Shown here: one piece after another, positions 1 to 64,000 of the stretch
Layout: every line of letters begins with the position of its first letter
How positions within the stretch are numbered: the first letter of the stretch is position 1
NCBI GenBank assembly: GCA_036323355.1
Contig: AP028876.1
Location: 1,674,001 to 1,738,000 of the forward strand
DNA length: 64,000 nucleotides
Direction of reading: 5' to 3'
From: Gottschalkiaceae bacterium SANA
GTDB lineage: Bacteria > Bacillota > Clostridia > Tissierellales > GPF-1
Translations under genes and position numbers: made by a program
The notes under the pieces: model-generated
What the model was told of the DNA's origin: nothing
The model's input: the letters and a program-made list of their open reading frames with translations, nothing else
The model's database searches: none

Positions 1-21
1 TGCATTCCTTTTTTTTACTAC

Positions 22-591
22 TTATTCCCAACGTGAAGCTTCGCGTCCGCGTGCGGTTCGTATTGCCCATATAACGACACCTGTAACGATCAGAATGAAG
101 GCTGTAGCGATGGCAGACCATTTGATCAAGCTGATGATGGGGAGCCATTTTTCTGCGAAGACCAATTGTGTTGGATAGAAGAGCATGATTATGATGGCAA
201 AAGCATTTTCCGCATAGTCGAAGCCTAATCCGATTATGGGGAGCCATCGAATGCTGTTAATCAAAACCTCCTGGTTTGAATTCTGGAAAACCAAATGGAG
301 ACAAGAATATAGGAACCAGGCATAAACAAGTGGCCAAATGAAATCATAAGTAATGCGTTGGCGAACATAGAAGGCTCGTCCTTCTTCTCCGATTGTGCCC
401 GCTGTTTGATAAATCTCTTGGCCTGAGTAAAACAGACTAGTGTCCGGGAGCTTAGCATCCCCAAGAAGATCAGAACTTTTTTGGGAAGAATTCGGGAGAA
501 TAAGAACCAAAAAAAATATAAAAAGAACGGTTGCCATCAGAAAACGACGGTATAGTAAGGCTTTTTCCATAGGTTGTTCTTGCTTTAACAT
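22..591 (-). CDS. conserved integral membrane protein of unknown function
   Basis: A 189-residue protein with about four hydrophobic segments: one at the N terminus (about residues 16-32), one around 80-98, a pair around 111-140 and one near 158-178, ending in a short basic tail (RTARGREASRWE). The middle carries aromatic and acidic residues (RITYDFIWPLVYAWF, GFDYAENAF) that look like conserved family positions. I chose the ATG whose codon ends at 591 because GGGAG lies about 7 bases upstream; the longer frame reaching 651 has no ribosome binding site. No pathway can be assigned. It is divergent from the DegV gene, so the two share a promoter region but probably not a function. Confidence 0.72.
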   Translation of the reverse strand: MLKQEQPMEKALLYRRFLMATVLFIFFLVLILPNSSQKSSDLLGDAKLPDTSLFYSGQEIYQTAGTIGEEGRAFYVRQRITYDFIWPLVYAWFLYSCLHLVFQNSNQEVLINSIRWLPIIGLGFDYAENAFAIIIMLFYPTQLVFAEKWLPIISLIKWSAIATAFILIVTGVVIWAIRTARGREASRWE

Positions 592-708
592 AGGCGGCTC
601 CCTTCTTGATAAAAAAATACCCGTTTTTACTGGACTGGAAACAGGTGTCATTTAATTGGCAAGGAAAGTCATAAAAAACCGCCCAATCAGTTGAAAAGTC
701 TACCTGCA

Positions 709-737
709 TTTACTTTTTGTTATAAATAAGATAAAAT
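709..737 (+). promoter_or_regulatory. candidate sigma-A promoter for the DegV gene
   Basis: TTTACT at 709-714 and TAAAAT at 732-737 are separated by 17 bases, in a very AT-rich stretch 30-60 bases before the DegV start. The -35 matches consensus at four of six positions, so this is only a plausible assignment. Confidence 0.35.
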
Positions 738-769
738 AAATTTTATTGAATAATAAGAGGTGAGTGGGA

Positions 770-1612
770 ATGAAAGTTAGAATTGTAGTGGATACTTCTT
801 GCGATTTGCAACCGGGTAGCGATTCAGAATTTGCATATGTACCCTTTGAGATAAAAGTTGGTGATGTGAGTTTTCATGATGATGAAAAGACGCAGATGGA
901 ATTGCTTCTACTGATGAAAGAGGAGTCGACTGCCGCTAAATCTTCTTGTCCTTCACCGGCAGCATTTCTTAATACTTTCACTTGTGATGCGGAAGTGATA
1001 TTTGTTGTGACAATCTCGTCAAACTTAAGCGGCAGTTATAATAGTGCGAAAATTGCAAAAGAAATCTATTTAGAGGAGAATCCAGACAAGGACATTTTTG
1101 TGGTTGATTCCTTAAGTGCTTCTGCAGGAGAAACGGCTATTGCATACTATATTCAGGACGCATTAGAAGTAGAGCGTTTTCAAACGATGGAAGAACTGTT
1201 TCTTGCTACAAAAGCCTATGCAAAAACCGTCAAAACACTATTTGTATTAGAAGATTTATCTAATTTAGTGAAGAATGGACGAATGGGAAAACTGGCTGGT
1301 CTATTTGCAGCTTTTTTACATATTAAACCTGTTTTAGGGGATGATGGAAATGGAGAAATCGTTTTATATAAAAAGAGCCGGGGAACCAAGAAGGCTTTAA
1401 GGGACTTGATGACAGCAATAGAGGAACGTGGAAAAGATTTAAATCTAGAGGATCGAATCTTGTATATTTCTCATTGCAATGCAAAGCAAAAGGCTTTGCA
1501 GGTTAAAGCACTTGCTGAAGGACAGTTCTCTTTTGCAGAGATTAAGATTTTTGAAACCAATGGTCTCAGTACGGTCTATGCGGGAGATGGGGGCATTGTA
1601 CTTGCATTTTAG
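770..1612 (+). CDS. DegV family fatty-acid-binding protein
   Basis: A 280-residue protein beginning MKVRIVVDTSCDL, the typical DegV N terminus (D-x-T/S). SSCPSP, SSNLSGSYNSA and VDSLSASAGE are the other family signatures, lining the fatty-acid pocket. In characterised Firmicutes such proteins (FakB) present exogenous fatty acids to the kinase FakA; several paralogues of unknown ligand usually exist, so the ligand here is open. No fakA-like gene is next to it. The ATG at 770 is preferred over the in-frame GTG at 764, because the AGAGGTGA site at 756-763 abuts the GTG but sits 6 bases before the ATG. It is monocistronic: a strong terminator follows at once. Confidence 0.9.
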   Translation: MKVRIVVDTSCDLQPGSDSEFAYVPFEIKVGDVSFHDDEKTQMELLLLMKEESTAAKSSCPSPAAFLNTFTCDAEVIFVVTISSNLSGSYNSAKIAKEIYLEENPDKDIFVVDSLSASAGETAIAYYIQDALEVERFQTMEELFLATKAYAKTVKTLFVLEDLSNLVKNGRMGKLAGLFAAFLHIKPVLGDDGNGEIVLYKKSRGTKKALRDLMTAIEERGKDLNLEDRILYISHCNAKQKALQVKALAEGQFSFAEIKIFETNGLSTVYAGDGGIVLAF

Positions 1613-1613
1613 A

Positions 1614-1652
1614 AAAAGAGTCGAAATCTTCGAAGATTTCGACTCTTTTATT
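1614..1652 (+). terminator. rho-independent terminator after the DegV gene
   Basis: A perfect 17-bp stem (1614-1630 paired with 1633-1649) with a two-base apex starts within a few bases of the stop codon and ends in a T-rich run. The stem is AT-rich at its base and would also terminate on the minus strand. Confidence 0.9.
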
Positions 1653-1705
1653 GTTTAATGGGAAAACAATAAATTGTAAGCTGGAAAACAAATTGGGTTT
1701 TTCCT

Positions 1706-1729
1706 AAATTGTGAGTGAAATCACAATTT
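1706..1729. promoter_or_regulatory. palindromic operator upstream of pflB (Rex-like or CRP/FNR-family site)
   Basis: A perfect 9-6-9 inverted repeat whose core reads TTGTGAGTGAAATCACAA. It fits TGTGA-N6-TCACA (CRP/ArcR-type) exactly and the Bacillales Rex consensus TTGTGAA-N4-TTCACAA except at the two innermost positions. Its centre (1717.5) is about 41.5 bases before the start site expected from the -10 box at 1747. It also covers the place where a -35 box should be. A class II activator or an NADH-sensing repressor would both fit; sequence alone does not decide. Confidence 0.75.
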
Positions 1730-1746
1730 TTCCTGAAAATATGTCG

Positions 1747-1752
1747 TATAAT
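1747..1752 (+). promoter_or_regulatory. -10 box of the pflBA promoter
   Basis: A perfect TATAAT, 42 bases before the pflB start codon. With a 17-base spacer the -35 hexamer would be CAATTT (1724-1729), which is poor and lies inside the palindrome. That suggests the promoter depends on, or is blocked by, the protein bound there. Confidence 0.7.
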
Positions 1753-1793
1753 AACCATATCGCAAGATTCTTAGGCTTGAAAGGGGATAAACG

Positions 1794-4040
1794 ATGAAAA
1801 ATCAGGAAAACTTTAACTCGGGGAAATGGCAAGAAACCATCGATGTACGAGACTTTATTCAAAAAAATTATACTCCTTACCGGGGTGATGAGGCATTTTT
1901 GACAGGAAAGAGTCAAAAAACAACACTTCTATGGGAAAAGGCGGAAAACCTGATTGCTGAGGAAATTAAAAAAGGCATTATTGGTGTCGATACGGAAACA
2001 TTTTCCGGAATAAATAATTTTAAACCTGGCTACCTAGACAAAGAAAATGAGGTTGTCGTCGGGTATCAAACTGACTCTCCATTAAAACGCATTATGAATC
2101 CATACGGTGGATTCCGTATGGTGGAAGCGTCATTAAAAGCCTATGGATTTGAAATGGATGATGAACTGAAGTCTGACTTTAAACAATTTAGAAAAACACA
2201 TAATGAGGGTGTCTTTGATGCATACACGCCTGATATGAGAAAAGCCCGATCGATTGGATTGATGACGGGTCTTCCTGATGCCTATGGTCGAGGTCGTATC
2301 ATTGGTGATTATCGACGAATTGCCTTATATGGTATAAATCGTTTGATTGAGGAACGCAAGAATGACTTTGTCAATTTAGTTAATCAGGCTGCAGTTGAAG
2401 AAATGATTCAGTTGCGCGAAGAAATTAATGAGCAATTACGGGCCTTGGCGGCGATGAAAGAGATGTCATTAAGTTACGGCATTGATCTTTCTCAGCCGGC
2501 TAAGAATGCTTCAGAAGCTGTACAATTTTTATACTTCGGCTATCTTTCGGCAATCAAGGAAAATAATGGGGCTGCCATGTCACTTGGCAAGAATACAGCA
2601 TTCTTGGATATCTACATCGAACGTGATTTAGCAATGGGTGTGATTACAGAAAATCAAGCCCAAGAGATGATCGATCAATTTGTGATTAAGTTGAGAATGG
2701 CGCGTCATTTGCGAACGCCGGATTACAATACCCTGTTTGCCGGAGATCCGACATGGATTACAGAGGTGATCGGTGGAATGGGAATTGACGGACGTACCAT
2801 GGTGACAAAAACCGCATATCGATTCTTGCACACATTGACTAACCTTGGTTCCGCACCAGAACCGAATATGACAATTCTTTGGTCGGAGAAATTACCGAAA
2901 GCCTTTAAACGCTATTGCACAAGGATGTCTATCGAAACGGGTGCCCTTCAGTATGAAAACGATGATTTAATGCGTCCGATCTATGGAGATGATTATGGCA
3001 TCGCATGCTGTGTATCGGCCATGCAAATTGGTAAACAGATGCAGTTTTTCGGTGCACGAGCCAACCTGGGCAAAGCCTTGCTTATGGCAATCAATGAAGG
3101 CTATGAAGAAGTGAAAACGGATAAAGCGGGCAATTTAATTCAAATGGTCAAAGGAATCGAGAAAATCGAAGATGGCGTTTTGGTCTATGACGAAGTAATG
3201 AAACGATTCAATAAGGTGATGGAGTACTTGGCTGACTTGTATGTAAATACCATGAATACGATTCACTATATGCATGATAAATATGCGTACGAAGCAGGTC
3301 AAATGGCCTTACATGATGTTTCTGTTCATCGATTCATGGCATTTGGAGTTGCGGGAATATCTCTGGTGGCCGATTCTTTAAGCGCGATTAAATACGCAAA
3401 GGTAACGCCAATTCGAAATGAATTTGGCATTACAACGGATTTTGCAATTGAAGGCGAATTTCCGAAGTATGGAAATGATGATGATCGTGTGGATCAATTG
3501 GCTGTGAAAGTGCTTGAAAAGTTTGTTTCTGAACTGAAAAAGCACCCGACTTATCGAAAATCTGAGCATACGCTTTCTGTTTTGACGATTACTTCCAATG
3601 TGGTTTACGGCAAGAAAACCGGTGCGACTCCAGATGGAAGACAAAAGGGAGAGCCTTTTGCACCGGGTGCTAACCCCATGCATGGACGTGATGAAAAAGG
3701 TGCCTTGGCTTCTTTGAACTCTGTTGCAAAGCTTCCCTACGAAGGTGTTTGTCAAGATGGCATTTCCAATACATTCTCTATTGTGCCAACTGCTTTGGGA
3801 AAAGAGGATGAAGTTCGATATGCCAACTTGACTGCAATACTGGACGGATATTTTGAACAAAAAGCATTTCATCTCAATGTGAATGTGATGGAAAAGGCTT
3901 TGTTGATTGACGCGATGGAACACCCTGAGAAATATCCAACTTTGACAATTCGGGTTTCGGGATATGCTGTACACTTTAATCGCTTAACAAAAGAGCAACA
4001 ATTAGAAGTCATTAGTCGGACATTCCACGAGGCTGTTTAG
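1794..4040 (+). CDS. pflB: formate C-acetyltransferase (pyruvate formate-lyase)
   Basis: A 748-residue glycyl-radical enzyme converting pyruvate and CoA to acetyl-CoA and formate in anaerobic fermentation. The adjacent active-site cysteines are C405-C406 (GIACCVSAM). The glycyl-radical loop RVSGYAVHF is near the C terminus, with the radical on G723. Length is normal for the family and the frame is intact. The start ATG follows AAAGGGG at about 7 bases. The stop codon overlaps the Shine-Dalgarno of pflA, so the pair is translationally coupled. Two adjacent cysteines plus the overall sequence support a true PFL rather than a diol dehydratase or other glycyl-radical relative. Confidence 0.97.
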
Positions 4041-4050
4041 GAGGATGATG

Positions 4051-4803
4051 ATGGGAAGAATTCACTCTATTGAAACGATGGGATTGCTGGACGGACCAGG
4101 GGTTCGAACCGTATTTTTTTTACAAGGGTGTCCTTTACGATGCAGTTATTGTCATAACCCAGATACTCAGCGAATTGCTGGTGGTGATGAAATGACATCG
4201 GAGGAAATTGTTCAGACAGCGAAAAGATATCTTCCTTATTATCGACACTCGGGCGGTGGTGTTACTTTTTCGGGGGGCGAGCCCTTGCTACAGGGAGCTT
4301 TTCTTCTTGAAACGCTGAAACTCCTTAAGGCGGAAGGAATTCATACGGCTTTAGATACCAGTGGGTTTGGTCAGGAGAACTACTTCGATGAAATTCTGGA
4401 ATTGGTAGACCTTGTACTTTTGGACATCAAGCATTTTGATCGAAAAGAGCATCAAAAGTTGACGGGTGTGAAAATGAAGGGCAGAGATCCCTTTTTGAAT
4501 CGTTTGGTTAACTTTAGAGGAAAGGTTTGGATCCGGCACGTGATGGTACCGGGACTGACGGATTCAAAAAATGCAATGGACCATTTGTACAGATCGATTC
4601 GATTTTTGGCTAAAAAAATAGAAAAAATTGAAATTCTACCCTATCATAAAATGGGTGCAGAAAAATACGAAGCATTAGAAATGGCAGTTCCTTTACAGGA
4701 TATTCCAGAAATGAATCACGATTTGGCAATGGTCTATCAAGACAAGCTTCGCGAGAAATTGATACAGGATCAAAAGAGAATAGGACTTGTGCCAGCTGTG
4801 TGA
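4051..4803 (+). CDS. pflA: pyruvate formate-lyase activating enzyme (radical SAM)
   Basis: A 250-residue radical SAM protein that installs the glycyl radical on PflB. The [4Fe-4S] motif C-x3-C-x2-C is C27, C31, C34 (GCPLRCSYCHNP), followed by the SAM-binding TFSGGEP. Three ATGs lie in tandem (4045, 4048, 4051). The third is chosen because AGGAGG ends at 4044, giving it a 6-base spacing while the first would have none. No strong terminator is visible before the next promoter at 4890. Confidence 0.95.
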   Translation: MGRIHSIETMGLLDGPGVRTVFFLQGCPLRCSYCHNPDTQRIAGGDEMTSEEIVQTAKRYLPYYRHSGGGVTFSGGEPLLQGAFLLETLKLLKAEGIHTALDTSGFGQENYFDEILELVDLVLLDIKHFDRKEHQKLTGVKMKGRDPFLNRLVNFRGKVWIRHVMVPGLTDSKNAMDHLYRSIRFLAKKIEKIEILPYHKMGAEKYEALEMAVPLQDIPEMNHDLAMVYQDKLREKLIQDQKRIGLVPAV

Positions 4804-4889
4804 AATGGTTGTATTCAGGAGTTTTGCGATTCCTTTTGAGACTATTTTGTTCGAAATCAGGATTATATGTGGGACTTCATGAGGATGAA

Positions 4890-4918
4890 TTGACATTGCT
4901 TGGGAGCACAGGTAAGAT
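4890..4918 (+). promoter_or_regulatory. promoter of the cobalamin biosynthesis operon
   Basis: TTGACA (4890-4895), a 17-base spacer and TAAGAT (4913-4918), a near-consensus sigma-A promoter placing transcription start just before the riboswitch. The stretch 4804-4889 holds no gene and no clear terminator. Confidence 0.75.
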
Positions 4919-4940
4919 ATAGATAAATTTAATAGAATAA

Positions 4941-5092
4941 AAGGTTCTTTCTAGGAAAGATGAAAAGGGAAAACGGTGCAAATCCGTTACAGCCCCCGCT
5001 ACTGTAAGCAGTACGAAAACCTGGATGCCATTGGGGAAACCTGAGAAGGCTGGTGAGTAGGATGATCTGTAAGTCAGGAGATCTGCCTTTTG
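4941..5092 (+). promoter_or_regulatory. cobalamin riboswitch (adenosylcobalamin aptamer)
   Basis: Contains the ordered conserved blocks of the family: AAAAGGGAAAACGGTGCAAA, CAGCCCCCGCTACTGT, GAGAAGG, and the B12 box AAGTCAGGAGATCTGCC at about 5070-5086. It lies directly upstream of the cbi operon and before an intrinsic terminator, so cobalamin binding should favour premature termination and switch off both corrin synthesis and uptake. Confidence 0.95.
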
Positions 5093-5170
5093 TTATGTAT
5101 CTCTAAACTTCGGCGGGAAGGGTGGTTTTTTGGCGCGTGCACTTACGCCAAGTTCAAACTAGAAACTTGT

Positions 5171-5200
5171 AAACCGTATCGAGAGATACGGTTTTTTTTG
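5171..5200 (+). terminator. riboswitch-controlled terminator before cbiA
   Basis: AAACCGTATC pairs with GATACGGTTT around a GAGA tetraloop, followed by an uninterrupted T run. It sits between the B12 box and the cbiA ribosome binding site, the position expected for the expression platform. The 5105-5165 segment, containing GGCG and CGCC repeats, could supply the alternative antiterminating pairing. Confidence 0.88.
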
Positions 5201-5223
5201 TTTGCTTTTTTGAGGAGGATAGG

Positions 5224-6591
5224 ATGAAAGGATTTGTATTGGCGGGTACCCATAGCGGTGTTGGTAAAACGACCTTGTCTTTGGGATTGATGCGAGCATA
5301 TCGAAATCGCGGCATGCAGGTCGCACCCTTTAAGGTTGGTCCCGATTATATAGACCCGATGTTTCATCGGATCGCCGCAGGAAATATTTCATATAATCTT
5401 GATCTGATCTTGATGAAGAAAGATGGTGTGAAGCGTTCATTTGTTGACCATGCGGGTCAAAGTGATATTGCAATTGTAGAGGGTGTGATGGGACTCTATG
5501 ACGGAATGAATTTTTCAAAAGACAATGGAAGTACGGCGCATGTAGCTCGTGTTTTGGATTTACCGGTATTTTTGGTTGTTGATGCCCAGGGAATGGCAGC
5601 CAGCGTATTGGCGCATATTCAGGGTTATTGTTCCTATGATCCAAATCTTCGTATTGCGGGAATCATTTTGAATCGAGTGAGTTCAGAAGGGCTTTATAAA
5701 TATCTAAAAGAGCCAATTGAAGAACACTTAGGGATCCCATGTGTGGGGTATTTACCAAAAGATAAGCAAGTGCATCTTTCCAGTCGTCACTTAGGCTTGA
5801 TCCCGGTTAATGAGTTGGATCATTTCGATGAAAAACTCAATCGGATTGCAGATTTGGTAGAGGAACATTTTGATTGGGAACTGATTCAGGAAATTAGTGA
5901 GATACAGATAGGAAGAAATGAAACGAAAGCAGATCATGCTTGGGCCAAGGGACTACGAATTGGAATTGCTCATGATGATGCCTTCAATTTCTACTATCAA
6001 GAGAATCTGGAGCGTGTAGAAAAGTGGGGAGGAGAGTGGATTTCTTGTTCACCCATGAAAGATTCAAAATTACCAGAGGGAATCGATGCTCTCTATCTAG
6101 GAGGTGGATTCCCTGAGGTCTTTGCCAAGGAGCTTAATGAAAATCAAGGCTTTGTTCAAGATTTGAAAGAAAAGATTGCAGAGGGACTTCCAGTATATGC
6201 AGAATGCGGTGGCTATCTATATCTATCTTCATCCATTCAGCAACTAGATGGATCTCTTGTACCCATGACAGGAATTCTGTCGGGGAAAGGAGAAATGACC
6301 AAAAGACTTCAGCGGTTCGGATATGTGAGTTGCCAATGGGGGGAGTTAGAGATTCGCGCACATGAGTTTCATCGCTCGCGGATCATTCATCTAGAGCCTG
6401 TTCAACAAGTGCTTCAACTTACACAACTTCGGAATCAAGAAAAACACTGGAAGTGCGGAGAACGATTTCATAATGTGTTGGCTGGGTATCCGCATCTTCA
6501 TTTTACGGGCAATCCTGAGTTTTTAAAGAAAATGATAGGGATTGTACAAAAGAGAAAAAAGGAGAATGGCCATGTACGTAAAGAATCCTGA
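5224..6591 (+). CDS. cbiA: cobyrinate a,c-diamide synthase
   Basis: A 455-residue ATP- and glutamine-dependent amidase that amidates the a and c acetate side chains of cobyrinate. The N-terminal half has a dethiobiotin-synthetase-like P-loop (GTHSGVGKTT, residues 8-17). The C-terminal half is a class I glutamine amidotransferase domain with the nucleophile cysteine in YAECGGYLYL. A strong GAGGAGG site precedes the ATG. It is first in the riboswitch operon, although its reaction is late in the ring pathway. Its 3' end overlaps cbiC by 20 bases. Confidence 0.95.
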   Translation: MKGFVLAGTHSGVGKTTLSLGLMRAYRNRGMQVAPFKVGPDYIDPMFHRIAAGNISYNLDLILMKKDGVKRSFVDHAGQSDIAIVEGVMGLYDGMNFSKDNGSTAHVARVLDLPVFLVVDAQGMAASVLAHIQGYCSYDPNLRIAGIILNRVSSEGLYKYLKEPIEEHLGIPCVGYLPKDKQVHLSSRHLGLIPVNELDHFDEKLNRIADLVEEHFDWELIQEISEIQIGRNETKADHAWAKGLRIGIAHDDAFNFYYQENLERVEKWGGEWISCSPMKDSKLPEGIDALYLGGGFPEVFAKELNENQGFVQDLKEKIAEGLPVYAECGGYLYLSSSIQQLDGSLVPMTGILSGKGEMTKRLQRFGYVSCQWGELEIRAHEFHRSRIIHLEPVQQVLQLTQLRNQEKHWKCGERFHNVLAGYPHLHFTGNPEFLKKMIGIVQKRKKENGHVRKES

Positions 6592-7201
6592 AAGTATTGA
6601 AAGCAAAAGCTTTGCCATTATTGAAGAAGAAATGGGCCAACAAGCTCTGAAATTTTCACAAGAGGAATTGCCCATTGTAAAAAGGGTGATTCATACAACG
6701 GCCGACTTTGAGTATGCGGATCAAATCCGTTTTCATCCCGATGCCATTCGAATTATTCGGGAAGCCTTGATTGCTGGGGCGGAAATTTATGCGGATACAT
6801 CCATGATTGTATCTGGGATCAATCGGAAGAAAATAAAGGCGTTATCCAGTTGTGTGCATAATTTTGTTCATGATCATGATGTAGCCCTTCGTGCCAAAGA
6901 AGCGGGTATCACACGATCGATGGCGGGAATTGAAAAAGCCATGCAAGTGGAAAACATTCAGCTCTATGCAATTGGTAATGCGCCAACAGCCATCTATCGA
7001 TTAAAGGAATGCATTGAAATGACAGGGAAAAAGCCATTGGCAATTGTTGGTGCGCCCATTGGTTTTGTCGGTGCTGCTGAATCAAAAGAAGTCTTGATGA
7101 AAATGGATATTCCCTATATCACCATTGAGGGAAGAAAAGGCGGCAGCCCTGTTGTTGCAGCGATTTTCAATGCGATTCTAAAAGGGATTGAAATGCCATG
7201 A
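6572..7201 (+). CDS. cbiC: cobalt-precorrin-8 methylmutase
   Basis: A 209-residue member of the CbiC/CobH family that moves the C-11 methyl to C-12, giving cobyrinate. Family traits seen are the substrate-pocket region around VHDHDVAL, the segment IYRLKE and the conserved IVGAPIGFVGAAESKE. The ATG at 6572 is chosen because AAAGGAG (6558-6564) sits 7 bases before it; the in-frame ATG at 6566 is too close. The start lies inside the end of cbiA and the stop overlaps the cbiD start. Confidence 0.94.
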   Translation: MYVKNPESIESKSFAIIEEEMGQQALKFSQEELPIVKRVIHTTADFEYADQIRFHPDAIRIIREALIAGAEIYADTSMIVSGINRKKIKALSSCVHNFVHDHDVALRAKEAGITRSMAGIEKAMQVENIQLYAIGNAPTAIYRLKECIEMTGKKPLAIVGAPIGFVGAAESKEVLMKMDIPYITIEGRKGGSPVVAAIFNAILKGIEMP

Positions 7202-8319
7202 TAAATCGAACAATTTTTAAAGCAGGGAAAGAACTTCGTTACGGATACACGACGGGTTCTTGTGCAACAGCTGCAGCCAAGGCAGCTGTTCTGATGTTAA
7301 TTCAGCAAGAAAAAATAGAGGAAGTCCGAATTGAAACGCCTAAGGGATGGGATTTGATTCTGGATGTAAATAACCAAGAATGGAACGAAAATCGAGCGTC
7401 TTGCTCGATTATAAAAGATGGGGGCGATGATATTGATTGCACCCATGGCATACATGTATACGCCAGTGTTACACGAAAGGAAGAGCCTGGCATTTCTATT
7501 GCGGGTGGACTGGGAGTGGGGATCGTAACTCGTGAAGGTTTGGGTCTGATCGTTGGAGAGGCAGCCATCAATCGGGTGCCAAAAGAGATGATGACAAAAG
7601 AAGTACTTCAGATCCTTCCAGCGGACTTTGGCCTTGCCATAACGATCTCTGCTCCGGAAGGCGTGGAGTTGGCCAAACGGACCTTTAACCCGCAATTGGG
7701 GATAAAGGGGGGGATTTCCATCGTGGGAACCTCCGGTATTGTTGAACCGATGAGTGAGGAAGCGTTTCGAGATACACTTTCAATGGATTTGGAAATGAAC
7801 AGCAAAGAACAAGATTTGATCGTCTTTGTACCTGGGAACTATGGGGAGGATTTTTGTCTTGAACGTGGAATCGAGGAAGTACGGATTTATAAGACTAGTA
7901 ATTTTATTGGATACATGTTGGAGCAAGCGATGAAATTTAATATTCCGAGAATTTTATTGGTTGGTCATATCGGTAAGTTCGCTAAATTAGCAGCTGGAAA
8001 TTTTCATACCCATAACCGCATGTCAGATGGAAGAAGGGAAACCATAACAGCTTATGCGGCCATGGCTGGCGTTCAGGGAGAGAGATTAGAAAAAATTTAT
8101 CAATCGGTAACAACTGAGGCCATGGTATCACTTTTGACCGAAAATGAAAGGATGAAAATTTTTCCTCGAATAGCGAAGGCCATTCAAGAGCGGGTTGAGC
8201 GGTTTTGCTTTGAACAGGTGGAGGTAGAGGTTCTTGTTTTTTCAACGGATCAAGGCCTCTTGGCTGAAACTGAAAAGGCAGCAGAATGGATGGAGGGAAT
8301 CAGTAATGAAATCGATTAA
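7198..8319 (+). CDS. cbiD: cobalt-precorrin-5B C1-methyltransferase
   Basis: A 373-residue CbiD, the C-1 methyltransferase specific to the oxygen-independent corrin route. The hallmark RYGYTTGSCATAAAKAA lies near residue 14, and GGAGVG-type glycine stretches and the VGHIGKFAKLAAG segment are also present. Its presence, with cbiG, marks the pathway as anaerobic (cobalt inserted early). ATGA overlap with cbiC. Confidence 0.95.
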   Translation: MINRTIFKAGKELRYGYTTGSCATAAAKAAVLMLIQQEKIEEVRIETPKGWDLILDVNNQEWNENRASCSIIKDGGDDIDCTHGIHVYASVTRKEEPGISIAGGLGVGIVTREGLGLIVGEAAINRVPKEMMTKEVLQILPADFGLAITISAPEGVELAKRTFNPQLGIKGGISIVGTSGIVEPMSEEAFRDTLSMDLEMNSKEQDLIVFVPGNYGEDFCLERGIEEVRIYKTSNFIGYMLEQAMKFNIPRILLVGHIGKFAKLAAGNFHTHNRMSDGRRETITAYAAMAGVQGERLEKIYQSVTTEAMVSLLTENERMKIFPRIAKAIQERVERFCFEQVEVEVLVFSTDQGLLAETEKAAEWMEGISNEID

Positions 8320-8929
8320 GGTTTTGGGAATCGGACCGGGACACCCTGACTATCTTTTGCCCATTACCAAGCGCATAATCAATGAATGCCAAGTATTGGT
8401 AGGGGGAGATCGACAGATCTCTGTGAGAGGGGAAGATGATCATCATGAAATCATTCCATTTTCCATGCCCATAGAAACGATGATGAAAAAGATTCGGGAA
8501 TCGGCTCAAACCAAACAAGTTGGCGTCCTTGTTTCTGGTGATGCGGGCTATTATAGTCTTCTTGCAGCTCTTCGTCGTTTTTTTTCAAATGACGAATTGG
8601 ATGTATATCCAGGAATCAGCTCCATGCAATATTTATTCGCGCGCTTGGGCTTACCCTGGAGTGATGCGGAATTGGGAAGTCTGCATGGGCGCTCTTGGGA
8701 TTGGATGGAAGAAGTTAAAAAAAGAAAGTTGATTGGCTTGCTAACTGATCAGAATCAATCGCCTGTGTGGATTGCAAAGCAATTGGTGGAAGCTGGGATC
8801 CAGGATTGTTGGATGGCTGTGGGGGAAAATCTTTCTTACGCCAATGAAAAGATTGAAAAAATACGGCCAGAGGAAGCGGTTCAACGTGAATTTGAGGCCC
8901 TAAGCGTGGTGGTGATCGGCTATGAGTAA
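8306..8929 (+). CDS. cbiE: cobalt-precorrin-7 C5-methyltransferase
   Basis: A 207-residue tetrapyrrole methylase. The N-terminal VLGIGPGHPDYL is the glycine-rich SAM-binding signature; VSGDAGYYSL and VYPGISSMQYL are the second and third conserved blocks of the fold. The ATG at 8306 follows GGAGGG by 8 bases. In many organisms CbiE is fused to CbiT; here they are separate genes overlapping by 8 bases. Confidence 0.93.
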   Translation: MKSIKVLGIGPGHPDYLLPITKRIINECQVLVGGDRQISVRGEDDHHEIIPFSMPIETMMKKIRESAQTKQVGVLVSGDAGYYSLLAALRRFFSNDELDVYPGISSMQYLFARLGLPWSDAELGSLHGRSWDWMEEVKKRKLIGLLTDQNQSPVWIAKQLVEAGIQDCWMAVGENLSYANEKIEKIRPEEAVQREFEALSVVVIGYE

Positions 8930-9527
8930 GGAAAAAAGACCCGTGAACTCGGGGGTAAAAGACAGCGAATTTATAAGAGGGAAGGTTCCCATGACCAAGG
9001 CGGAAGTAAGAGCTGTAACTCTGTCTAAGCTTCAATTGAAAAATTCGGATATTATTGTTGATCTTGGAGCGGGCTCTGGTTCCTTGTCGATTGAGTCAGC
9101 ACGTCTATTGACAGAAGGCTCTGTAATTTCGGTAGAACGCAATCCGCAAGCCATAGCGGTATTAAAGCAAAATAGAAAGAAGTTTGCTTGTGAAAATATG
9201 AAAATTCTAGAAATGGAAGCACCCCTGGGACTTGATCAAATTGCCTACGCAGACAAGGTGATCATAGGTGGAAGCGGTGGTCATCTTGCAGAATTGATTC
9301 ATTGGGCCAATCAAGTGATGCCTTATGGTGGCAGGTTGGTTATGAATATGATCACCCTTGAAAATTTACATATTGGATGGGAAACCATACAAGGCTGTGG
9401 CTTTGATGAAGTCGAGCTGGTACAGGTTGTTGTCAGCAGGGGAAAAGGTGTTGGTTCTGTGACCATGATGATGGGCGAAAATCCTGTCTATGTCATTTCA
9501 GGCAGAAAGGGGAACGCTAATGGCTAA
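8922..9527 (+). CDS. cbiT: cobalt-precorrin-6B C15-methyltransferase (decarboxylating)
   Basis: A 201-residue Rossmann-type SAM methyltransferase. The N-terminal FIRGKVPMTKAEVRAVTLSK is the classic CbiT opening, and the SAM-binding loop is DLGAGSGSLSIE. It methylates C-15 and decarboxylates the C-12 acetate, acting with CbiE. The start overlaps the cbiE stop; the Shine-Dalgarno is weak, so translation probably depends on coupling. Confidence 0.93.
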   Translation: MSKEKRPVNSGVKDSEFIRGKVPMTKAEVRAVTLSKLQLKNSDIIVDLGAGSGSLSIESARLLTEGSVISVERNPQAIAVLKQNRKKFACENMKILEMEAPLGLDQIAYADKVIIGGSGGHLAELIHWANQVMPYGGRLVMNMITLENLHIGWETIQGCGFDEVELVQVVVSRGKGVGSVTMMMGENPVYVISGRKGNANG

Positions 9528-10224
9528 TTTGTATGGTGTGGGTGTGGGACCTGGCGATCCAGACTTGGTAACGTATAAGGCGATTCAGATCATGCAAAAG
9601 GCAGATCTGATCATTTGTCCTGAGAAAGAAAAAGGAGCTGGCAGTACCGCATTGGAGATCGTAAAAAAGCATATTGAGAATCGCATGGATCATGTTCAAA
9701 TGATGGTATTTCCAATGGCGGGGAAAAAGGAAACTTGGGAACCCTCTTGGAAAAACAATGCGGAACAAATTGTTAAGGTATGGAAAGACGGAAAAGAAAT
9801 TGCATTCTTAACTCTGGGTGATCCATCCATATACAGTACTTGGTCGTATTTGCAAGACTATCTACCAAAGGAATTAATACCTGAATGGATTCCGGGAATC
9901 CCTTCCTTCTGTGCCGTGTCTGCACGCTTGCACAAGGACTTGGTATTGGGGGACCAAAGCTTGGCAATTGTTCCCTCAGCAGATGAAGAGTCGATAAGAA
10001 AGGCTCTTGAGTGGACCGATACGCTTGTCGTTATGAAACCAAAACGGGCGATTGTATCGATTCGTCAAATTTTGCATGATGAAGAGCTAAAGGGATCCTG
10101 GGAAATGGTTGGAAATTGTGGGAAGGAAACGGAACAAATATGGAAAGGTTCTGTTGAGGAAATGCCGGAAGAAATTCCTTATTTCACAACAATGATAGTA
10201 AAAACGGGAGGCAAAAATGAATGA
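9520..10224 (+). CDS. cbiL: cobalt-precorrin-2 C20-methyltransferase
   Basis: A 234-residue tetrapyrrole methylase adding the C-20 methyl, the first methylation after cobalt insertion. Motifs are GVGVGPGDPDLVTYKAI at the N terminus, FLTLGDPSIYSTWSYL and IPGIPSFCAVSARL. The pattern with DPSIYST is that of CbiL/CobI rather than CbiF or CbiH. The ATG at 9520 follows AAAGGGG by 7 bases and overlaps the cbiT end. Confidence 0.93.
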   Translation: MANLYGVGVGPGDPDLVTYKAIQIMQKADLIICPEKEKGAGSTALEIVKKHIENRMDHVQMMVFPMAGKKETWEPSWKNNAEQIVKVWKDGKEIAFLTLGDPSIYSTWSYLQDYLPKELIPEWIPGIPSFCAVSARLHKDLVLGDQSLAIVPSADEESIRKALEWTDTLVVMKPKRAIVSIRQILHDEELKGSWEMVGNCGKETEQIWKGSVEEMPEEIPYFTTMIVKTGGKNE

Positions 10225-10972
10225 GATTGTATTTGTAGGTGCGGGTCCTGGAGATCCGGAATTGATCACGGTTAAGGGACAAAGGCATGTTAATGAGGCG
10301 GACTTGATTGTTTATGCAGGTTCTTTGGTGCCTGTTGCAGTAATCGATTCTAGAAAATCAAGTTGTGTAATTGAAAATAGTGCAAAAATGACCTTGGATG
10401 AAGTGATCGAATCCATGAGCAGTGCTTGGAAAATAGGGAAAAAGGTTGTTCGTGTTCATACGGGTGATCCTAGTATCTACGGTGCAATTCGAGAGCAGAT
10501 GGATGCCTTAGATGCCTTGTCGATTCCCTATAGAGTAATTCCTGGTGTGTCATCCTTTGTGGCCTCGGCCGCAGCCCTAAAAAAGGAATATACCTTGCCT
10601 GGGGTTTCTCAGACGGTAATCTGTACACGTTTAGAGGGAAGAACACCAGTGCCTGAAAAAGAAGCACTTTCAAAGTTAGCCTCGCATCAAGCGTCCATGG
10701 CAATTTTTCTATCGGTACATATGATTCAAGATGTTGTGGAACAATTGCTGGTTCATTATCCTATGAACACGCCTGTTGCAGTTGTTCAGCGTGCAAGCTG
10801 GCCGGATGAAATTAAGGTGGTTGGAACCCTCGAAACTATAGGGAAACTGGTTCAAAAGGCAAATATCACAAAGACCGCACAGATTCTTGTGGGGGGATTC
10901 CTAGAGGGGCCTTACGAACTTTCTAAATTATATGATGCAAAATTTTCTCACGAATACCGTGAGGCAAAATAA
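10217..10972 (+). CDS. cbiF: cobalt-precorrin-4 C11-methyltransferase
   Basis: A 251-residue tetrapyrrole methylase. VGAGPGDPELITVKG, VYAGSLVP, VHTGDPSIYGAIREQ and IPGVSSFVASAAAL are the CbiF/CobM signatures. It methylates C-11, giving cobalt-precorrin-5A, which CbiG then opens. GGGAGG precedes the ATG by 6 bases; the start overlaps the cbiL stop by 8 bases. Confidence 0.94.
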   Translation: MNEIVFVGAGPGDPELITVKGQRHVNEADLIVYAGSLVPVAVIDSRKSSCVIENSAKMTLDEVIESMSSAWKIGKKVVRVHTGDPSIYGAIREQMDALDALSIPYRVIPGVSSFVASAAALKKEYTLPGVSQTVICTRLEGRTPVPEKEALSKLASHQASMAIFLSVHMIQDVVEQLLVHYPMNTPVAVVQRASWPDEIKVVGTLETIGKLVQKANITKTAQILVGGFLEGPYELSKLYDAKFSHEYREAK

Positions 10973-12031
10973 ATGTTGGCGGTGATCAGTTTAACGAAAG
11001 GTGGCGCAAAACAGGCGAAGCGGGTGAAGAAATTGATACCAGAAGCGGATTGTTATGCGAAGTTTGATCTGAATGACACAAGTCTTTTGCCATTTGAAAA
11101 GCGATTTTCAGCGTTAGTGGAGATGTGCTTTAACAACTACAGCGAAATCGTATTTATTATGGCGACCGGGATTGTGGTGAGAACCATTGCTCCCTTGTTA
11201 AAACATAAGAGTAAGGACCCTGCGATTCTGGTCCTAGACGAAAAGGGGCAATTTATTATTCCCTTGGTTTCTGGTCATCTGGGTGGGGCCAACCAAAAGG
11301 CAATTGAATTGGCAAAAGCCTTACAAGCGACCCCGGTGATAACAACGGCATCGGATGTTTGCGGTTTAAAGGCTGTGGACGAATTTGCAAAAGAACAAAG
11401 CTTATTTTTATTTGATTTTGATGGTGCAAAACAAGTGACTGCAGATTTGGTCAATGGAAAAGCAGTTGGGGTCTTTTCACACCAATCGCTTGATCTTGTT
11501 CTTCCTTCAGAGTATGAAAAATTTGAAGGGAAAATAGGATGGGTGGAATTGGAAAAAAAACTTCAGCTCGGAGCTATTGCCAGCTTTATTATTATTGGAG
11601 ATGAAAAATTTGAGTCCAGTTATCGGCATGTGCAATTATATCCTCGAAAGTTTTGCATTGGAATTGGATGCCGTCGTGGTATGAAAATGGAAAAACTGGA
11701 AGAGGAAGCACTTAAGATGCTCAATCAAGCAGGTATCGCAAAAGAGGGTGTTGGCATTTTTGCTACTGCATGGGTGAAGGCGGACGAACAAGGTATTCTT
11801 GCCTTGGCAAATTTCTGGAAAGCAGAGATGAGAACCTTTCAGAAAGAAGAAATTCTAGAAATTGCGGATCGCTTTATCGGATCTGATTTTGTGCAAACAA
11901 CCATAGGGGTTCCATGCGTGAGTGAACCTTGTGGTTATCTTTCTGCAAAGGGTGGCAGATGTATGGTGCCGATTCAAAAAAATAATGGAATAACATTATC
12001 GCTATGGCAGAAGAAAGAGGGGGAATCGTAA
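10973..12031 (+). CDS. cbiG: cobalt-precorrin-5A hydrolase
   Basis: A 352-residue CbiG, which opens the delta-lactone and releases acetaldehyde from C-20, a step of the anaerobic route only. Seen are the N-terminal domain with FIMATGIVVRTIAPLL and PLVSGHLGGANQ and the C-terminal domain with CIGIGCRRG and TIGVPCVSEP. The ATG follows the cbiF stop directly; the stop TAA shares its last base with the cbiH ATG. Confidence 0.94.
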   Translation: MLAVISLTKGGAKQAKRVKKLIPEADCYAKFDLNDTSLLPFEKRFSALVEMCFNNYSEIVFIMATGIVVRTIAPLLKHKSKDPAILVLDEKGQFIIPLVSGHLGGANQKAIELAKALQATPVITTASDVCGLKAVDEFAKEQSLFLFDFDGAKQVTADLVNGKAVGVFSHQSLDLVLPSEYEKFEGKIGWVELEKKLQLGAIASFIIIGDEKFESSYRHVQLYPRKFCIGIGCRRGMKMEKLEEEALKMLNQAGIAKEGVGIFATAWVKADEQGILALANFWKAEMRTFQKEEILEIADRFIGSDFVQTTIGVPCVSEPCGYLSAKGGRCMVPIQKNNGITLSLWQKKEGES

Positions 12032-12756
12032 TGATTTATGTGATTGGAACTGGACCGGGAAATATTGAGGATATGACTGAACGAGCCAAAGAAGGAATAA
12101 AAAAAGCAAAGGTGATCTTGGGATACAAAACCTATATTCGCTTGATTGAGCCACTTTTAGAGGGGAAAGAAGTGATTCAAAATGGAATGCGAGGCGAGGT
12201 GGAACGCTGTCGAGAAGCGGTCAACCAGGCAAAAACAGGAGCGGATGTTGCCCTAGTCAGCGGGGGAGATCCAGGCGTTTACGCCATGGCGGGTTTACTT
12301 TTGGAGATTGTAGCTCAAGAGGCACCAGAAGTTCGTGTGGAAATTATTCCTGGCGTAACCTCTGCCAATGCGGCTGCGGCAGCCCTGGGTGCACCCTTAA
12401 TGCATGATCATGCTTATATTAGTTTAAGCGATTGCTTGACGGATTGGTCCTTAATCGAAAAGAGACTGCGCTTGGCAGCAGAAGGTGACTTTGTTATTTG
12501 TCTTTTTAATCCAAAAAGCCATGCTCGTAACGAGCATCTAACGCGTGCCTGTAAGATCTTGATGGAGATCAAATCAAAAGAAACACCTGTTGGTATTGTG
12601 ACCCATGCGGCAAGGGCAGAACAAGTTGTTGAATTAACAAGCCTAATGGAATTGCCTAAGCGGGAGGTTTCTATGAGTAGTATGGTTATTATCGGGAATC
12701 GTCACACCTTCCGATTTAATGACTTTCTAATCACGCCAAGGGGGTATCCAATTTGA
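12031..12756 (+). CDS. cbiH: cobalt-precorrin-3B C17-methyltransferase
   Basis: A 241-residue tetrapyrrole methylase that contracts the ring and methylates C-17. The signatures are VIGTGPGNIEDMTERA, ALVSGGDPGVYAMAG and IIPGVTSANAAAAALGAPL; SGGDPGVYAM is diagnostic of CbiH/CobJ. The ATG at 12031 is selected over an upstream frame extension because AGAGGGGG precedes it. It has no fused C-terminal domain, unlike some CbiH enzymes. Confidence 0.94.
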   Translation: MIYVIGTGPGNIEDMTERAKEGIKKAKVILGYKTYIRLIEPLLEGKEVIQNGMRGEVERCREAVNQAKTGADVALVSGGDPGVYAMAGLLLEIVAQEAPEVRVEIIPGVTSANAAAAALGAPLMHDHAYISLSDCLTDWSLIEKRLRLAAEGDFVICLFNPKSHARNEHLTRACKILMEIKSKETPVGIVTHAARAEQVVELTSLMELPKREVSMSSMVIIGNRHTFRFNDFLITPRGYPI

Positions 12757-13517
12757 TTGCAGTATTTGCGGGAACTCAAGAAGGGCGGGAGGTTCTTGAA
12801 CGCTTAAAAGCGTTGAATCTACCAATTTTTGGTTCGACAGCGACAAGCTACGGGTGTGAATTGATCAAGAATTACAAAAATTTAGAACTGAATGCGTCTC
12901 CCATGAATCAAAGCGAGATGGAATCGTGGTTGAAGGAAAAGAAAATTCGAGTCGTTATTGATGCGACACATCCTTATGCTCATGAGGTGACAGCCAATAT
13001 TGCAAAGGTTTGTCAGGGCATGCAATTGCCCCTTGCACGACTCAAGCGTTCTTGGCTTCCTACGGATTCGGTCAAACGGTTTGCAAGTTATGAAGAGTGC
13101 ATATCATATTTGCGAACAGGAACGGGAAAAATCCTTTTAACTACCGGAAGCAATAACCTTGAAAAATTCACTGAATCTTTGCCAAAGGAAAGACTCATTG
13201 CACGTGTTCTGCCGCGGGCAAATGTATTGGAAAAGTGTGAAAGAATCGGATTAAAAGCCAATCAAATCCTTGCGATTCAAGGTCCCTTTTCCTATGAAAT
13301 GAATCAAACGATGATGAAAGATTTTAAAATTAGCCAAATGGTAACCAAAGAAAGTGGAACCATTGGCGGTTTTCAAGAAAAGGTTGAGGCTGCACAAAAA
13401 ATGAATGTTGAGGTTTTGAGCATTATGAAAAAATCGGAGGAAACAAGTTTTTCAACGGAATCACAAGATGAATTACTAAATTGGGTGCAAGATCAAATAC
13501 AAGGAATGGAGAATTGA
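12753..13517 (+). CDS. cbiJ: cobalt-precorrin-6A reductase
   Basis: A 254-residue CbiJ/CobK reductase, NAD(P)H-dependent, reducing cobalt-precorrin-6A. VFAGTQEGREVLERL at the N terminus, VIDATHPYAHEVT and LPRANVLEKC are family motifs. The start is a TTG at 12753 overlapping the TGA stop of cbiH, with AAGGGGG upstream; a non-ATG start with a strong Shine-Dalgarno fits coupled translation. It is the last ring gene; cbiB, cbiP, cobU/S/T and a cobaltochelatase are absent from the window. Confidence 0.92.
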   Translation: MIAVFAGTQEGREVLERLKALNLPIFGSTATSYGCELIKNYKNLELNASPMNQSEMESWLKEKKIRVVIDATHPYAHEVTANIAKVCQGMQLPLARLKRSWLPTDSVKRFASYEECISYLRTGTGKILLTTGSNNLEKFTESLPKERLIARVLPRANVLEKCERIGLKANQILAIQGPFSYEMNQTMMKDFKISQMVTKESGTIGGFQEKVEAAQKMNVEVLSIMKKSEETSFSTESQDELLNWVQDQIQGMEN

Positions 13518-13518
13518 T

Positions 13519-14505
13519 ATGAAAAAATTAGGAAGTGTATTGCTTATAGGACTGATGGTAATGCTAGTCGGGTGCAGTCAAGCTGCAAGTGAAACGGCGC
13601 CTGCGGCGGAAACGATAGAAGGTGAAACGGCAGTTCAGGAAAGTGAAAATAGTGAGCAAGCAGAAGAAATCGTGGTGCCGAATTTGATTGTAGAAGATGA
13701 ACTTGGCCGTCAGGTAGAATTTGAAGTCCTACCGGAAAGAGTACTTTCTCTTTATGCTTCATTTACTGATTTATGGCTAGAAGCGGGCGGTAGCCTAGTT
13801 GGAACCGTCGACAGTTCAACCTTGCCTGAAGCAGCAGGTGATATTCCAAAACTCGGAAAAGGAACGCCGAATGTAGAAGATATTTTAACATATGAACCAG
13901 ATTTAGTTCTTCTTAGTGCCGGCCGATCAGCCCATCAAGAATTGGCTGATGTATTTGACCAAAATGGAATTCAGTATCTGTTTATCGACTACAATAATTT
14001 TGAAGAATGTTTGTCGACTTATGAAAAATTTTGTCAGTTGACAGATCGTGCAGATTTGTTTGAAAGCCAAGGACTGAAGATGCAGGAGGAAATTGAGACG
14101 ATCGTGTCGGAGCAAGAAAAAAATGAATTTACTTATTTGCTCTTATTCGCGACATCAAAATCGGTTACAACAAAAGATGACAATATTGCCTCAGAAATTA
14201 TCAATGAATGTGGTGGTATCAACATAGCAGAAGATGGTGCTGTAGCCAATGAAGAAAGCAAGCAATTTAGCTTGGAGAAAATTCTTGAAATGGATCCCGA
14301 CTATATCTTTGTTCAAACGATGGGGAGTGTAGAGAAAGCGCAGGCACGTTTAGAGTCGGATATCTTATCCAATCCAGCATGGAATGGTCTGTCCGCCGTG
14401 CAAGGTGATCGATATTTGTATCTCCCTAAAGAGTTGTTCTTGTACAAGCCAAATATGAAGTACCCAGATGCTTATCAATACTTTGTCGATTTGATCCATG
14501 AATAG
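13519..14505 (+). CDS. periplasmic-binding lipoprotein of a cobalamin/iron-chelate ABC importer
   Basis: A 328-residue class III solute-binding protein. A signal peptide ends in the lipobox LVGC (C19), followed by an acidic low-complexity linker, then the binding domain with VLPERVLSL, GKGTPNVEDILTYEPDLVLL and a C-terminal helix region. The family takes up cobalamin, haem or siderophores. Its place one base after cbiJ in a cobalamin-riboswitch operon argues for a corrinoid (BtuF role), but the sequence does not prove the ligand. Confidence 0.85.
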   Translation: MKKLGSVLLIGLMVMLVGCSQAASETAPAAETIEGETAVQESENSEQAEEIVVPNLIVEDELGRQVEFEVLPERVLSLYASFTDLWLEAGGSLVGTVDSSTLPEAAGDIPKLGKGTPNVEDILTYEPDLVLLSAGRSAHQELADVFDQNGIQYLFIDYNNFEECLSTYEKFCQLTDRADLFESQGLKMQEEIETIVSEQEKNEFTYLLLFATSKSVTTKDDNIASEIINECGGINIAEDGAVANEESKQFSLEKILEMDPDYIFVQTMGSVEKAQARLESDILSNPAWNGLSAVQGDRYLYLPKELFLYKPNMKYPDAYQYFVDLIHE

Positions 14506-15490
14506 CAAAGTGGATCGCCGCATAAAAATATTAATTGGAATTTTCCTGTTTTTTGGGTTCTCTTTCTTTTGGGGAATTGCCAAGGGGTCATTAGAATTGT
14601 CGGCAAGGGAAGTGATTTCCGCCATTTTTTCTGAAGAAAATCGTGTTCATCACAATATTATCTTTAATGTACGGTTACCTAGAAATTTGATTGCTGCTTT
14701 GGTTGGTATTAATCTAGCCCTATCTGGTGTGACTTTACAAGGCGTTATGAACAATCCCTTGGCAGATCCAGGAATTATTGGGATTTCTTCCGGAGCAGGA
14801 TTTGCTGCCTTTATTGTGATGATTCTATTTCCGGATTACGCCTATTTGGTACCTATAGGAGCATTTGCCGGAGCCTTGCTAACGACCTTTCTTATCTATT
14901 CTCTAGCCTGGAAAAATGGGGTGAGTCCAATCAGATTGATCTTAGCAGGGATGGCAGTGTCAGCTTTGTTAGGAGCTGCAATTAACTTTTTAATGACTTT
15001 TTATCCAGACCGTATTGCTGGAACCATGTCATTTATGGTGGGGGGACTATCGGGTCGAACTTGGCCGGATTTTCGGATGATTTGGCCATATAGTTTGATC
15101 GCGGGAACGGGTTGTTTATTGATGTCCTATCGTATGAATGCCCTTTTATTGGGGGATGAAGTAGCAACGGGACTCGGAATTTCGGTAGAACGGACTCGGC
15201 GTATTTTTATTGTGCTGTCAGCCTTTTTAGCGGCTAGTGCAGTGAGTGTTGCTGGATTGTTGGGCTTTGTCGGCTTGATTGTCCCTCATATCGCTCGCTT
15301 ATTAATCGGTTCTGATTATCGTTATTTATATCCGGCAACCATAGGATTGGGTGCAGGGATCATGGTACTCTGTGATTGTATTGCACGTCTGCTCTTTGAT
15401 CCGGTTGAACTTCCGGTAGGCATTATTATGGCCCTTTTGGGTGCCCCGTTTTTTCTGTACTTGATAAGAGAAAGGAAAGGATCCTTATGA
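14498..15490 (+). CDS. FecCD/BtuC-type ABC permease
   Basis: A 330-residue permease with about ten membrane helices. The family motif NVRLPRNLIAALVGINLALSG is followed by MNNPLADPGIIGISSGAG, and the coupling-helix glycine-rich segment is GLLGFVGLIVPHIARLL. It overlaps the binding-protein gene by 8 bases and the ATPase gene by 4. It is the membrane channel of the presumed corrinoid importer. Confidence 0.92.
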   Translation: MNSKVDRRIKILIGIFLFFGFSFFWGIAKGSLELSAREVISAIFSEENRVHHNIIFNVRLPRNLIAALVGINLALSGVTLQGVMNNPLADPGIIGISSGAGFAAFIVMILFPDYAYLVPIGAFAGALLTTFLIYSLAWKNGVSPIRLILAGMAVSALLGAAINFLMTFYPDRIAGTMSFMVGGLSGRTWPDFRMIWPYSLIAGTGCLLMSYRMNALLLGDEVATGLGISVERTRRIFIVLSAFLAASAVSVAGLLGFVGLIVPHIARLLIGSDYRYLYPATIGLGAGIMVLCDCIARLLFDPVELPVGIIMALLGAPFFLYLIRERKGSL

Positions 15491-16269
15491 TTAAAACTCA
15501 AGGATTAAGTCTTGGCTATCATCATAATAAGATCGTTCAAGATGTGGATTTGCATATCGAAAAAGGAAAGATTACAACAATTGTTGGTCCCAATGGATGT
15601 GGAAAGAGTACAGTCTTGAAGGGGATCTCTAGATTGTTGAACCCCATTGATGGAGATGTATATTTAGAAGACGAACGGATTGGCGATCTGACAAGTAAGA
15701 GGATCGCAAAAAAGATTGCCATTCTTCCGCAGATTCGAAGGGCACCGGAAGATATTCGAGTGAGAGATTTGGTTGCACTTGGACGATATCCGCATTTGAA
15801 TTGGCGAGGAAAGCTCAATGAGAAGGATCAAGAAACAATTGAATGGGCTTTGGATAAAACAGCCATGACAGACTATGCAGATCGAAGAATTGATCAACTT
15901 TCAGGCGGGGAAGCCCAGCGGGCTTGGATCGCCATGGCTTTGGCACAGAAAACAGAGCTTATGATCTTGGATGAACCCACGACTTTCTTGGATCTGTCTC
16001 ATCAATTAGAGGTATTGGAATTGTTGAGTGAATTGAATCAAAATGAAGGATTGAGTATTTTGATGGTTTTGCATGATTTGAATCAAGCCATTCGATTTTC
16101 TGACCAAATCTATGTGATGAAGGAAGGAAGAGTCATTTGTGGAGGCAAGCCGGATCAGGTTTTAAATGAGTCGATTCTTCAAGAGACATTTTCGGTTAAT
16201 GCGGATTTTTATTCGGATCGACGCCATCAATGTCAGCATATGATAGCTTACAAATCACATCAACAGTAA
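15487..16269 (+). CDS. BtuD/FepC-type ABC importer ATPase
   Basis: A 260-residue ATPase with Walker A GPNGCGKST, signature LSGGEAQRAWIAMAL and Walker B MILDEPTTFLD, followed by the H-loop histidine in MVLHDLNQA. It energises the FecCD-type permease encoded just upstream. ATGA overlap with the permease stop. It is the last gene of the riboswitch operon; a terminator follows. Confidence 0.93.
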   Translation: MIKTQGLSLGYHHNKIVQDVDLHIEKGKITTIVGPNGCGKSTVLKGISRLLNPIDGDVYLEDERIGDLTSKRIAKKIAILPQIRRAPEDIRVRDLVALGRYPHLNWRGKLNEKDQETIEWALDKTAMTDYADRRIDQLSGGEAQRAWIAMALAQKTELMILDEPTTFLDLSHQLEVLELLSELNQNEGLSILMVLHDLNQAIRFSDQIYVMKEGRVICGGKPDQVLNESILQETFSVNADFYSDRRHQCQHMIAYKSHQQ

Positions 16270-16287
16270 GCTATCGTTCATAAAATT

Positions 16288-16321
16288 GTAAGGGGAATTT
16301 CATTGAGATTCCTCTTTTTTT
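16288..16321 (+). terminator. terminator of the cobalamin operon
   Basis: AGGGGAAT (16291-16298) pairs with ATTCCTCT (16307-16314), with one G-T pair, and is followed by a T run. Its second half overlaps the candidate uppP promoter. Confidence 0.75.
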
Positions 16322-16331
16322 CGTCTATACT
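16303..16331 (+). promoter_or_regulatory. candidate uppP promoter
   Basis: TTGAGA (16303-16308), 17 bases, TATACT (16326-16331), positioned 26 bases before the uppP start codon and nested in the preceding terminator. Confidence 0.6.
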
Positions 16332-16356
16332 GAGAAGAGCAAAAGGAGGATGTCAG

Positions 16357-17202
16357 ATGGACACATGGATTTTATTGATTCAATCGGTGATTTTGGGAAT
16401 CGTTGAAGGAATTACAGAGTTTCTTCCCGTATCTTCAACGGGTCACTTGATTATTGCGCAAAATATAATTGGTTTTACCTCAGTACGTGGTGCCTATTTG
16501 GAAATGTATACCTATGTCATTCAATTGGGTGCTATTCTCGCGGTCGTCGTTTTGTACTGGCAGAAGATTAAAGACACCTTGATTCATTTTTTTCCAAAAA
16601 AAGTTGGGTATGAAAATTCAGGATTTCGATTCTGGTTGATGATTGTCATCGCTTGTATTCCTGGTGGTTTTTTTGGGATTCTTCTGGACGATCTAGCTGA
16701 GAAATATTTATTTTCACCCTATACAGTTGCAGCATCTTTGTTTGTAGGTGCAATATTCATGATCGTTGCGGAGAATCGATTTCGAGGGAAGAATGGTGGT
16801 ATTGAGGAACTGGTGATTACTCCCAAACAAGCCATTATTATTGGACTGTTTCAATGCTTGGCGATTATTCCAGGGATGTCACGTTCGGCATCCACGATTA
16901 TAGGTGGTTGGATTGCAGGGCTTTCAACGGTTGCGGCAGCGGAGTTCTCTTTCTTCTTGGCGATTCCTGTCATGGTGGGTATGTCATTTTTGAAGATTGT
17001 CAAGATGGGTGGATTCGGACTAATGACTGGATTGGAATGGGGAGCGCTGATTGTTGGTTTTCTTGTTTCTTTTCTCGTTGCTATCGTTGTCATTGGCCGA
17101 TTTATTAACTACTTAAAGCATAAACCTATGAAAATTTTTGCCAAATATCGCATGATTTTTGCAGGATTTGTTGTCATCGCAGGTCTAATGGGTATGTTTT
17201 AG
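16357..17202 (+). CDS. uppP: undecaprenyl-diphosphatase (BacA/UppP)
   Basis: A 281-residue polytopic membrane phosphatase that recycles undecaprenyl pyrophosphate to the monophosphate carrier for peptidoglycan synthesis and confers bacitracin tolerance. The catalytic motifs are GIVEGITEFLPVSSTGHLII near the N terminus and IPGMSRSASTIIGG in the middle. The ATG at 16357 follows AAGGAGG by 7 bases; an upstream in-frame ATG at 16303 has no such site. Confidence 0.95.
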   Translation: MDTWILLIQSVILGIVEGITEFLPVSSTGHLIIAQNIIGFTSVRGAYLEMYTYVIQLGAILAVVVLYWQKIKDTLIHFFPKKVGYENSGFRFWLMIVIACIPGGFFGILLDDLAEKYLFSPYTVAASLFVGAIFMIVAENRFRGKNGGIEELVITPKQAIIIGLFQCLAIIPGMSRSASTIIGGWIAGLSTVAAAEFSFFLAIPVMVGMSFLKIVKMGGFGLMTGLEWGALIVGFLVSFLVAIVVIGRFINYLKHKPMKIFAKYRMIFAGFVVIAGLMGMF

Positions 17203-17218
17203 AAACAGTCAGTCGATC

Positions 17219-17245
17219 AAGAAGGGGAAACCCTTCTTTTTTTTG
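17219..17245 (+). terminator. terminator after uppP
   Basis: AAGAAGGG-GAAA-CCCTTCTT followed by a run of T, a compact GNRA-looped hairpin. Confidence 0.9.
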
Positions 17246-17279
17246 TAGCGGATTTTAGAGAAAACCTTCAATATTACCA

Positions 17280-17308
17280 TTGACATGAGAATCATTCTCA
17301 GTTAAACT
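17280..17308 (+). promoter_or_regulatory. promoter of the ferric-iron ABC operon
   Basis: TTGACA (17280-17285), a 17-base spacer, TAAACT (17303-17308). The first Fur box occupies almost the whole spacer. Confidence 0.7.
17286..17300. promoter_or_regulatory. Fur box 1 (7-1-7 inverted repeat)
   Basis: TGAGAATCATTCTCA, a perfect 7-1-7 palindrome matching the Fur consensus TGATAAT-N-ATTATCA with G/C at one symmetric pair. It lies between the -35 and -10 boxes, so iron-loaded Fur bound here would block polymerase. Confidence 0.85.
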
Positions 17309-17315
17309 GTGAGAA

Positions 17316-17334
17316 ATTGAGAGCGATTCTCAAT
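17316..17334. promoter_or_regulatory. Fur box 2 (imperfect)
   Basis: ATTGAGAGCGATTCTCAAT, an inverted repeat with 7 of 9 positions symmetric, overlapping the expected transcription start. Two sites about 32 bases centre to centre suggest cooperative repression. Confidence 0.7.
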
Positions 17335-17352
17335 AACGACTAGGGGGACAAG

Positions 17353-18387
17353 ATGAAAAAAATAGGAATTACGATTATTGTTATCTTACTTATAGTTGCT
17401 TTGGCTGGATGTCAAGCACAGGATAAGGAAGCTTCAGCTGTGGTGAATATTTATACCGATCGTCATTATGATACAGATCAAGCGCTTTACGATCAATTCA
17501 CTGAGGAAACGGGAATCCAAGTGAATGTAGTTAAGGCAGGTTCTGATGAACTAATTGAAAGACTGGCATCCGAAGGAGAAGCCACAGAAGTGGATTTGAT
17601 GATTACTTCGGATGCGGGACGTCTCGTTCGGGCGCAGAATAAAAATTTATTGCAACCTATCACTTCCAATAAAGTAAAAGAGAATGTTCCGGAGCAATTG
17701 AGAGAGAAGGATTCAAACTGGACAGCCTTAACCATGCGAGCCAGAGTTATTGTCTATGCAAGAGATCGAATTTCGCCGGATGACTTGTCAACGTACGAAG
17801 CTCTCACAGAGCCAAAGTGGAAGGGTAAGCTTTTGGTTCGAAGTGCAAGCAACATTTACAATCAATCGCTTTTAGCCTCATTAATTGCGTTAAATGGGGA
17901 AAGACAAGCGCAAGAATGGGCAGAAGGGCTTGTAGAAAATATGGCAAGAACGCCTGAAGGAAATGATCGTGATCAGATGAAAGCGCTTGTTGCTGGAGAA
18001 GGCGATCTTGCGATTGTGAACACCTATTATGTAGGGAAAATGCTGAATTCTTCGGACCCATACGAAGTAGAGGTTGCAGAGCAGATTGGAATTTTCTTCC
18101 CAAATCAAAAGACAACAGGAACCCATATTAACATAAGTGGTGCTGGGGTGACACGATTTGCGAAGCATGCAGATGCTGCGAATCAATTGCTGGAATTCCT
18201 AACGGGTGAAGGTGCGCAGGCGGATTATGCCAATGCAAACTACGAATATCCAGTAAATCCAAAGGTTGCGGCGTCAGACTTGTTAGATTCGTGGGGAGAA
18301 TTTTCAAGACAAGAGTTGTCGTTGTCTGTCTTAGGCGAAAACAATAGTACTGCTGTGAAGATCTTTAACACGGCAAACTGGCAATAA
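17353..18387 (+). CDS. ferric-iron ABC transporter substrate-binding lipoprotein
   Basis: A 344-residue FbpA/AfuA-type class II binding protein. The signal peptide ends in lipobox LAGC (C20). VVNIYTDRHYDTDQALYDQF opens the first lobe, a typical ferric-binding protein start, and NTYYVGKML supplies the paired tyrosines that ligate Fe(III) in the family. The Fur-controlled promoter just upstream supports iron as the substrate. The stop shares bases with the permease start. Confidence 0.92.
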   Translation: MKKIGITIIVILLIVALAGCQAQDKEASAVVNIYTDRHYDTDQALYDQFTEETGIQVNVVKAGSDELIERLASEGEATEVDLMITSDAGRLVRAQNKNLLQPITSNKVKENVPEQLREKDSNWTALTMRARVIVYARDRISPDDLSTYEALTEPKWKGKLLVRSASNIYNQSLLASLIALNGERQAQEWAEGLVENMARTPEGNDRDQMKALVAGEGDLAIVNTYYVGKMLNSSDPYEVEVAEQIGIFFPNQKTTGTHINISGAGVTRFAKHADAANQLLEFLTGEGAQADYANANYEYPVNPKVAASDLLDSWGEFSRQELSLSVLGENNSTAVKIFNTANWQ

Positions 18388-20012
18388 TGAAAATGTCAAT
18401 AAGGGGACGCAGTCCTCTTTTTCTCTTATCAACCTGTATTGCGATATTAATTCTCCTCCCTTCTATTTTTTTGCTCGCTGGATTGTTTCAACCAGTTTCT
18501 GAAAATTGGGAGCATATTCGTACAATTGTCTTGGAGAGATATGTAAAAAACACCCTTGTTTTGCTTGGCGCTGTCGGCCTTGTCACGGCAAGTGTTGGAA
18601 CGTTTCTCTCTTGGAGTTTAACGCAATATGATTTCAAATGGAATCAAGTGAAAATGAGTCTTTTGCTTTTGCCTCTTGCCATTCCGCCTTATATAGGAGG
18701 CTATGTTTATGGAGGGATCTTTAATTACTCCGGCACGTTAGAAAGAATCTTTCGGAGTTTGGGTTGGGCTCCTATTCATATTGATATGCTTTCCATGAGT
18801 GGAGCCATTTTTGTCTTTTCGATTTTTTTGATGCCATACGTGATCTTAGTTACTCGTGGCTTCTTTTATCGATTGCCGGCCAGTTATTTCGAATCAGCAC
18901 GTCTTTTGGGGCACTCTCGATTTCAGACTTTCTTCCGGGTGATTTTGCCTATGAGCCGTGGGGTGATTGCTGGAGGAACTGTATTGGTTCTTTTAGAAGT
19001 GTTGAATGACTATGGCTTGGTTCGATACTTTGGCGTTCCTGTATTCAGTACAGCCATCTATTCTGCATGGTTTGGCTTGGGTGATGTTCAAAGTGCGATT
19101 CGCTTGGCCATGATCCTAATGGGGATTGTATTTGTAGTCTTATTTACCGAACAAAAGTTGACTCAGTCCATACCTACTGTGCCAGCAAAGGCAGATGCCC
19201 GTATCAGACGGCGCAATAAACCTTCTAAGTGGCTATGGTGGAGTTTTCATTCCGTTTACTTTTTGTATCTTGGGGCAGGCGTCTTGATACCGGTCGCGCA
19301 ATTGCTTGCATGGAGCAAGATGGCATCCAAACAAGTGATTATGCGTGGTCTGCCAAGTCTTATAGGAAATACTCTGAAATTGGGATTGATCGTCACAGTT
19401 GGCGTCATTCTTTGCGGTTTGATCATTGGAAATTATCAACGTTTGAAGAATAATTTTTGGGGGCGGTTTTACTCAAAATTAGTTGTACTTGGCTATTCGA
19501 TTCCTGCACCGATTATCGCTGTTGCCGTACTCTTGTTTTTTGTACAAGTGGACCAAAGTCTGCAGGGAACCTATCAATGGCTAGGTTTGAAAAATGCATT
19601 TTTGACGGGAAGTTTATTCTTGCTGATTTTTGCTTTGACACTCCGCTATATGGCAATTGGATATAACAGCCTGTCAGCAGGTTTTAATCGAATTGGAAGG
19701 CGCTATTATGATGCGGCAAGAACACTGGGTGCCAGTGGGTGGAGATCTTTTTGGCATGTTGATTTCCCTATGCTAAAACCTGCAATTTTCAGCGCGATCC
19801 TGCTCACTTTTGTTGATGTGTTGAAGGAGTTGCCATTAACATTGATCCTGCGGCCCTTTAACTTTGATACCTTGGCGACGCGTGTTTTCACCTATGCGGG
19901 TGATGAAATGATTCATGAAGCATCTGTGTATGCATTGCTAATTATTGGCGTTAGTGGATTGGCATTGATCACTATGCAGGCAATTCAAAAAAGGAGAAAA
20001 AGTTATGATTGA
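18387..20012 (+). CDS. ferric-iron ABC transporter permease (fused two-domain)
   Basis: A 541-residue FbpB-like permease with two copies of the binding-protein-dependent transport domain, each ending in an EAA-type loop (ESARLLGHSRFQTFFRVILP near residue 170 and DAARTLGASGWRSFWHVDFP near 445). Both halves are on one chain, as in other iron(III) systems. The TAATG overlap with the binding protein and 8-base overlap with the ATPase show one coupled operon. Confidence 0.93.
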   Translation: MKMSIRGRSPLFLLSTCIAILILLPSIFLLAGLFQPVSENWEHIRTIVLERYVKNTLVLLGAVGLVTASVGTFLSWSLTQYDFKWNQVKMSLLLLPLAIPPYIGGYVYGGIFNYSGTLERIFRSLGWAPIHIDMLSMSGAIFVFSIFLMPYVILVTRGFFYRLPASYFESARLLGHSRFQTFFRVILPMSRGVIAGGTVLVLLEVLNDYGLVRYFGVPVFSTAIYSAWFGLGDVQSAIRLAMILMGIVFVVLFTEQKLTQSIPTVPAKADARIRRRNKPSKWLWWSFHSVYFLYLGAGVLIPVAQLLAWSKMASKQVIMRGLPSLIGNTLKLGLIVTVGVILCGLIIGNYQRLKNNFWGRFYSKLVVLGYSIPAPIIAVAVLLFFVQVDQSLQGTYQWLGLKNAFLTGSLFLLIFALTLRYMAIGYNSLSAGFNRIGRRYYDAARTLGASGWRSFWHVDFPMLKPAIFSAILLTFVDVLKELPLTLILRPFNFDTLATRVFTYAGDEMIHEASVYALLIIGVSGLALITMQAIQKRRKSYD

Positions 20013-20643
20013 AGTAAAAAATTTGACCTTTCAATATGAGAATGCAAAAAGTCCCACGTTAAAGGATCTTTCCTTTTCTCTTATTGAAAGACAGATCCTT
20101 GTTGTTGTGGGACCTAGTGGGGGTGGCAAATCAACTCTTCTCCGCCTTCTAGCAGGCTTGGAAGAACCTAGCTATGGAGAAATACAAATTGATTCGAAAA
20201 TAATGGTAAACAAGAAAACTTTCGTTCCTGCAGAAAAACGCGGGATCGGTATGTTATTTCAAGACTATGCACTTTTCCCGCACCTCACTGTTGAAAAGAA
20301 TATTGCCTTTGGCCTTAATGGATTATCTAGAAAACAGCGAAAAGAAAGAGTGAAAAAGATGCTTCAATTAGTTGAATTGGAGGAGTATGGCAATCGATAT
20401 CCTCATGAATTGAGTGGAGGCCAACAGCAACGAGTCGCATTGGCACGTGCTTTGGCCCCAGCACCAAAGGTCTTGTTTTTAGATGAACCATTCAGTAATT
20501 TGGATACAGAATTATTGGTAAAAGTAAGAAATGATCTATTTTCCATTGTCAAAAAATCGGGTATTACCACGATTATGGTCAGCCATAACCCTGAAGATGC
20601 AGAAGTTTTTGCGGATCAGGTCATTCGAATCCCTGCACTTTAG
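20005..20643 (+). CDS. ferric-iron ABC transporter ATPase (short form)
   Basis: A 212-residue ATPase with Walker A GPSGGGKST, Q-loop LFQDYALFPHLTVEKNIAFGL, signature LSGGQQQRVALARAL and Walker B VLFLDEPFSNLD. FbpC/PotA proteins usually run to about 350 residues with a C-terminal TOBE regulatory domain; this one ends right after the nucleotide-binding domain. The C terminus (VFADQVIRIPAL) reads like a natural end, not a frameshift. Confidence 0.92.
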   Translation: MIEVKNLTFQYENAKSPTLKDLSFSLIERQILVVVGPSGGGKSTLLRLLAGLEEPSYGEIQIDSKIMVNKKTFVPAEKRGIGMLFQDYALFPHLTVEKNIAFGLNGLSRKQRKERVKKMLQLVELEEYGNRYPHELSGGQQQRVALARALAPAPKVLFLDEPFSNLDTELLVKVRNDLFSIVKKSGITTIMVSHNPEDAEVFADQVIRIPAL

Positions 20644-20663
20644 TTGTTTGCTTGAAAAAAAGC

Positions 20664-20693
20664 TTGCATAGGCATAGGGGGTTAGGGTATACT
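20664..20693 (+). promoter_or_regulatory. candidate promoter for the cysteine-rich membrane protein
   Basis: TTGCAT (20664-20669), 18 bases, TATACT (20688-20693), giving a start about 25 bases before the downstream ATG. No terminator separates it from the iron operon, so read-through from the Fur promoter is also possible. Confidence 0.5.
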
Positions 20694-20723
20694 GTGGAGA
20701 GTTTTGACAAAAGGAGTGTTCAG

Positions 20724-21299
20724 ATGAAGAAAGAAAGAATTCCGATGATGGATCATTTATGGGTGATTACGATTTTGTTTTTTGCGCTTGGCTTTGTGAA
20801 TATAGGCTTATCGCTTGCAGGACTTATTTGTATGATTTTGCCTTTTATCCTGTACTGGAAAAGTGGGGAGAAGCTTTGGTGTAAGAACTATTGTCCTAGA
20901 GCGAGTTTGTTTTTGAGAGTTCTGAGCCGAATTTCTTTAAAAAAACCACTGCCGAAAGGATTTACCAAGCAGAAGGTGAAAACAGGCGTGCTGATCTATT
21001 TTGGGCTCAATTTATTCTTTGCAACCATGTCAACGATTATGGTCAGTTTAGGTCGTGTCGCACCTATTGATTATCTTCGTTTCCTCATTGCTTTCCCTAT
21101 CCCGATTGATTTGCCTCAGTTGATTCGGGTGGATCTTTCTCCGTGGTTCCTTCATTTATCCTTTCGGATTTATTCGATGATGCTGACTTCAACCACGATC
21201 GGACTGATTCTTGGATTCCTCTATGTACCCCGAGCATGGTGCGTAATTTGTCCCATTCAGACCTTAACAACGAAGAGGCCTGTGAATATTCTGGATTAA
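20724..21299 (+). CDS. membrane protein with 4Fe-4S-type cysteine pairs
   Basis: A 191-residue protein with about four membrane helices and two cytoplasm-facing cysteine pairs: C53-x3-C57 (WCKNYCPRASLF) after helix two, and C173-x2-C176 (AWCVICPIQTL) at the C terminus. The C-x-x-C-P layout resembles the polyferredoxin-like NapH/NosR/YccM membrane proteins but is much shorter, with just enough cysteines for a single cluster. The ATG at 20724 follows AAAGGAG by 7-8 bases. It follows the iron importer, so a role in ferric reduction or membrane electron transfer is a reasonable guess, not shown. Confidence 0.7.
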   Translation: MKKERIPMMDHLWVITILFFALGFVNIGLSLAGLICMILPFILYWKSGEKLWCKNYCPRASLFLRVLSRISLKKPLPKGFTKQKVKTGVLIYFGLNLFFATMSTIMVSLGRVAPIDYLRFLIAFPIPIDLPQLIRVDLSPWFLHLSFRIYSMMLTSTTIGLILGFLYVPRAWCVICPIQTLTTKRPVNILD

Positions 21300-21304
21300 G
21301 GGAC

Positions 21305-21334
21305 TTGTTTTACTTGAGTTTTACTCCTTATAAT
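21305..21334 (+). promoter_or_regulatory. candidate cdd promoter
   Basis: TTGTTT (21305-21310), 18 bases, a perfect TATAAT (21329-21334), 19 bases before the cdd start codon. Confidence 0.55.
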
Positions 21335-21353
21335 AAAAGAAAAAGGAGTCTTT

Positions 21354-21770
21354 ATGGATATTCAAGATTTAATAGAACGAGCGATTGAGGCAATGAGTTA
21401 TGCTTATACTCCGTATTCCAACTTTAAAGTGGGCGCAGCACTTCTAACCAAGAGTGGAAAGATTTTTACGGGCTGTAACATTGAAAATGCGGCTTTTTCT
21501 CCAACGGTTTGTGCGGAACGAACAGCAATTTTCAAAGCTGTTTCTGAGGGTGAGACAGAATTTGAAGCGATTGCTGTTGTAGGGGGACCCAATGGGGAAT
21601 TGAAAGAAACCGGTGATTTCACGGGACCGTGCGGTGTTTGTCGCCAGGTATTGATGGAATTTGGATCGGACATCAAGATCATTAGTGCGAATAGCGTTAA
21701 CGAGTATTTTATTAATACGGTGGCTGATTTAACACCCAAAGCGTTTGGACCCGCCAATTTAACGGAGTAG
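21354..21770 (+). CDS. cdd: cytidine deaminase
   Basis: A 138-residue homotetrameric-type cytidine deaminase of pyrimidine salvage. Zinc-site and catalytic motifs are NIENAAFSPTVCAERTAI (catalytic Glu in CAE) and GPCGVCRQVLMEF (the PCxxC zinc cysteines). Length is normal. AAAGGAG precedes the ATG. It is flanked by its own promoter and terminator. Confidence 0.97.
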   Translation: MDIQDLIERAIEAMSYAYTPYSNFKVGAALLTKSGKIFTGCNIENAAFSPTVCAERTAIFKAVSEGETEFEAIAVVGGPNGELKETGDFTGPCGVCRQVLMEFGSDIKIISANSVNEYFINTVADLTPKAFGPANLTE

Positions 21771-21776
21771 ATTCAA

Positions 21777-21804
21777 AAGCCATGGAATTCCATGGCTTTT
21801 TTTG
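21777..21804 (+). terminator. terminator after cdd
   Basis: A 24-base perfect palindrome with stem AAAGCCATGG paired to CCATGGCTTT around AATT, then T residues. Confidence 0.92.
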
Positions 21805-21868
21805 ATATGATATTTGGGTATCAGGAAGTTGTAATGAGCTTCCATTACCGTTAGAAAGGGGAAACAAC

Positions 21869-23140
21869 ATGATACCAATTCGCAAGGTTGAGGAAAAGCA
21901 ACAATCACAACATCGCTTGCTTGTTCTTTTACTTGTTTTTCCAGTTTTGTTTCTCGTATTTAGTATGTTCGTTAAATCTAACGAACTGACATGGTTTGAG
22001 GGAATGCTTGGAATTTTTACCTCACCGGGCACACTATTAACTGATTTTTTTGAGGTTGGAGGAATTCGTGCCGCGTTTACCAATGCTGCTGTTATGGGTG
22101 GAGTAACACTATATCTATTCAAGCGTTATCAAGTACGAATTGGTGGCTTATCAATTGCTGCCTTTTTTACAGTCTTAGGCTTCTCATTTTTTGGAAAGAA
22201 TCCGTTGAACATTTTTCCGATATTTATTGGCGGAGTGATTTATTGCCGGTATCAAAAAATTGAAATTCGGGATGTTCTGCTGGTGCTGTTGTTCAGTACT
22301 GGTTTATCTCCAATCGTTAGTCAGATTATGTTTGCTGGAATTTTCAAGCCGGGTATCGCATTCGCATTGGGCATGGCGATTGGGATTCTAATCGGTTTTA
22401 TTATTGTTCCGATTTCATCTCATATGTTACGTTTCCATGATGGGTTTAATTTGTATAACCTGGGCTTTACTGCTGGAATTATTGGCACCATTTTTACAAG
22501 TATTATGAGGAGCTTTCGAATTGAAATCGAACCAGTTTTTTTGGTGTATCAGAAGAATCATGTTGTGATGATTCTTTTTATGATTTGTTTGCTTGTATAT
22601 TTGATTTTGATTGGTTTGCAGATTAATCCGAAAGCAATACAAAACTATCGTGGGATCCTGCGGTTCCCAGGTCGAACCGTCACCGATTTTCCTAGGTTAG
22701 TTGGATATGGAGTGACCTTTGTGAATATGGGCGTTATGGGCTTACTGAGTGTGATCTATGTTGTTTTGGTAGACGGTATTTTTAATGGACCGGTGCTGGC
22801 AGCAATTTTCACCGTTGTGGGTTTTTCTGCTTTTGGGAAACACCCGAAGAATAGCTTTTCTGTCGTCCTAGGCGTTTGGATTGCGGCTGTATTTTTTGGT
22901 TATGATTTGCAATCGACGGGGATGATTCTTGCTGTTCTATTTTCTACAACGATTGCGCCCATAGCAGGGACTTATGGACCCATTGCGGGTGTAATTGCCG
23001 GGATGTTGCATTTGGCACTTGTCACGAATATCGGTGGTGTTCATGGAGGGATCAACCTCTATAACAATGGTTTTTCAGGTGGGCTCGTTGCCGGTTTCTT
23101 TGTGCCGATTATCGATGCTTTTAAAAAAGGAGGAAGATAA
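21869..23140 (+). CDS. DUF1576-type polytopic membrane protein
   Basis: A 423-residue hydrophobic protein with about a dozen membrane segments and an evident internal duplication. The first half has FTVLGFSFFGKNPLNIFPI and GFNLYNLGFTAGI; the second has FTVVGFSAFGKHPKNSFSV and GGINLYNNGFSGGLV. This duplicated FTVxGFSxFGKxPxN pattern matches what I remember of DUF1576. Two-fold inverted or tandem repeats are usual in transporters, so transport is plausible, but no substrate is known. AAAGGGG precedes the ATG. It is followed after 2 bases by a small soluble protein. Confidence 0.8.
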   Translation: MIPIRKVEEKQQSQHRLLVLLLVFPVLFLVFSMFVKSNELTWFEGMLGIFTSPGTLLTDFFEVGGIRAAFTNAAVMGGVTLYLFKRYQVRIGGLSIAAFFTVLGFSFFGKNPLNIFPIFIGGVIYCRYQKIEIRDVLLVLLFSTGLSPIVSQIMFAGIFKPGIAFALGMAIGILIGFIIVPISSHMLRFHDGFNLYNLGFTAGIIGTIFTSIMRSFRIEIEPVFLVYQKNHVVMILFMICLLVYLILIGLQINPKAIQNYRGILRFPGRTVTDFPRLVGYGVTFVNMGVMGLLSVIYVVLVDGIFNGPVLAAIFTVVGFSAFGKHPKNSFSVVLGVWIAAVFFGYDLQSTGMILAVLFSTTIAPIAGTYGPIAGVIAGMLHLALVTNIGGVHGGINLYNNGFSGGLVAGFFVPIIDAFKKGGR

Positions 23141-23142
23141 TT

Positions 23143-23484
23143 ATGCGTCATGAAGTAAAGAAGATTTCTCGAATTGTGGACGAGTTGACAACCATGCTTT
23201 TGAAGGATGACACCAATGAGGTGGATTTTAAGATCAAGATGGATTCCAATCAAACCGTCATTACAATCGTTGATTATCACAGCCGATGTGATGAAAAGAA
23301 GATTGAACGATTGCGTGAAGCTCTGTCGATTGAACGGGAGCACGAGATGGAGGAGTATTATTGGCAATTGGCTGGAGAAAGCGATTGCGACGATGAACTG
23401 ACACTTGTGGGAGCGATGATTGATGAAGCTAGGATTGAGATGAAGGATGGGAATCTAACCATGGAGTTGATTCGTTATCGTTAA
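23143..23484 (+). CDS. small soluble protein of unknown function, partner of the DUF1576 gene
   Basis: A 113-residue, charged protein without signal peptide or membrane segment. Its N-terminal half alternates basic and hydrophobic residues (MRHEVKKISRIVDELTTML) and reads like an alpha/beta fold; it has two cysteines but no recognisable motif. It starts two bases after the DUF1576 gene with its ribosome binding site (AAAGGAGGAAG) inside that gene, so the two are co-translated and probably work together. I do not recognise a function. Confidence 0.75.
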   Translation: MRHEVKKISRIVDELTTMLLKDDTNEVDFKIKMDSNQTVITIVDYHSRCDEKKIERLREALSIEREHEMEEYYWQLAGESDCDDELTLVGAMIDEARIEMKDGNLTMELIRYR

Positions 23485-23485
23485 A

Positions 23486-23516
23486 AGACTGCCGAATTTT
23501 AGGCAGTTTTTTTATT
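23486..23516 (+). terminator. terminator after the DUF1576 operon
   Basis: ACTGCC pairs with GGCAGT around GAATTTTA, followed by a run of seven T. It starts directly after the stop codon. Confidence 0.82.
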
Positions 23517-23569
23517 CTCAAAAGAAGGGGTATAATGGAATAAGAGAGTAAAGATGGAAAGGAGCAGCA

Positions 23570-23830
23570 ATGAAAAAGATAGGGCTTTGCTTAATCGTCT
23601 GTTTTTTATTGAGTGCTTGTAGCAAGGCGTTGAATCAAACAAATTCACAAATTCTAGTTCTTGAGTCTCAAGTGAATCAACTGCAGGACAAATTGAGTCG
23701 GTTAGAAGAATCTCTCGATGCATGTCAGAAAGAACTTGCGTCTTTACAAATTGAAAACAGCCGAATTCAAGAAGAGTTGATGGAAATGGAGTTCTTATTG
23801 GGACATGGGAAGAAGACGGTCAAAAAATAG
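23570..23830 (+). CDS. coiled-coil lipoprotein, truncated by a frameshift
   Basis: An 86-residue product with signal peptide and lipobox LSAC (C17), then a heptad-patterned helix (VLESQVNQLQDKLSRLEESL) typical of a coiled coil. The frame then runs into GHGKKTVKK and stops at 23830. One base back, the frame continues as GTWEEDGQKIEWELW and on for 80 residues to 24042. A missing G in the GGG at 23800-23802 would explain the break. A TATAAT lies at 23531 and GGAG precedes the ATG. The full-length form would be a membrane-anchored coiled coil with a small C-terminal domain of unknown role. Confidence 0.65.
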   Translation: MKKIGLCLIVCFLLSACSKALNQTNSQILVLESQVNQLQDKLSRLEESLDACQKELASLQIENSRIQEELMEMEFLLGHGKKTVKK

Positions 23831-23838
23831 AGTGGGAA

Positions 23839-24042
23839 TTGTGGCGGAAAGACGATTCGAGGTCTTATAAAGATATGGTGATTCAAGGGTTTGGACAGCT
23901 TGAAAATAGTCGTTATGTCATACATATTCGTGAGTTCTATACGGAAAATGCGCAAGAAACATCACCACCTACTTTTTTAAATCTCCACTTTCAACAAGTG
24001 GATGGGCAATGGAAAGTCGTATATTTTGAATTTGATGTGTAG
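23839..24042 (+). pseudogene. C-terminal part of the frameshifted lipoprotein
   Basis: The frame is open well upstream of 23839 without an ATG; the only start here is a TTG. It encodes a compact domain with SYKDMVIQGFGQLENSRYVI and ends VYFEFDV, read one frame back from the coiled-coil lipoprotein. It is best seen as the displaced C-terminal domain of that gene, reached either by a real frameshift mutation, a sequencing error, or -1 ribosomal slippage. No classical slippery heptamer is obvious at the join near 23797-23803. Confidence 0.55.
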
Positions 24043-24055
24043 AGAGGAGAAATAA

Positions 24056-24220
24056 ATGAATGCTTATAAGTGTACTGTATGCGGATACACCTACCGACCG
24101 GAACGAGGAGACTGGATTCACGACATTCCTCCTCATACAGCTTTCGAGGATCTCCCAGATGATTGGAGATGCCCAACTTGCAATCAACCTAAGATGGCCT
24201 TTGAAGAGATTAAAAGATAG
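24056..24220 (+). CDS. rubredoxin-type iron protein
   Basis: A 54-residue protein carrying both rubredoxin knuckles: C6-x2-C9-G-Y (KCTVCGYTY) and C39-P-x-C42 ([10 protein letters not shown]), with the conserved DLPDDWRCP context. It should bind one iron through four cysteines and carry electrons, for example to oxygen- or peroxide-reducing enzymes in anaerobes. AGAGGAG precedes the ATG by about 6 bases. It lies 13 bases after the broken lipoprotein gene and 8 bases before a GNAT gene, suggesting one operon. The middle segment ([17 protein letters not shown]) is close to standard length. Confidence 0.93.
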
Positions 24221-24228
24221 GAGCAAGT

Positions 24229-24993
24229 ATGAATGAAATACATACGATGCCAACCACTTGGCGTCAAGTGAATTCCATGGTAGAGGATTTAATTAAAACA
24301 TTGAATGGACCTACGGACTCCTTTTGGGAGGAGAAGTTGATTCACGCAAATGTTTATCAAATTTCTAAGAATAATCAAGCGATCGGTTTCTTTTCTGTTT
24401 TTCAAAAAGAGACAATAACTTCATTCTATCTGATACCGGAGGCATGGTCTGACGCACAAGAGATCTTTCAGTTGGCAATAAAGCACGAATTCGTCCAAGA
24501 GGCTCTTGTTGCAACCTGTGATGAAGCATTTTTGAGTCATTCCTTAGATGTAGGGAAAAAGGTAGAGCGTCAAGCCTACTTTTTTGAAACATTGCGGATC
24601 AATGAATCAAAAGGGCCTTTTAGCTTGGAAGTCGCCATGGAATCTGACCAGTCTTTTATTCAAGAAAAAAGTGGAGAGTTTTTTGATGATCTTGAGCAAC
24701 AAATCTGTCGCCAAGAAATTTATCTTGGAAAAGTTGGTGACGAGATTGTTGGATTTGGAGTGATGGAATTGGGTGTTATTCGCAAAGAAATGGCGAGCAT
24801 TGGAATGTATGTGTGTGAGGAATATCGGAGAAAAGGATTTGGGACACGTATCATTCAAGAATTACAGAGACGAACGATTGACAAGAATCGAATACCGATC
24901 GCGGGTTGTTGGGTTTGGAATCATGGATCAAAAAAAACCTTGGAGCGTGCTGGTCTTATTAGTCAAACGAGATATATGAAAATTTCCTTTTAG
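24229..24993 (+). CDS. GNAT family N-acetyltransferase
   Basis: A 254-residue protein whose C-terminal half is a GNAT domain. The acetyl-CoA-binding loop is EEYRRKGFGTRIIQEL (R/Q-x-x-G-x-G/A), preceded by the strand IGMYVCEEYR and followed by CWVWNHGSKKTLERAGL. The N-terminal 130 residues have a degenerate related fold, as in tandem-GNAT proteins. The substrate is unknown. Its ribosome binding site (AGGAG) overlaps the rubredoxin stop. Confidence 0.85.
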   Translation: MNEIHTMPTTWRQVNSMVEDLIKTLNGPTDSFWEEKLIHANVYQISKNNQAIGFFSVFQKETITSFYLIPEAWSDAQEIFQLAIKHEFVQEALVATCDEAFLSHSLDVGKKVERQAYFFETLRINESKGPFSLEVAMESDQSFIQEKSGEFFDDLEQQICRQEIYLGKVGDEIVGFGVMELGVIRKEMASIGMYVCEEYRRKGFGTRIIQELQRRTIDKNRIPIAGCWVWNHGSKKTLERAGLISQTRYMKISF

Positions 24994-25002
24994 GGAGGAA
25001 CC

Positions 25003-25899
25003 ATGGAATCGATGAATATCAAACGCAATGACAATTTAAAGCTGATTGCAATGATTACCATGCTGATTGATCACTTGGGTCATATGCGAATGGTGGGGGA
25101 TGCTTTTTACACGATCAGTCGAACGATTGGGCGAATTGCGTTTCCGATTTTTGCCTATCAAATCGCCATTGGGTTTGAGAAGACAAGCAACCGAAAACGC
25201 TATGCCCTTCGTTTATTCGGATTCGGATTGATTGCACAAATACCCTATATCTGGTTCAATCCAGAATTGGAACGAAATCTTTTGCATTTTAATATACTCT
25301 TCCTGTTACTGGCCGGATTGGGGGTTTTGCAGCTTTTTGAATGGGGCGAGCAAGCAAGGCAACGCTATCGAGAAGTACAAAGAGGAATTGATTTTTTTAT
25401 TGCCGCTGGCTTTTATTTTGCGACCCTTGCATGGATTGTTTTACCTGAAGCAGTAACGATTCTTTGCCTTCAAAGAGGAATTGATATCTCCTTTGAATAC
25501 AGCAGTTATGGTCTGCTCATGATTTTGCTTTTTTATCGATTTCGAAGAAGGCCATGGAAGATGGCGGTTGCCTATCTGGCATTGTCATTGATTGGTGTGG
25601 GCTTGACATCCATTTGGGTCGCGGTTAAATATGGCCCTCAACTCACAGGCGGAGACGTTGGATATTTTCAAGCGCTACAGAACTGGGATTTAATTAGGGG
25701 GATTATGACAAGAAATCTAGTTAATTTCAGTCTAACCGGGGTTTGGTTTCAAGCTCGGAGTTTCCTTTCAATTCCGATACTCATCTTCTTTGAATCCTAT
25801 CGAGGGCGGTTTCAAATTCATTTGAATCGGGCCGTAGGGTATTGGTTCTATCCTGTACATATTGGAATACTTGTTGCAATTACAACATTTCTGAGATGA
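25003..25899 (+). CDS. TraX family membrane protein
   Basis: A 298-residue protein with about eight membrane helices, starting NLKLIAMITMLIDHLGHM, the TraX signature with conserved D-H-x-G. TraX of plasmid F acetylates pilin; chromosomal Firmicute homologues are putative membrane acyltransferases without known substrate. There is no conjugation gene nearby. GGGAGG precedes the ATG, 9 bases after the GNAT stop, so it ends the rubredoxin-GNAT-TraX set. Confidence 0.87.
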   Translation: MESMNIKRNDNLKLIAMITMLIDHLGHMRMVGDAFYTISRTIGRIAFPIFAYQIAIGFEKTSNRKRYALRLFGFGLIAQIPYIWFNPELERNLLHFNILFLLLAGLGVLQLFEWGEQARQRYREVQRGIDFFIAAGFYFATLAWIVLPEAVTILCLQRGIDISFEYSSYGLLMILLFYRFRRRPWKMAVAYLALSLIGVGLTSIWVAVKYGPQLTGGDVGYFQALQNWDLIRGIMTRNLVNFSLTGVWFQARSFLSIPILIFFESYRGRFQIHLNRAVGYWFYPVHIGILVAITTFLR

Positions 25900-25914
25900 A
25901 AATCAAGAAGAAGT

Positions 25915-25942
25915 AAAAAAGGGCAGAAGCCCTTTTTTTTCA
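25915..25942 (+). terminator. terminator after the TraX-like gene
   Basis: AAAAAAGGGC-AGAA-GCCCTTTTTT followed by further T residues. Confidence 0.93.
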
Positions 25943-25984
25943 TGGAAAACCTATGGTATGATAAATCCATTGGAGGAAGCCGGG

Positions 25985-28012
25985 ATGAAACAACGACAAT
26001 TTGCTCTATTGCGATGGATTTTGCAACATGATTCTGTTGCTGAAAATGAAATACTTGAACGATACATGATTTCAAAGAGAACCTTACAATATGACATCAA
26101 GGCAATCAATGAATGGTTGATGGAACGTACGCTGCCTGAGTTGACTCGAATGAATGACGGATGCTTTCAATTGTTGTTGACTCAATTGATGCAGGAACAG
26201 GTTTTGCAAGAAATTGAAAGCCATAGCATCCTTTTTCATCAAATGAATGAAAGGGCGCGAGAAGAGTATTTGTTATTTTTGCTTTATTTTGAGAAAGATT
26301 TTGTGACTGCCCAAGCGCTGAGCAAGAAGCTTGAAATGAGTCGCAACAGCATACGTAAAATCTTGGTCGATCTGCAGGAAAAGGTTAAAGCAGAAGGTGT
26401 ATATTTGAAAAGCAAGCCAAAGTCCGGATGGGCATTGATTGGTGATGAGGCTGATCTTCGCCGTTGCTTTGTTAAATGGTTCCATGAAGTCTTTGTTAAT
26501 CGAGGCTCAGGGGTGGATATTCATAGAAATGCGATGCTTCAAATGATCGAGGGTGAGATTCCGAAATGGGCGGATTGGAAAAAAGAACGGTTTTCTATCC
26601 TATCGAAGGGGATTTCAGATCGATCTAGCGGGCGTGTCGTTGCAAGTATTGTAATTTCAATCTTGCGTCATCAAAATGCGAAAGAATTAAGTGTGCAGCC
26701 CATAGAAATTCCAGTTCTGGTCGAAAGTGGCGCATTACCGCGTTTTGAGGCTTTAATCAAAGGCTTTGATTTTCCTTTGAATCATCAGGATCACGTGTTC
26801 TGTGCTAAGTATCTTTTGGGAAATCGAGCGATTGACATGGATCAGAAGATTGAAGTCGTCTTCGATGAACTACCTAAGATTGTGAAGACCATGGTTAAAG
26901 ATATGTGCGAAATTTCCCACAATCCGATCCGTGAACCTGAACGGCTAGTGAAGAGTTTGATTGCTCATTTGCAACCTACAATTTTCCGTATTCGGTTTGG
27001 TATTGAAGTGGAAAATTCTCTGCTTGCACAAATTCAAGAAAGATATCGAGGGTATTATCGGGCAGCACGAATTGCATCCCGTCCTTTAGAACAGCATTTT
27101 TTGATTCATATGCCAGCAGAAGAAGTGGCCTTTATCGCTATGCATTTCGGTGCATTTATCGAGAAAGAGCAGAAAAAGCAGATCCGAATTCTTCTCGTTT
27201 GTCACGAAGGGATGGCTACGGTACGATTGATTGAATCACGTTTACGGGAAGAATTTGATTCCTATGAAATTATAGGAATCATGAGCCGGAATGAATATAT
27301 GGAATGTCGTGAGATCCATGCAGATTTGATTGTAACAACGGTGAATTTACAGGGAAAGGGACTTCCAATAGTACAAGTAGAGCCTTTGTTATCTGAACGC
27401 AATCAGAATCGATTGGGAGAACTATTAAACAAGAGAACGAATCATCGAGATAAATCTACAGAAAGGATCCTCCAGGAAGTGGAACGGTATTGTACGATTC
27501 ATCAGCCTCGACTTCTACGGTCCTCGATTCAAGAAATTTTGGAAGAAAAACAGTCTGGGAAAAAACTGTCTGATTGCTTGCCCCTTGATCGAATTCAATT
27601 GGGTGTTCATGCGGAAACCTGGCAGGATGCGGTTCAGCTTGCAGCAGAACCACTTTCGCAATGCGGTGCCATCACGGAAAGCTATCATTTAAAAATGATG
27701 GAAAACATCGAACGATTTCGAGCCTATGTTGTTGTGAAAAAATCTGTGGCAATGCCTCATGCAAGGCCAGAAGACGGTGCTTTGGATACCCAGGCTAGTC
27801 TTGTGGTTCTTTCCAAAGGCGTAAAATTCGGCCATCCTAAAAACGATCCCGTACGTGTTGTCTTTGTTCTGACATCGATAGATGGTCATCAGCACTTAAG
27901 GGCTTTGGACACCTTTCGGAAAATGATTGCAACAGAGGATGCGTTGAAATACTTAAAGCAAATGAAAGATCGGGAGGTGTGCAAGAAATGGATAGCCGAA
28001 CTGGAACAATAA
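25985..28012 (+). CDS. PRD-containing transcriptional regulator with fused PTS EIIB-like and EIIA domains
   Basis: A 675-residue multidomain regulator of the MtlR/LicR type. The N-terminal helix-turn-helix starts MKQRQFALLRWILQH and continues ISKRTLQYDIKAINEWL. A second HTH follows (AQALSKKLEMSRNSIRKILVDL), then PTS regulation domains with histidines in QHFLIHMPAEEVAFIAMHFGAF. An EIIB-like domain has ILLVCHEGMATVRLIESRL, and a C-terminal EIIA type 2 domain has the phosphorylatable histidine in VAMPHARPEDGA. The ATG at 25985 follows TTGGAGG by 8 bases. No separate EIIA gene accompanies the EIIB and EIIC genes, so this EIIA may both regulate and carry phosphate for transport. Confidence 0.9.
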   Translation: MKQRQFALLRWILQHDSVAENEILERYMISKRTLQYDIKAINEWLMERTLPELTRMNDGCFQLLLTQLMQEQVLQEIESHSILFHQMNERAREEYLLFLLYFEKDFVTAQALSKKLEMSRNSIRKILVDLQEKVKAEGVYLKSKPKSGWALIGDEADLRRCFVKWFHEVFVNRGSGVDIHRNAMLQMIEGEIPKWADWKKERFSILSKGISDRSSGRVVASIVISILRHQNAKELSVQPIEIPVLVESGALPRFEALIKGFDFPLNHQDHVFCAKYLLGNRAIDMDQKIEVVFDELPKIVKTMVKDMCEISHNPIREPERLVKSLIAHLQPTIFRIRFGIEVENSLLAQIQERYRGYYRAARIASRPLEQHFLIHMPAEEVAFIAMHFGAFIEKEQKKQIRILLVCHEGMATVRLIESRLREEFDSYEIIGIMSRNEYMECREIHADLIVTTVNLQGKGLPIVQVEPLLSERNQNRLGELLNKRTNHRDKSTERILQEVERYCTIHQPRLLRSSIQEILEEKQSGKKLSDCLPLDRIQLGVHAETWQDAVQLAAEPLSQCGAITESYHLKMMENIERFRAYVVVKKSVAMPHARPEDGALDTQASLVVLSKGVKFGHPKNDPVRVVFVLTSIDGHQHLRALDTFRKMIATEDALKYLKQMKDREVCKKWIAELEQ

Positions 28013-28284
28013 AAATACTGGTTGTCTGTGGAATGGGTGTGGGAAGTAGCTATTTTGTGATGCAGAACGTCATTCAGGCCGTGAAGGAAATGGGTTGGAA
28101 CGCTGAGGTTGAAAATACGGATATCTTCAATGCTGCCTCCATGGAAGTTGATTTGCTTGTTGGTGCAGACTATCTGGTCGACTTGGTTGAAAGCGATTGT
28201 ATGCGGATTGCCTTGGATGATTTGTTGGATCAGGATGAGCTTGTTGAAAAGATGAAAAAGGTGAAGGAGCAACTTCATGATTGA
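27988..28284 (+). CDS. PTS EIIB component (SgaB/UlaB-like)
   Basis: A 98-residue EIIB with the phosphocysteine loop VVCGMGVGSSYFV near residues 12-24, the pattern of ascorbate/galactitol-type EIIB. It is cytoplasmic, taking phosphate from an EIIA histidine and passing it to the sugar in EIIC. GGGAGG precedes the ATG at about 10 bases; an in-frame GTG at 27979 abuts the site and is less likely. It overlaps the regulator stop by 25 bases and the EIIC start by 8. Confidence 0.9.
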   Translation: MDSRTGTIKILVVCGMGVGSSYFVMQNVIQAVKEMGWNAEVENTDIFNAASMEVDLLVGADYLVDLVESDCMRIALDDLLDQDELVEKMKKVKEQLHD

Positions 28285-29545
28285 GCTTGGAGCACAAATT
28301 GCGAAGAATGGATACTTGATTATGGCCTTGTATGTTCTTGTAGGCGGAATACTGATGCGTCAGAATTGGAAAAAAACCATGCGATCCGTAATTCGAGCGG
28401 CCATCGGAGTGATCCTCCTCACCTTGGGCGGGGAAGTGATTATGAGATCCTTGGTCAGCTTGACCTATGTTTTTCAACGCAGTTTTCGCGTGATTGGCAT
28501 CTTGTCCAGCAATGAACGATTACTGGCTTATACAGATAGTCAATATGGAGGCATGTTGTATGGGATCATGCTAGTTGGAATGGCCATTAATGTATTGATG
28601 GCCCGATTTACACGATTCAAGTACGTTTTTTTGGCGGGTCATCAAGTACTATTTATGAGTGGCGCGTTGGCAGCTATGGCAACCTATCTAACTCTTTCGC
28701 CCTTAGTCGGGATTTTGAGTGCAGGGATTTTGTTGGGTGTGATGATGACGGTTTTTCCCCATTTGATTCAACCCTATACAGAACGAATTACGGGGAAAAA
28801 AGAAATGGCTGTCGGTCATTTTTCCAGTCTGGGATTTTTTTTAAGCGCATGGATTGGCAAGGTGTTTCATAAGGAAGCGGACGAATCTATTAAAAGGAAG
28901 AATGCAAATGGATTCTTAGATGATCATATTGTAGCAACAGCGATTTTCATGGTTGCGATATTTTTAATCAGTGCGCTTTTTGCCAAGCGATCCTATGTGG
29001 AGGATATTACCGGTGGAAACTTCTATTTGTTATTTGCCTTGGAACAAGGATTGACATTTACTGGAGGCGTTTATATTATCATTAACGGTGTGAGATTGAT
29101 TATTCAAGAAATTATGCCAATCTTTCAGCAAGTTGCAAAACGATTTGTTCCCAATGCGATTCCGGCTTTGGATGTATCAATGTTGTTCGTTTATCAACGT
29201 GGAAGACTGATGTTGGGATTTGTCGGTTCTTTGCTTGGTGGTGTTTTAGCTATGTTTGTTTTGGGGACTTGGAGCGTATGGGTGATTATTCCTTCATCAA
29301 CCGTTTATTTCTTCAGTGGTTCTGCCTCTGGTCTCTATGGATACTCTACGGGAGGGAAGCGTGGTGCTATTCTTTCCTCGGTTCTATTTGGTTTCGCTTT
29401 GGGTGCTTTGCCGATTTTGACCATGAGGTTGCTCTCGGAATTGGGATTTTACCGTGTTGTTTTCCCAGAAATTGATTTTCAAATTTTGGCTGGCATTACC
29501 ATGGGAATTAAACGAATTATCCAATTGTTAGGATTTGCGGGCTAG
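28277..29545 (+). CDS. PTS EIIC component (SgaT/UlaA-like)
   Basis: A 422-residue polytopic membrane protein of the ascorbate-type EIIC family, with glycine-rich helices and the segments SLLGGVLAMFVLGTWSVWVI and SGSASGLYGYSTGGKRGA. It forms the sugar channel with the EIIB upstream. The substrate might be ascorbate or another sugar acid or polyol; no catabolic enzyme lies in the operon to tell. Confidence 0.87.
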   Translation: MIELGAQIAKNGYLIMALYVLVGGILMRQNWKKTMRSVIRAAIGVILLTLGGEVIMRSLVSLTYVFQRSFRVIGILSSNERLLAYTDSQYGGMLYGIMLVGMAINVLMARFTRFKYVFLAGHQVLFMSGALAAMATYLTLSPLVGILSAGILLGVMMTVFPHLIQPYTERITGKKEMAVGHFSSLGFFLSAWIGKVFHKEADESIKRKNANGFLDDHIVATAIFMVAIFLISALFAKRSYVEDITGGNFYLLFALEQGLTFTGGVYIIINGVRLIIQEIMPIFQQVAKRFVPNAIPALDVSMLFVYQRGRLMLGFVGSLLGGVLAMFVLGTWSVWVIIPSSTVYFFSGSASGLYGYSTGGKRGAILSSVLFGFALGALPILTMRLLSELGFYRVVFPEIDFQILAGITMGIKRIIQLLGFAG

Positions 29546-29585
29546 ACGCGCAAAAGAATGGACGATAAAGTAAGCGATTTCCCCT

Positions 29586-29610
29586 TATAATAAACTTGTA
29601 GTTAAGTTTA
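29586..29610 (+). promoter_or_regulatory. -10 box and palindromic operator before the second ABC operon
   Basis: A perfect TATAAT at 29586-29591 runs into a perfect 7-6-7 inverted repeat TAAACTTGTAGTTAAGTTTA (29591-29610) at the expected transcription start. There is no good -35 at the right distance. The repeat is unlike a Fur box and probably binds another regulator. Confidence 0.5.
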
Positions 29611-29629
29611 TGACTGAGGGGGATTTTTT

Positions 29630-30688
29630 ATGAAACGATTTTTTTCACTCGTACTAGTTTTAATGATGGCATTAACTGTTTTTGCGGGGTGTGCAAGTGA
29701 TGAAGCAGCAGCACCGGCGGCAGATGCTTTACCGGGCGATGGTCTTGAACTTGTGGTTTATGCAGGATTGATGGAAGATCATGCAATCTTGGCAATGCGA
29801 GAATTTGAGAAGGAAACTGGTGTTAATGTCGACATGGTTCGAATGAGCGGTGGTGAAATTTTTGCTCGAATTAAAGCCGAGAAAGAAAATCCATCAGCGA
29901 GTGTTTGGTATGGTGGTGGCGCATTAACATTTATTCAAGCCAAGAACGAAGGATTGTTGGAAAACTATCAATCACCTATTGCAGAAACGATCCCAGCGAA
30001 CTTTAAAGATTCAGAGGGCGCATGGACTGGTATATACTCTGGCTATCTTGGTATTGAAGGCAATAAAAAGTGGTTGGAAGAAAATGGAATGGAATTGCCA
30101 AAAACATTTGATGACCTATTGAAACCGGAATTCAAAGGCAATATTGTTATTGCTCATCCTGGCTCTTCATCGACTGCCTATAACTTCTTGGCGACCGTTA
30201 TTCAATTGAAGGGCGAGGAAGAAGGCTTCAAGTATCTGCAGAAATTTAACGAGCAGGTTCGTCAATACACGAAATCAGGCTCCGCTCCAGGACGTATGGT
30301 TGGTATGGGTGAAGCGCCAATCGCCATCGGTTTCTTGCACGATGCGATTAAATATCAAAAAGAAGGTTATGAAGATTTGATATTTACAGCACCGGAAGAT
30401 GGAACGGGTTATGAAATCGGCGCAGTTGGTATTATCAAAGACGGACCGGATCAAGAAGCAGCGAAATTATTTGTTGATTGGGCATTGTCTAAGGAAGCAC
30501 AAGAGTTGGGACAGACAGTTGGTTCGTACCAGTTCTTGACAAATCCTGACGCAAATCCACCGGAAGCAGCTATGCAATTGAAAGGAACAACATTGATCGA
30601 TTATGATTTTGTCTGGGCTGGAAATCAACGACAGGCTTTTATTGAGAAATTCATGGAGTTGACTCAAACTGAATTGCCAACAGAGTAG
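29630..30688 (+). CDS. AfuA/FbpA-like ABC transporter substrate-binding lipoprotein
   Basis: A 352-residue class II binding protein. Signal peptide with lipobox FAGC (C21), an alanine-rich linker, then LELVVYAGLMEDHAILAMREF and WYGGGALTFIQAKNEGLLENY, the pattern of ferric-iron, phosphonate and related organic-ion binders. GNIVIAHPGSSSTAYNFLA lines the ligand site. Paired Fe-ligating tyrosines are not evident near the C terminus, and no Fur box lies upstream, so a ligand other than free iron (for instance an iron chelate, phosphonate or organophosphate) is quite possible. Confidence 0.87.
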   Translation: MKRFFSLVLVLMMALTVFAGCASDEAAAPAADALPGDGLELVVYAGLMEDHAILAMREFEKETGVNVDMVRMSGGEIFARIKAEKENPSASVWYGGGALTFIQAKNEGLLENYQSPIAETIPANFKDSEGAWTGIYSGYLGIEGNKKWLEENGMELPKTFDDLLKPEFKGNIVIAHPGSSSTAYNFLATVIQLKGEEEGFKYLQKFNEQVRQYTKSGSAPGRMVGMGEAPIAIGFLHDAIKYQKEGYEDLIFTAPEDGTGYEIGAVGIIKDGPDQEAAKLFVDWALSKEAQELGQTVGSYQFLTNPDANPPEAAMQLKGTTLIDYDFVWAGNQRQAFIEKFMELTQTELPTE

Positions 30689-30717
30689 TACTGGAAAAGT
30701 TGTACTCGAAGAATAAA

Positions 30718-30755
30718 ACTGGAAAAGGTGCCCCATTCGGGGCACTTTTCTTTCA
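30718..30755 (+). terminator. attenuating terminator between binding protein and permease genes
   Basis: GTGCCCC-ATTC-GGGGCAC flanked by A and T runs, in the 79-base gap inside the operon. It likely lets the binding protein be made in excess over the membrane components. Confidence 0.85.
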
Positions 30756-30767
30756 GGGGGGATTATC

Positions 30768-32462
30768 ATGCAAACGAACACGAGAAAATTAAAGATGAAA
30801 TCTGAGATTGCTACCATGAAAAATGTGATCAGAGATCCGGCTTTGTTTACGACGATCATTATTGTCTTGTCAATAGTGACATTATTTATTGTAATTCCGT
30901 TATTTCGCATTATGGGTAGCAGTTTTCTTTTTGAAGGTGGAGTTTCAACCAAGTACTATGAAGCAATTTTTACAAAAGCGTATAATCGATTAATTATTAA
31001 GAATACGTTAAAACTCGGTTTGACAGTCAGTATCTTGGCGACGAGTATCGGTTTCCTTTTCGCCTATGCATCGGCTTATCTAAAGATGAAAAGTAAGCGA
31101 CTTTTTGATGCGATTGCAATTTTACCCATTATTTCACCACCCTTTTTAATTGCATTGTCGGCAATTTTACTATTTGGACGAACGGGTTTGATTAGCCGAG
31201 GACTCTTGGGCATGAGAGATGCTGAAATCTATGGTTTCAAAGGACTGGTTTTGGTTCAGACGTTGACCTTTTTCCCAGTTGCCTATCTGGTCTTATCCGG
31301 CCTGTTAAAGCAGATTGATCCATCGGTGGAAGAAGCATCTAGAAGCCTGGGTGCATCAAGAAGCGAAGTGTTTAGAACGGTTACGGTGCCCTTGATGGCA
31401 CCTGGAATCGCCAATGCAGCGTTACTAATTTTCATTCAATCCGTTGCCGATTTCGGCAATCCCATGGTAATCGGTGGGAATTACACCACCATGGCGGCGC
31501 AGATTTATCTACAGGGGATTGGTAGCATGGATATGAGCGGAGCAACGGCTCTAGCGATGATTCTGTTGGTGATCTCAGTATCGGCATTTATTATTCAAAA
31601 ATATTATGTAGGAAAAAAATCCTATATTACAGTAACGGGTAAAATCTCTCGTGCACGACAATTAATCGATGAACCCCATATCGTGAAACCGATTCAAGTA
31701 CTGGTTATATTGATCAGTCTATTGGTTGGAATGATGTATATTCTTGTACCGATTGGTTCGTTTGTAAAATTGTGGGGTGTCAATTATTCCTTAACCTTAG
31801 ACCATTTCCGCTATGTCATGGATCTGGGAATCAAACCAATTTTGGATACAACGGTTCTTGCTTTAATTGCGACTCCGATTACCGGAATTTTAGCGATGGT
31901 CATTGCTTTTCTTACGGTGCGTCGAAGATTTCCAGGGCGAAGCTATATGGAATTTACAACCATGTTGGCGATTGCCATTCCAGGAACCGTTATTGGACTC
32001 GGCTATGTATTGACCTTTAATACAGGGCCAGTGGTTTTAACGGGAACAGCTACTATTTTGATCATTGCATTTATGATCAGAAGTATGCCAGTTGGAATTC
32101 GATCGGGTATAGCGGCACTTCAACAAATCGATCCATCCATTGAAGAGGCTGCCAGTATTTTGGGTGCTTCCAGTCAAAAAGTGTTTACCTCAGTTACTTT
32201 GCCAATGATTCGTCCCGCTTTCTTTAGCGGACTTGTGAACTCCTTTGCAAGAAGTATGACATTGGTTTCTACCGTGATTTTCTTGGTATCAGCACGATGG
32301 AATTTACTGACGGTTGCAATAATGGCACAGATTGATCAGGGTAAGATTGGCGTAGCCAGTGTGTATTCAACCATTTTGATTATTATTGTGGCGAGTGTCA
32401 TTTCACTGATTCGAGTTATTGTATCTCGATTTGGCGTAAGTGCGGATGATATCGTGTTGTAG
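30768..32462 (+). CDS. ABC transporter permease (fused two-domain, FbpB-like)
   Basis: A 564-residue permease with two transport domains and about twelve membrane helices. EAA-type loops are EEASRSLGASRSEVFRTVTVP near residue 192 (first half) and EEAASILGASSQKVFTSVTLP near 463 (second half). It works with the binding protein upstream and the ATPase 9 bases downstream. The GGGGG-rich site at about 30755-30760 precedes the ATG. Confidence 0.92.
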   Translation: MQTNTRKLKMKSEIATMKNVIRDPALFTTIIIVLSIVTLFIVIPLFRIMGSSFLFEGGVSTKYYEAIFTKAYNRLIIKNTLKLGLTVSILATSIGFLFAYASAYLKMKSKRLFDAIAILPIISPPFLIALSAILLFGRTGLISRGLLGMRDAEIYGFKGLVLVQTLTFFPVAYLVLSGLLKQIDPSVEEASRSLGASRSEVFRTVTVPLMAPGIANAALLIFIQSVADFGNPMVIGGNYTTMAAQIYLQGIGSMDMSGATALAMILLVISVSAFIIQKYYVGKKSYITVTGKISRARQLIDEPHIVKPIQVLVILISLLVGMMYILVPIGSFVKLWGVNYSLTLDHFRYVMDLGIKPILDTTVLALIATPITGILAMVIAFLTVRRRFPGRSYMEFTTMLAIAIPGTVIGLGYVLTFNTGPVVLTGTATILIIAFMIRSMPVGIRSGIAALQQIDPSIEEAASILGASSQKVFTSVTLPMIRPAFFSGLVNSFARSMTLVSTVIFLVSARWNLLTVAIMAQIDQGKIGVASVYSTILIIIVASVISLIRVIVSRFGVSADDIVL

Positions 32463-32471
32463 GAGGAAAAT

Positions 32472-33539
32472 ATGAAAGAAGCAAAAGGAATACTTTTAAA
32501 AAATCTGACGAAGACATTTGTCACGTCAAAAAACACCCAGGTTGAGGCTGTTAAACAAGTGAATTTAACCATCAGACCCGGTGAATTTGTAACGCTTTTA
32601 GGACCTTCGGGCTGTGGGAAAACGACTATTTTGAGAATGGTTGCAGGATTCGAAACCTTGACTGAGGGTGAGGTTGTCATTGGGAACGAGGATGTGAGCC
32701 CTTTGACACCGGATAAGCGAGATATCTCAATGGTCTTTCAAAACTATGCTTTGTTTCCCCATATGAATGTCTATAACAATATCGCCTATGGATTGAAGCT
32801 TCAAAAACTACCCAAAAAGGAGATTGACGAGCGGGTTAATCGGATTTTAACTATGATGAAGATGGAGGATTTTGCAAGTCGAGTTCCATCACAGATGTCT
32901 GGTGGGCAACAGCAAAGGGTTTCACTTGCTCGTGCCTTGGTGATGGAGCCAGCAGTCTTGCTCTTTGATGAGCCCTTGTCGAATCTGGATGCGAAGCTTC
33001 GTCTCCATATGCGAGATGAAATTCGAAGAATTCAGCAAGAGGTTGGGATTACATCAATCTATGTAACTCACGATCAATCGGAAGCGATGGGACTTTCTGA
33101 CAAGGTTGTTATTATGAAAGACGGCATGATCCAGCAAGTCGGTTCTCCTCATGAGATTTATCAAATGCCGGCCAATGCTTTTGTTGCGGGATTTATCGGG
33201 CGAGCCAATATTATACCTGGTGTCATTGAGTCCAAGGAAGAGGAAGCGACGGTGGTTGAAGTCAAAGGCGTAAAATACCGGGTGCCACGTGCAACGGAAC
33301 ATGAGATCGGGGAAACGATAGAAATGGTGCTACGGCCCGAGAGTGTCACTCTTGGTGTAGAAGAATTTGAAACCCAAGTAAGCAAGAGTATCTTTATGGG
33401 AGAAACCCATGAATACGAGGTAAAATGGGGAGATACGATTCTTCAAATTTGTGAGAGCAATCCATTTGGCAAACCAAGCTATGACGTGGGCGACAAGCTG
33501 ATGTTGGGTTTTGATGAGAAAGCCTTGCATATTTTATAA
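32472..33539 (+). CDS. ABC transporter ATPase (PotA/FbpC-like with TOBE domain)
   Basis: A 355-residue ATPase. Walker A GPSGCGKTT, signature MSGGQQQRVSLARAL, Walker B LLFDEPLSNLD, H-loop in YVTHDQSEAM. The C-terminal 110 residues form the TOBE-type regulatory domain (IIPGVIESKEEEATVVEVKG to the end). Unlike the short ATPase of the Fur-controlled importer, this one has full length. AGGAGG precedes the ATG by about 6 bases. Confidence 0.93.
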   Translation: MKEAKGILLKNLTKTFVTSKNTQVEAVKQVNLTIRPGEFVTLLGPSGCGKTTILRMVAGFETLTEGEVVIGNEDVSPLTPDKRDISMVFQNYALFPHMNVYNNIAYGLKLQKLPKKEIDERVNRILTMMKMEDFASRVPSQMSGGQQQRVSLARALVMEPAVLLFDEPLSNLDAKLRLHMRDEIRRIQQEVGITSIYVTHDQSEAMGLSDKVVIMKDGMIQQVGSPHEIYQMPANAFVAGFIGRANIIPGVIESKEEEATVVEVKGVKYRVPRATEHEIGETIEMVLRPESVTLGVEEFETQVSKSIFMGETHEYEVKWGDTILQICESNPFGKPSYDVGDKLMLGFDEKALHIL

Positions 33540-33549
33540 AAAACAAGTG

Positions 33550-33578
33550 TTGACAATCCGCGGACAAGATGATACACT
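33550..33578 (+). promoter_or_regulatory. promoter of the T-box micropeptide transcription unit
   Basis: TTGACA (33550-33555), a 17-base spacer and TACACT (33573-33578), directly after the ABC operon. It gives the T-box leader its own transcription start near 33585. Confidence 0.75.
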
Positions 33579-33589
33579 TTCGTTAATAT

Positions 33590-33825
33590 TTAAATGGCGA
33601 TGACGAAACGCCGAAATCAGGAACTGTACAGCGAATTTGGGGAAGTGGTGGAACCCAGATCGGGGATTGATTTCGAACTCCTTTCAGAGTCTTGTCTGTG
33701 AAGCTTAGTAGTGGACAACGGAAGCCCCGTTATAGGCAAAGAAGAAATTCGGAGTGACACGAAAGTGTAACGAAGGTGGTACCGCGGGTAATGACTCGTC
33801 CTTTTATTGGACGGGTCTTTTTGTT
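33590..33825 (+). promoter_or_regulatory. T-box leader controlling the micropeptide cassette
   Basis: A complete T-box. Stem I has CGAAATCA (33612-33619) paired with TGATTTCG (33668-33675), topped by a distal hairpin ATTTGGG/CCCAGAT (33635-33641, 33654-33660) with a GTGGTGG-containing loop. The specifier region follows at once: GAACTCC, read as CTC (Leu, 33678-33680) or TCC (Ser). The T-box sequence GGTGGTACCGCG (33775-33786) pairs with the tRNA end; its T at the variable position calls for A73, which fits Leu and argues against Ser (usually G73). The terminator is GACTCGTCC/GGACGGGTC (33793-33817) plus T run. Uncharged tRNA should favour antitermination and expression of the peptides. Confidence 0.9.
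33793..33825 (+). terminator. T-box regulated terminator of the micropeptide unit
   Basis: Nine-base stem GACTCGTCC/GGACGGGTC with loop TTTTATT and a T-rich tail. Its 5' arm lies just after the T-box sequence, in the usual place for the alternative antiterminator. Confidence 0.88.
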
Positions 33826-33859
33826 TACTTGAAAATAATAGAAGGGGAGGTGAAGATCA

Positions 33860-33970
33860 ATGGAACAAGGGAAAATGGATCATTATGATCATTCAACGAT
33901 TTATGCGTACGGACAACACAATGTAAATTATTTTGGTTTGGGCGCATGTAAAGATGAGTGGGAAGACTAA
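33860..33970 (+). CDS. micropeptide 1 of a T-box controlled pair
   Basis: A 36-residue peptide with a strong ribosome binding site (GGGGAGGTGA, 6 bases before the ATG). It begins MEQGKMDHYDHST and ends with the block YAYGQ, NVNYFGLG, then A-C and KDEWED. It has one cysteine (C30), four tyrosines, an acidic C terminus, no signal peptide and no hydrophobic helix. It aligns without gaps to the second peptide: 24 of 36 identical, 20 of 22 in the C-terminal part. I do not recognise the family. It could be a RiPP-type precursor, a signalling peptide or a small protein-binding regulator; nothing adjacent encodes a maturase or exporter. Confidence 0.82.
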   Translation: MEQGKMDHYDHSTIYAYGQHNVNYFGLGACKDEWED

Positions 33971-34011
33971 AAGAAAGAGCCGCAATGGGTTAAATAGGAG
34001 GTGAAATGATC

Positions 34012-34122
34012 GTGGAAGAATATAATATGGAAAAAAACGAATATTCAGCTGTTTATGCGTATGGACAATATAATGTAAATTATTTTGGCTTGGGCACATG
34101 TAAAGACGAATGGGAGGACTAA
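34012..34122 (+). CDS. micropeptide 2 of a T-box controlled pair
   Basis: A 36-residue paralogue of micropeptide 1. The GTG at 34012 is chosen because it aligns with the ATG of the first copy (both continue as GAAxAA), gives the same length and lies 8 bases after AGGAGGTG; an in-frame ATG at 34006 would add two residues. It begins MEEYNMEKNEYSA and ends with the same YAYGQ, NVNYFGLG, T-C, KDEWED block. In the shared 72-base 3' segment nine bases differ, all transitions; five are synonymous and the rest give I/V, H/Y and A/T changes, which is strong evidence of selection on protein sequence. Confidence 0.8.
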   Translation: MEEYNMEKNEYSAVYAYGQYNVNYFGLGTCKDEWED

Positions 34123-34124
34123 AG

Positions 34125-34181
34125 ATGAAAGGTGACCTAAGCGACATTATAGGGTACTTGCAGAAAAATAAGAACCGGTGA
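34125..34181 (+). CDS. 18-residue ORF at the end of the micropeptide unit
   Basis: Encodes MKGDLSDIIGYLQKNKNR. GGAGG within the last codons of micropeptide 2 lies 6 bases before its ATG, two bases after that gene's stop. Its last codons form the 5' arm of the following terminator. It is unrelated to the two 36-residue peptides. It may be a real third peptide or chance; ribosomes finishing it would cover the terminator stem. Confidence 0.42.
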   Translation: MKGDLSDIIGYLQKNKNR

Positions 34182-34224
34182 GGGCAACCAAGGTGTTGGA
34201 CTTCGCGGGTTCTTATTTTTTTGT
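34164..34224 (+). terminator. long-stem terminator of the micropeptide unit
   Basis: A 13-bp perfect stem (34164-34176 with 34208-34220; GAACC/GGTTC at the top) closing a 31-base loop and running into T residues. The loop is unusually large for a simple terminator and can fold further (CCAA/TTGG). Confidence 0.7.
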
Positions 34225-34232
34225 GATATACT
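34224..34232 (+). promoter_or_regulatory. extended -10 promoter for the MBL-fold gene
   Basis: TGATATACT, an extended -10 element without a good -35, 20 bases before the start codon. It suggests the hydrolase gene is transcribed apart from the peptides. Confidence 0.5.
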
Positions 34233-34251
34233 TGCGAAAAAGGAGGAGATT

Positions 34252-35118
34252 ATGAAGCTTGAAAAACTAACAGATGGAATTGTATTTTCTCATCCAGTGG
34301 AGGAAACGGACCGCCCGATTCTCGCCGGAATACGTGGTGATGAGTTTACCCTACTTATTGATGCGGGCAATTCGAAAGCCCATTACCAAGAATTTGAAAT
34401 TGCATTGGCAGAACAGGGATTTCCACTGCGAAATGCTCTCGTTTTAACCCATTGGCATTGGGATCATATTTTTGGTGCGGCATCAGCGACAGGACCGGTT
34501 TTCGCTCATCGATTGACCCGGGAAAAAATGAAGGAATTAAAGGATTATGAATGGACTGACGAAGCGCTTGAACAGCGAGTCTTGAGCGGACTTGAAATCG
34601 AATTTTGCAGAGCGTGTCTTTTGAAGGAATTACCAAGTCCAAGAGAAGTTGTTATTCGAATTCCAGAGGTTGAAGTGGATAAACGAATGATCGTGGATCT
34701 TGGACGGACAAAGTGTGTCATAGAACATATTGGAAGTGAACATGCAGAGGACCATTTGATCATCTATTCAGAAGAAGATCGCGTACTTTTTATTGGAGAT
34801 ATTCTCTTTGTCGATATTTATGACGGGGAATGGTATTGGACACCGAGAAAGGTTGAGAGTCTGATCGATCGATTGTTGTCTTATCCGGCCGAGTGGATCG
34901 TGGCTTCTCATGTTTATCCGGTACAGTCTCGAGCAATCTTTGAAGCAGAATGCGAGTGGATTCGATGGATCGGCCAAGTCGTGGAAGCCTCGGAATCTTT
35001 GGCAATTGCTAAAGTGAGAATTGAAGTGGAAGAAAACGGACGTGTGGAAGAAGCACTTGAAATGGCAGGCTGGTTCTTTGAAGGGCTAAAAAGAGAAAAG
35101 GAAGAAAGAAACGGGTAA
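34252..35118 (+). CDS. MBL-fold metallo-hydrolase
   Basis: A 288-residue metallo-beta-lactamase-fold protein. The dinuclear metal motif is H67-W-H69-W-D71-H72 (LTHWHWDHIFGA); further ligands are likely in EHIGSEHAEDHLIIY, LFIGDILF and SHVYPVQS. The C-terminal 50 residues form a helical extension rich in Glu. The substrate is not predictable; no quorum-quenching, glyoxalase or RNase J signature stands out. AAGGAGGAG precedes the ATG. It follows the micropeptide unit but a terminator and a separate -10 lie between. Confidence 0.9.
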   Translation: MKLEKLTDGIVFSHPVEETDRPILAGIRGDEFTLLIDAGNSKAHYQEFEIALAEQGFPLRNALVLTHWHWDHIFGAASATGPVFAHRLTREKMKELKDYEWTDEALEQRVLSGLEIEFCRACLLKELPSPREVVIRIPEVEVDKRMIVDLGRTKCVIEHIGSEHAEDHLIIYSEEDRVLFIGDILFVDIYDGEWYWTPRKVESLIDRLLSYPAEWIVASHVYPVQSRAIFEAECEWIRWIGQVVEASESLAIAKVRIEVEENGRVEEALEMAGWFFEGLKREKEERNG

Positions 35119-35142
35119 AGCTTTGGCTTTACCCGTTTCTTT
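35105..35142. terminator. bidirectional terminator between convergent genes
   Basis: GAAACGGGTAAAGC-TTTG-GCTTTACCCGTTTC with A run before and T run after, ending the MBL-fold gene on the plus strand and the VTT-domain gene on the minus strand. The 5' arm includes the stop region of the hydrolase. Confidence 0.93.
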
Positions 35143-35148
35143 CTGGTT

Positions 35149-35733
35149 CTATACAGTCGTTACTCCCACTGTTTTTTGTGTCCACCGTTTCATTCCCCAC
35201 ATAGCGGCTACTAATAGGAAAAGAATTCCAACGCTACGAACTGGATGATCCACAAGGGTTGTAATCTGTGATCCAATTACTGTTAAAAATAACATTAAAA
35301 ACAGTTTGCCGCCCAGCAAAGCGAAAAGAAAGTGCTTTCGTGACAAATTGAACCAGGCTGCGCTAGTACTGAGAAGGATCGAAGGCATAAAAGGCATAGC
35401 ATATAAGACCAGTAGTCCCATCCATCCTTTTTCTTCCATCCATTGATGGATTTTTTTCATTTTATTCGTTTCCGTTTTCTTTTTCCAGCGTGTAATGGCC
35501 GTGTAGAGGAGGAAGGAACCTACAACATTGCCTGTCCATGAATAAAACGCACCAGTGAGAAGTCCATATAAATGAACATTCAACGCTACAATTGCGGTTA
35601 ATGGAAAGACTGGAAAAAATGCTTCAGCGATTGGAATTCCAATACCTGCAAGGACTCCATGAGTTTTCATGGCAGTCATGACCCATTCGATAAGGGCCAG
35701 GTTTGAGAAAAATTCCAGAAATTGATTAATCAT
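35149..35733 (-). CDS. VTT (TVP38/DedA-like) membrane protein
   Basis: A 194-residue protein with about five membrane helices. The family core is seen as PIAEAFFPVFPLTAIVALN, then the glycine-containing helix GAFYSWTGNVVGSFLLY and the re-entrant MPFMPSILLSTSAAWFN with conserved prolines. VTT proteins are thought to be lipid flippases or scramblases affecting membrane homeostasis. AAAGGGTG lies about 7 bases before the ATG. It has its own minus-strand promoter. Confidence 0.85.
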   Translation of the reverse strand: MINQFLEFFSNLALIEWVMTAMKTHGVLAGIGIPIAEAFFPVFPLTAIVALNVHLYGLLTGAFYSWTGNVVGSFLLYTAITRWKKKTETNKMKKIHQWMEEKGWMGLLVLYAMPFMPSILLSTSAAWFNLSRKHFLFALLGGKLFLMLFLTVIGSQITTLVDHPVRSVGILFLLVAAMWGMKRWTQKTVGVTTV

Positions 35734-35762
35734 ATTTTCACCCTTTTTTCAGAATTATCTAT

Positions 35763-35791
35763 AATTTATAAAAAAAGAACGGGTTTGTCAA
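35763..35791 (-). promoter_or_regulatory. promoter of the VTT-domain gene
   Basis: On the minus strand TTGACA (35786-35791), 17 bases, TAAATT (35763-35768), 30 bases before the start codon. Confidence 0.7.
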
Positions 35792-35803
35792 TGGATTATA
35801 TTT

Positions 35804-36442
35804 CTATTTAGGACAAGCGCGAAGAAAATAGATGGGCTGTCCTTTAGCACGAAATTTTCTTTCATATTCTGTTTCTACATTTTTTTCAGCAAGCTCTGTT
35901 TGGTGCAAATCCCGTTCAACTCGCTGAAGAATCCATTCTTCTCTTTGAAATTGCTTTAAGGAATATTCGAAAAGACCCAGATTGTCGGTTTTCATTTCTA
36001 AAACCCCGCCTAGAGCTAATAACCGTTGATATTCGCGCAAAAAGTTGTGATGAGTCAAACGCCGTTTTGCATGAGAATTCTTTGGCCATGGATCGGAAAA
36101 ATTTAAGTAAATGCCTTGGATCTGATGATCAGGAAAGTGGGGTAGTGCGTTCCCTGCATCCATATGAACAAATTGATAATTCATACATTCAAACTCTTCC
36201 GTCTTTTTTGCAACTCGAATCAGGACCTTTGTATCCCGTTCAAAACCGACAAAAAAGCGATTTGGGTATTGTTCAGCCATACCAAACAAAAAGTCTCCCA
36301 TTCCTGTGCCTAATTCAAGATGCAGGTCTTGATGCGTTGGCAAGTTAGACCAAACCTCTTCGGCCGATGCCTTTCGAATGGTAACAATTTGTTGACAAGC
36401 TTCTAAAATTTCATAACCGTTTTCTACATATTTTAACCGCAT
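35804..36442 (-). CDS. trmB: tRNA (guanosine(46)-N7)-methyltransferase
   Basis: A 212-residue SAM-dependent enzyme making m7G46 in the tRNA variable loop. SAM-binding LELGTGMGDFLFGMA and the TrmB signature IYLNFSDPWPKNSHAKRRLTH are plain, and the C-terminal TEYERKFRAKGQPIY is typical. TTGGAGG lies upstream of the ATG. It has its own promoter (below), divergent from sdaAB. Confidence 0.97.
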   Translation of the reverse strand: MRLKYVENGYEILEACQQIVTIRKASAEEVWSNLPTHQDLHLELGTGMGDFLFGMAEQYPNRFFVGFERDTKVLIRVAKKTEEFECMNYQFVHMDAGNALPHFPDHQIQGIYLNFSDPWPKNSHAKRRLTHHNFLREYQRLLALGGVLEMKTDNLGLFEYSLKQFQREEWILQRVERDLHQTELAEKNVETEYERKFRAKGQPIYFLRACPK

Positions 36443-36483
36443 AAATTCGCCTCCAATTTCTACTTCTGTCTTTCTAGATTCTA

Positions 36484-36512
36484 ATTTTACCTTGTTTTAC
36501 ATGATGCTTCAA
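36484..36512 (-). promoter_or_regulatory. trmB promoter
   Basis: On the minus strand TTGAAG (36507-36512), 17 bases, TAAAAT (36484-36489). Confidence 0.6.
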
Positions 36513-36519
36513 GCATTCA

Positions 36520-36548
36520 TTGAAAGCCCAAACCAATCATGGTAAAAT
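36520..36548 (+). promoter_or_regulatory. sdaAB promoter
   Basis: TTGAAA (36520-36525), 17 bases, TAAAAT (36543-36548), almost back to back with the trmB promoter. Confidence 0.65.
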
Positions 36549-36576
36549 GAAGTGATTTTAACAGGGGAGGTTTATA

Positions 36577-37248
36577 ATGGTTTTTGATATTCTTGGTCCA
36601 ATTATGATTGGCCCTTCGAGTTCTCATACAGCAGGTGCAGCACGACTTGGAAAGGTGGCTAGAGACCTTGTAGAGGGAGAGATACTTTCGGTAACCTTTG
36701 GACTTCATGGTTCCTTTGCCGAGACCTATCGAGGTCATGGCACAGACCGTGCACTATTAGCGGGAGTTTTGGGGATGGGGCCCGACGATGAACGGCTAGG
36801 ACAATCTAAACAAATTGCCCGCAATCGAAAACTCATTTATTCTTATGTAGCGATCGACCTTGGACATGTACATCCGAATTCGGTTAAGTTTATTTTTGTG
36901 AATGATCAGCACGAAGTCATTCGTGTCACGGGGTCCTCCTTGGGCGGTGGTCAAATTGTGATTACGCAGATAGATGATTTTAATGTGCGAATTACTGGAA
37001 GTGAGCCAACCCTTTTGATTCAACACATGGACAAGCCGGGTGTAATTAGTACGGTTTCAAAGGTTATTGCTGACTCAGGTGTTAATATTGCTGATATGCG
37101 GGTTCGCAGAACAGAAAAAGGAAAGTTGGCATCCATGATTATTGAAACCGATGAATCGATCCCTAGGGGAGCCATTCAAATACTGCGTGAATTTGCTTGG
37201 ATTCAGTCGGTGAAACAAATCGATCCGCAAGGGGAGGAAAAACAATGA
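36577..37248 (+). CDS. sdaAB: L-serine dehydratase, iron-sulfur-dependent, beta subunit
   Basis: A 223-residue subunit. The N-terminal domain has the serine-binding loop IGPSSSHTAGAARLGKVA; the C-terminal 80 residues are an ACT domain (LLIQHMDKPGVISTVSKVI) as in other clostridial beta subunits. With the alpha subunit it converts L-serine to pyruvate and ammonia. GGGGAGG precedes the ATG; its stop overlaps the alpha-subunit start (ATGA). Confidence 0.96.
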   Translation: MVFDILGPIMIGPSSSHTAGAARLGKVARDLVEGEILSVTFGLHGSFAETYRGHGTDRALLAGVLGMGPDDERLGQSKQIARNRKLIYSYVAIDLGHVHPNSVKFIFVNDQHEVIRVTGSSLGGGQIVITQIDDFNVRITGSEPTLLIQHMDKPGVISTVSKVIADSGVNIADMRVRRTEKGKLASMIIETDESIPRGAIQILREFAWIQSVKQIDPQGEEKQ

Positions 37249-38120
37249 ATTCTGCGAAGGAATGGTTAGAAAAATCAATGAAAACGCAAGGTACATTGTC
37301 TGAAAGCTATTTGGAAGAGCAATCGAATAAATTGGGTCAGACAAAAGAAGAATTGCTTAAGGAAATGAAAAAACGATGGGCGATTATGTCAAATTCTGCA
37401 CAAAAGGGCCTACATGGCGCTCTTCAGCCATTGGGTGGAATTATTGGTGGAGAAGCCTATAAAATGAGAGAGTACCAGAAACGAAATCAATCGTATTCCG
37501 GTTCAGCTCTTGTTGATGCCATGGCATACGCATTTTCTACTTCGGAATATAATGCATCCATGGGGAAAATTTGTGCCGCCCCAACAGCGGGTTCTGCAGG
37601 AATCGTGCCGGCGGCAATTCTATCAGCTATGAACCAGTATGGATATTCGGAAGAATCGTGTCTACGTGCCTTGTTTACTGCAGGCGGGATTGGCGAGTTG
37701 ATTGCCAAAACGGCAACGGTTTCTGGCGCGGAAGGTGGATGTCAGGCAGAATGTGGTTCTGCGGCAGCCATGGCAGCAGGTGCTTTGGTAGAATTGTCTG
37801 GTGGCAGTGCGGAAATGGTCTTTCATGCAGCATCCATTGCATTGAAAAATGTGATGGGTTTGGTTTGTGACCCAATTGCTGGACTTGTGGAGGCGCCTTG
37901 TTCAAAGCGAAATGCTTCGGGGGTGGCAAATGCCATGATCTCGGCGGATATGGCTTTGGCCGGAATTGAAAGTATCATTCCTTTTGATGAAGTGATTATA
38001 ACGATGAAAGAGGTAGGGGATTCAATGGATCCGGATTTACGAGAAACGGGGAAAGGTGGCCTTGCCGCAACGCCTACAGGTAAAAAAATTGCAGATCGCA
38101 TATTTGGAAGGGACGAGTAA
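37245..38120 (+). CDS. sdaAA: L-serine dehydratase, iron-sulfur-dependent, alpha subunit
   Basis: A 291-residue catalytic subunit binding an oxygen-labile [4Fe-4S] cluster. Cysteines lie in KICAAPTAGSAGIVPA, GCQAECGSAAAMAAG and GLVCDPIAGLVEAPCSKRNA, the family pattern. The ATG at 37245 follows GGGGAGG by about 8 bases and shares ATGA with sdaAB; the longer upstream frame is read-in from sdaAB. Feeds serine carbon into pyruvate, the substrate of PflB. Confidence 0.96.
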   Translation: MNSAKEWLEKSMKTQGTLSESYLEEQSNKLGQTKEELLKEMKKRWAIMSNSAQKGLHGALQPLGGIIGGEAYKMREYQKRNQSYSGSALVDAMAYAFSTSEYNASMGKICAAPTAGSAGIVPAAILSAMNQYGYSEESCLRALFTAGGIGELIAKTATVSGAEGGCQAECGSAAAMAAGALVELSGGSAEMVFHAASIALKNVMGLVCDPIAGLVEAPCSKRNASGVANAMISADMALAGIESIIPFDEVIITMKEVGDSMDPDLRETGKGGLAATPTGKKIADRIFGRDE

Positions 38121-38137
38121 GTCTCTTTTTTTTTACA

Positions 38138-38160
38138 AAAAACTCAGCCCGAAGGCTGAG
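38138..38160 (-). terminator. terminator of the YihY/acylphosphatase unit
   Basis: CTCAGCC-CGAA-GGCTGAG; read on the minus strand it is followed by a T run. On the plus strand the A/T runs flanking it could also end sdaAA. Confidence 0.82.
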
Positions 38161-38197
38161 AATGGAATGCAGTCATGTTAAATTGTAATGAGATGAT

Positions 38198-39049
38198 TTA
38201 TTTTGGCGTTAATTCTGCGTTGAGCTCGGCACCTAGAAGAAGAATCAAACTGCTTAGATACATCCAGATTAAAAGGGCGAACAAACCCCATAGACTGCCG
38301 TAGAATGACAGATAGTGAGCAAACTGGGATACATAGACACCAAAGATCTTGGAGCTGATCATCCAAGCCACAGCCGTTAGGGTTGTGCCAGGTAAAACAC
38401 GCATGAGTCGCGGCTGGTGACCAGGTGCAAATCGATAGATCAGAAGAATATTTAAAAAAGTAATGACAAACGAGAACAGGGTAACGGAAAAATTAAAACC
38501 CGTTTCGCTGATGTTGAATCGGAAAACCATGGTGAGAATCCAAGTCAAAGCGTTGGAAGCGAAGAGTAAAAAGAATGCATCCGCAATAAATAAAACCAAA
38601 ATCATTACCGTGAAAAAAAGGGAGGTGGGAATATGTCGAGTGAACTTTCGTTTTGGAATCTCGTCATAAGCACGATTAATTCCCTTCATAATGGCTCTCG
38701 TTCCTCGGGAGGCGAGCCAGATCATAACGAGAAAACCAGCTGTAAAACCACCGGCACTTTGTGTTCCTGTAATTTCTTGCACGATATTATAAACGATTTG
38801 AAATGATTCATGAGGAAGAAAATCCGCCAGTGATCGAACAAAGGTCTCTTCGGTCAGCGAGGTGAATCGGCTGAAAGAAGTCAATAAATAAAGAAAAGGG
38901 AAAAGTGCCAGAAGAATATAATAGGTTAACTGGGCACTTAAACCCATTAAGTCGTGTCGTTGAAAACGGAGGATCATCCCTTTTAACGTGATCAAAGCGG
39001 AGGAGGGGGAGGGATTATCCTCGAATATAAAAGGCTTCTTCATCTTCAA
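38198..39049 (-). CDS. YihY/BrkB family membrane protein
   Basis: A 283-residue protein with six predicted membrane helices. The family start is MILRFQRHDLMGLSAQLTYY, LALFPFLYLLTSF follows, and SRGTRAIMKGINRAYD is the conserved loop; the C terminus has WGLFALLIWMYLSSLILLLGAELNA. The family was once annotated as RNase BN, which is wrong; its role is unknown. The start lies inside the acylphosphatase gene (35-base overlap), so the two are coupled. Confidence 0.92.
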   Translation of the reverse strand: MKMKKPFIFEDNPSPSSALITLKGMILRFQRHDLMGLSAQLTYYILLALFPFLYLLTSFSRFTSLTEETFVRSLADFLPHESFQIVYNIVQEITGTQSAGGFTAGFLVMIWLASRGTRAIMKGINRAYDEIPKRKFTRHIPTSLFFTVMILVLFIADAFFLLFASNALTWILTMVFRFNISETGFNFSVTLFSFVITFLNILLIYRFAPGHQPRLMRVLPGTTLTAVAWMISSKIFGVYVSQFAHYLSFYGSLWGLFALLIWMYLSSLILLLGAELNAELTPK

Positions 39050-39287
39050 CTAGGCTCCGATCTTGTGAGGTAATTGAATCCACTCTCGCATAGGGATGCT
39101 TATGTTGAATGGCTTGAAGAAAAAGTATCAACACCTTATCCGCGCCCTGGACTTCCATCCAGACGCTGCCATCCCATTGATTTTGGACCCAGCCGGTTAC
39201 TTGATAGTGTTCGGCGGTTTGTTTGACAAACCATCGAAAACCAACGCCCTGCACCCGCCCAATTGCTTTGATCATTACACGTTTCAT
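39015..39287 (-). CDS. acyP: acylphosphatase
   Basis: A 90-residue enzyme hydrolysing acyl phosphates. The substrate loop GRVQGVGFRWFVKQTA with the catalytic arginine (R18), and the catalytic asparagine in GWVQNQWDGSVWMEV, are intact. Length is normal. AGGAGGG precedes the ATG by about 9 bases. Co-transcribed with the YihY-type gene. Confidence 0.95.
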   Translation of the reverse strand: MKRVMIKAIGRVQGVGFRWFVKQTAEHYQVTGWVQNQWDGSVWMEVQGADKVLILFLQAIQHKHPYARVDSITSQDRSLVEDEEAFYIRG

Positions 39288-39325
39288 AAGGGACCCTCCT
39301 GAAATTTCTTATTCATATCATACCC

Positions 39326-40279
39326 TTATTTGTGATCAGATTCTAGTGGATCTTTCTTTTTTTTCCAAATGGGAACCAATCGTTTCGTAAAACGATATAG
39401 GATAAAGAACAAGAGTCCAAGAATAAACAAGGTCGGTAACCAAAGAATTGCCCACAAAATGATCCCTTGAAGGCCGTCGACGATTTGTTGACCAGCCCTA
39501 GCAATTTGATTTTTGACTCGATCAAAGAATGTGATCGGTTCAGGCAGTACATTCTTGGTTTCTTGAATATCGATATAAAGGGTACTGTATCGAACTTGTG
39601 AATCAAGACGACGAAGAATGCCTTGATTGTTTTCAATTTCATAGCGAATTCTGTTTAATTCTTGTTCAAGAGCAAGAACATCTTTTAGTTCTGTTGATTT
39701 TTCCACAAGGGCTAAAAGTCTGCTTTCGTGGGTCTGTGCACTTTCAATTCGTGCGGTTAAATCAAAGTAATGATCTGTAACATCTTGAGAATCCAATTGC
39801 AAACGACGAACTTGTACTTGATTTTGCAAGATTTGAATAGCCTTTTGAAAGTTTTCAGCAGGGATTCTGATGGTGTAGGATGCATATCGTCGTGGTTGAT
39901 CAAAACTCCCATGATCCTCAATGCGTGAAGAGGCGATCATGGCATCGAATTCTTGGATCCATTGATCAAGCCCTAAGAGAGTATCATCAAAGGTTTCCGT
40001 TTCGATGGACGCGGAGCCTGAATAGGTCATTTTTTGACGTTCATCTTGGCCCAAAGGTGTGGTGTCCAGAAGGGGATCCCCATTTTTGTTGAGGGAAAAT
40101 TCTTCCGACGTGACACTTTCAGCCATGTCATATTCCGGGGCTGGCATTCCTGGCGCTTCCATTGCTGCCATGGACTCATTACGCGAATCAGTAAATTCTG
40201 AATCTTTTGATTGGCTGCAACCTGCGATCAATAAAATTAACACGAGGAATAAAAGTATGGCACTTATTTTCTTTTTCAT
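39326..40279 (-). CDS. DUF4349 lipoprotein
   Basis: A 317-residue protein with lipobox IAGC (C21), a low-complexity linker, then the DUF4349 domain. SGSASIETETFDDTLLGLDQ opens it, YASYTIRIPAENFQKAIQIL follows, then a long coiled coil with LVEKSTELKDVLALEQEL and LNRIRYEIENNQGILRRLDS. A membrane helix (GIILWAILWLPTLFILGLLFFIL near residues 275-297) and a basic tail end it. The architecture puts the coiled coil outside the membrane. Function unknown. AAAGGAGG lies upstream of the ATG. Confidence 0.88.
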   Translation of the reverse strand: MKKKISAILLFLVLILLIAGCSQSKDSEFTDSRNESMAAMEAPGMPAPEYDMAESVTSEEFSLNKNGDPLLDTTPLGQDERQKMTYSGSASIETETFDDTLLGLDQWIQEFDAMIASSRIEDHGSFDQPRRYASYTIRIPAENFQKAIQILQNQVQVRRLQLDSQDVTDHYFDLTARIESAQTHESRLLALVEKSTELKDVLALEQELNRIRYEIENNQGILRRLDSQVRYSTLYIDIQETKNVLPEPITFFDRVKNQIARAGQQIVDGLQGIILWAILWLPTLFILGLLFFILYRFTKRLVPIWKKKKDPLESDHK

Positions 40280-40320
40280 TGTATCCTCCTTTTTTTATTT
40301 TGACGAGAAAACGTTTGGAA

Positions 40321-40370
40321 GGTTTCAAAAGTTAAAATCTTTATAAAACATGACTGTAGAATTTGAAACC
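40321..40370. promoter_or_regulatory. inverted repeat in a divergent promoter region
   Basis: GGTTTCAAA (40321-40329) and TTTGAAACC (40362-40370) are perfect inverted copies, 32 bases apart, between the divergent DUF4349 and activase genes. Each arm contains TTGAAA in the direction of the gene it faces, so they may be -35 elements or operator half-sites. A TATAAT lies at 40389-40394 on the plus strand, 20 bases after its TTGAAA. Confidence 0.4.
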
Positions 40371-40422
40371 GCATGTTAATTGCTATACTATAATTATATA
40401 CAGTTCGAGAGGAGTTTTCAGC

Positions 40423-43400
40423 ATGGAAAAAGTTTATTCATTGGGCGTTGACGTAGGGTCAACGACTATCAAATATGTATTGCTCGATCCCCAAGGGATT
40501 GAGGTGGAAAAAGAATATCGCCGACACCGATCGGATGTGAGGCGGACCTTTATGGATATGTTACGAGATCTAGCGAGTCGATGGTCAGAGAGAGACCTTC
40601 GAATCTATATGACGGGTTCAGCCGGAATTGGAATCTCTAGCTGGTTAGAGATTCCTTTTATGCAGGAGGTAATTGCTTCTACCCGCGCTATTGAGCGTAC
40701 GGCGCCGGATACCGACGTTGCGATTGAATTGGGTGGTGAAGATGCTAAGATCACTTATCTTTCTCATGCAGTGGAGCAGAGGATGAATGGAACCTGTGCG
40801 GGTGGCACGGGTGCATTTATCGATCAAATGGCTTCCTTAATGGAAACGGATCCCAAGGGTCTAAACGATTTGGCAAAGGAAGCAAAGCAGATTTATCCCA
40901 TCGCATCCCGCTGTGGTGTATTTGCGAAAAGTGATGTCCAACCCTTATTAAATGAAGGGGTAAGAAGAGAGGACATTGCAGCTTCGATTCTACAAGCAAT
41001 TGTAACGCAAACAATTGGCGGGCTAGCTCAGGGAAGACCGATTAGAGGAAAAGTTGCTTTTTTAGGTGGACCCTTAACCTTTTTGTCGGAACTGAGAGTT
41101 CGCTTTATTGAAACCTTGCGCCTGACAGAGCCAAATGTTGTACACCCGGCTGATGCACAGTATTTTGTTGCCATGGGTGCCGCTTATGGCGCGGAGGAAG
41201 ATTCGGATCAACCGATTTTTCAGCTTCAAAAATTGACAAAGAAGATGACGGAACAGAAGGATCATTTTGAAACAGCCACGCAGACCCTAGATCCATTGTT
41301 TCAAACAGAAGAGGATCTTGTTACATTTAGAAAGAGGCATGCAACGAATCAAGTAGCGAAAGGGGAACTTGCAAGCTATCGCGGCAAGGCTTTTCTTGGG
41401 ATAGATTCTGGTTCTACGACCACAAAAATTGCTTTAGTCGGTGAAAATCATGAGCTGCTTTATTCATTTTATGAAGTAAATCAAGGCAGTCCATTGAAGA
41501 CTGTAATACGAGAAGTAAAAAAATTGTATGAAACGCTTCCTGAAACTGTGGTGATTACGGGAACAGGAGTTACAGGCTATGGGGAAGCCTTAATACAAAA
41601 AGCATTGCATATTGATGTTGGAGAAGTGGAAACTATTGCACATTATCGCGCTGCGAGATATTTTCGTCCTGATGTCGATTTTATAATCGATATCGGCGGT
41701 CAGGATATGAAAAGTCTTCGTATCCGTGATGGTATGATTGATTCGATTATGCTAAATGAAGCCTGTTCATCTGGTTGTGGTTCCTTTATTCAAACCTTTG
41801 CCAGTGCTTTGGGTGTCTCAGTGGAAAACTTTGCAAAACAAGCCCTAGAATCTAAGGCTCCTGTTGATTTGGGCACACGATGTACTGTATTTATGAATTC
41901 ACGCGTTAAAGAATCTCAACGCCAAGGTGCGACAGTTTCTGATATCTCAGCTGGCATTGCCTATTCAGTTGTGAAAAACGCCTTGTATAAAGTCATTCGA
42001 ATTCACTCTCCAGAAGACTTAGGAAAATCAATCGTTGTTCAGGGTGGAACTTTCTATAACGAGGCTGTGCTTAGGGCCTTTGAACTGGAAACCGGTGTAG
42101 AAGTTATACGACCGGATATTGCGGGATTAATGGGTGCTTTTGGCGTTGCTTTGTTGGCGCAAGATCGATGCAAGTCAACCGGCATTCTAACCAAAGAAGA
42201 GCTTTCTCATTTTGACTATACCCATCGAACAGCACGTTGCAAAGGCTGTTCAAATAATTGCTTATTGACGATTAATAAATTCAATGACAAGACTTCTTAT
42301 ATCAGTGGAAATCGCTGTGAAAAAGGACTTGGACTTGAGAAAAAGAAGGATCCAGAACGGAATCTTTCTCTTTATAAGTATCAACGTGTGTTTGATTATC
42401 ACAGAACAAAACCCGTTAGCAGACGAGAACGAATCGGGATCCCAAGGGTCTTAAATCTCTATGAAAACTATCCATTCTGGTATACCTTGTTTGATTCTTT
42501 GGGATTCGAAGTTGTTTTGTCTCACGAATCCAATCGCAAGTTGTATGATCTAGGTCTGGAAAGTATTCCATCAGAATCAGTTTGCTATCCTGCTAAGATT
42601 GCTCATGGCCATATTGAAGATCTGGTGAATCAAGGAGTCAGTCATATTTTTTATCCGTCTGTCCCTTATAATCAGCAGGAAGATTCGATCGCAACGAATC
42701 GATTTAATTGTCCTGTCGTTGCATCTTATCCAGACGTACTGAAAGGATCGATTGAAGCCTTTAAAGATCAAGTGAAATTTATGCATCCATATCTTTCTTT
42801 TGACAATCCAAAAGCTTTAGTGACTCGATTGATGGATGAGTTATCCTGTTTTCAAGTAAGCAAAGGCGCAGTGAAGATTGCAGTGGATGCAGCCTATATG
42901 GAATTGGATCGATACCACAAAGATATTCAAAAGGCAGGCGAACATTTATTGGAACTGCTTGCGAAAGAAGGTGGGCGCGGGATTGTTCTGGCTGGACGAC
43001 CTTATCATGTGGATCCTGAAATCAATCACGGAATCCCAGATCTTGTTGAAGGAGAAGGGTTTGCGATATTTACGGAAGATTCTATTTCGCATCTGGGGGA
43101 ATTGAAGCGGCCACTGACCGTTCACAATCAATGGACCTATCATGCGCGTCTCTATCGCGCAGCGGCTTATGTTGCAAGTCAACCGAACTTAGAGATGATT
43201 CAATTGACTTCTTTCGGATGTGGCCTGGACGCCATCACGACAGATGAAGTTAAGGAAATACTCGAGTACGATGGGAAGACCTATACACTCTTGAAGATTG
43301 ATGAAATTTCAAATCTGGGAGCTGCAAGGATTCGGATTCGATCCTTGAAAGCCGCTCTCGAAGAAAGAAAAAATCAAGAAAAACACGTGCATATCCCTAA

Positions 43401-44664
43401 GCCTTTGGTAAAACGAACAGTCTTTACGGAAGAAATGAAGAAGACCCATACAATTCTCGTGCCGCAAATGGCACCCTATCATTTCGATTTTATTGCTACA
43501 ATCTTACGGAATTACGGATATAAAGTTGTGATCTTGCCGGAAATTGATTATGAGGCCGTGACAGAAGGGGTAAAAGTTGTTCATAATGACGCCTGTTATC
43601 CCGCAGTTTTAACAACGGGTCAGTTTGTGCGCGCGCTAAAATCGGGAGACTATGACCTTGATCGAACCGCTATTTTAATGTCACAGACCGGGGGTGGCTG
43701 TCGAGCAACCAATTATATCTCCTTTATTCGAAAGGCATTAAGGGATTTGGATATGCAACAGGTACCGGTCATTTCATTTAACTTTAAAGGATTAGAAGGT
43801 CAACCAGGATTTAATCTGCCTTCTAAAGCGGTGATGGAATTATTGCGTGCTGTGATTTATGGTGATTTATTGATGAAGTGCGTATGTCGTACTCGTCCTT
43901 ATGAAAAAGAAGCGGGAAGCGTCGAAGTCCTGTATGAAGCTTGGAATCAAAAAATTCAAGGAGAATTAAAGAAAGGCCAAACCTATCATCGATTTCAAAC
44001 GCTATTAAAGCAAATTATCGCTGATTTTGATCATATTCCTTTGAATGATATTCATAAACCAAAGGTTGGAATCGTGGGTGAAATCCTGGTTAAATTCCAT
44101 CCAACAGCGAACAATCAAGTTGTGAAGGAGTTGGAAAAAGAAGGCGCAGAAGTTGTTGTCCCTGAATTATTCAATTTCTTAACGTATTACATGTACAGTA
44201 ATATTGCAGATCATCGTTACCTTGGTGGCGGAAGAAAAAATCGAATCATCAGTGAGACGGTCATTCAAGGTTTGCAAATGTATACAAAGTCTTTGCGTAA
44301 AGCATTAGATGCAAGTCAAAGATTCTCATCTTCTCCATCGATTTATCATAAGGCCGATCTGGTTAAGGATTTGGTGTCTACGGCGAATAAAATGGGGGAA
44401 GGCTGGTTATTAACAGCAGAAATGATAGAACTCCTTCAAGAAGGGGTGCCGAATATTGTTTGTGTTCAGCCGTTTGCTTGTTTGCCCAATCATATCTCCG
44501 GAAAAGGATTGTTTAAAGCACTTCGCGATGCCTACCCTATGGCTAACATCGTTCCCATTGATTATGATCCAGGGACAAGCGAGGTCAATCAAATTAATCG
44601 AATTAAATTAATGATGTCAATTGCCTTGCGACAGGGCAATCAAAGTTTTGAAGTGATTTCGTGA
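40423..44664 (+). CDS. giant acyl-CoA dehydratase activase-related protein (BadF/BadG ATPase x2 plus dehydratase-like C terminus)
   Basis: A 1413-residue protein. The first ATPase domain (about 1-260) has GVDVGSTTIKYVLLD, IELGGEDAKITYL and NGTCAGGTGAFIDQM. The second (about 325-590) has LGIDSGSTTTKIALVG, IDIGGQDMKSLRI and EACSSGCGSFIQTFASALG, including cysteines of the kind that bridge a [4Fe-4S] cluster between HgdC-type subunits. A cysteine-containing linker follows (CKGCSNNCLL), then a long region related to the DUF2229 and 2-hydroxyacyl-CoA dehydratase families with GGGCRATNYISFI and FACLPNHISGKGL. Such fusions occur widely in clostridia; ATP-driven low-potential electron transfer is inferred, the substrate is unknown. 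The ATG at 40423 follows GAGAGGAG. Confidence 0.9.
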   Translation: MEKVYSLGVDVGSTTIKYVLLDPQGIEVEKEYRRHRSDVRRTFMDMLRDLASRWSERDLRIYMTGSAGIGISSWLEIPFMQEVIASTRAIERTAPDTDVAIELGGEDAKITYLSHAVEQRMNGTCAGGTGAFIDQMASLMETDPKGLNDLAKEAKQIYPIASRCGVFAKSDVQPLLNEGVRREDIAASILQAIVTQTIGGLAQGRPIRGKVAFLGGPLTFLSELRVRFIETLRLTEPNVVHPADAQYFVAMGAAYGAEEDSDQPIFQLQKLTKKMTEQKDHFETATQTLDPLFQTEEDLVTFRKRHATNQVAKGELASYRGKAFLGIDSGSTTTKIALVGENHELLYSFYEVNQGSPLKTVIREVKKLYETLPETVVITGTGVTGYGEALIQKALHIDVGEVETIAHYRAARYFRPDVDFIIDIGGQDMKSLRIRDGMIDSIMLNEACSSGCGSFIQTFASALGVSVENFAKQALESKAPVDLGTRCTVFMNSRVKESQRQGATVSDISAGIAYSVVKNALYKVIRIHSPEDLGKSIVVQGGTFYNEAVLRAFELETGVEVIRPDIAGLMGAFGVALLAQDRCKSTGILTKEELSHFDYTHRTARCKGCSNNCLLTINKFNDKTSYISGNRCEKGLGLEKKKDPERNLSLYKYQRVFDYHRTKPVSRRERIGIPRVLNLYENYPFWYTLFDSLGFEVVLSHESNRKLYDLGLESIPSESVCYPAKIAHGHIEDLVNQGVSHIFYPSVPYNQQEDSIATNRFNCPVVASYPDVLKGSIEAFKDQVKFMHPYLSFDNPKALVTRLMDELSCFQVSKGAVKIAVDAAYMELDRYHKDIQKAGEHLLELLAKEGGRGIVLAGRPYHVDPEINHGIPDLVEGEGFAIFTEDSISHLGELKRPLTVHNQWTYHARLYRAAAYVASQPNLEMIQLTSFGCGLDAITTDEVKEILEYDGKTYTLLKIDEISNLGAARIRIRSLKAALEERKNQEKHVHIPKPLVKRTVFTEEMKKTHTILVPQMAPYHFDFIATILRNYGYKVVILPEIDYEAVTEGVKVVHNDACYPAVLTTGQFVRALKSGDYDLDRTAILMSQTGGGCRATNYISFIRKALRDLDMQQVPVISFNFKGLEGQPGFNLPSKAVMELLRAVIYGDLLMKCVCRTRPYEKEAGSVEVLYEAWNQKIQGELKKGQTYHRFQTLLKQIIADFDHIPLNDIHKPKVGIVGEILVKFHPTANNQVVKELEKEGAEVVVPELFNFLTYYMYSNIADHRYLGGGRKNRIISETVIQGLQMYTKSLRKALDASQRFSSSPSIYHKADLVKDLVSTANKMGEGWLLTAEMIELLQEGVPNIVCVQPFACLPNHISGKGLFKALRDAYPMANIVPIDYDPGTSEVNQINRIKLMMSIALRQGNQSFEVIS

Positions 44665-44690
44665 ACCCCAGTATATGGGGTTCTTTTTTT
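44663..44690 (+). terminator. terminator after the activase-related gene
   Basis: GAACCCC-AGTATAT-GGGGTTC and a T run; the stem begins inside the TGA stop codon. Confidence 0.9.
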
Positions 44691-44719
44691 GGGTAAAAAC
44701 AGTGTAGGAGGTGACCATT

Positions 44720-46558
44720 ATGTCGTTTCGTTGGAATAATGATTTGATTTTTCTTTTTCATGAAGGGCGATATTTTCAAGCCTATGAAGCCTTTGGTGCT
44801 CATATCACTTCAGAAGGGATACGATTTTGTATTTGGGTACCCGATACAAATTTTGTTGCAGTAACTGGAGATTTTACGCAATGGAGTGAAGAGGGCATCC
44901 CGATGGCGTTGGTAAGCCCTGGTTCAGAGATTTGGCAAATCATCGTGCCAGAAGCAAAGGTTGGAGATCGATACAAGTATGTGATTGAAACAAAAGCAGG
45001 AAGGAAAATCTGGAAAATGGATCCCTATGGCAGAGAAGTTGAAGTGCCTCCAGCCACAGCATCCATCGTGTCTGCATTTTCACTGTCGTCCAGTTCTGAA
45101 AATTCGAATTTGGTGAAACAAAAACGCGCCGGGAACAGCAATCAACCCATTAATATCTATGAGATTCATATTGGTTCATGGCGTAAAATGTGTGACTCTT
45201 ATCATTCTTTAGGGAAAGTTTTGCCAGCGTATTTGGTTCAACTAGGATACACCCATGTTGAATTTATGCCGGTGATGCACCATCCTTTTGGCGGGTCATG
45301 GGGCTATCAAATTACTGGGTTTTATGCGGTAAACGCGGAGTGGGGTTCCCCTCAAGAATTAAGGGAACTTGTGGAAGCCTGTCATCAAGTTGGCCTTGCT
45401 GTGATTTTTGACTGGGTGCCGGGTCATTTTTGTAAAAATGAAGAAGGACTGTCTCAATTAAACGGTCAAGATGTTTATGAGGCGGAGGAGCATCTTGAGT
45501 GGGGGACTAAGCGATTTCAAGTGTCTAGACCAGAGGTGCGGAGTTTTCTTCTTTCCAATGCAGCATATTGGTTTGCCTTTTATGATATCGACGGAATTCG
45601 AGTTGATGGCGTTGCTAGTATGTTGCAGCCTGATAAAGCCTATGATTGCCAAGCCGTTGACTTCTTTAAGAATCTGAATCGTATGATATTCAGACGTTTT
45701 CCCTATGCCATTATGTCCGCTGAAGATTCAACTGCTTTTCCCCATGTAACGGCACCCGTGCATCATGGAGGATTGGGATTTACCTACAAATGGAATATGG
45801 GATGGATGAACGATACCTTGCAATATATATCTATGTCTCCACAGGAAAAATCAAAAAATCATCATCAATTAACCTTTTCACTGGTTTATGCATTTGAAGA
45901 ATCGTATATACTTCCTTTCTCCCACGACGAGGTTGTCCATGGAAAAAAAACACTCTTGGATCGAATGTCCGGAGAATATGAGGAAATGTTTAACCAACTT
46001 CGTGTACTCTACCTGTACATGATGACGCATCCGGGTAAAAAATTAAGTTTTATGGGGAATGAGTTAGCGCCATTTTTAGAATGGCGTTATTACGAAGAGT
46101 TGGAGTGGAAGATGCTGGCATACGATTCCCATCGTTCCTTTTACCTCTACCTGAGTCAATTGAATCATTTTTACCTGAAGGAAAAATCGCTTTGGGAGCA
46201 GGATTCTTCATGGGAAGGATTTCGATGGGTTGACGCAGACAATCAGGAACAGTCGATATTTGTTTATCAGCGTCTGGCTAAAGATCCTGAAAACTATAAC
46301 ATGGTTGTAATCAACGAAGGAGCGGGCAATTATATGGAATACAGAATGGGGGTTCCTGAACGCTTGAAATACCGTTTGGTGTTTACCAGCGCTACCTACG
46401 CGCATGGGTTGGATCAACCGCTGAAGAAAACGATGCAGGCGAGTTCAAGGCCTTGGCAAAATCAGCCATATTCTATCTGTCTACGCTTGCCGTCGTACAC
46501 GGGCTTGATCCTCAAGCCTGTTAGAAAAAGGAGAAAAAAAGATGTTTCAAACGGCTGA
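44720..46558 (+). CDS. glgB: 1,4-alpha-glucan branching enzyme
   Basis: A 612-residue GH13 enzyme that introduces alpha-1,6 branches into glycogen. An N-terminal CBM48-like domain (FCIWVPDTNFVAVTGDFTQW) precedes the barrel. Catalytic residues are the Asp in GIRVDGVASML, the Glu in IMSAEDSTAF and the His-Asp in FSHDEVVHGKKTLL; the latter is the branching-enzyme signature. The ATG at 44720 follows GGAGGTGA by 8 bases. First gene of the glycogen operon; I see no convincing promoter in the 55 bases before it. Confidence 0.94.
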   Translation: MSFRWNNDLIFLFHEGRYFQAYEAFGAHITSEGIRFCIWVPDTNFVAVTGDFTQWSEEGIPMALVSPGSEIWQIIVPEAKVGDRYKYVIETKAGRKIWKMDPYGREVEVPPATASIVSAFSLSSSSENSNLVKQKRAGNSNQPINIYEIHIGSWRKMCDSYHSLGKVLPAYLVQLGYTHVEFMPVMHHPFGGSWGYQITGFYAVNAEWGSPQELRELVEACHQVGLAVIFDWVPGHFCKNEEGLSQLNGQDVYEAEEHLEWGTKRFQVSRPEVRSFLLSNAAYWFAFYDIDGIRVDGVASMLQPDKAYDCQAVDFFKNLNRMIFRRFPYAIMSAEDSTAFPHVTAPVHHGGLGFTYKWNMGWMNDTLQYISMSPQEKSKNHHQLTFSLVYAFEESYILPFSHDEVVHGKKTLLDRMSGEYEEMFNQLRVLYLYMMTHPGKKLSFMGNELAPFLEWRYYEELEWKMLAYDSHRSFYLYLSQLNHFYLKEKSLWEQDSSWEGFRWVDADNQEQSIFVYQRLAKDPENYNMVVINEGAGNYMEYRMGVPERLKYRLVFTSATYAHGLDQPLKKTMQASSRPWQNQPYSICLRLPSYTGLILKPVRKRRKKDVSNG

Positions 46559-48932
46559 AGAATTTCAAGGTTTATTTAAGAAAAAAATACGAAAGGTAAC
46601 CGGGGAAAAAATTGATCGTTCCTCTCGTCATGAACAATATCTAGGGCTAGTGAAAGTATTAATGGATGAATTGTCAGAAATGTGGTTTGAGTCAAATGAC
46701 CGACATTACACGGAGGATCCAAAACTGATCTACTATTTTTCTATGGAATTTTTGATTGGAAAATTATTGGATCAGGTCTTGTATTCCTTGGGAATACGGG
46801 ATCTGGTTGAGGAAGGTCTGGAAGGTTTATCCATCTCTTTAAAGGATATGTTAGATGAAGAAAATGAAGCCGGCTTGGGCAACGGCGGTTTGGGAAGATT
46901 GGCCGCATGTTACTTGGATTCCATGGCTGCCCTTGGAATTGCTGGGAATGGAATGGGATTGCGTTATTCTCACGGGATGTTTGAACAGCAGATTGTAAAG
47001 GGCAACCAGGTGGAAGTTCCGGATGAGTGGTTAAATGATGCTTTTTCCTGGGAAGTTGTGAAACCGACCCGGTCTGTTGTGGTTCGCTTTGGCGGCCATG
47101 TAAGAGGGGAAGAAGTCGAAGGAAGATGGGTTTACTTTCATGAAGGGTACGATGCAATTCGTGCAGTTCCCTATGATGTACCGATTGTAGGAAGCGAGAA
47201 TGGTCAAGTCAATACACTTCGCTTGTGGAGAGCCGTTGCCATGCAGGATATGGATATCAATGCCTTTAATCGTGGAGAATTTATTGAGGCAGTACGTCAT
47301 CAGTCAGAGGCGGAAGCCATTTCTCAAATTCTCTACCCCAATGATCAAAGCCATGAGGGAAGAGTTTTGCGGTTAAAGCAACAATATCTTTTGGTAGCTG
47401 CGGGTCTAGAGACGATAATCGGTCGATTTACTGGCCGGGGGGGCAATGTGAAGCGATTGTCCGAATCGGTTGCCATTCAAATCAATGATACCCACCCCGC
47501 TTTATGCGTGGCTGAACTAATGCGTATTCTGATCGATGGTAGAGGCATGGATTGGGAAACGGCTTGGGAACAGACGAAAAACACCATTCATTATACGAAT
47601 CACACCATTATGCCCGAGGCTTTGGAAGAATGGTCTTATGAAACTATGAAACATCTGCTTCCACGCATTACAATGATCCTCGACGAAATTCATCGGAGGG
47701 ACCGCATAGAAAACCCTGAATTAGACCCAATGATGGAATGGGGAAAGGTCAAGATGGCAACCCTTTCAATTATTGGATCAAGACGAGTGAATGGGGTGGC
47801 CAAGTTGCACACCGAGATCTTAAAAGAGGAGTTATTCGCAGGCAGATACCAAAAATATCCTGAACAATTCGATTCGATTACCAACGGGGTTTCTCATCGG
47901 CGATTTTTAATTGGAGCCAACCCCAATTTGTCACGATTGATCACTGAAAAAATCGGAGTGGATTGGAGGAAAAAACCAGAACTCCTTCAATGTTTAACCG
48001 ATTGCTCCGAAGATAATGGTTTTCTTGATGAATTGCATCGAGTGAAGCAGGGAAACAAAGAAGAACTAGCTGCGATCATTCAGCAGCAAATGAATATTTG
48101 TGTCGATCCGAGCTCCATCTTTGATGTGCATGTGAAACGAATCCATGCCTATAAGCGTCAATTATTAAATGTTTTGCATATTATGCATCTCTATAATCGA
48201 ATCATAGATGATCATGCCCAGGAAATGATACCTCGAACCTTTGTCTTTGCAGGTAAGGCGGCTCCGGGATACTATTATGCAAAACGGTTGATTGAATTGA
48301 TTCATGCGGTCTCAGAGAAGATTGAAGCAAATCCAAAAACACGTGATATCATTCGAGTCGTCTTTATCCCAAACTTCAATGTCACGGTGGCGGAACGTCT
48401 GTATCCGGCAGCTGATTTGAGTGAGCAGATTTCTACTGCATCCCGGGAAGCTTCGGGAACAGGAAATATGAAGTTTATGATGAATGGCGCCGTTACGATC
48501 GGAACACTCGATGGCGCAAATGTAGAAATTTATCGTGAAGCCGGCTGGGATAATATGTTTGTTTTTGGATTGAAAGCCGATGAAGTTTTGCGTTATTATC
48601 GGGATGATTCTTATCATGCCTTGGGAGAATACCAAAAAGATCCGCGGTTAAAACTAGTTGTTGATGAACTAGTGAATGGTTTTTTTGACAAACGTCCAGG
48701 TGCTTTTCAATCTATTTTCGATTCGCTTTTATTGGAAAATGATCAGTTCTTTGTTCTGCGTGACTTTGCGGATTATGCGGAAACACAACAAGTTGTGGGT
48801 CGATATTATCGAGATTCTTATCGCTGGAATCGGATGCAACTTTCAAATATTGCACATTCTGGTTATTTTTCCAGCGATCGTTCGATCCAGGAATATGCAG
48901 CTAGGATATGGAGATTAGGAGGGAAATTATGA
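46542..48932 (+). CDS. glgP: glycogen/starch alpha-glucan phosphorylase
   Basis: A 796-residue phosphorylase releasing glucose-1-phosphate from glycogen ends. [17 protein letters not shown] and [17 protein letters not shown] are present, and the pyridoxal-phosphate lysine lies in [19 protein letters not shown]. Length is normal. The start overlaps the end of glgB by 17 bases with AAAGGAG upstream. Having a degrading enzyme inside the synthetic operon implies that level is set after transcription. Confidence 0.96.
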
Positions 48933-50056
48933 AAAAAAAATGTGTTGCCATGCTCTTAGCAGGAGGCCAAGGAAGCCGTTTGGGTGTATTAACTAAGGCA
49001 GTCGCCAAACCAGCAGTGCTTTTTGGTGGGAAGTATCGATTGATAGATTTTTCTTTAAGTAATTGTTATCACTCCAATATCGATACGGTTGGTGTTTTGA
49101 CTCAGTATCAACCCCTGGAACTCAATTCATACATCGCTACAGGAAGCGCTTGGTCTCTTGATAATGTGAGTGGCGGAGTTACAATTTTGCCACCGTATCA
49201 GAATCGATATGGGGCAAGCTGGTATCGAGGTACTGCTGATGCTATTTTTCAAAACATTTCCTTTCTTCAATCCTATAATCCTGAGCATGTTTTGATAATT
49301 TCGGGTGATCATATCTATAAAATGGATTATTCAGAGATGTTGAGAAACCATATTGAGAATGATGCGGATTTGACCATTGGTGGATTAATTGTGGAAGCAG
49401 AGGAGGCTTCCCGGTTTGGAATCATGAGTACGGATGATGAAAATCGCATCACCGATTTTGAAGAGAAACCAAAAAATCCTAAAGGTAATCTTGCTTCGAT
49501 GGGCATCTATATTTTCAAATGGTCGGAATTAAAACGATTATTAAAAGAAGATGGAGTCAAGGATGACAGTCAGCATGATTTTGGCAAGAATATTATTCCA
49601 ACAGCTTTGGCTGAGCAATTGGGCGTCTTTGCCTTTCCTTTTAATGGATATTGGAGAGATGTGGGAACCATTGAAAGCTTTTACGATGCACAGATGGAAT
49701 TATTGATGAAAAACCCACCACTTAATCTCTTTGACAAAGATTTTCGCATTTATTCAAATTTTGAAAGTTTGCCACCCCATTTTATTTCCAGAAATGCGTC
49801 CGTAACCGACTGTTTAATATCTGATGGATGTTTGGTTCACGGAGAGGTTACGCATTCTATTTTGTCCGGTGGCGTGATCGTCGAAAAGGGAGCTCTTGTG
49901 GAAGACTCGATTATTCTCAAAAATGTGAGAATTGGAAAAAATGCAAAGATACGGCATGCAATTTTGGATGAAGGTGTCGTGATTCCTGCAGATAAAGAAA
50001 TTGGATTTGCGAATCAAGCCATTCAATTGATTGGAAAGGAGGATCATGATGCGTAA
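48929..50056 (+). CDS. glgC: glucose-1-phosphate adenylyltransferase, catalytic subunit
   Basis: A 375-residue enzyme making ADP-glucose. The nucleotide loop [21 protein letters not shown], the [11 protein letters not shown] motif and [10 protein letters not shown] are intact, and the C-terminal left-handed beta-helix is seen as hexapeptide-like repeats. The ATG at 48929 follows AGGAGGG and shares ATGA with glgP. It pairs with GlgD, the next gene. Confidence 0.95.
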
Positions 50057-51113
50057 AGTAATGGGCATTATTTTTCAGCGATGGGATCATGAACTGCAGA
50101 AGTTTACGATGAATAGAGGCATATCGACCATTCCTTTTGGTGGACGATATCGGATGATTGATTTTGCGCTTTCCAATTTAGTAAATGCGAATATTCATTC
50201 CATTGGTGTCTTGGGCGGGGCGAAGTATGGCTCCTTGATCGATCACTTGGGTACCGGGCAGGAATGGTCCTTACACCGGAAAACACAGGATCTTGCCATT
50301 CTTCCAGCATTGGAAAATTACTCCATTGAACCCGGCATATACTTTGACCTACGGGAACTGCAGCCAAGTAAATTGTTTATAGAAAATCAAACGACAATAG
50401 AAATGATAATATTTCAGCCGAGTAATCAAATTGACAATCTTGATTTCAAATCACTGATGAATAAACATTTTGACAGCGGTAATGATGTGACCGTTGTGAC
50501 TGGCGAACCTCAGATTGATGAGGCAGTTGGTGATCCGAATGAAAATCGCAGAAAATGGCAGGGGCGTGAAATCTTAGCAGTCATGGTGCAACGGTCCTTG
50601 ATCTCGCAAGCCCTTCAACGCATGGAGCAAGGGGGATCTTACGACCTTCTGGAAATGATACGAAGAAATCAAGAGCATCTTCGTGTTGATAACGTGGCGC
50701 ATAAAGGCTATTATCGCGAAATTTCAGATGTTGCGGGTTACTATAAAGCCAATATGGATCTTTTAGAAGGAGCCGTGCGAAAAGAATTATTTTGGTCAGA
50801 AAGAAGTGTTTTTACAAAGAGCAAGGACAATCATCCAACCCAATACTGTAGTGGTGTACGGGTAAATAATTCATGGGTTGCCAGTGGTTGTCTAATTTGT
50901 GGAATCGTTCAGAATAGCATTGTTTCCAGGGAATCTATGATCGGTGAGGGCAGTGTGATTAAGGATTCTATTCTCATGCAACGCGCGCGGATTGGCAAGG
51001 ATGTTCATTTGGAGCATGTGATACTTGACAAGACAGTGACCATTCGAGATCGAACGGTTTTGAAAGGGACAAAAGAAGAACCAATTGTGATTCCTAAAGG
51101 GAGTGTGATTTGA
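50049..51113 (+). CDS. glgD: glucose-1-phosphate adenylyltransferase, GlgD regulatory subunit
   Basis: A 354-residue GlgC paralogue. At the position of the GGxGxRL nucleotide loop it reads [15 protein letters not shown], so the catalytic glycines are gone, while [19 protein letters not shown] and the C-terminal beta-helix are kept. In Firmicutes GlgD activates GlgC in a heterotetramer. The ATG at 50049 is 6 bases after AAAGGAGG; it overlaps the glgC end. Confidence 0.94.
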
Positions 51114-52528
51114 TGGAAAAACGAGTCTTGTACGTTGCGTCCGAGGGGACGCCTTATGCAAAGAGCGGTGGACTTGGCGACGTCATTGGTTCCTTGCCTC
51201 ATGCCCTGCATAATGGTTGGATAGCGGATGTAATTATGCCAAAATATGCTCATATCGATAAGGAGAATCTTGAATTCGTTGAGAGTTTTGAAGTGAACTT
51301 GGGGTGGCGTCAATTGTATGCTGGCATCTATCGCAGTGAATATAAGGGAGTGATTTATTGGTTTATTGATAACGAGTATTATTTCCGTCGCGAACAATTA
51401 TATGGATATTTTGATGAAGCGGAACGATATCTCTTTTTTTCAGCAGCTGTAGTGGAATGGATTCAGAAAAATCCAAAGAAGTATCAAATGATACATTGCC
51501 ATGACTGGCAGTCTGCTTGGGCAGCTCAATTGATTAAGGAAAAGCGGATGCATCTTCCCGTTATCTTTACGATCCACAACCTTCGATATCAGGGTAGATA
51601 CGGAAAAGATGTGGCCGTAGATTTGATGGGCTACGATGGGATCATTAATGAAATGGAGTTTGACGGTGATTTAAATTTGATGAAAGGGGCCTTGGTAGCA
51701 TCGGATTATGTAACAACGGTTAGTCCAAGTTATGCTGAAGAAGTCATGGGGCATGCATACGGAGAAGGACTCGACCCGGTTCTGCGCGGTATAAAGAGTA
51801 AATTTCGTGGTGTTTTGAATGGTTTGGACTTGGAAAAATTCAATCCCATGACAGATCCGTTTATTAGATTTCCTTATCGCTATTCATGCAAGAAAAAGGC
51901 ACAAAACAAAGCAGCTTTGCAAGAGGAACTAGGACTTCCTCAAAATAGTCTGCCATTGATTGGGTTCGTAAGTCGTTTGGTGGAACAGAAGGGCTTGGAC
52001 TTGATTGTTTCTGTTATCCATGAATTGATTAATTTGGATTTGCAATTCGTTGTATTGGGAACTGGGGAACAACGATATGAAGAGTTACTGATAAAAACAA
52101 GCCGCGAATATCCCAAGCGATTTCGTGCAATTATTGATTTTGACGAGGGTTTGGCGCAAAGAATCTATGCTGCTTCCGATATGCTCTTGATGCCTTCTCG
52201 ATTCGAACCTTGTGGACTGACGCAAATGATCGCTCAGCGCTATGGTTCAATTCCAATTGTTCGTGCAACGGGCGGACTTAAAGATACAGTTTGTGATTAT
52301 GAACGGTCGGATGAAAATCCGAACGGCTTTGTTTTTGAACGATATGATGGATTTGCCATGATCGAAGCTGTTAAGCGTTCCATTCGGGCCTACCAAGATC
52401 CAAAGATATGGCAATCTTTAGTTCGTCAATCGGTTAATTCTGTAAGAAGTTGGGAAGACTCAGCAAAGGAATATGAGGATATTTATGACCAAGTGAGAGA
52501 GAGGTATAGTAGTGAAGGCGAGGTTTGA
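51113..52528 (+). CDS. glgA: glycogen synthase (ADP-glucose)
   Basis: A 471-residue GT5 glycosyltransferase. The ADP-glucose-binding KSGGLGDVIGSLPHAL is at the N terminus, HCHDWQSAWAAQLIK follows, and the C-terminal domain has SRFEPCGLTQMIAQRYGSIP with ATGGLKDTV. It elongates glycogen from the ADP-glucose made by GlgCD. TGATG overlap with glgD. Confidence 0.96.
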   Translation: MEKRVLYVASEGTPYAKSGGLGDVIGSLPHALHNGWIADVIMPKYAHIDKENLEFVESFEVNLGWRQLYAGIYRSEYKGVIYWFIDNEYYFRREQLYGYFDEAERYLFFSAAVVEWIQKNPKKYQMIHCHDWQSAWAAQLIKEKRMHLPVIFTIHNLRYQGRYGKDVAVDLMGYDGIINEMEFDGDLNLMKGALVASDYVTTVSPSYAEEVMGHAYGEGLDPVLRGIKSKFRGVLNGLDLEKFNPMTDPFIRFPYRYSCKKKAQNKAALQEELGLPQNSLPLIGFVSRLVEQKGLDLIVSVIHELINLDLQFVVLGTGEQRYEELLIKTSREYPKRFRAIIDFDEGLAQRIYAASDMLLMPSRFEPCGLTQMIAQRYGSIPIVRATGGLKDTVCDYERSDENPNGFVFERYDGFAMIEAVKRSIRAYQDPKIWQSLVRQSVNSVRSWEDSAKEYEDIYDQVRERYSSEGEV

Positions 52529-54383
52529 TTCGCAGGACCCGAAATATCGAAATCCTATTGGCGCAGTACACCTAGGTACGCCAATTACCTTTACGGTTGT
52601 TCTTGAAAAGAAAAAAACGGTACAATGCTTGATGCGCTATCGCGTTGGGCAAGAGTCGGAAGAAATTTGCTCCATGAAGAGAGTGGATGATGAGGAGAAT
52701 TGTTGTAGATACACATGTACCTTGATTATGCCAAAAGAACCATCCTTGGTTTGGTATGAATTTGTTATTCGTGACGGGGAAGAGTATGGCTATCTATGCA
52801 ATCCTGCTGATCGTTTAGGCGGAAAGGCGATTTTAGTCTCAGAACCAACGGCTCCCTTTCAAATCACTGTACATGGCGAGATTCCAAAAGTTCCAAAATG
52901 GTTTGTTGGTGGCGTGATGTATCAAATTTTTGTGGATCGATTTGCACAAGGAAAAAAAGCAGGGATATATCCGCGTCCAGTTTTACTGCATACGGATTGG
53001 AATGATTCACCGTATTATACGAGAGATGAAGAAGGACGAATTATTCGCTACGATTTTTTTGGTGGTACTTTAAATGGGATTAGGGAAAAACTCTCTTACT
53101 TGCAGGATCTAGGCATTAGCATTCTTTATTTGAATCCAATTTTTGAATCTCCAAGCAATCATAAATACGATACGGCTAATTATCAAAAGATCGATCCGAA
53201 TTTTGGAGATGAAATTGATTTTTCTCGTCTCTGTGAAGAAGCAGAACGACGAGGGATCTCCATTATTTTGGACGGCGTGTTCAGCCATGTCGGTAGCGAC
53301 AGTCTGTATTTTAATCGTGAAGGATTCTATGATGAAGTCGGTGCTTATCAATCAAAGGAATCTCCTTATTATGGATGGTTTCGATTTAGAAATCATCCCG
53401 ATGATTACGAATCATGGTGGGGAATTGACACCATGCCCAATATTGAAGAAGAAAATCCGGCGTATCAGGATTTTATTCTTGGGGAAGATACCGGTGTGAT
53501 TGCACATTGGATGAAAATAGGCGTTAAGGGCTGGCGGCTCGATGTTGCAGATGAGTTACCAGATCGTTTTATTCAAGGGATTCATCAACGTGTTCAGGAA
53601 GAAAATCCGGAAGGGATCGTGATTGGTGAGGTCTGGGAGGACGCCTCCAATAAAATCAGTTATGGAAAACAACGGGAGTATCTATTTGGTGGAGAGTTGG
53701 ATTCTGTAATGAACTATCCCTATCGAGAAGGGATTCTGCGTTTTGTTCGACAGGAGGAAAACGCAAGCAAACTATGCAGGATCATTCGATCAATTCATGA
53801 GAATTATCCAAGGGAAATTTTTCAACAGCTAATGAATTTTCTTGGTACCCATGACACAATTCGTGTGTTGAATGCGATGATTTATAGAGAAGAACCCAAC
53901 AAGCCCAAAAGTAAATTGATGGAGTGGACTTTGCAGGAAGAAGAAATGAATTTGGCGGTCAAGCGTCTGGCTTTGGCCGTTCAATTGTTGTTTACTCTTC
54001 CTGGCGTACCTTGTGTATATTACGGTGATGAGGTCGGTTTGGAAGGCTGGAAAGACCCTTTTAACCGTAAAACATATCCTTGGGGGCATGAAAATCGATT
54101 GATTTACGACTTGTATGAGAAATGGATTCGCCGATATCATCAATACCCATCGCTCTCTTGTGGAAGTTTTAAAACTGGCGAAATGATTGGTCAATGTTTT
54201 ACTCATGTTAGGGAAGCGGAAAATCAAATGATTTTTTCAGTTGTTAATTCCGGAAAGGAACGGGTAAAAGGAAAATTTCCGTGCACTGGAATTTGGATAG
54301 ATTTGGAAAGTCAAGAAGAGTTGGAGATGTATTGGAGCATAGAGGGTATATTTGGTCGAGTTTTCGTAAAAAGAGCAGATTGA
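52512..54383 (+). CDS. GH13 alpha-amylase family glucanohydrolase
   Basis: A 623-residue cytoplasmic enzyme without signal peptide. An N-terminal beta domain (about 1-125) like that of neopullulanases/cyclomaltodextrinases precedes the barrel, which has DGVFSHVGSDS, the nucleophile Asp in GWRLDVADELPD, the acid Glu in VIGEVWEDAS and the His-Asp in LGTHDTIRV. It probably trims dextrins left by phosphorylase or debranches. The start is GTG at 52512, inside the end of glgA, preceded by GAGAGG. Confidence 0.9.
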   Translation: MKARFDSQDPKYRNPIGAVHLGTPITFTVVLEKKKTVQCLMRYRVGQESEEICSMKRVDDEENCCRYTCTLIMPKEPSLVWYEFVIRDGEEYGYLCNPADRLGGKAILVSEPTAPFQITVHGEIPKVPKWFVGGVMYQIFVDRFAQGKKAGIYPRPVLLHTDWNDSPYYTRDEEGRIIRYDFFGGTLNGIREKLSYLQDLGISILYLNPIFESPSNHKYDTANYQKIDPNFGDEIDFSRLCEEAERRGISIILDGVFSHVGSDSLYFNREGFYDEVGAYQSKESPYYGWFRFRNHPDDYESWWGIDTMPNIEEENPAYQDFILGEDTGVIAHWMKIGVKGWRLDVADELPDRFIQGIHQRVQEENPEGIVIGEVWEDASNKISYGKQREYLFGGELDSVMNYPYREGILRFVRQEENASKLCRIIRSIHENYPREIFQQLMNFLGTHDTIRVLNAMIYREEPNKPKSKLMEWTLQEEEMNLAVKRLALAVQLLFTLPGVPCVYYGDEVGLEGWKDPFNRKTYPWGHENRLIYDLYEKWIRRYHQYPSLSCGSFKTGEMIGQCFTHVREAENQMIFSVVNSGKERVKGKFPCTGIWIDLESQEELEMYWSIEGIFGRVFVKRAD

Positions 54384-54394
54384 CGTTGAGAGAC

Positions 54395-54423
54395 TTGTTC
54401 CTTTTTCGTATTCGGTTTATAAT
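54395..54423 (+). promoter_or_regulatory. promoter of the PHP phosphatase gene
   Basis: TTGTTC (54395-54400), 17 bases, a perfect TATAAT (54418-54423), 27 bases before the start codon. Confidence 0.65.
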
Positions 54424-54449
54424 GAGTTCAATAAAACTAGGAGGTCTAT

Positions 54450-55217
54450 ATGTTCGATTCGCATATCCACTCCTCGATTTCTTCGGATTCTACCCTAGAG
54501 GCTACCGATGCACTTCGAGAGTTAAAAGAAAAAAATATCGGTGGAACTTTTACGGAACATTATGATTTTGGATATCCGGAAGCGGACTCATTTTTATTTG
54601 ATCCCAAGGGCTATTTTTCGAAGTATGATGACTTGAGAAGCAGCCAATTCTTCTTGGGCGTTGAATTGGGATTGGTGCCAGGATTCGGAAAAAGCGCAGC
54701 AGATTTGATTCGAAACTATCCCTTTGATTATGTAATCGGATCGATTCATGTTGTTGAAAACATCGACATTTATTATCCAGAGTTTTATACTGACCGATCG
54801 AAAACAGAGACCTATGGCGCCTACTTAAAAGCTATGGAGGCTTGTATTCTTGAATTTTCCGATTTCGACGCTCTAGGCCATATTGATTATATAGCAAGAT
54901 ATGCGCCATATCCCGATCCAGAAGTTTGGTCGGATTCCAACTTGCATCATCTTTTGGACCGTGTATTGAAAGCGTTAATTGAAACAGGACGCGTATTGGA
55001 ATTAAACACGAGACGGATTGAGACGAATGCTGACTTTGAATCCATTCGACCCATCTATATCCGCTATGCGGAGTTGGGTGGACATGCGGTGACCCTTGGA
55101 TCAGATGCGCACACCAGTGAGCGCATAGGCTGGAAGATAAGAGAAGCCCATACCTTTATTGAATCATTGGGTTTAAAAGCAGTTGTCTTTCAAAAGCGAA
55201 AGATGATTTACCTATAG
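54450..55217 (+). CDS. PHP-domain phosphatase (HisJ/HisK-type histidinol-phosphatase)
   Basis: A 255-residue PHP-fold phosphoesterase. Metal ligands appear as MFDSHIHSSISSD at the start, GTFTEHYD, ELGLV, SIHVVEN, LGHIDYIARY and LGSDAHTSERIG near the end. Its closest named family is histidinol-phosphate phosphatase, but no histidine gene is nearby, so a different phosphate ester is possible. AGGAGG precedes the ATG. Confidence 0.85.
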   Translation: MFDSHIHSSISSDSTLEATDALRELKEKNIGGTFTEHYDFGYPEADSFLFDPKGYFSKYDDLRSSQFFLGVELGLVPGFGKSAADLIRNYPFDYVIGSIHVVENIDIYYPEFYTDRSKTETYGAYLKAMEACILEFSDFDALGHIDYIARYAPYPDPEVWSDSNLHHLLDRVLKALIETGRVLELNTRRIETNADFESIRPIYIRYAELGGHAVTLGSDAHTSERIGWKIREAHTFIESLGLKAVVFQKRKMIYL

Positions 55218-55266
55218 AGTCGGCTTAAATGGAATGATTGGGTTTGGAAAAGGAGAGGGAGGCGAA

Positions 55267-56928
55267 ATGAAGATAAAGGAGCGGTATCAAAAATGGATTG
55301 ACAGTTCGTATTTATCTGAAAAAGATCGCGTGAGTCTTTTGAAAATTACGGAAGGATCGGAAATAAAAGAATGTTTTGGTCGTGAACTTACTTTCGGAAC
55401 AGGAGGCATGCGCGGAGAGTTGGGATTAGGACCCAATCGGATGAACCGGTATATGGTGGGAAAAGTTGTTCAAGCGGCCATGACGCATCTTCGAGATGGT
55501 AAAGATGAACCACGAGTGATTATTGCCTTCGATACGCGTCGCATGTCGCGATTGTTCGCTGATGAGGCTGCGCGGGTTGCTTTGGCTAATGGTGCGCGAG
55601 TTTTTCTTTTTGATGGAGAACGCCCTGTACCAGAATTGTCCTTTGCTGTTCGTAAGCTTCAAGCTGATATTGGGATTATGATCACCGCTAGTCATAATCC
55701 ACCTGAATACAATGGCGTGAAACTGTATGGCGCCGATGGGGCGCAATTGGTACCGAAACGAATACAGCCGATTATTGACGCCTTCTCTGCTATTACGGAA
55801 TTGGCATTGATTCATCGGGATCATTCTAATTGTTTATCGGATCATACAAAGTTTTCCTATCTTGGTGAAGAGATGGATGAGTTTTATGTTTCCTATTGCC
55901 TCTCTCAAAAGAAAAGAAAAGATGTTGATTGTGCAATCAAAGTCGTTTATACACCACTTCATGGTGCTGGAAATCGTTTGGTTCGCCGCGTTTTGGCAAG
56001 ACGTGGTTATCAGAACGTATGGACCGTTAGCTCTCAAGAACGTCCAGACCCTGATTTTTCAACGGTAAGTACACCGAATCCCGAGGAATCGGAAGCGATG
56101 CAGCTTGCTGTTGAGTTGGCAAAAAAAAGGGATGCGGATCTTGTACTTGCAACGGATCCGGACTGTGATCGTGTTGGTGTGGTTGTTATGGATCAAGGGA
56201 AGCCATTTCCTTTAAATGGCAATCAAATTGGCGCTTTGTTGTTGAATTACTTGATCAATCAAACCCATGAAATTCCAAAAGGGGCAACCGTGGTGAAAAC
56301 CATCGTGACAAGTGACCTGGGACGAAAAATTGCGGAGAAAAACGGATTGATCTGCGAGGAAACCTTGACTGGATTTAAGTATATTGGAGAAAAAATTGAA
56401 TCGTTTCAATCATTGGAAGACCGCTCTTTCTTCTTTGGTTACGAAGAAAGTTACGGATATTTGACGGGAAATCAGGTGCGAGACAAGGATGGCGTGCTCG
56501 CTGCCATGTTGATTGTTGAAATGGCTTCCTTTTACTGTTGCCACGGTGTTTCATTGCGCAGCCATCTTCAAGAGATCTATCATGATTTTGGATTCTATAA
56601 AGAAGCATTGGATTCCTTTGAAAGCAAAGGATTAAAGGGACAAGAAAAAATTCAAAAGATAATGGAACGATTTCGAACAAGGTCTCCTTTTTTAGGGTCG
56701 CAGATAAAAATAATTGATTATCTGTCTTCCGATACGGGTCTTCCTACTGAAAACGTCATCAAAGTCTTTTTTGAGTCGGCATGGGTGGCAATTCGTCCTT
56801 CTGGAACAGAGCCAAAATTGAAGTGCTACTATTCGACCTGGGCGGATAGCCAAGCGGCTTCTGATGAATCTATGGAAATGATTCAAAAACAAATGCGTGA
56901 ATTTATTCATGCAGAGTTTGACAAATAG
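55267..56928 (+). CDS. pgcA: phosphoglucomutase (alpha-D-phosphohexomutase family)
   Basis: A 553-residue enzyme interconverting glucose-1- and glucose-6-phosphate, linking the glg operon to glycolysis. Signatures are FGTGGMRGELGLGPNRMN near the N terminus, the phosphoserine loop IMITASHNPPEYNG, the metal loop ATDPDCDRVGVVV, the sugar loop GYEESYGYL and the phosphate-binding RPSGTEPKLKCYY. The ATG at 55267 follows GAGAGGGAGG. Its last codons hold the -35 of the thrS promoter. Phosphopentomutase or phosphomannomutase activity cannot be excluded. Confidence 0.92.
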   Translation: MKIKERYQKWIDSSYLSEKDRVSLLKITEGSEIKECFGRELTFGTGGMRGELGLGPNRMNRYMVGKVVQAAMTHLRDGKDEPRVIIAFDTRRMSRLFADEAARVALANGARVFLFDGERPVPELSFAVRKLQADIGIMITASHNPPEYNGVKLYGADGAQLVPKRIQPIIDAFSAITELALIHRDHSNCLSDHTKFSYLGEEMDEFYVSYCLSQKKRKDVDCAIKVVYTPLHGAGNRLVRRVLARRGYQNVWTVSSQERPDPDFSTVSTPNPEESEAMQLAVELAKKRDADLVLATDPDCDRVGVVVMDQGKPFPLNGNQIGALLLNYLINQTHEIPKGATVVKTIVTSDLGRKIAEKNGLICEETLTGFKYIGEKIESFQSLEDRSFFFGYEESYGYLTGNQVRDKDGVLAAMLIVEMASFYCCHGVSLRSHLQEIYHDFGFYKEALDSFESKGLKGQEKIQKIMERFRTRSPFLGSQIKIIDYLSSDTGLPTENVIKVFFESAWVAIRPSGTEPKLKCYYSTWADSQAASDESMEMIQKQMREFIHAEFDK

Positions 56929-56946
56929 CTGTGAAAGAATTATAAT
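56918..56946 (+). promoter_or_regulatory. thrS promoter (perfect consensus)
   Basis: TTGACA (56918-56923), exactly 17 bases, TATAAT (56941-56946). The -35 lies inside the last codons of the mutase gene. Confidence 0.88.
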
Positions 56947-56959
56947 AGCTTCAATTAGA

Positions 56960-57236
56960 AAAGCAATGAAGGGACGAGTAAAGATTGGATGCCTCTAGAG
57001 AGGGTGGGATGCTGGAAACCACCTAGGCCTATAGTTTTGAAAACTAACCTGGAGCTGGATCAAAGACCTTATGACAGGTGAAAACCTGCGACAGGTGCTA
57101 GCCTGTGCGAGGTAATGATTCCCGTTTGGACACGTTACGTCTTTTGAGGAAATAGCAGTTTTTTTGTTATTTCGAATTAGGGTGGTACCACGTGATGCAT
57201 ACCTCTCGTCCCTATTAAGGACGAGGGGTTTTTTTA
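56960..57236 (+). promoter_or_regulatory. threonyl T-box leader
   Basis: A T-box riboswitch filling the 339-base gap before thrS. Stem I has a GGTGG/CCACC distal hairpin; the specifier reads ACT (Thr, 57043-57045) after GAAA. The T-box sequence GGGTGGTACCACG is at about 57178-57191. The terminator CCTCTCGTCC/GGACGAGGGG (57202-57228) ends in seven T. Uncharged tRNA-Thr should promote read-through into thrS. Confidence 0.93.
57202..57236 (+). terminator. T-box regulated terminator before thrS
   Basis: Ten-base stem with loop CTATTAA-type apex and a T run, 30 bases before the thrS start codon. Confidence 0.9.
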
Positions 57237-57267
57237 TGTTTTTTTATTCTGTAAAGGAGGGTTTTGG

Positions 57268-59181
57268 ATGAATCAAAATGTACAAGTAACGTTGCCGGAT
57301 GGATCGATCAAAGAGGTGCAAAAAGGCACGACAATTCTAGATGTTGCAAGAGGGATTTCCGAAGGTTTGGCGCGAGTGATTGTAGGGGCCAAATGGAATG
57401 GGGAGTTGACTGATCTAAATGAAACCATTGAAATAGATGGTCAATTGTCTTTAATTAAGATGGACGAAGAAGATGGAAAACATTTTTTCTGGCATACAAG
57501 TGCCCATCTGATGGCACATGCGATTCAAAACTTGTTTCCAGATACCAAGTTTGCAATTGGACCGGCAATCAAGGAAGGTTTTTATTATGATGTAGAAACC
57601 GAGCATCGTTTTACACCGGAAGATTTGGAAAAATTGGAAGTGGAAATGAAAAAGCTGGCAAAACAAAATTTTGCAATGGAAAAAGAAATTCTATCTCGAG
57701 AGGCAGCACTGAGCCTATTCCGCGAAAAGGAAGAAGACTATAAGGTTGAATTGATTGAAGACCTGCCAGAGGATGCGGAAATTTCAATTTACCGCCAAGG
57801 AGATTTTATTGATCTGTGCAAGGGACCTCATTTGTTGGGAACCAAGCGAATTAAAGCGATTAAACTCATGAGTATTGCAGGTGCTTACTGGCGTGGTGAT
57901 GAAAAAAGAACCATGTTGCAACGGATTTATGGGATTACCTTTGAAAAGAAAAAAGAGCTGGATGCCTATTTAGAGAGAATCGAAGAAGCAAAAAAACGTG
58001 ATCATCGTCGTTTGGGAAAAGAATTGGGACTCTTTGTTATGCACAAGGAAGGTCCTGGATTTCCTTTCTTCCTACCAAAGGGAATGGTCATTCGAAATCT
58101 ATTGCAGGATCTATGGAAACGAGAGCATATCCTGCGTGGTTACGGCGAAATTATGACACCTTTGATTTTGAACGAAGACTTGTGGCATACCTCAGGTCAT
58201 TGGGATCACTATCAAGATAATATGTATTTCACAAAAATCGATGAAGAAGATTATGCGATTAAACCTATGAACTGTCCTGGTTCCATGTTAGCTTATAAGA
58301 GCGGACGCTATTCCTACCGGGATTTACCATTGCGAATGGGCGAATTGGGTCTTGTGCATCGCCATGAAGCTGCAGGAGCCTTGCATGGACTGTTCCGTGT
58401 TCGTTCATTCACACAAGATGACGCTCATATCTTTATGACACCTGAGCAAATCAAAGATGAAATTATCGGGGTTATGAAGTTTGTCGATGATATTTATGCG
58501 ATTTTTGGATTCAAATATAACGTAGAGGTATCTACACGTCCTGAGGATTCCATGGGAACTGATGAAGAGTGGGAACATGCAACGGCTTCTCTTGTTTCTG
58601 CATTGGACGAGTTGGAACAACCTTATACCATTAATGAGGGAGACGGTGCTTTTTACGGTCCGAAAATTGATATTCATTTGGAGGATGCGATTGGTAGAAC
58701 ATGGCAATGCGGCACGGTTCAACTCGATTTCCAAATGCCTCAGCGTTTTGAGTTGTCCTATGTTGGTGCCGATAATCAGAAACATGTGCCAATCATGATT
58801 CATCGCGTGATTTTTGGAAGTATTGAACGATTTATCGGTATATTGATCGAGCATTATGCAGGTAAATTCCCGGTATGGTTGTCGCCTGTTCAGGTATCGG
58901 TTTTACCGATTAGCGATAAATATAATGAGTATGCGAAAGAAGTTATGAATTCCTTGCAAGGTGCGGGTGTTCGTGTTGATATGGATCAACGTACAGAGAA
59001 AATTGGATACAAAATTCGCGAAGCACAATTGCAAAAGACGCCATATATGATTATTGTGGGTGAAAAAGAAGTGGAAGCAAAAGCTGTAGCCGTGAGGAAT
59101 CGAGATGCAGGCGATCTTGGCGCTATGGAACTCAACGATTTTATTGCGCGGATCCATGAAGAAGTGGAACAGTATCAATAA
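57268..59181 (+). CDS. thrS: threonine--tRNA ligase
   Basis: A 637-residue class II synthetase with all domains. TGS domain at the N terminus (VTLPDGSIKEVQKGTTILDV); editing domain with HTSAHLMAHAIQ and DLCKGPHL; catalytic core with the zinc cysteine in PMNCPGSML and motif 2 in RHEAAGALHGLFRVR; then the anticodon-binding domain. AAAGGAGG precedes the ATG. Its stop shares bases with the rsmE start. Confidence 0.98.
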   Translation: MNQNVQVTLPDGSIKEVQKGTTILDVARGISEGLARVIVGAKWNGELTDLNETIEIDGQLSLIKMDEEDGKHFFWHTSAHLMAHAIQNLFPDTKFAIGPAIKEGFYYDVETEHRFTPEDLEKLEVEMKKLAKQNFAMEKEILSREAALSLFREKEEDYKVELIEDLPEDAEISIYRQGDFIDLCKGPHLLGTKRIKAIKLMSIAGAYWRGDEKRTMLQRIYGITFEKKKELDAYLERIEEAKKRDHRRLGKELGLFVMHKEGPGFPFFLPKGMVIRNLLQDLWKREHILRGYGEIMTPLILNEDLWHTSGHWDHYQDNMYFTKIDEEDYAIKPMNCPGSMLAYKSGRYSYRDLPLRMGELGLVHRHEAAGALHGLFRVRSFTQDDAHIFMTPEQIKDEIIGVMKFVDDIYAIFGFKYNVEVSTRPEDSMGTDEEWEHATASLVSALDELEQPYTINEGDGAFYGPKIDIHLEDAIGRTWQCGTVQLDFQMPQRFELSYVGADNQKHVPIMIHRVIFGSIERFIGILIEHYAGKFPVWLSPVQVSVLPISDKYNEYAKEVMNSLQGAGVRVDMDQRTEKIGYKIREAQLQKTPYMIIVGEKEVEAKAVAVRNRDAGDLGAMELNDFIARIHEEVEQYQ

Positions 59182-59888
59182 TGAATCTGATTTTATTGCG
59201 CGAGAAGGATTTTCTTCCCTCTGGACTGGCGAAAGTCAGTCCGCGGCAGGAGCGCCATATTCGAAAGGTGCATCGAGCGGTCAATGGGCAAACGCTGCGT
59301 GTGGGTCTGGAAAATGGAAAGATGGGTTTTGGTACGATACGATCGATGGAAGACGAGGCCATTCTCCTGGATGTGGATTGCACCGAGGAACCGCCAGCAC
59401 CCTCTTCCATCCGTTTGATCTTAGCGATGCCAAGACCTAAGGCCTTAAAACGTATTATCCAGGATATAACGACCCTTGGGATCAAGGAATTGCACATTAT
59501 TAAAACCTGGCGTGTGGAGAAGAGTTATTGGTCGTCTCCGGCATTGGCTGCAGAGAGCTTGGAAGAGCAGATTCGATTGGGATTGGAACAGGGGCGTGAT
59601 ACGGTTTTTCCTACAATTACCATTCATCCCTATTTTAAGCCCTTTGTTGAAGATCTTTTGCCGGAGATCAGCGAGGGGAGTCTTAAACTTGTTGCGCATC
59701 CGAAAACAGATCAACAAGCACCACGTGATGTTCAAGAACCGATTACACTTGTCATTGGACCTGAGGGTGGATTTATCGAATATGAAATTCAGCAGTTTGA
59801 AGAGATTGGTTTTCAAATTGTTTCTCTTGGGGATCGAATTATGCGCGTCGAAACAGCGATACCCATATTAATCGGACGACTCACTTAG
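59181..59888 (+). CDS. rsmE: 16S rRNA (uracil(1498)-N3)-methyltransferase
   Basis: A 235-residue SPOUT methyltransferase. The N-terminal PUA-like domain has RQERHIRKVHRAVNGQTLRV; the knotted C-terminal domain has LAMPRPKALKRIIQDITTLG, TLVIGPEGGFIEYE and LGDRIMRVETA. TAATG overlap with thrS. Its stop lies in the loop of a terminator shared with the convergent helicase gene, with the two coding ends overlapping by 8 bases. Confidence 0.95.
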   Translation: MNLILLREKDFLPSGLAKVSPRQERHIRKVHRAVNGQTLRVGLENGKMGFGTIRSMEDEAILLDVDCTEEPPAPSSIRLILAMPRPKALKRIIQDITTLGIKELHIIKTWRVEKSYWSSPALAAESLEEQIRLGLEQGRDTVFPTITIHPYFKPFVEDLLPEISEGSLKLVAHPKTDQQAPRDVQEPITLVIGPEGGFIEYEIQQFEEIGFQIVSLGDRIMRVETAIPILIGRLT

Positions 59889-59904
59889 AGTCGTCCGATT
59901 TTTT
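59869..59904. terminator. bidirectional terminator shared by rsmE and the helicase gene
   Basis: ATCGGACGACTC pairs with GAGTCGTCCGAT around a short loop holding the stop codons of both convergent genes, with a T run on the plus strand and A residues before it. Confidence 0.88.
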
Positions 59905-61950
59905 TAATAGATTATGTCTTGCGACAAAAGCTCGAGCAAATTTTTTGATTCCTTGTTTGGGAAAGTCAATCCAAATAAATTTGTAATCCAATTGTTGAAT
60001 GGATCCTTGGCCCAGTGTTTTATGTGTGACCAGACTACCTGGTTGCCATTCATCAGCGGGCAGACTCGACAGGAAGGGCTGGAGCTCTGTTAGATAAGGG
60101 GTGGGTGTGCATGGTGCTTGATCCAATCGTGTGTAGCTAAAGAAGGAACAAGATTTTTTGGCGCGCGTCATTCCTACATAGAAGAGTCTTCGTTCTTCTT
60201 CTAATAGGGCAATGTCCCCAAAGGAATCTTGTTTTTTCGCTATTGCTGAGGGGAGAATCCCGTCGATGAGGTCAATCATTAAAACATGATCGAATTCAAG
60301 TCCCTTTGCACCATGAAGGGTAGAGAGGGTGATGGAGGATTGTGGCTTTTCGAATCGAGAAAGTCTTGCTTGCAACTGATCACATCGAGAAAGAAAATCG
60401 ATAATCGAAACAGATTGGGTGGCCAGGGTTTGCAAAATGGATAGGTGTTGAGAATCGACTTCGCCGCGATAATTTGCTTTATCTTTTTTGCTATTCAAAT
60501 GGTCTCGATAATTCAGATCCCTGAGGATGGTCTCAATAGCAAAACTAGGCCGTTGTTTTTGAACTTGGTGGAAGCAGTCCTCAATTCTTTGGATATTACG
60601 GCGCTGATAGAGTGGCAGATCCGTTGTTTGAATGAGTCTTCGTAAGAGGTTCTCATCAGATTGAAGAGAGCGTAGTTGTTGGTAATCCCGTTTTTTAATA
60701 TAACCATTGAATTTATACCAAATTTGATCCAAGGACTCACCATCTGAAGGGTCTAAAGAAAAAAGGAAAAAAGCGCGAAAATCCTTGTAAAGGGCGGAAC
60801 GGAAAAAGTTTGTTTGTAAATCGCGCACATTCACTTGAATGTGTTGGCTCTCCATCACATTCAAGATAGGGAGGGCTGAAATGCGATTGCGAAATAGAAT
60901 ACCGATGGACCCTTGATCTTGTTTTTCTTGAACCTTTGATTCGATTTGTTTCAATTGATCCTCTGGATTGCTGCAGATATGCAGGTGAAGACTCGTTGAA
61001 ACGTCTTCTCTCTTAATCATATGCTTATCAAAACGTGATGTGTTTTTTTGTATGACGGCATTGGCCGCCTCGATTAAAGGTGTGCCTGACCGATAATTCG
61101 TTTCCATCCGATAAACAGAAAAGTTGGCCTCGTTTTTTGTAAATGCAAAAAGTTCTTCAGGCATGGCACCGCGAAATCCATAAATGGATTGATCATCATC
61201 AGCTACCATGAAGATATTCTTCTTTGATGAAAGAAGGCAGGATATCAATTGAAATTGTACGGGGGAAAGATCCTGGCTTTCGTCCACCTGAATATAGGGA
61301 TATCGCTTTTGTAATTGTTGACGAAGTGTTGAATCTTTACGCAAGCGGTTTAGGGTATGGCGCAATAAGTCATCATAATCAAACCAACGATTTTTTTCCT
61401 TTTCTGATTCGTATTGGGCAGCAATTTCGGGCAAAGCTTTAACCATGGACGAGGTGGCCACGGTGGTTTCTCGGTTTTTTGCTACGCTGATTTGACGAAG
61501 GATTTCTTCGATAACTTCTTCATTCGGCCATTCTCGATGCATGGAGAAGTGAATTTGTGCAATTAATTTTTTCTTGGATATGGGTGCACCTTTTCCTTCC
61601 AATAATGTCCACGCGGGCAATTCTCGATCAAATGCTTTCAAGAATCGGTAACAAAAGCTATGAAAGGTTGAAAAAGAAATGTTGGCATGAAGGTGGGATT
61701 GAAAGAGTTCGTTGAACCTCTTTTTCATGTCTAAGGCAGCTGCGCGGCTAAAGGTTAAGGAAAGGATTGAATGAGGGGTAATTTTTTCTTCAAATATTAA
61801 AAATCCGGTTCTACAGATTAAAGTTGTTGTTTTCCCTGCACCAGGTACTGCAAGAATCAAGGCGGGTCCTTGGGTATGTTGAATAGCGTCAATTTGTTGC
61901 TGGTTAAAGTGAAGAGCATGTGCCTGCTCGAGGTCTTGAATAAATGTCAT
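59881..61950 (-). CDS. UvrD/PcrA-type ATP-dependent DNA helicase
   Basis: A 689-residue superfamily 1A helicase. Motif I is LAVPGAGKTTTLICR, motif II VDESQDLSPVQFQL, motif III VADDDQSIYGFRGAMPEE, motif V LSTLHGAKGLEFDHVL and motif VI RRLFYVGMTRAKK. It is a little shorter than PcrA (about 720-740) and has a short C-terminal domain with PGSLVTHKTLGQGSIQQLD, the Tudor-like region that contacts RNA polymerase in PcrA/UvrD. It may be a second helicase rather than PcrA itself. AAGGAGG precedes the ATG. Confidence 0.93.
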   Translation of the reverse strand: MTFIQDLEQAHALHFNQQQIDAIQHTQGPALILAVPGAGKTTTLICRTGFLIFEEKITPHSILSLTFSRAAALDMKKRFNELFQSHLHANISFSTFHSFCYRFLKAFDRELPAWTLLEGKGAPISKKKLIAQIHFSMHREWPNEEVIEEILRQISVAKNRETTVATSSMVKALPEIAAQYESEKEKNRWFDYDDLLRHTLNRLRKDSTLRQQLQKRYPYIQVDESQDLSPVQFQLISCLLSSKKNIFMVADDDQSIYGFRGAMPEELFAFTKNEANFSVYRMETNYRSGTPLIEAANAVIQKNTSRFDKHMIKREDVSTSLHLHICSNPEDQLKQIESKVQEKQDQGSIGILFRNRISALPILNVMESQHIQVNVRDLQTNFFRSALYKDFRAFFLFSLDPSDGESLDQIWYKFNGYIKKRDYQQLRSLQSDENLLRRLIQTTDLPLYQRRNIQRIEDCFHQVQKQRPSFAIETILRDLNYRDHLNSKKDKANYRGEVDSQHLSILQTLATQSVSIIDFLSRCDQLQARLSRFEKPQSSITLSTLHGAKGLEFDHVLMIDLIDGILPSAIAKKQDSFGDIALLEEERRLFYVGMTRAKKSCSFFSYTRLDQAPCTPTPYLTELQPFLSSLPADEWQPGSLVTHKTLGQGSIQQLDYKFIWIDFPKQGIKKFARAFVARHNLLKKSDDSK

Positions 61951-62006
61951 GGTATTCCTCCTTGCTCTATTGTAGAAAAGAAATGAGTAGGATGCAAGTG
62001 GCGTGG

Positions 62007-62012
62007 TATAAT
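62007..62012 (+). promoter_or_regulatory. candidate -10 box for znuCB
   Basis: TATAAT 17 bases before the znuC start codon; no good -35 and no clear Zur box seen. Confidence 0.4.
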
Positions 62013-62028
62013 AACTTCGGAGGGTATT

Positions 62029-62781
62029 ATGAAAATTTTGGAAGTTAGAAATCTAGACGTCTTTCGAGGCGAGAAAAAAATATTGGAAGATGTTTCTTTT
62101 TCATTGGAAAGAGGAGAAGTTTTAGGCATTCTTGGTCCCAATGGAGGTGGAAAGAGTACCTTGGTGCAAGCCATTGCTCGATTGATCCCTTTTTCCAAGG
62201 GTGTCATTTGGATTGCCAAGGGAGAGCGCTTGGGCTATGTGCCTCAATTTGCCCATTTTGATGAGGAGTTTCCGATTACAGTTGAAGAAGTCGTTTTAAG
62301 TGGCAGTGTACATTTTTCAAAGAGGAAACGCATGGCAGCAGGAGATCATGAGAAAGCGCGGGATTTAATTCAACAATTTAATTTGTTTGATGTGGCAAAC
62401 CATTCGATTTCAGATTTATCCGGAGGCCAAACCCAAAGGGTTTTAATCTGTCGTGCCTTGATGGGAGATCCAACAATTTTGATGATGGATGAACCAACAG
62501 CCAGTATTGATTTTCAAACCAAGGATCAAATAATCAGACAATTGCGAGATAAGAAGCCGGATATGTCAATCGTCTTGGTTAGTCATGATTTGAATGTCGT
62601 CAATCAGACAGTCGGGTCCATTCTTTGTGTTAACTTCCATGCGGATTTTCATCCCAGCAATCAATTGGAGTCGGATGAATTAAAAAAAGTTTATGGTTGT
62701 CCCATTGAAGTTATTTTGCATGGAGAAATTCCTCATCGAGTCTTGGGCGGACACAGTGAAGAAGGGGAGGATAGAATTTGA
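62029..62781 (+). CDS. znuC: zinc/manganese-type ABC transporter ATPase
   Basis: A 250-residue ATPase of the ZnuC/MntB group. Walker A LGPNGGGKSTLVQA, signature LSGGQTQRVLICRAL, Walker B LMMDEPTASID, and LVSHDLNVV. The segment LGYVPQFAHFDEEFPITVEEVV is characteristic of metal importers of this type. CGGAGGG precedes the ATG. No binding protein (znuA) or regulator lies in the window. Confidence 0.92.
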   Translation: MKILEVRNLDVFRGEKKILEDVSFSLERGEVLGILGPNGGGKSTLVQAIARLIPFSKGVIWIAKGERLGYVPQFAHFDEEFPITVEEVVLSGSVHFSKRKRMAAGDHEKARDLIQQFNLFDVANHSISDLSGGQTQRVLICRALMGDPTILMMDEPTASIDFQTKDQIIRQLRDKKPDMSIVLVSHDLNVVNQTVGSILCVNFHADFHPSNQLESDELKKVYGCPIEVILHGEIPHRVLGGHSEEGEDRI

Positions 62782-63593
62782 TATTTTCTTATCAATTTGT
62801 ACAAAGAGCGATGATTGCTGCTTTGTTTTCAGGAATTATTTCCGGTCTTTTAGGCACTTTAATTACAGAAAAGAAAAAAATTATGATGACCAGCGGGGTT
62901 GCACATGCATCCTTTGGGGGAATTGGATTGGGGTATTTGATGGGGATTGACCCCATGATTCCAGCTTTGGGCGTTGCAGGTTTGGTTGTTATGATTATGA
63001 AACGCATGGAAAGTAAATTGTCCAGCCGTTCAGATACTGTGATGGGTATGCTTTGGGCCTTGGGTATGGCCTTGGGCATGATTTTTGTCGGTTTGCGGCC
63101 TGGCTATCCACCGGATATGACAAGCTACTTGTTTGGAGATATTTTAACCATTTCTCAGCGAGATTTATTCTTCATGGTTTTTGTCAGTTTGGCCTTTGTT
63201 CTTATTTTTAGCTTTCGATTTGAACAGTGGAAGTTGATTCTCTTTGATGAAGAGCATGCCTTGCTTCAAGGCTTGGCTGTAGATCGTTATCAGTCAATCT
63301 TTTATCTATCTATCGCGGTGGGTGTCATTGCAATGATCAAGGTTGTAGGCATAATTCTCACTCTTGCGATCTTAACAACACCACCCATGACGGCCAGACT
63401 CTTTACTAAACGATTGTTTCCCCGCATTATTTTGGCTACGTTTTTTGCGTGGGCTACGATATTTATTGGTTTTTTTCTATCCTTTATGATCGATGTGCCA
63501 TCCGGTGCCATGATTATTTTTGTTTCCGTGCTGGTCTACTTTATGATGGCTGGTGGAAAAAAAATTGTAAAAGTACTTGCAATTCACCATTAA
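62778..63593 (+). CDS. znuB: zinc/manganese-type ABC transporter permease
   Basis: A 271-residue permease with about eight membrane helices. The ABC-3 family pattern is seen as MIAALFSGIISGLLGTLITEKK, MTSGVAHASFGGIGLGYLM and the SYLFGDILTIS segment. The start is a TTG at 62778 overlapping the TGA stop of znuC, with AGGGGAGG 7 bases upstream. Its final codons hold the -35 of the glnA promoter. Confidence 0.92.
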   Translation: MIFSYQFVQRAMIAALFSGIISGLLGTLITEKKKIMMTSGVAHASFGGIGLGYLMGIDPMIPALGVAGLVVMIMKRMESKLSSRSDTVMGMLWALGMALGMIFVGLRPGYPPDMTSYLFGDILTISQRDLFFMVFVSLAFVLIFSFRFEQWKLILFDEEHALLQGLAVDRYQSIFYLSIAVGVIAMIKVVGIILTLAILTTPPMTARLFTKRLFPRIILATFFAWATIFIGFFLSFMIDVPSGAMIIFVSVLVYFMMAGGKKIVKVLAIHH

Positions 63594-63605
63594 TTTATGT
63601 ATACT
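63577..63605 (+). promoter_or_regulatory. glnA promoter
   Basis: TTGCAA (63577-63582), 17 bases, TATACT (63600-63605); the -35 is within the end of znuB. Confidence 0.65.
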
Positions 63606-63625
63606 CTTTTTAATAACTAAATCAC

Positions 63626-63690
63626 TTATCGGACAACGGCGTCCAACTAGCAGAGGTAAAACTCAGCTTGGTTGTGGCGCTTTTTTTGTA
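63626..63690 (+). promoter_or_regulatory. glnA leader with mutually exclusive hairpins (possible ANTAR target)
   Basis: A hairpin GGAC-AACGGC-GTCC (63631-63644) has a six-base loop with A first and G fourth, as in ANTAR-protein binding sites. A terminator is formed by GCGTCCAAC (63639-63647) with GTTGTGGCGC (63671-63680, one bulge) followed by seven T. The two share bases 63639-63644, so they cannot form together. A second hairpin AGCAGAG/CTCAGCT lies within the terminator loop. I do not see a clear second A-N-N-G hexaloop. Confidence 0.65.
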
Positions 63691-63710
63691 CTTATTAAGG
63701 AGGATGAAGA

Positions 63711-64000
63711 ATGAATAGAAATTATAACAAGGATGATGTTTTACGTATTGCTAATGAACAAGAGATTGCATTTATTCACTTACAGTTCACGGATGTTGCA
63801 GGTATCATGAAAAATCTTTCGATTCCATTGAATCAGTTGGAAGCAGCACTCGATAATGAATTGATGTTTGATGGATCTTCGATTGATGGATTTGTTCGTA
63901 TTGAAGAGTCTGATATGTATTTGTTCCCAGATCCAACGACCTTTGTGATTTTTCCTTGGTCAACTCCCGGTGCATTAGAAGCGCGATTGATCTGCGATGT
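63711..64000 (+). CDS. glnA: glutamine synthetase type I (5' part, runs off the window)
   Basis: The first 96 residues. The N-terminal beta-grasp domain shows [20 protein letters not shown] and the start of the catalytic domain has [20 protein letters not shown], the family signature containing the latch Ser. AAGGAGG precedes the ATG. The frame is open to the last base, so the gene continues beyond the window. It assimilates ammonium into glutamine. Confidence 0.95.

Follow-up and report, generated by a model that had tools for sequence, protein, structure and literature searches.

T-boxes are known to feed synthetases, biosynthesis genes and transporters, and very few regulators. The closest described system is the anti-TRAP (rtpA) unit of Bacillus subtilis; anti-TRAP has zinc-binding cysteines. 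Ribosome attenuators with leader peptides are known in the ilv, leu and his types. According to a published account, uncharged tRNA permits read-through of the T-box (PMC7430163). In the anti-TRAP unit, as outlined in that account and in a 2008 survey, a T-box that senses a single uncharged tRNA, tRNA-Trp, controls a small inhibitor protein whose action is on amino-acid metabolism (PMC7430163, PMC2494555). The survey counted T-boxes before 54 genes of unknown function, and the regulator that it named was anti-TRAP (PMC2494555).

The locus described here also places small products behind a T-box, namely two copies of a micropeptide (peptide A) and a shorter one (peptide B). A literature search by title and start of abstract, with most subscription journals outside its coverage, returned no T-box unit devoted to micropeptides. 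Judged from sequence, the unit is real, recurring and undescribed in the literature searched, and its regulatory input is predictable.

The genome (G000) consists of one contig and measures 3.49 Mb; the window, that is, the whole stretch of 64,000 nt that was analyzed, covers its positions 1,674,001-1,738,000. The features of the unit are listed in Table 1.

Table 1. Positions in the window of the parts of the T-box unit and of the gene behind it
Feature	Position	Strand	Basis
Promoter-like site, TTGACA-17-TACACT, TG before second hexamer	33550..33578	+	Pattern scan; TTGACA identical in three species of genus
T-box leader, RF00230	33591..33806	+	98.6 bits vs gathering score 93; full length, model 1-219
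Specifier codon CUC (Leu)	33678..33680	+	Codon lies six bases upstream of GAG, a spacing checked on genome's other T-boxes
T-box sequence GGTGGTACCGCG	33775..33786	+	Conserved across three species of genus
T-box terminator stem-loop	33793..33817	+	Terminator scan; fold -15.8 kcal/mol, z -5.2
Peptide A, copy 1, 36 aa	33860..33970	+	Homologues in 11 genomes; selection on core
Peptide A, copy 2, 38 aa from ATG (36 aa from in-frame GTG at 34012)	34006..34122	+	Homologues in 11 genomes; selection on core
Peptide B, 18 aa, enters terminator stem	34125..34181	+	Equivalent ORF in 10/11 units; weak codon signal in genus
Final terminator, then T run	34164..34222	+	Fold -27.3 kcal/mol, z -5.7
MBL-fold gene, next long same-strand ORF after unit	34252-35118		

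A preliminary description had proposed a complete transcription unit of fewer than 700 bases, and all of its parts were located. The promoter match was weak by itself, since the scan expects 1.8 matches by chance and found 2. The leader, described as a full T-box, was matched by RF00230 over the whole model and above the gathering score. Two ORFs of 36 residues had been described; the first has this length, and the second has it only when read from the internal GTG. The 18-residue ORF and the final terminator were both recovered, the latter by its fold; it was absent from the output of a simple terminator scan. The Leu specifier, the entry of the 18-aa ORF into the terminator stem and the recurrence well outside the genus went beyond that description.

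The genome contained 24 T-boxes at E up to 0.001, with 22 over the Rfam cut-off. Codons six bases before the Stem I GAG were listed for all 24, and where there were several candidates, the one near position 81-92 was taken. With gene names assigned by eye, the chosen specifier fitted the following gene in at least 15 of the 24 (asnS, valS, cysK, pheS, leuA, metG, trpB, a proline permease gene, a second asnS-like gene, serS, ileS, aspS, leuS, thrS and argS). The specifier spacing differed in the trpS and tyrS T-boxes, and some other T-boxes gave no clear answer. In the window T-box, CUC was the sole candidate, the same codon as in the leuA and leuS T-boxes.

Two further regulatory RNAs were seen in the window. 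One was a second T-box (56957-57216, 100.1 bits, specifier ACU) that precedes a thrS-like gene, and the other was a cobalamin riboswitch (4925-5104, 128.6 bits).

The unit was present in both other species of the genus examined (DAOUQF010000001 of MAG CSMAG_119 and JABXKS010000063 of MAG GPF-1), with 83% identity over the 701-base query. Both units contained a T-box (115.7 and 106.1 bits), a tandem A pair, one B and a terminator. The promoter was matched by script in the window and in JABXKS010000063 (G002), and not in G001. In G002 the upstream ABC ATPase gene was cut down to its last codons, and the unit was intact. The unit is not adjacent to leu genes in this genus.

Within the genus, the variable sites in the A core (the last 23 codons) were distributed over the three codon positions as 1/1/12 and 2/2/10, and dN/dS was 0.03 and 0.08. 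The same changes read in shifted frames were mostly nonsynonymous. This pattern indicated that the A core is under purifying selection within the genus. The corresponding values for B were pS 0.44 and pN 0.13, with variable sites of 4/3/8, which hinted weakly at selection at the protein level.

Iterated profile searches found 16 copies of A in 11 genomes; these represent eight genera and six families, all in a single class and from at least two of its orders. These searches used the peptide only, and T-boxes were looked for afterwards. They were steered by earlier hits, the profiles being rebuilt with new members. A single-sequence search of 100 relatives gave clear matches in the genus only. 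Genome G021 (locus L042), at E 0.49 in that search, had a 36-aa ORF behind a 108.1-bit T-box with the specifier CTC, then a terminator, the unit facing leuB. Rebuilt profiles added G034 and G090, then a tandem pair in G065, and also G166, which lies outside the order. The search of 13 relatives of G166 yielded a tandem A pair in G1004, plus G1010 and G357. In the final order-level search, A was found in 7 of 247 genomes; among 10 further genomes with matches at E 0.07-0.3, none had a T-box motif nearby.

Broader searches were made as well. With an early profile, from before G166 was known, 391 genomes of the class gave no T-box-linked match except the window genome, and the same was true of 398 genomes of the phylum searched with a profile that predated G166. 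Plasmids, queried with one A peptide, and viral contigs gave no matches. In the profile search that added G034 and G090, 30 loci, from about 90 rows of matches, were scanned for a T-box; so were the loci retrieved in the class, phylum and order-level searches and in those that added G065, G166 and the relatives of G166. Among the loci scanned, an upstream T-box motif on the right strand was found only at the units reported here.

Several matches were set aside. At L077 the T-box motif lay behind the match and not upstream, and it was dropped as chance. The weak small-ORF matches L055, L064 and L066 lacked a T-box and were dropped. Weak matches also recurred in ORFs some 1,100 aa long and were judged to be chance; one of these ORFs (L030) looks by eye like a penicillin-binding protein.

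The preliminary description had proposed, as a check, to ask whether relatives of the C-terminal block of A recur behind T-boxes. A T-box was found upstream of A in 10 of the 11 genomes, and the nine units other than that of the window scored 103.9-129.8 bits, all over the gathering threshold (G065, 103.9; G090, 116.8; G166, 114.4; G1004, 105.4; G1010, 122.9; G357, 129.8). The possibility, raised there, that A had no homologues anywhere was excluded by these 11 genomes. A promoter upstream of the T-box was matched by script in six of the ten T-boxed units (window, G002, G021, G065, G090 and G1010). In G1010, the T-box is separated from A by an ORF that resembles, by eye, an IS200-type transposase (L171 903-1358).

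The exception was G034, in which no T-box was found. A TTGACA-17-TAAAAT site leads there into a short leader, and A lies beside leuB as in G021. Since A is kept in G034 without a T-box, T-box control appears not to be indispensable. The locus retains the promoter, A, B and the terminator (L075 354-450, strand -), and may be either a natural unswitched version or an assembly fault.

The gene served by the window T-box was considered next to the other T-boxes of the genome. For each of the 24, the longest ORF with its start no more than 450 nt downstream was taken. It started at +149 or nearer in 22 of them; for the window T-box it was the MBL-fold gene, at +445. The other exception was a cysE-like gene at +402, the leader of which is lengthened by tandem repeats. 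In this leader, between a Cys T-box and the gene, a 103-base repeat occurs four times in tandem with 99% matches (L006 1061-1468, G000:C1 near 2,533,000).

The MBL-fold gene is the next long ORF on the same strand and is kept in all three species of the genus, as might be expected if it were the real target of the T-box and the small ORFs were passengers in a long leader. We hold this to be very improbable. A strong terminator lies between the unit and the gene, an extended -10-like site (TGATATACT/TGATATAAT, by eye) stands directly before the gene, and in the other genera the unit does not have this gene behind it. Read-through to it, which the preliminary description had named as an outcome that would count against its proposal, is thus unlikely. 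The pairing of T-box and A, on the other hand, recurred in seven of the eight genera, with neighbours that differ or are convergent. These results bore out the proposal that the T-box serves only micropeptides: by sequence criteria the layout is real, and control of the micropeptides alone is supported.

The specifiers of all ten T-boxed units were either CUC (Leu) or AUC (Ile). CTC was found in the three units of the window genus, G021 and G357, and ATC in G065, G090, G166, G1004 and G1010. A tree was built from 36 T-box sequences, with the window T-box entered twice (once under its own name and once as L018). In it, the T-boxes of six units (G021, G065, G090, G166, G1004 and G1010) formed one clade with a support of 0.997. 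Five of these six, the Ile-type T-boxes (L131, L076, L165, L174 and L171), had the insertion CTAGGTTTGNTNGAAC in common, which, even with two mismatches allowed, was absent from all 24 T-boxes of G000. From the clade and the common insertion, the cassette in these genera looks to have been inherited as a unit, with the switch between Ile and Leu inside the clade. The T-boxes of the window genus fell outside this clade, and their grouping with the leuA T-box was unsupported (0.116).

The terminator stem (AAGAATCTATT...AATAGATTCTT) was nearly the same in G021, G034, G065, G090 and G1010 (L042, L075, L131, L076 and L171). These belong to three families, and such likeness is unusual for a terminator. 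The stem of the window genus was different from the AAGAATCTATT type.

The near identity of the AAGAATCTATT stem in these five genomes, together with a predicted transcript of a few hundred bases and a strong end hairpin, would fit an RNA effector, that is, a T-box-controlled small RNA, perhaps of dual function, whose terminator region pairs with target mRNAs and whose peptides are secondary. This is distinctly unlikely in our view, because A changes at third codon positions, a protein profile recognizes it across six families, and the stem of the window genus differs.

The 16 copies of A were 32-60 aa long. Each began with a variable, charged stretch and carried the motif N-[YHF]-F-G-x-G close to its C-terminus. 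No match to A was obtained in NCBIfam at E up to 1. Pfam gave one match in one member, below its cut-off, and PDB gave one match at E 0.86, so that no family was assigned from either. The AlphaFold model of A was of low confidence (pLDDT 54.5), and the structure was uninformative. The tail was also considered as a mimic of LeuD, as N-x-F-G-x-G resembles the NFGCG loop of that protein. This was rejected, as the profile A9 gave 1.9 bits for LeuD of G021 and 0.3 bits for LeuD of G000, which is noise level; three A copies in the same test set gave 60-66 bits.

The shortness of A, its tandem copies in 5 of the 11 genomes and its conserved tail behind a variable N-terminus may also suggest that A is a precursor from which an exported or modified peptide (RiPP or signal) is made. 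We regard such a precursor as very unlikely. When the flanks read were inspected by eye, no modification enzyme, protease or exporter was recognized next to the unit, nor was a hydrophobic signal sequence seen by eye in A. Moreover, the conserved part is the tail and not a leader, and Cys is not conserved.

At the same place behind A, an ORF equivalent to B was clear in 10 of the 11 units, for example MEEDIDLIINT, MEDDSDIIVLV, MEEIDIIIKV, MESDIDINLIDVNET, MEDEIIHIIT and MEIDIT. In G034 and G090, an alternative short reading at this position is also possible. In all ten units folded, the stop codon of B was in the terminator stem or within two bases of it.

The compositions of the two peptides were counted on one copy per genus, from eight genera for A and seven for B (the doubtful B of G357 was left out), against long ORFs at loci of three of the six families (f1, f3 and f19). 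Ile, Leu and Val accounted for 28 of the 309 residues of A, only 3 of them Ile, where the background fraction was 0.25 (p 8e-13), and Ile alone for 19 of the 69 residues of B, where it was 0.086 (p 4e-6); these p-values overstate the case, because residues of homologous peptides were treated as independent.

An Ile-rich B that stops within the terminator stem or right beside it would also be expected if A and B were cis leader peptides and B set the read-through downstream; the unit would then combine a T-box with a ribosome-sensing attenuator. In the window, G090, G166, G1004 and G1010, the unit is indeed followed by a gene or riboswitch on its own strand. However, the gene behind the unit varies and is convergent in G021, G065 and G357, and A is poor in branched-chain residues and conserved at the protein level. 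We therefore consider this fairly unlikely.

In two genomes the unit lay next to leucine genes. It was tail to tail with leuBDCA in G021, facing leuB, and tail to tail with leuA-leuB in G065, facing the leuB that lies behind leuA. The leuA genes of G000, G021 and G065 have a T-box with CUC; in the latter two genomes this T-box lies in the neighbourhood of the unit but is distinct from the T-box of the unit itself. A leuA match over the TIGR00973 cut-off was present in 28 of 100 relatives, namely in 7 of 7 genomes with A against 21 of 93 without recognized A, an association that is suggestive only, because five genera are covered. Weaker matches to the leuA profile, likely from related enzymes, were present in 91 of the 100. 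In G000, two copies each of apparent ilvC and ilvB lie behind leuACDB (L163 10334-18084, G000:C1).

The reading we prefer, to which we give somewhat better than an even chance, is that the unit is an autonomous switch for branched-chain amino-acid starvation, in which a cytosolic micropeptide acts in trans in a manner that is anti-TRAP-like but unrelated to anti-TRAP. A lack of Leu, or of Ile in some relatives, would cause read-through of the T-box and expression of the micropeptides only. A would be made during the shortage; since it contains almost no Ile and few Leu and Val, it could be translated in the very shortage that would induce it. It would be soluble and unmodified, would bind a protein via its C-terminal N-[YHF]-F-G-x-G tail and would adjust the synthesis or regulation of branched-chain amino acids. 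Action in trans is suggested by the tail, which stays while the neighbours change, and by the unit, which survives the reduction of the ABC gene in G002 and has other neighbours elsewhere.

B would probably act in cis. Its Ile-rich codons come just before a stop at the terminator stem, so that the progress of the ribosome through B should affect the 3' hairpin, through either RNA end stability or read-through. Put together, the two peptides might form a two-stage sensor. The tRNA-Leu or tRNA-Ile switch would release an effector A that is nearly free of the missing residues, and B, which is written with them, would sense the shortage again at the terminator. The output would be a peptide regulator of branched-chain metabolism in several families of Clostridia. 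We put this forward tentatively, as possible rather than probable.

A recurring T-box unit that serves only micropeptides would mean that starvation is signalled through a peptide so small that gene calling usually misses it. The unit defines a new peptide family, for which an inducer can be predicted in each species. The way in which A and B differ in composition may provide a rule for finding similar peptides behind other amino-acid switches. If our reading is true, an amino-acid shortage is answered here by a micropeptide rather than an enzyme.

Three known systems are comparable. The anti-TRAP unit has a Trp specifier, whereas the A units have CUC or AUC (Leu or Ile). No Cys is invariant in the 16 A copies of 32-60 aa, in contrast to the cysteines of anti-TRAP, and the A units have no family match but do have tandem copies and a second, shorter ORF. 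The T-box-controlled leuA and leu operons share the input CUC with the unit; their output is an enzyme operon, whereas that of the unit would be a peptide. With the ribosome attenuators, B shares the enrichment in the sensed amino acid and the placement against a terminator. On the other hand, the unit has no constant gene behind its terminator, and it is preceded by a T-box and by an A that is poor in branched-chain residues.
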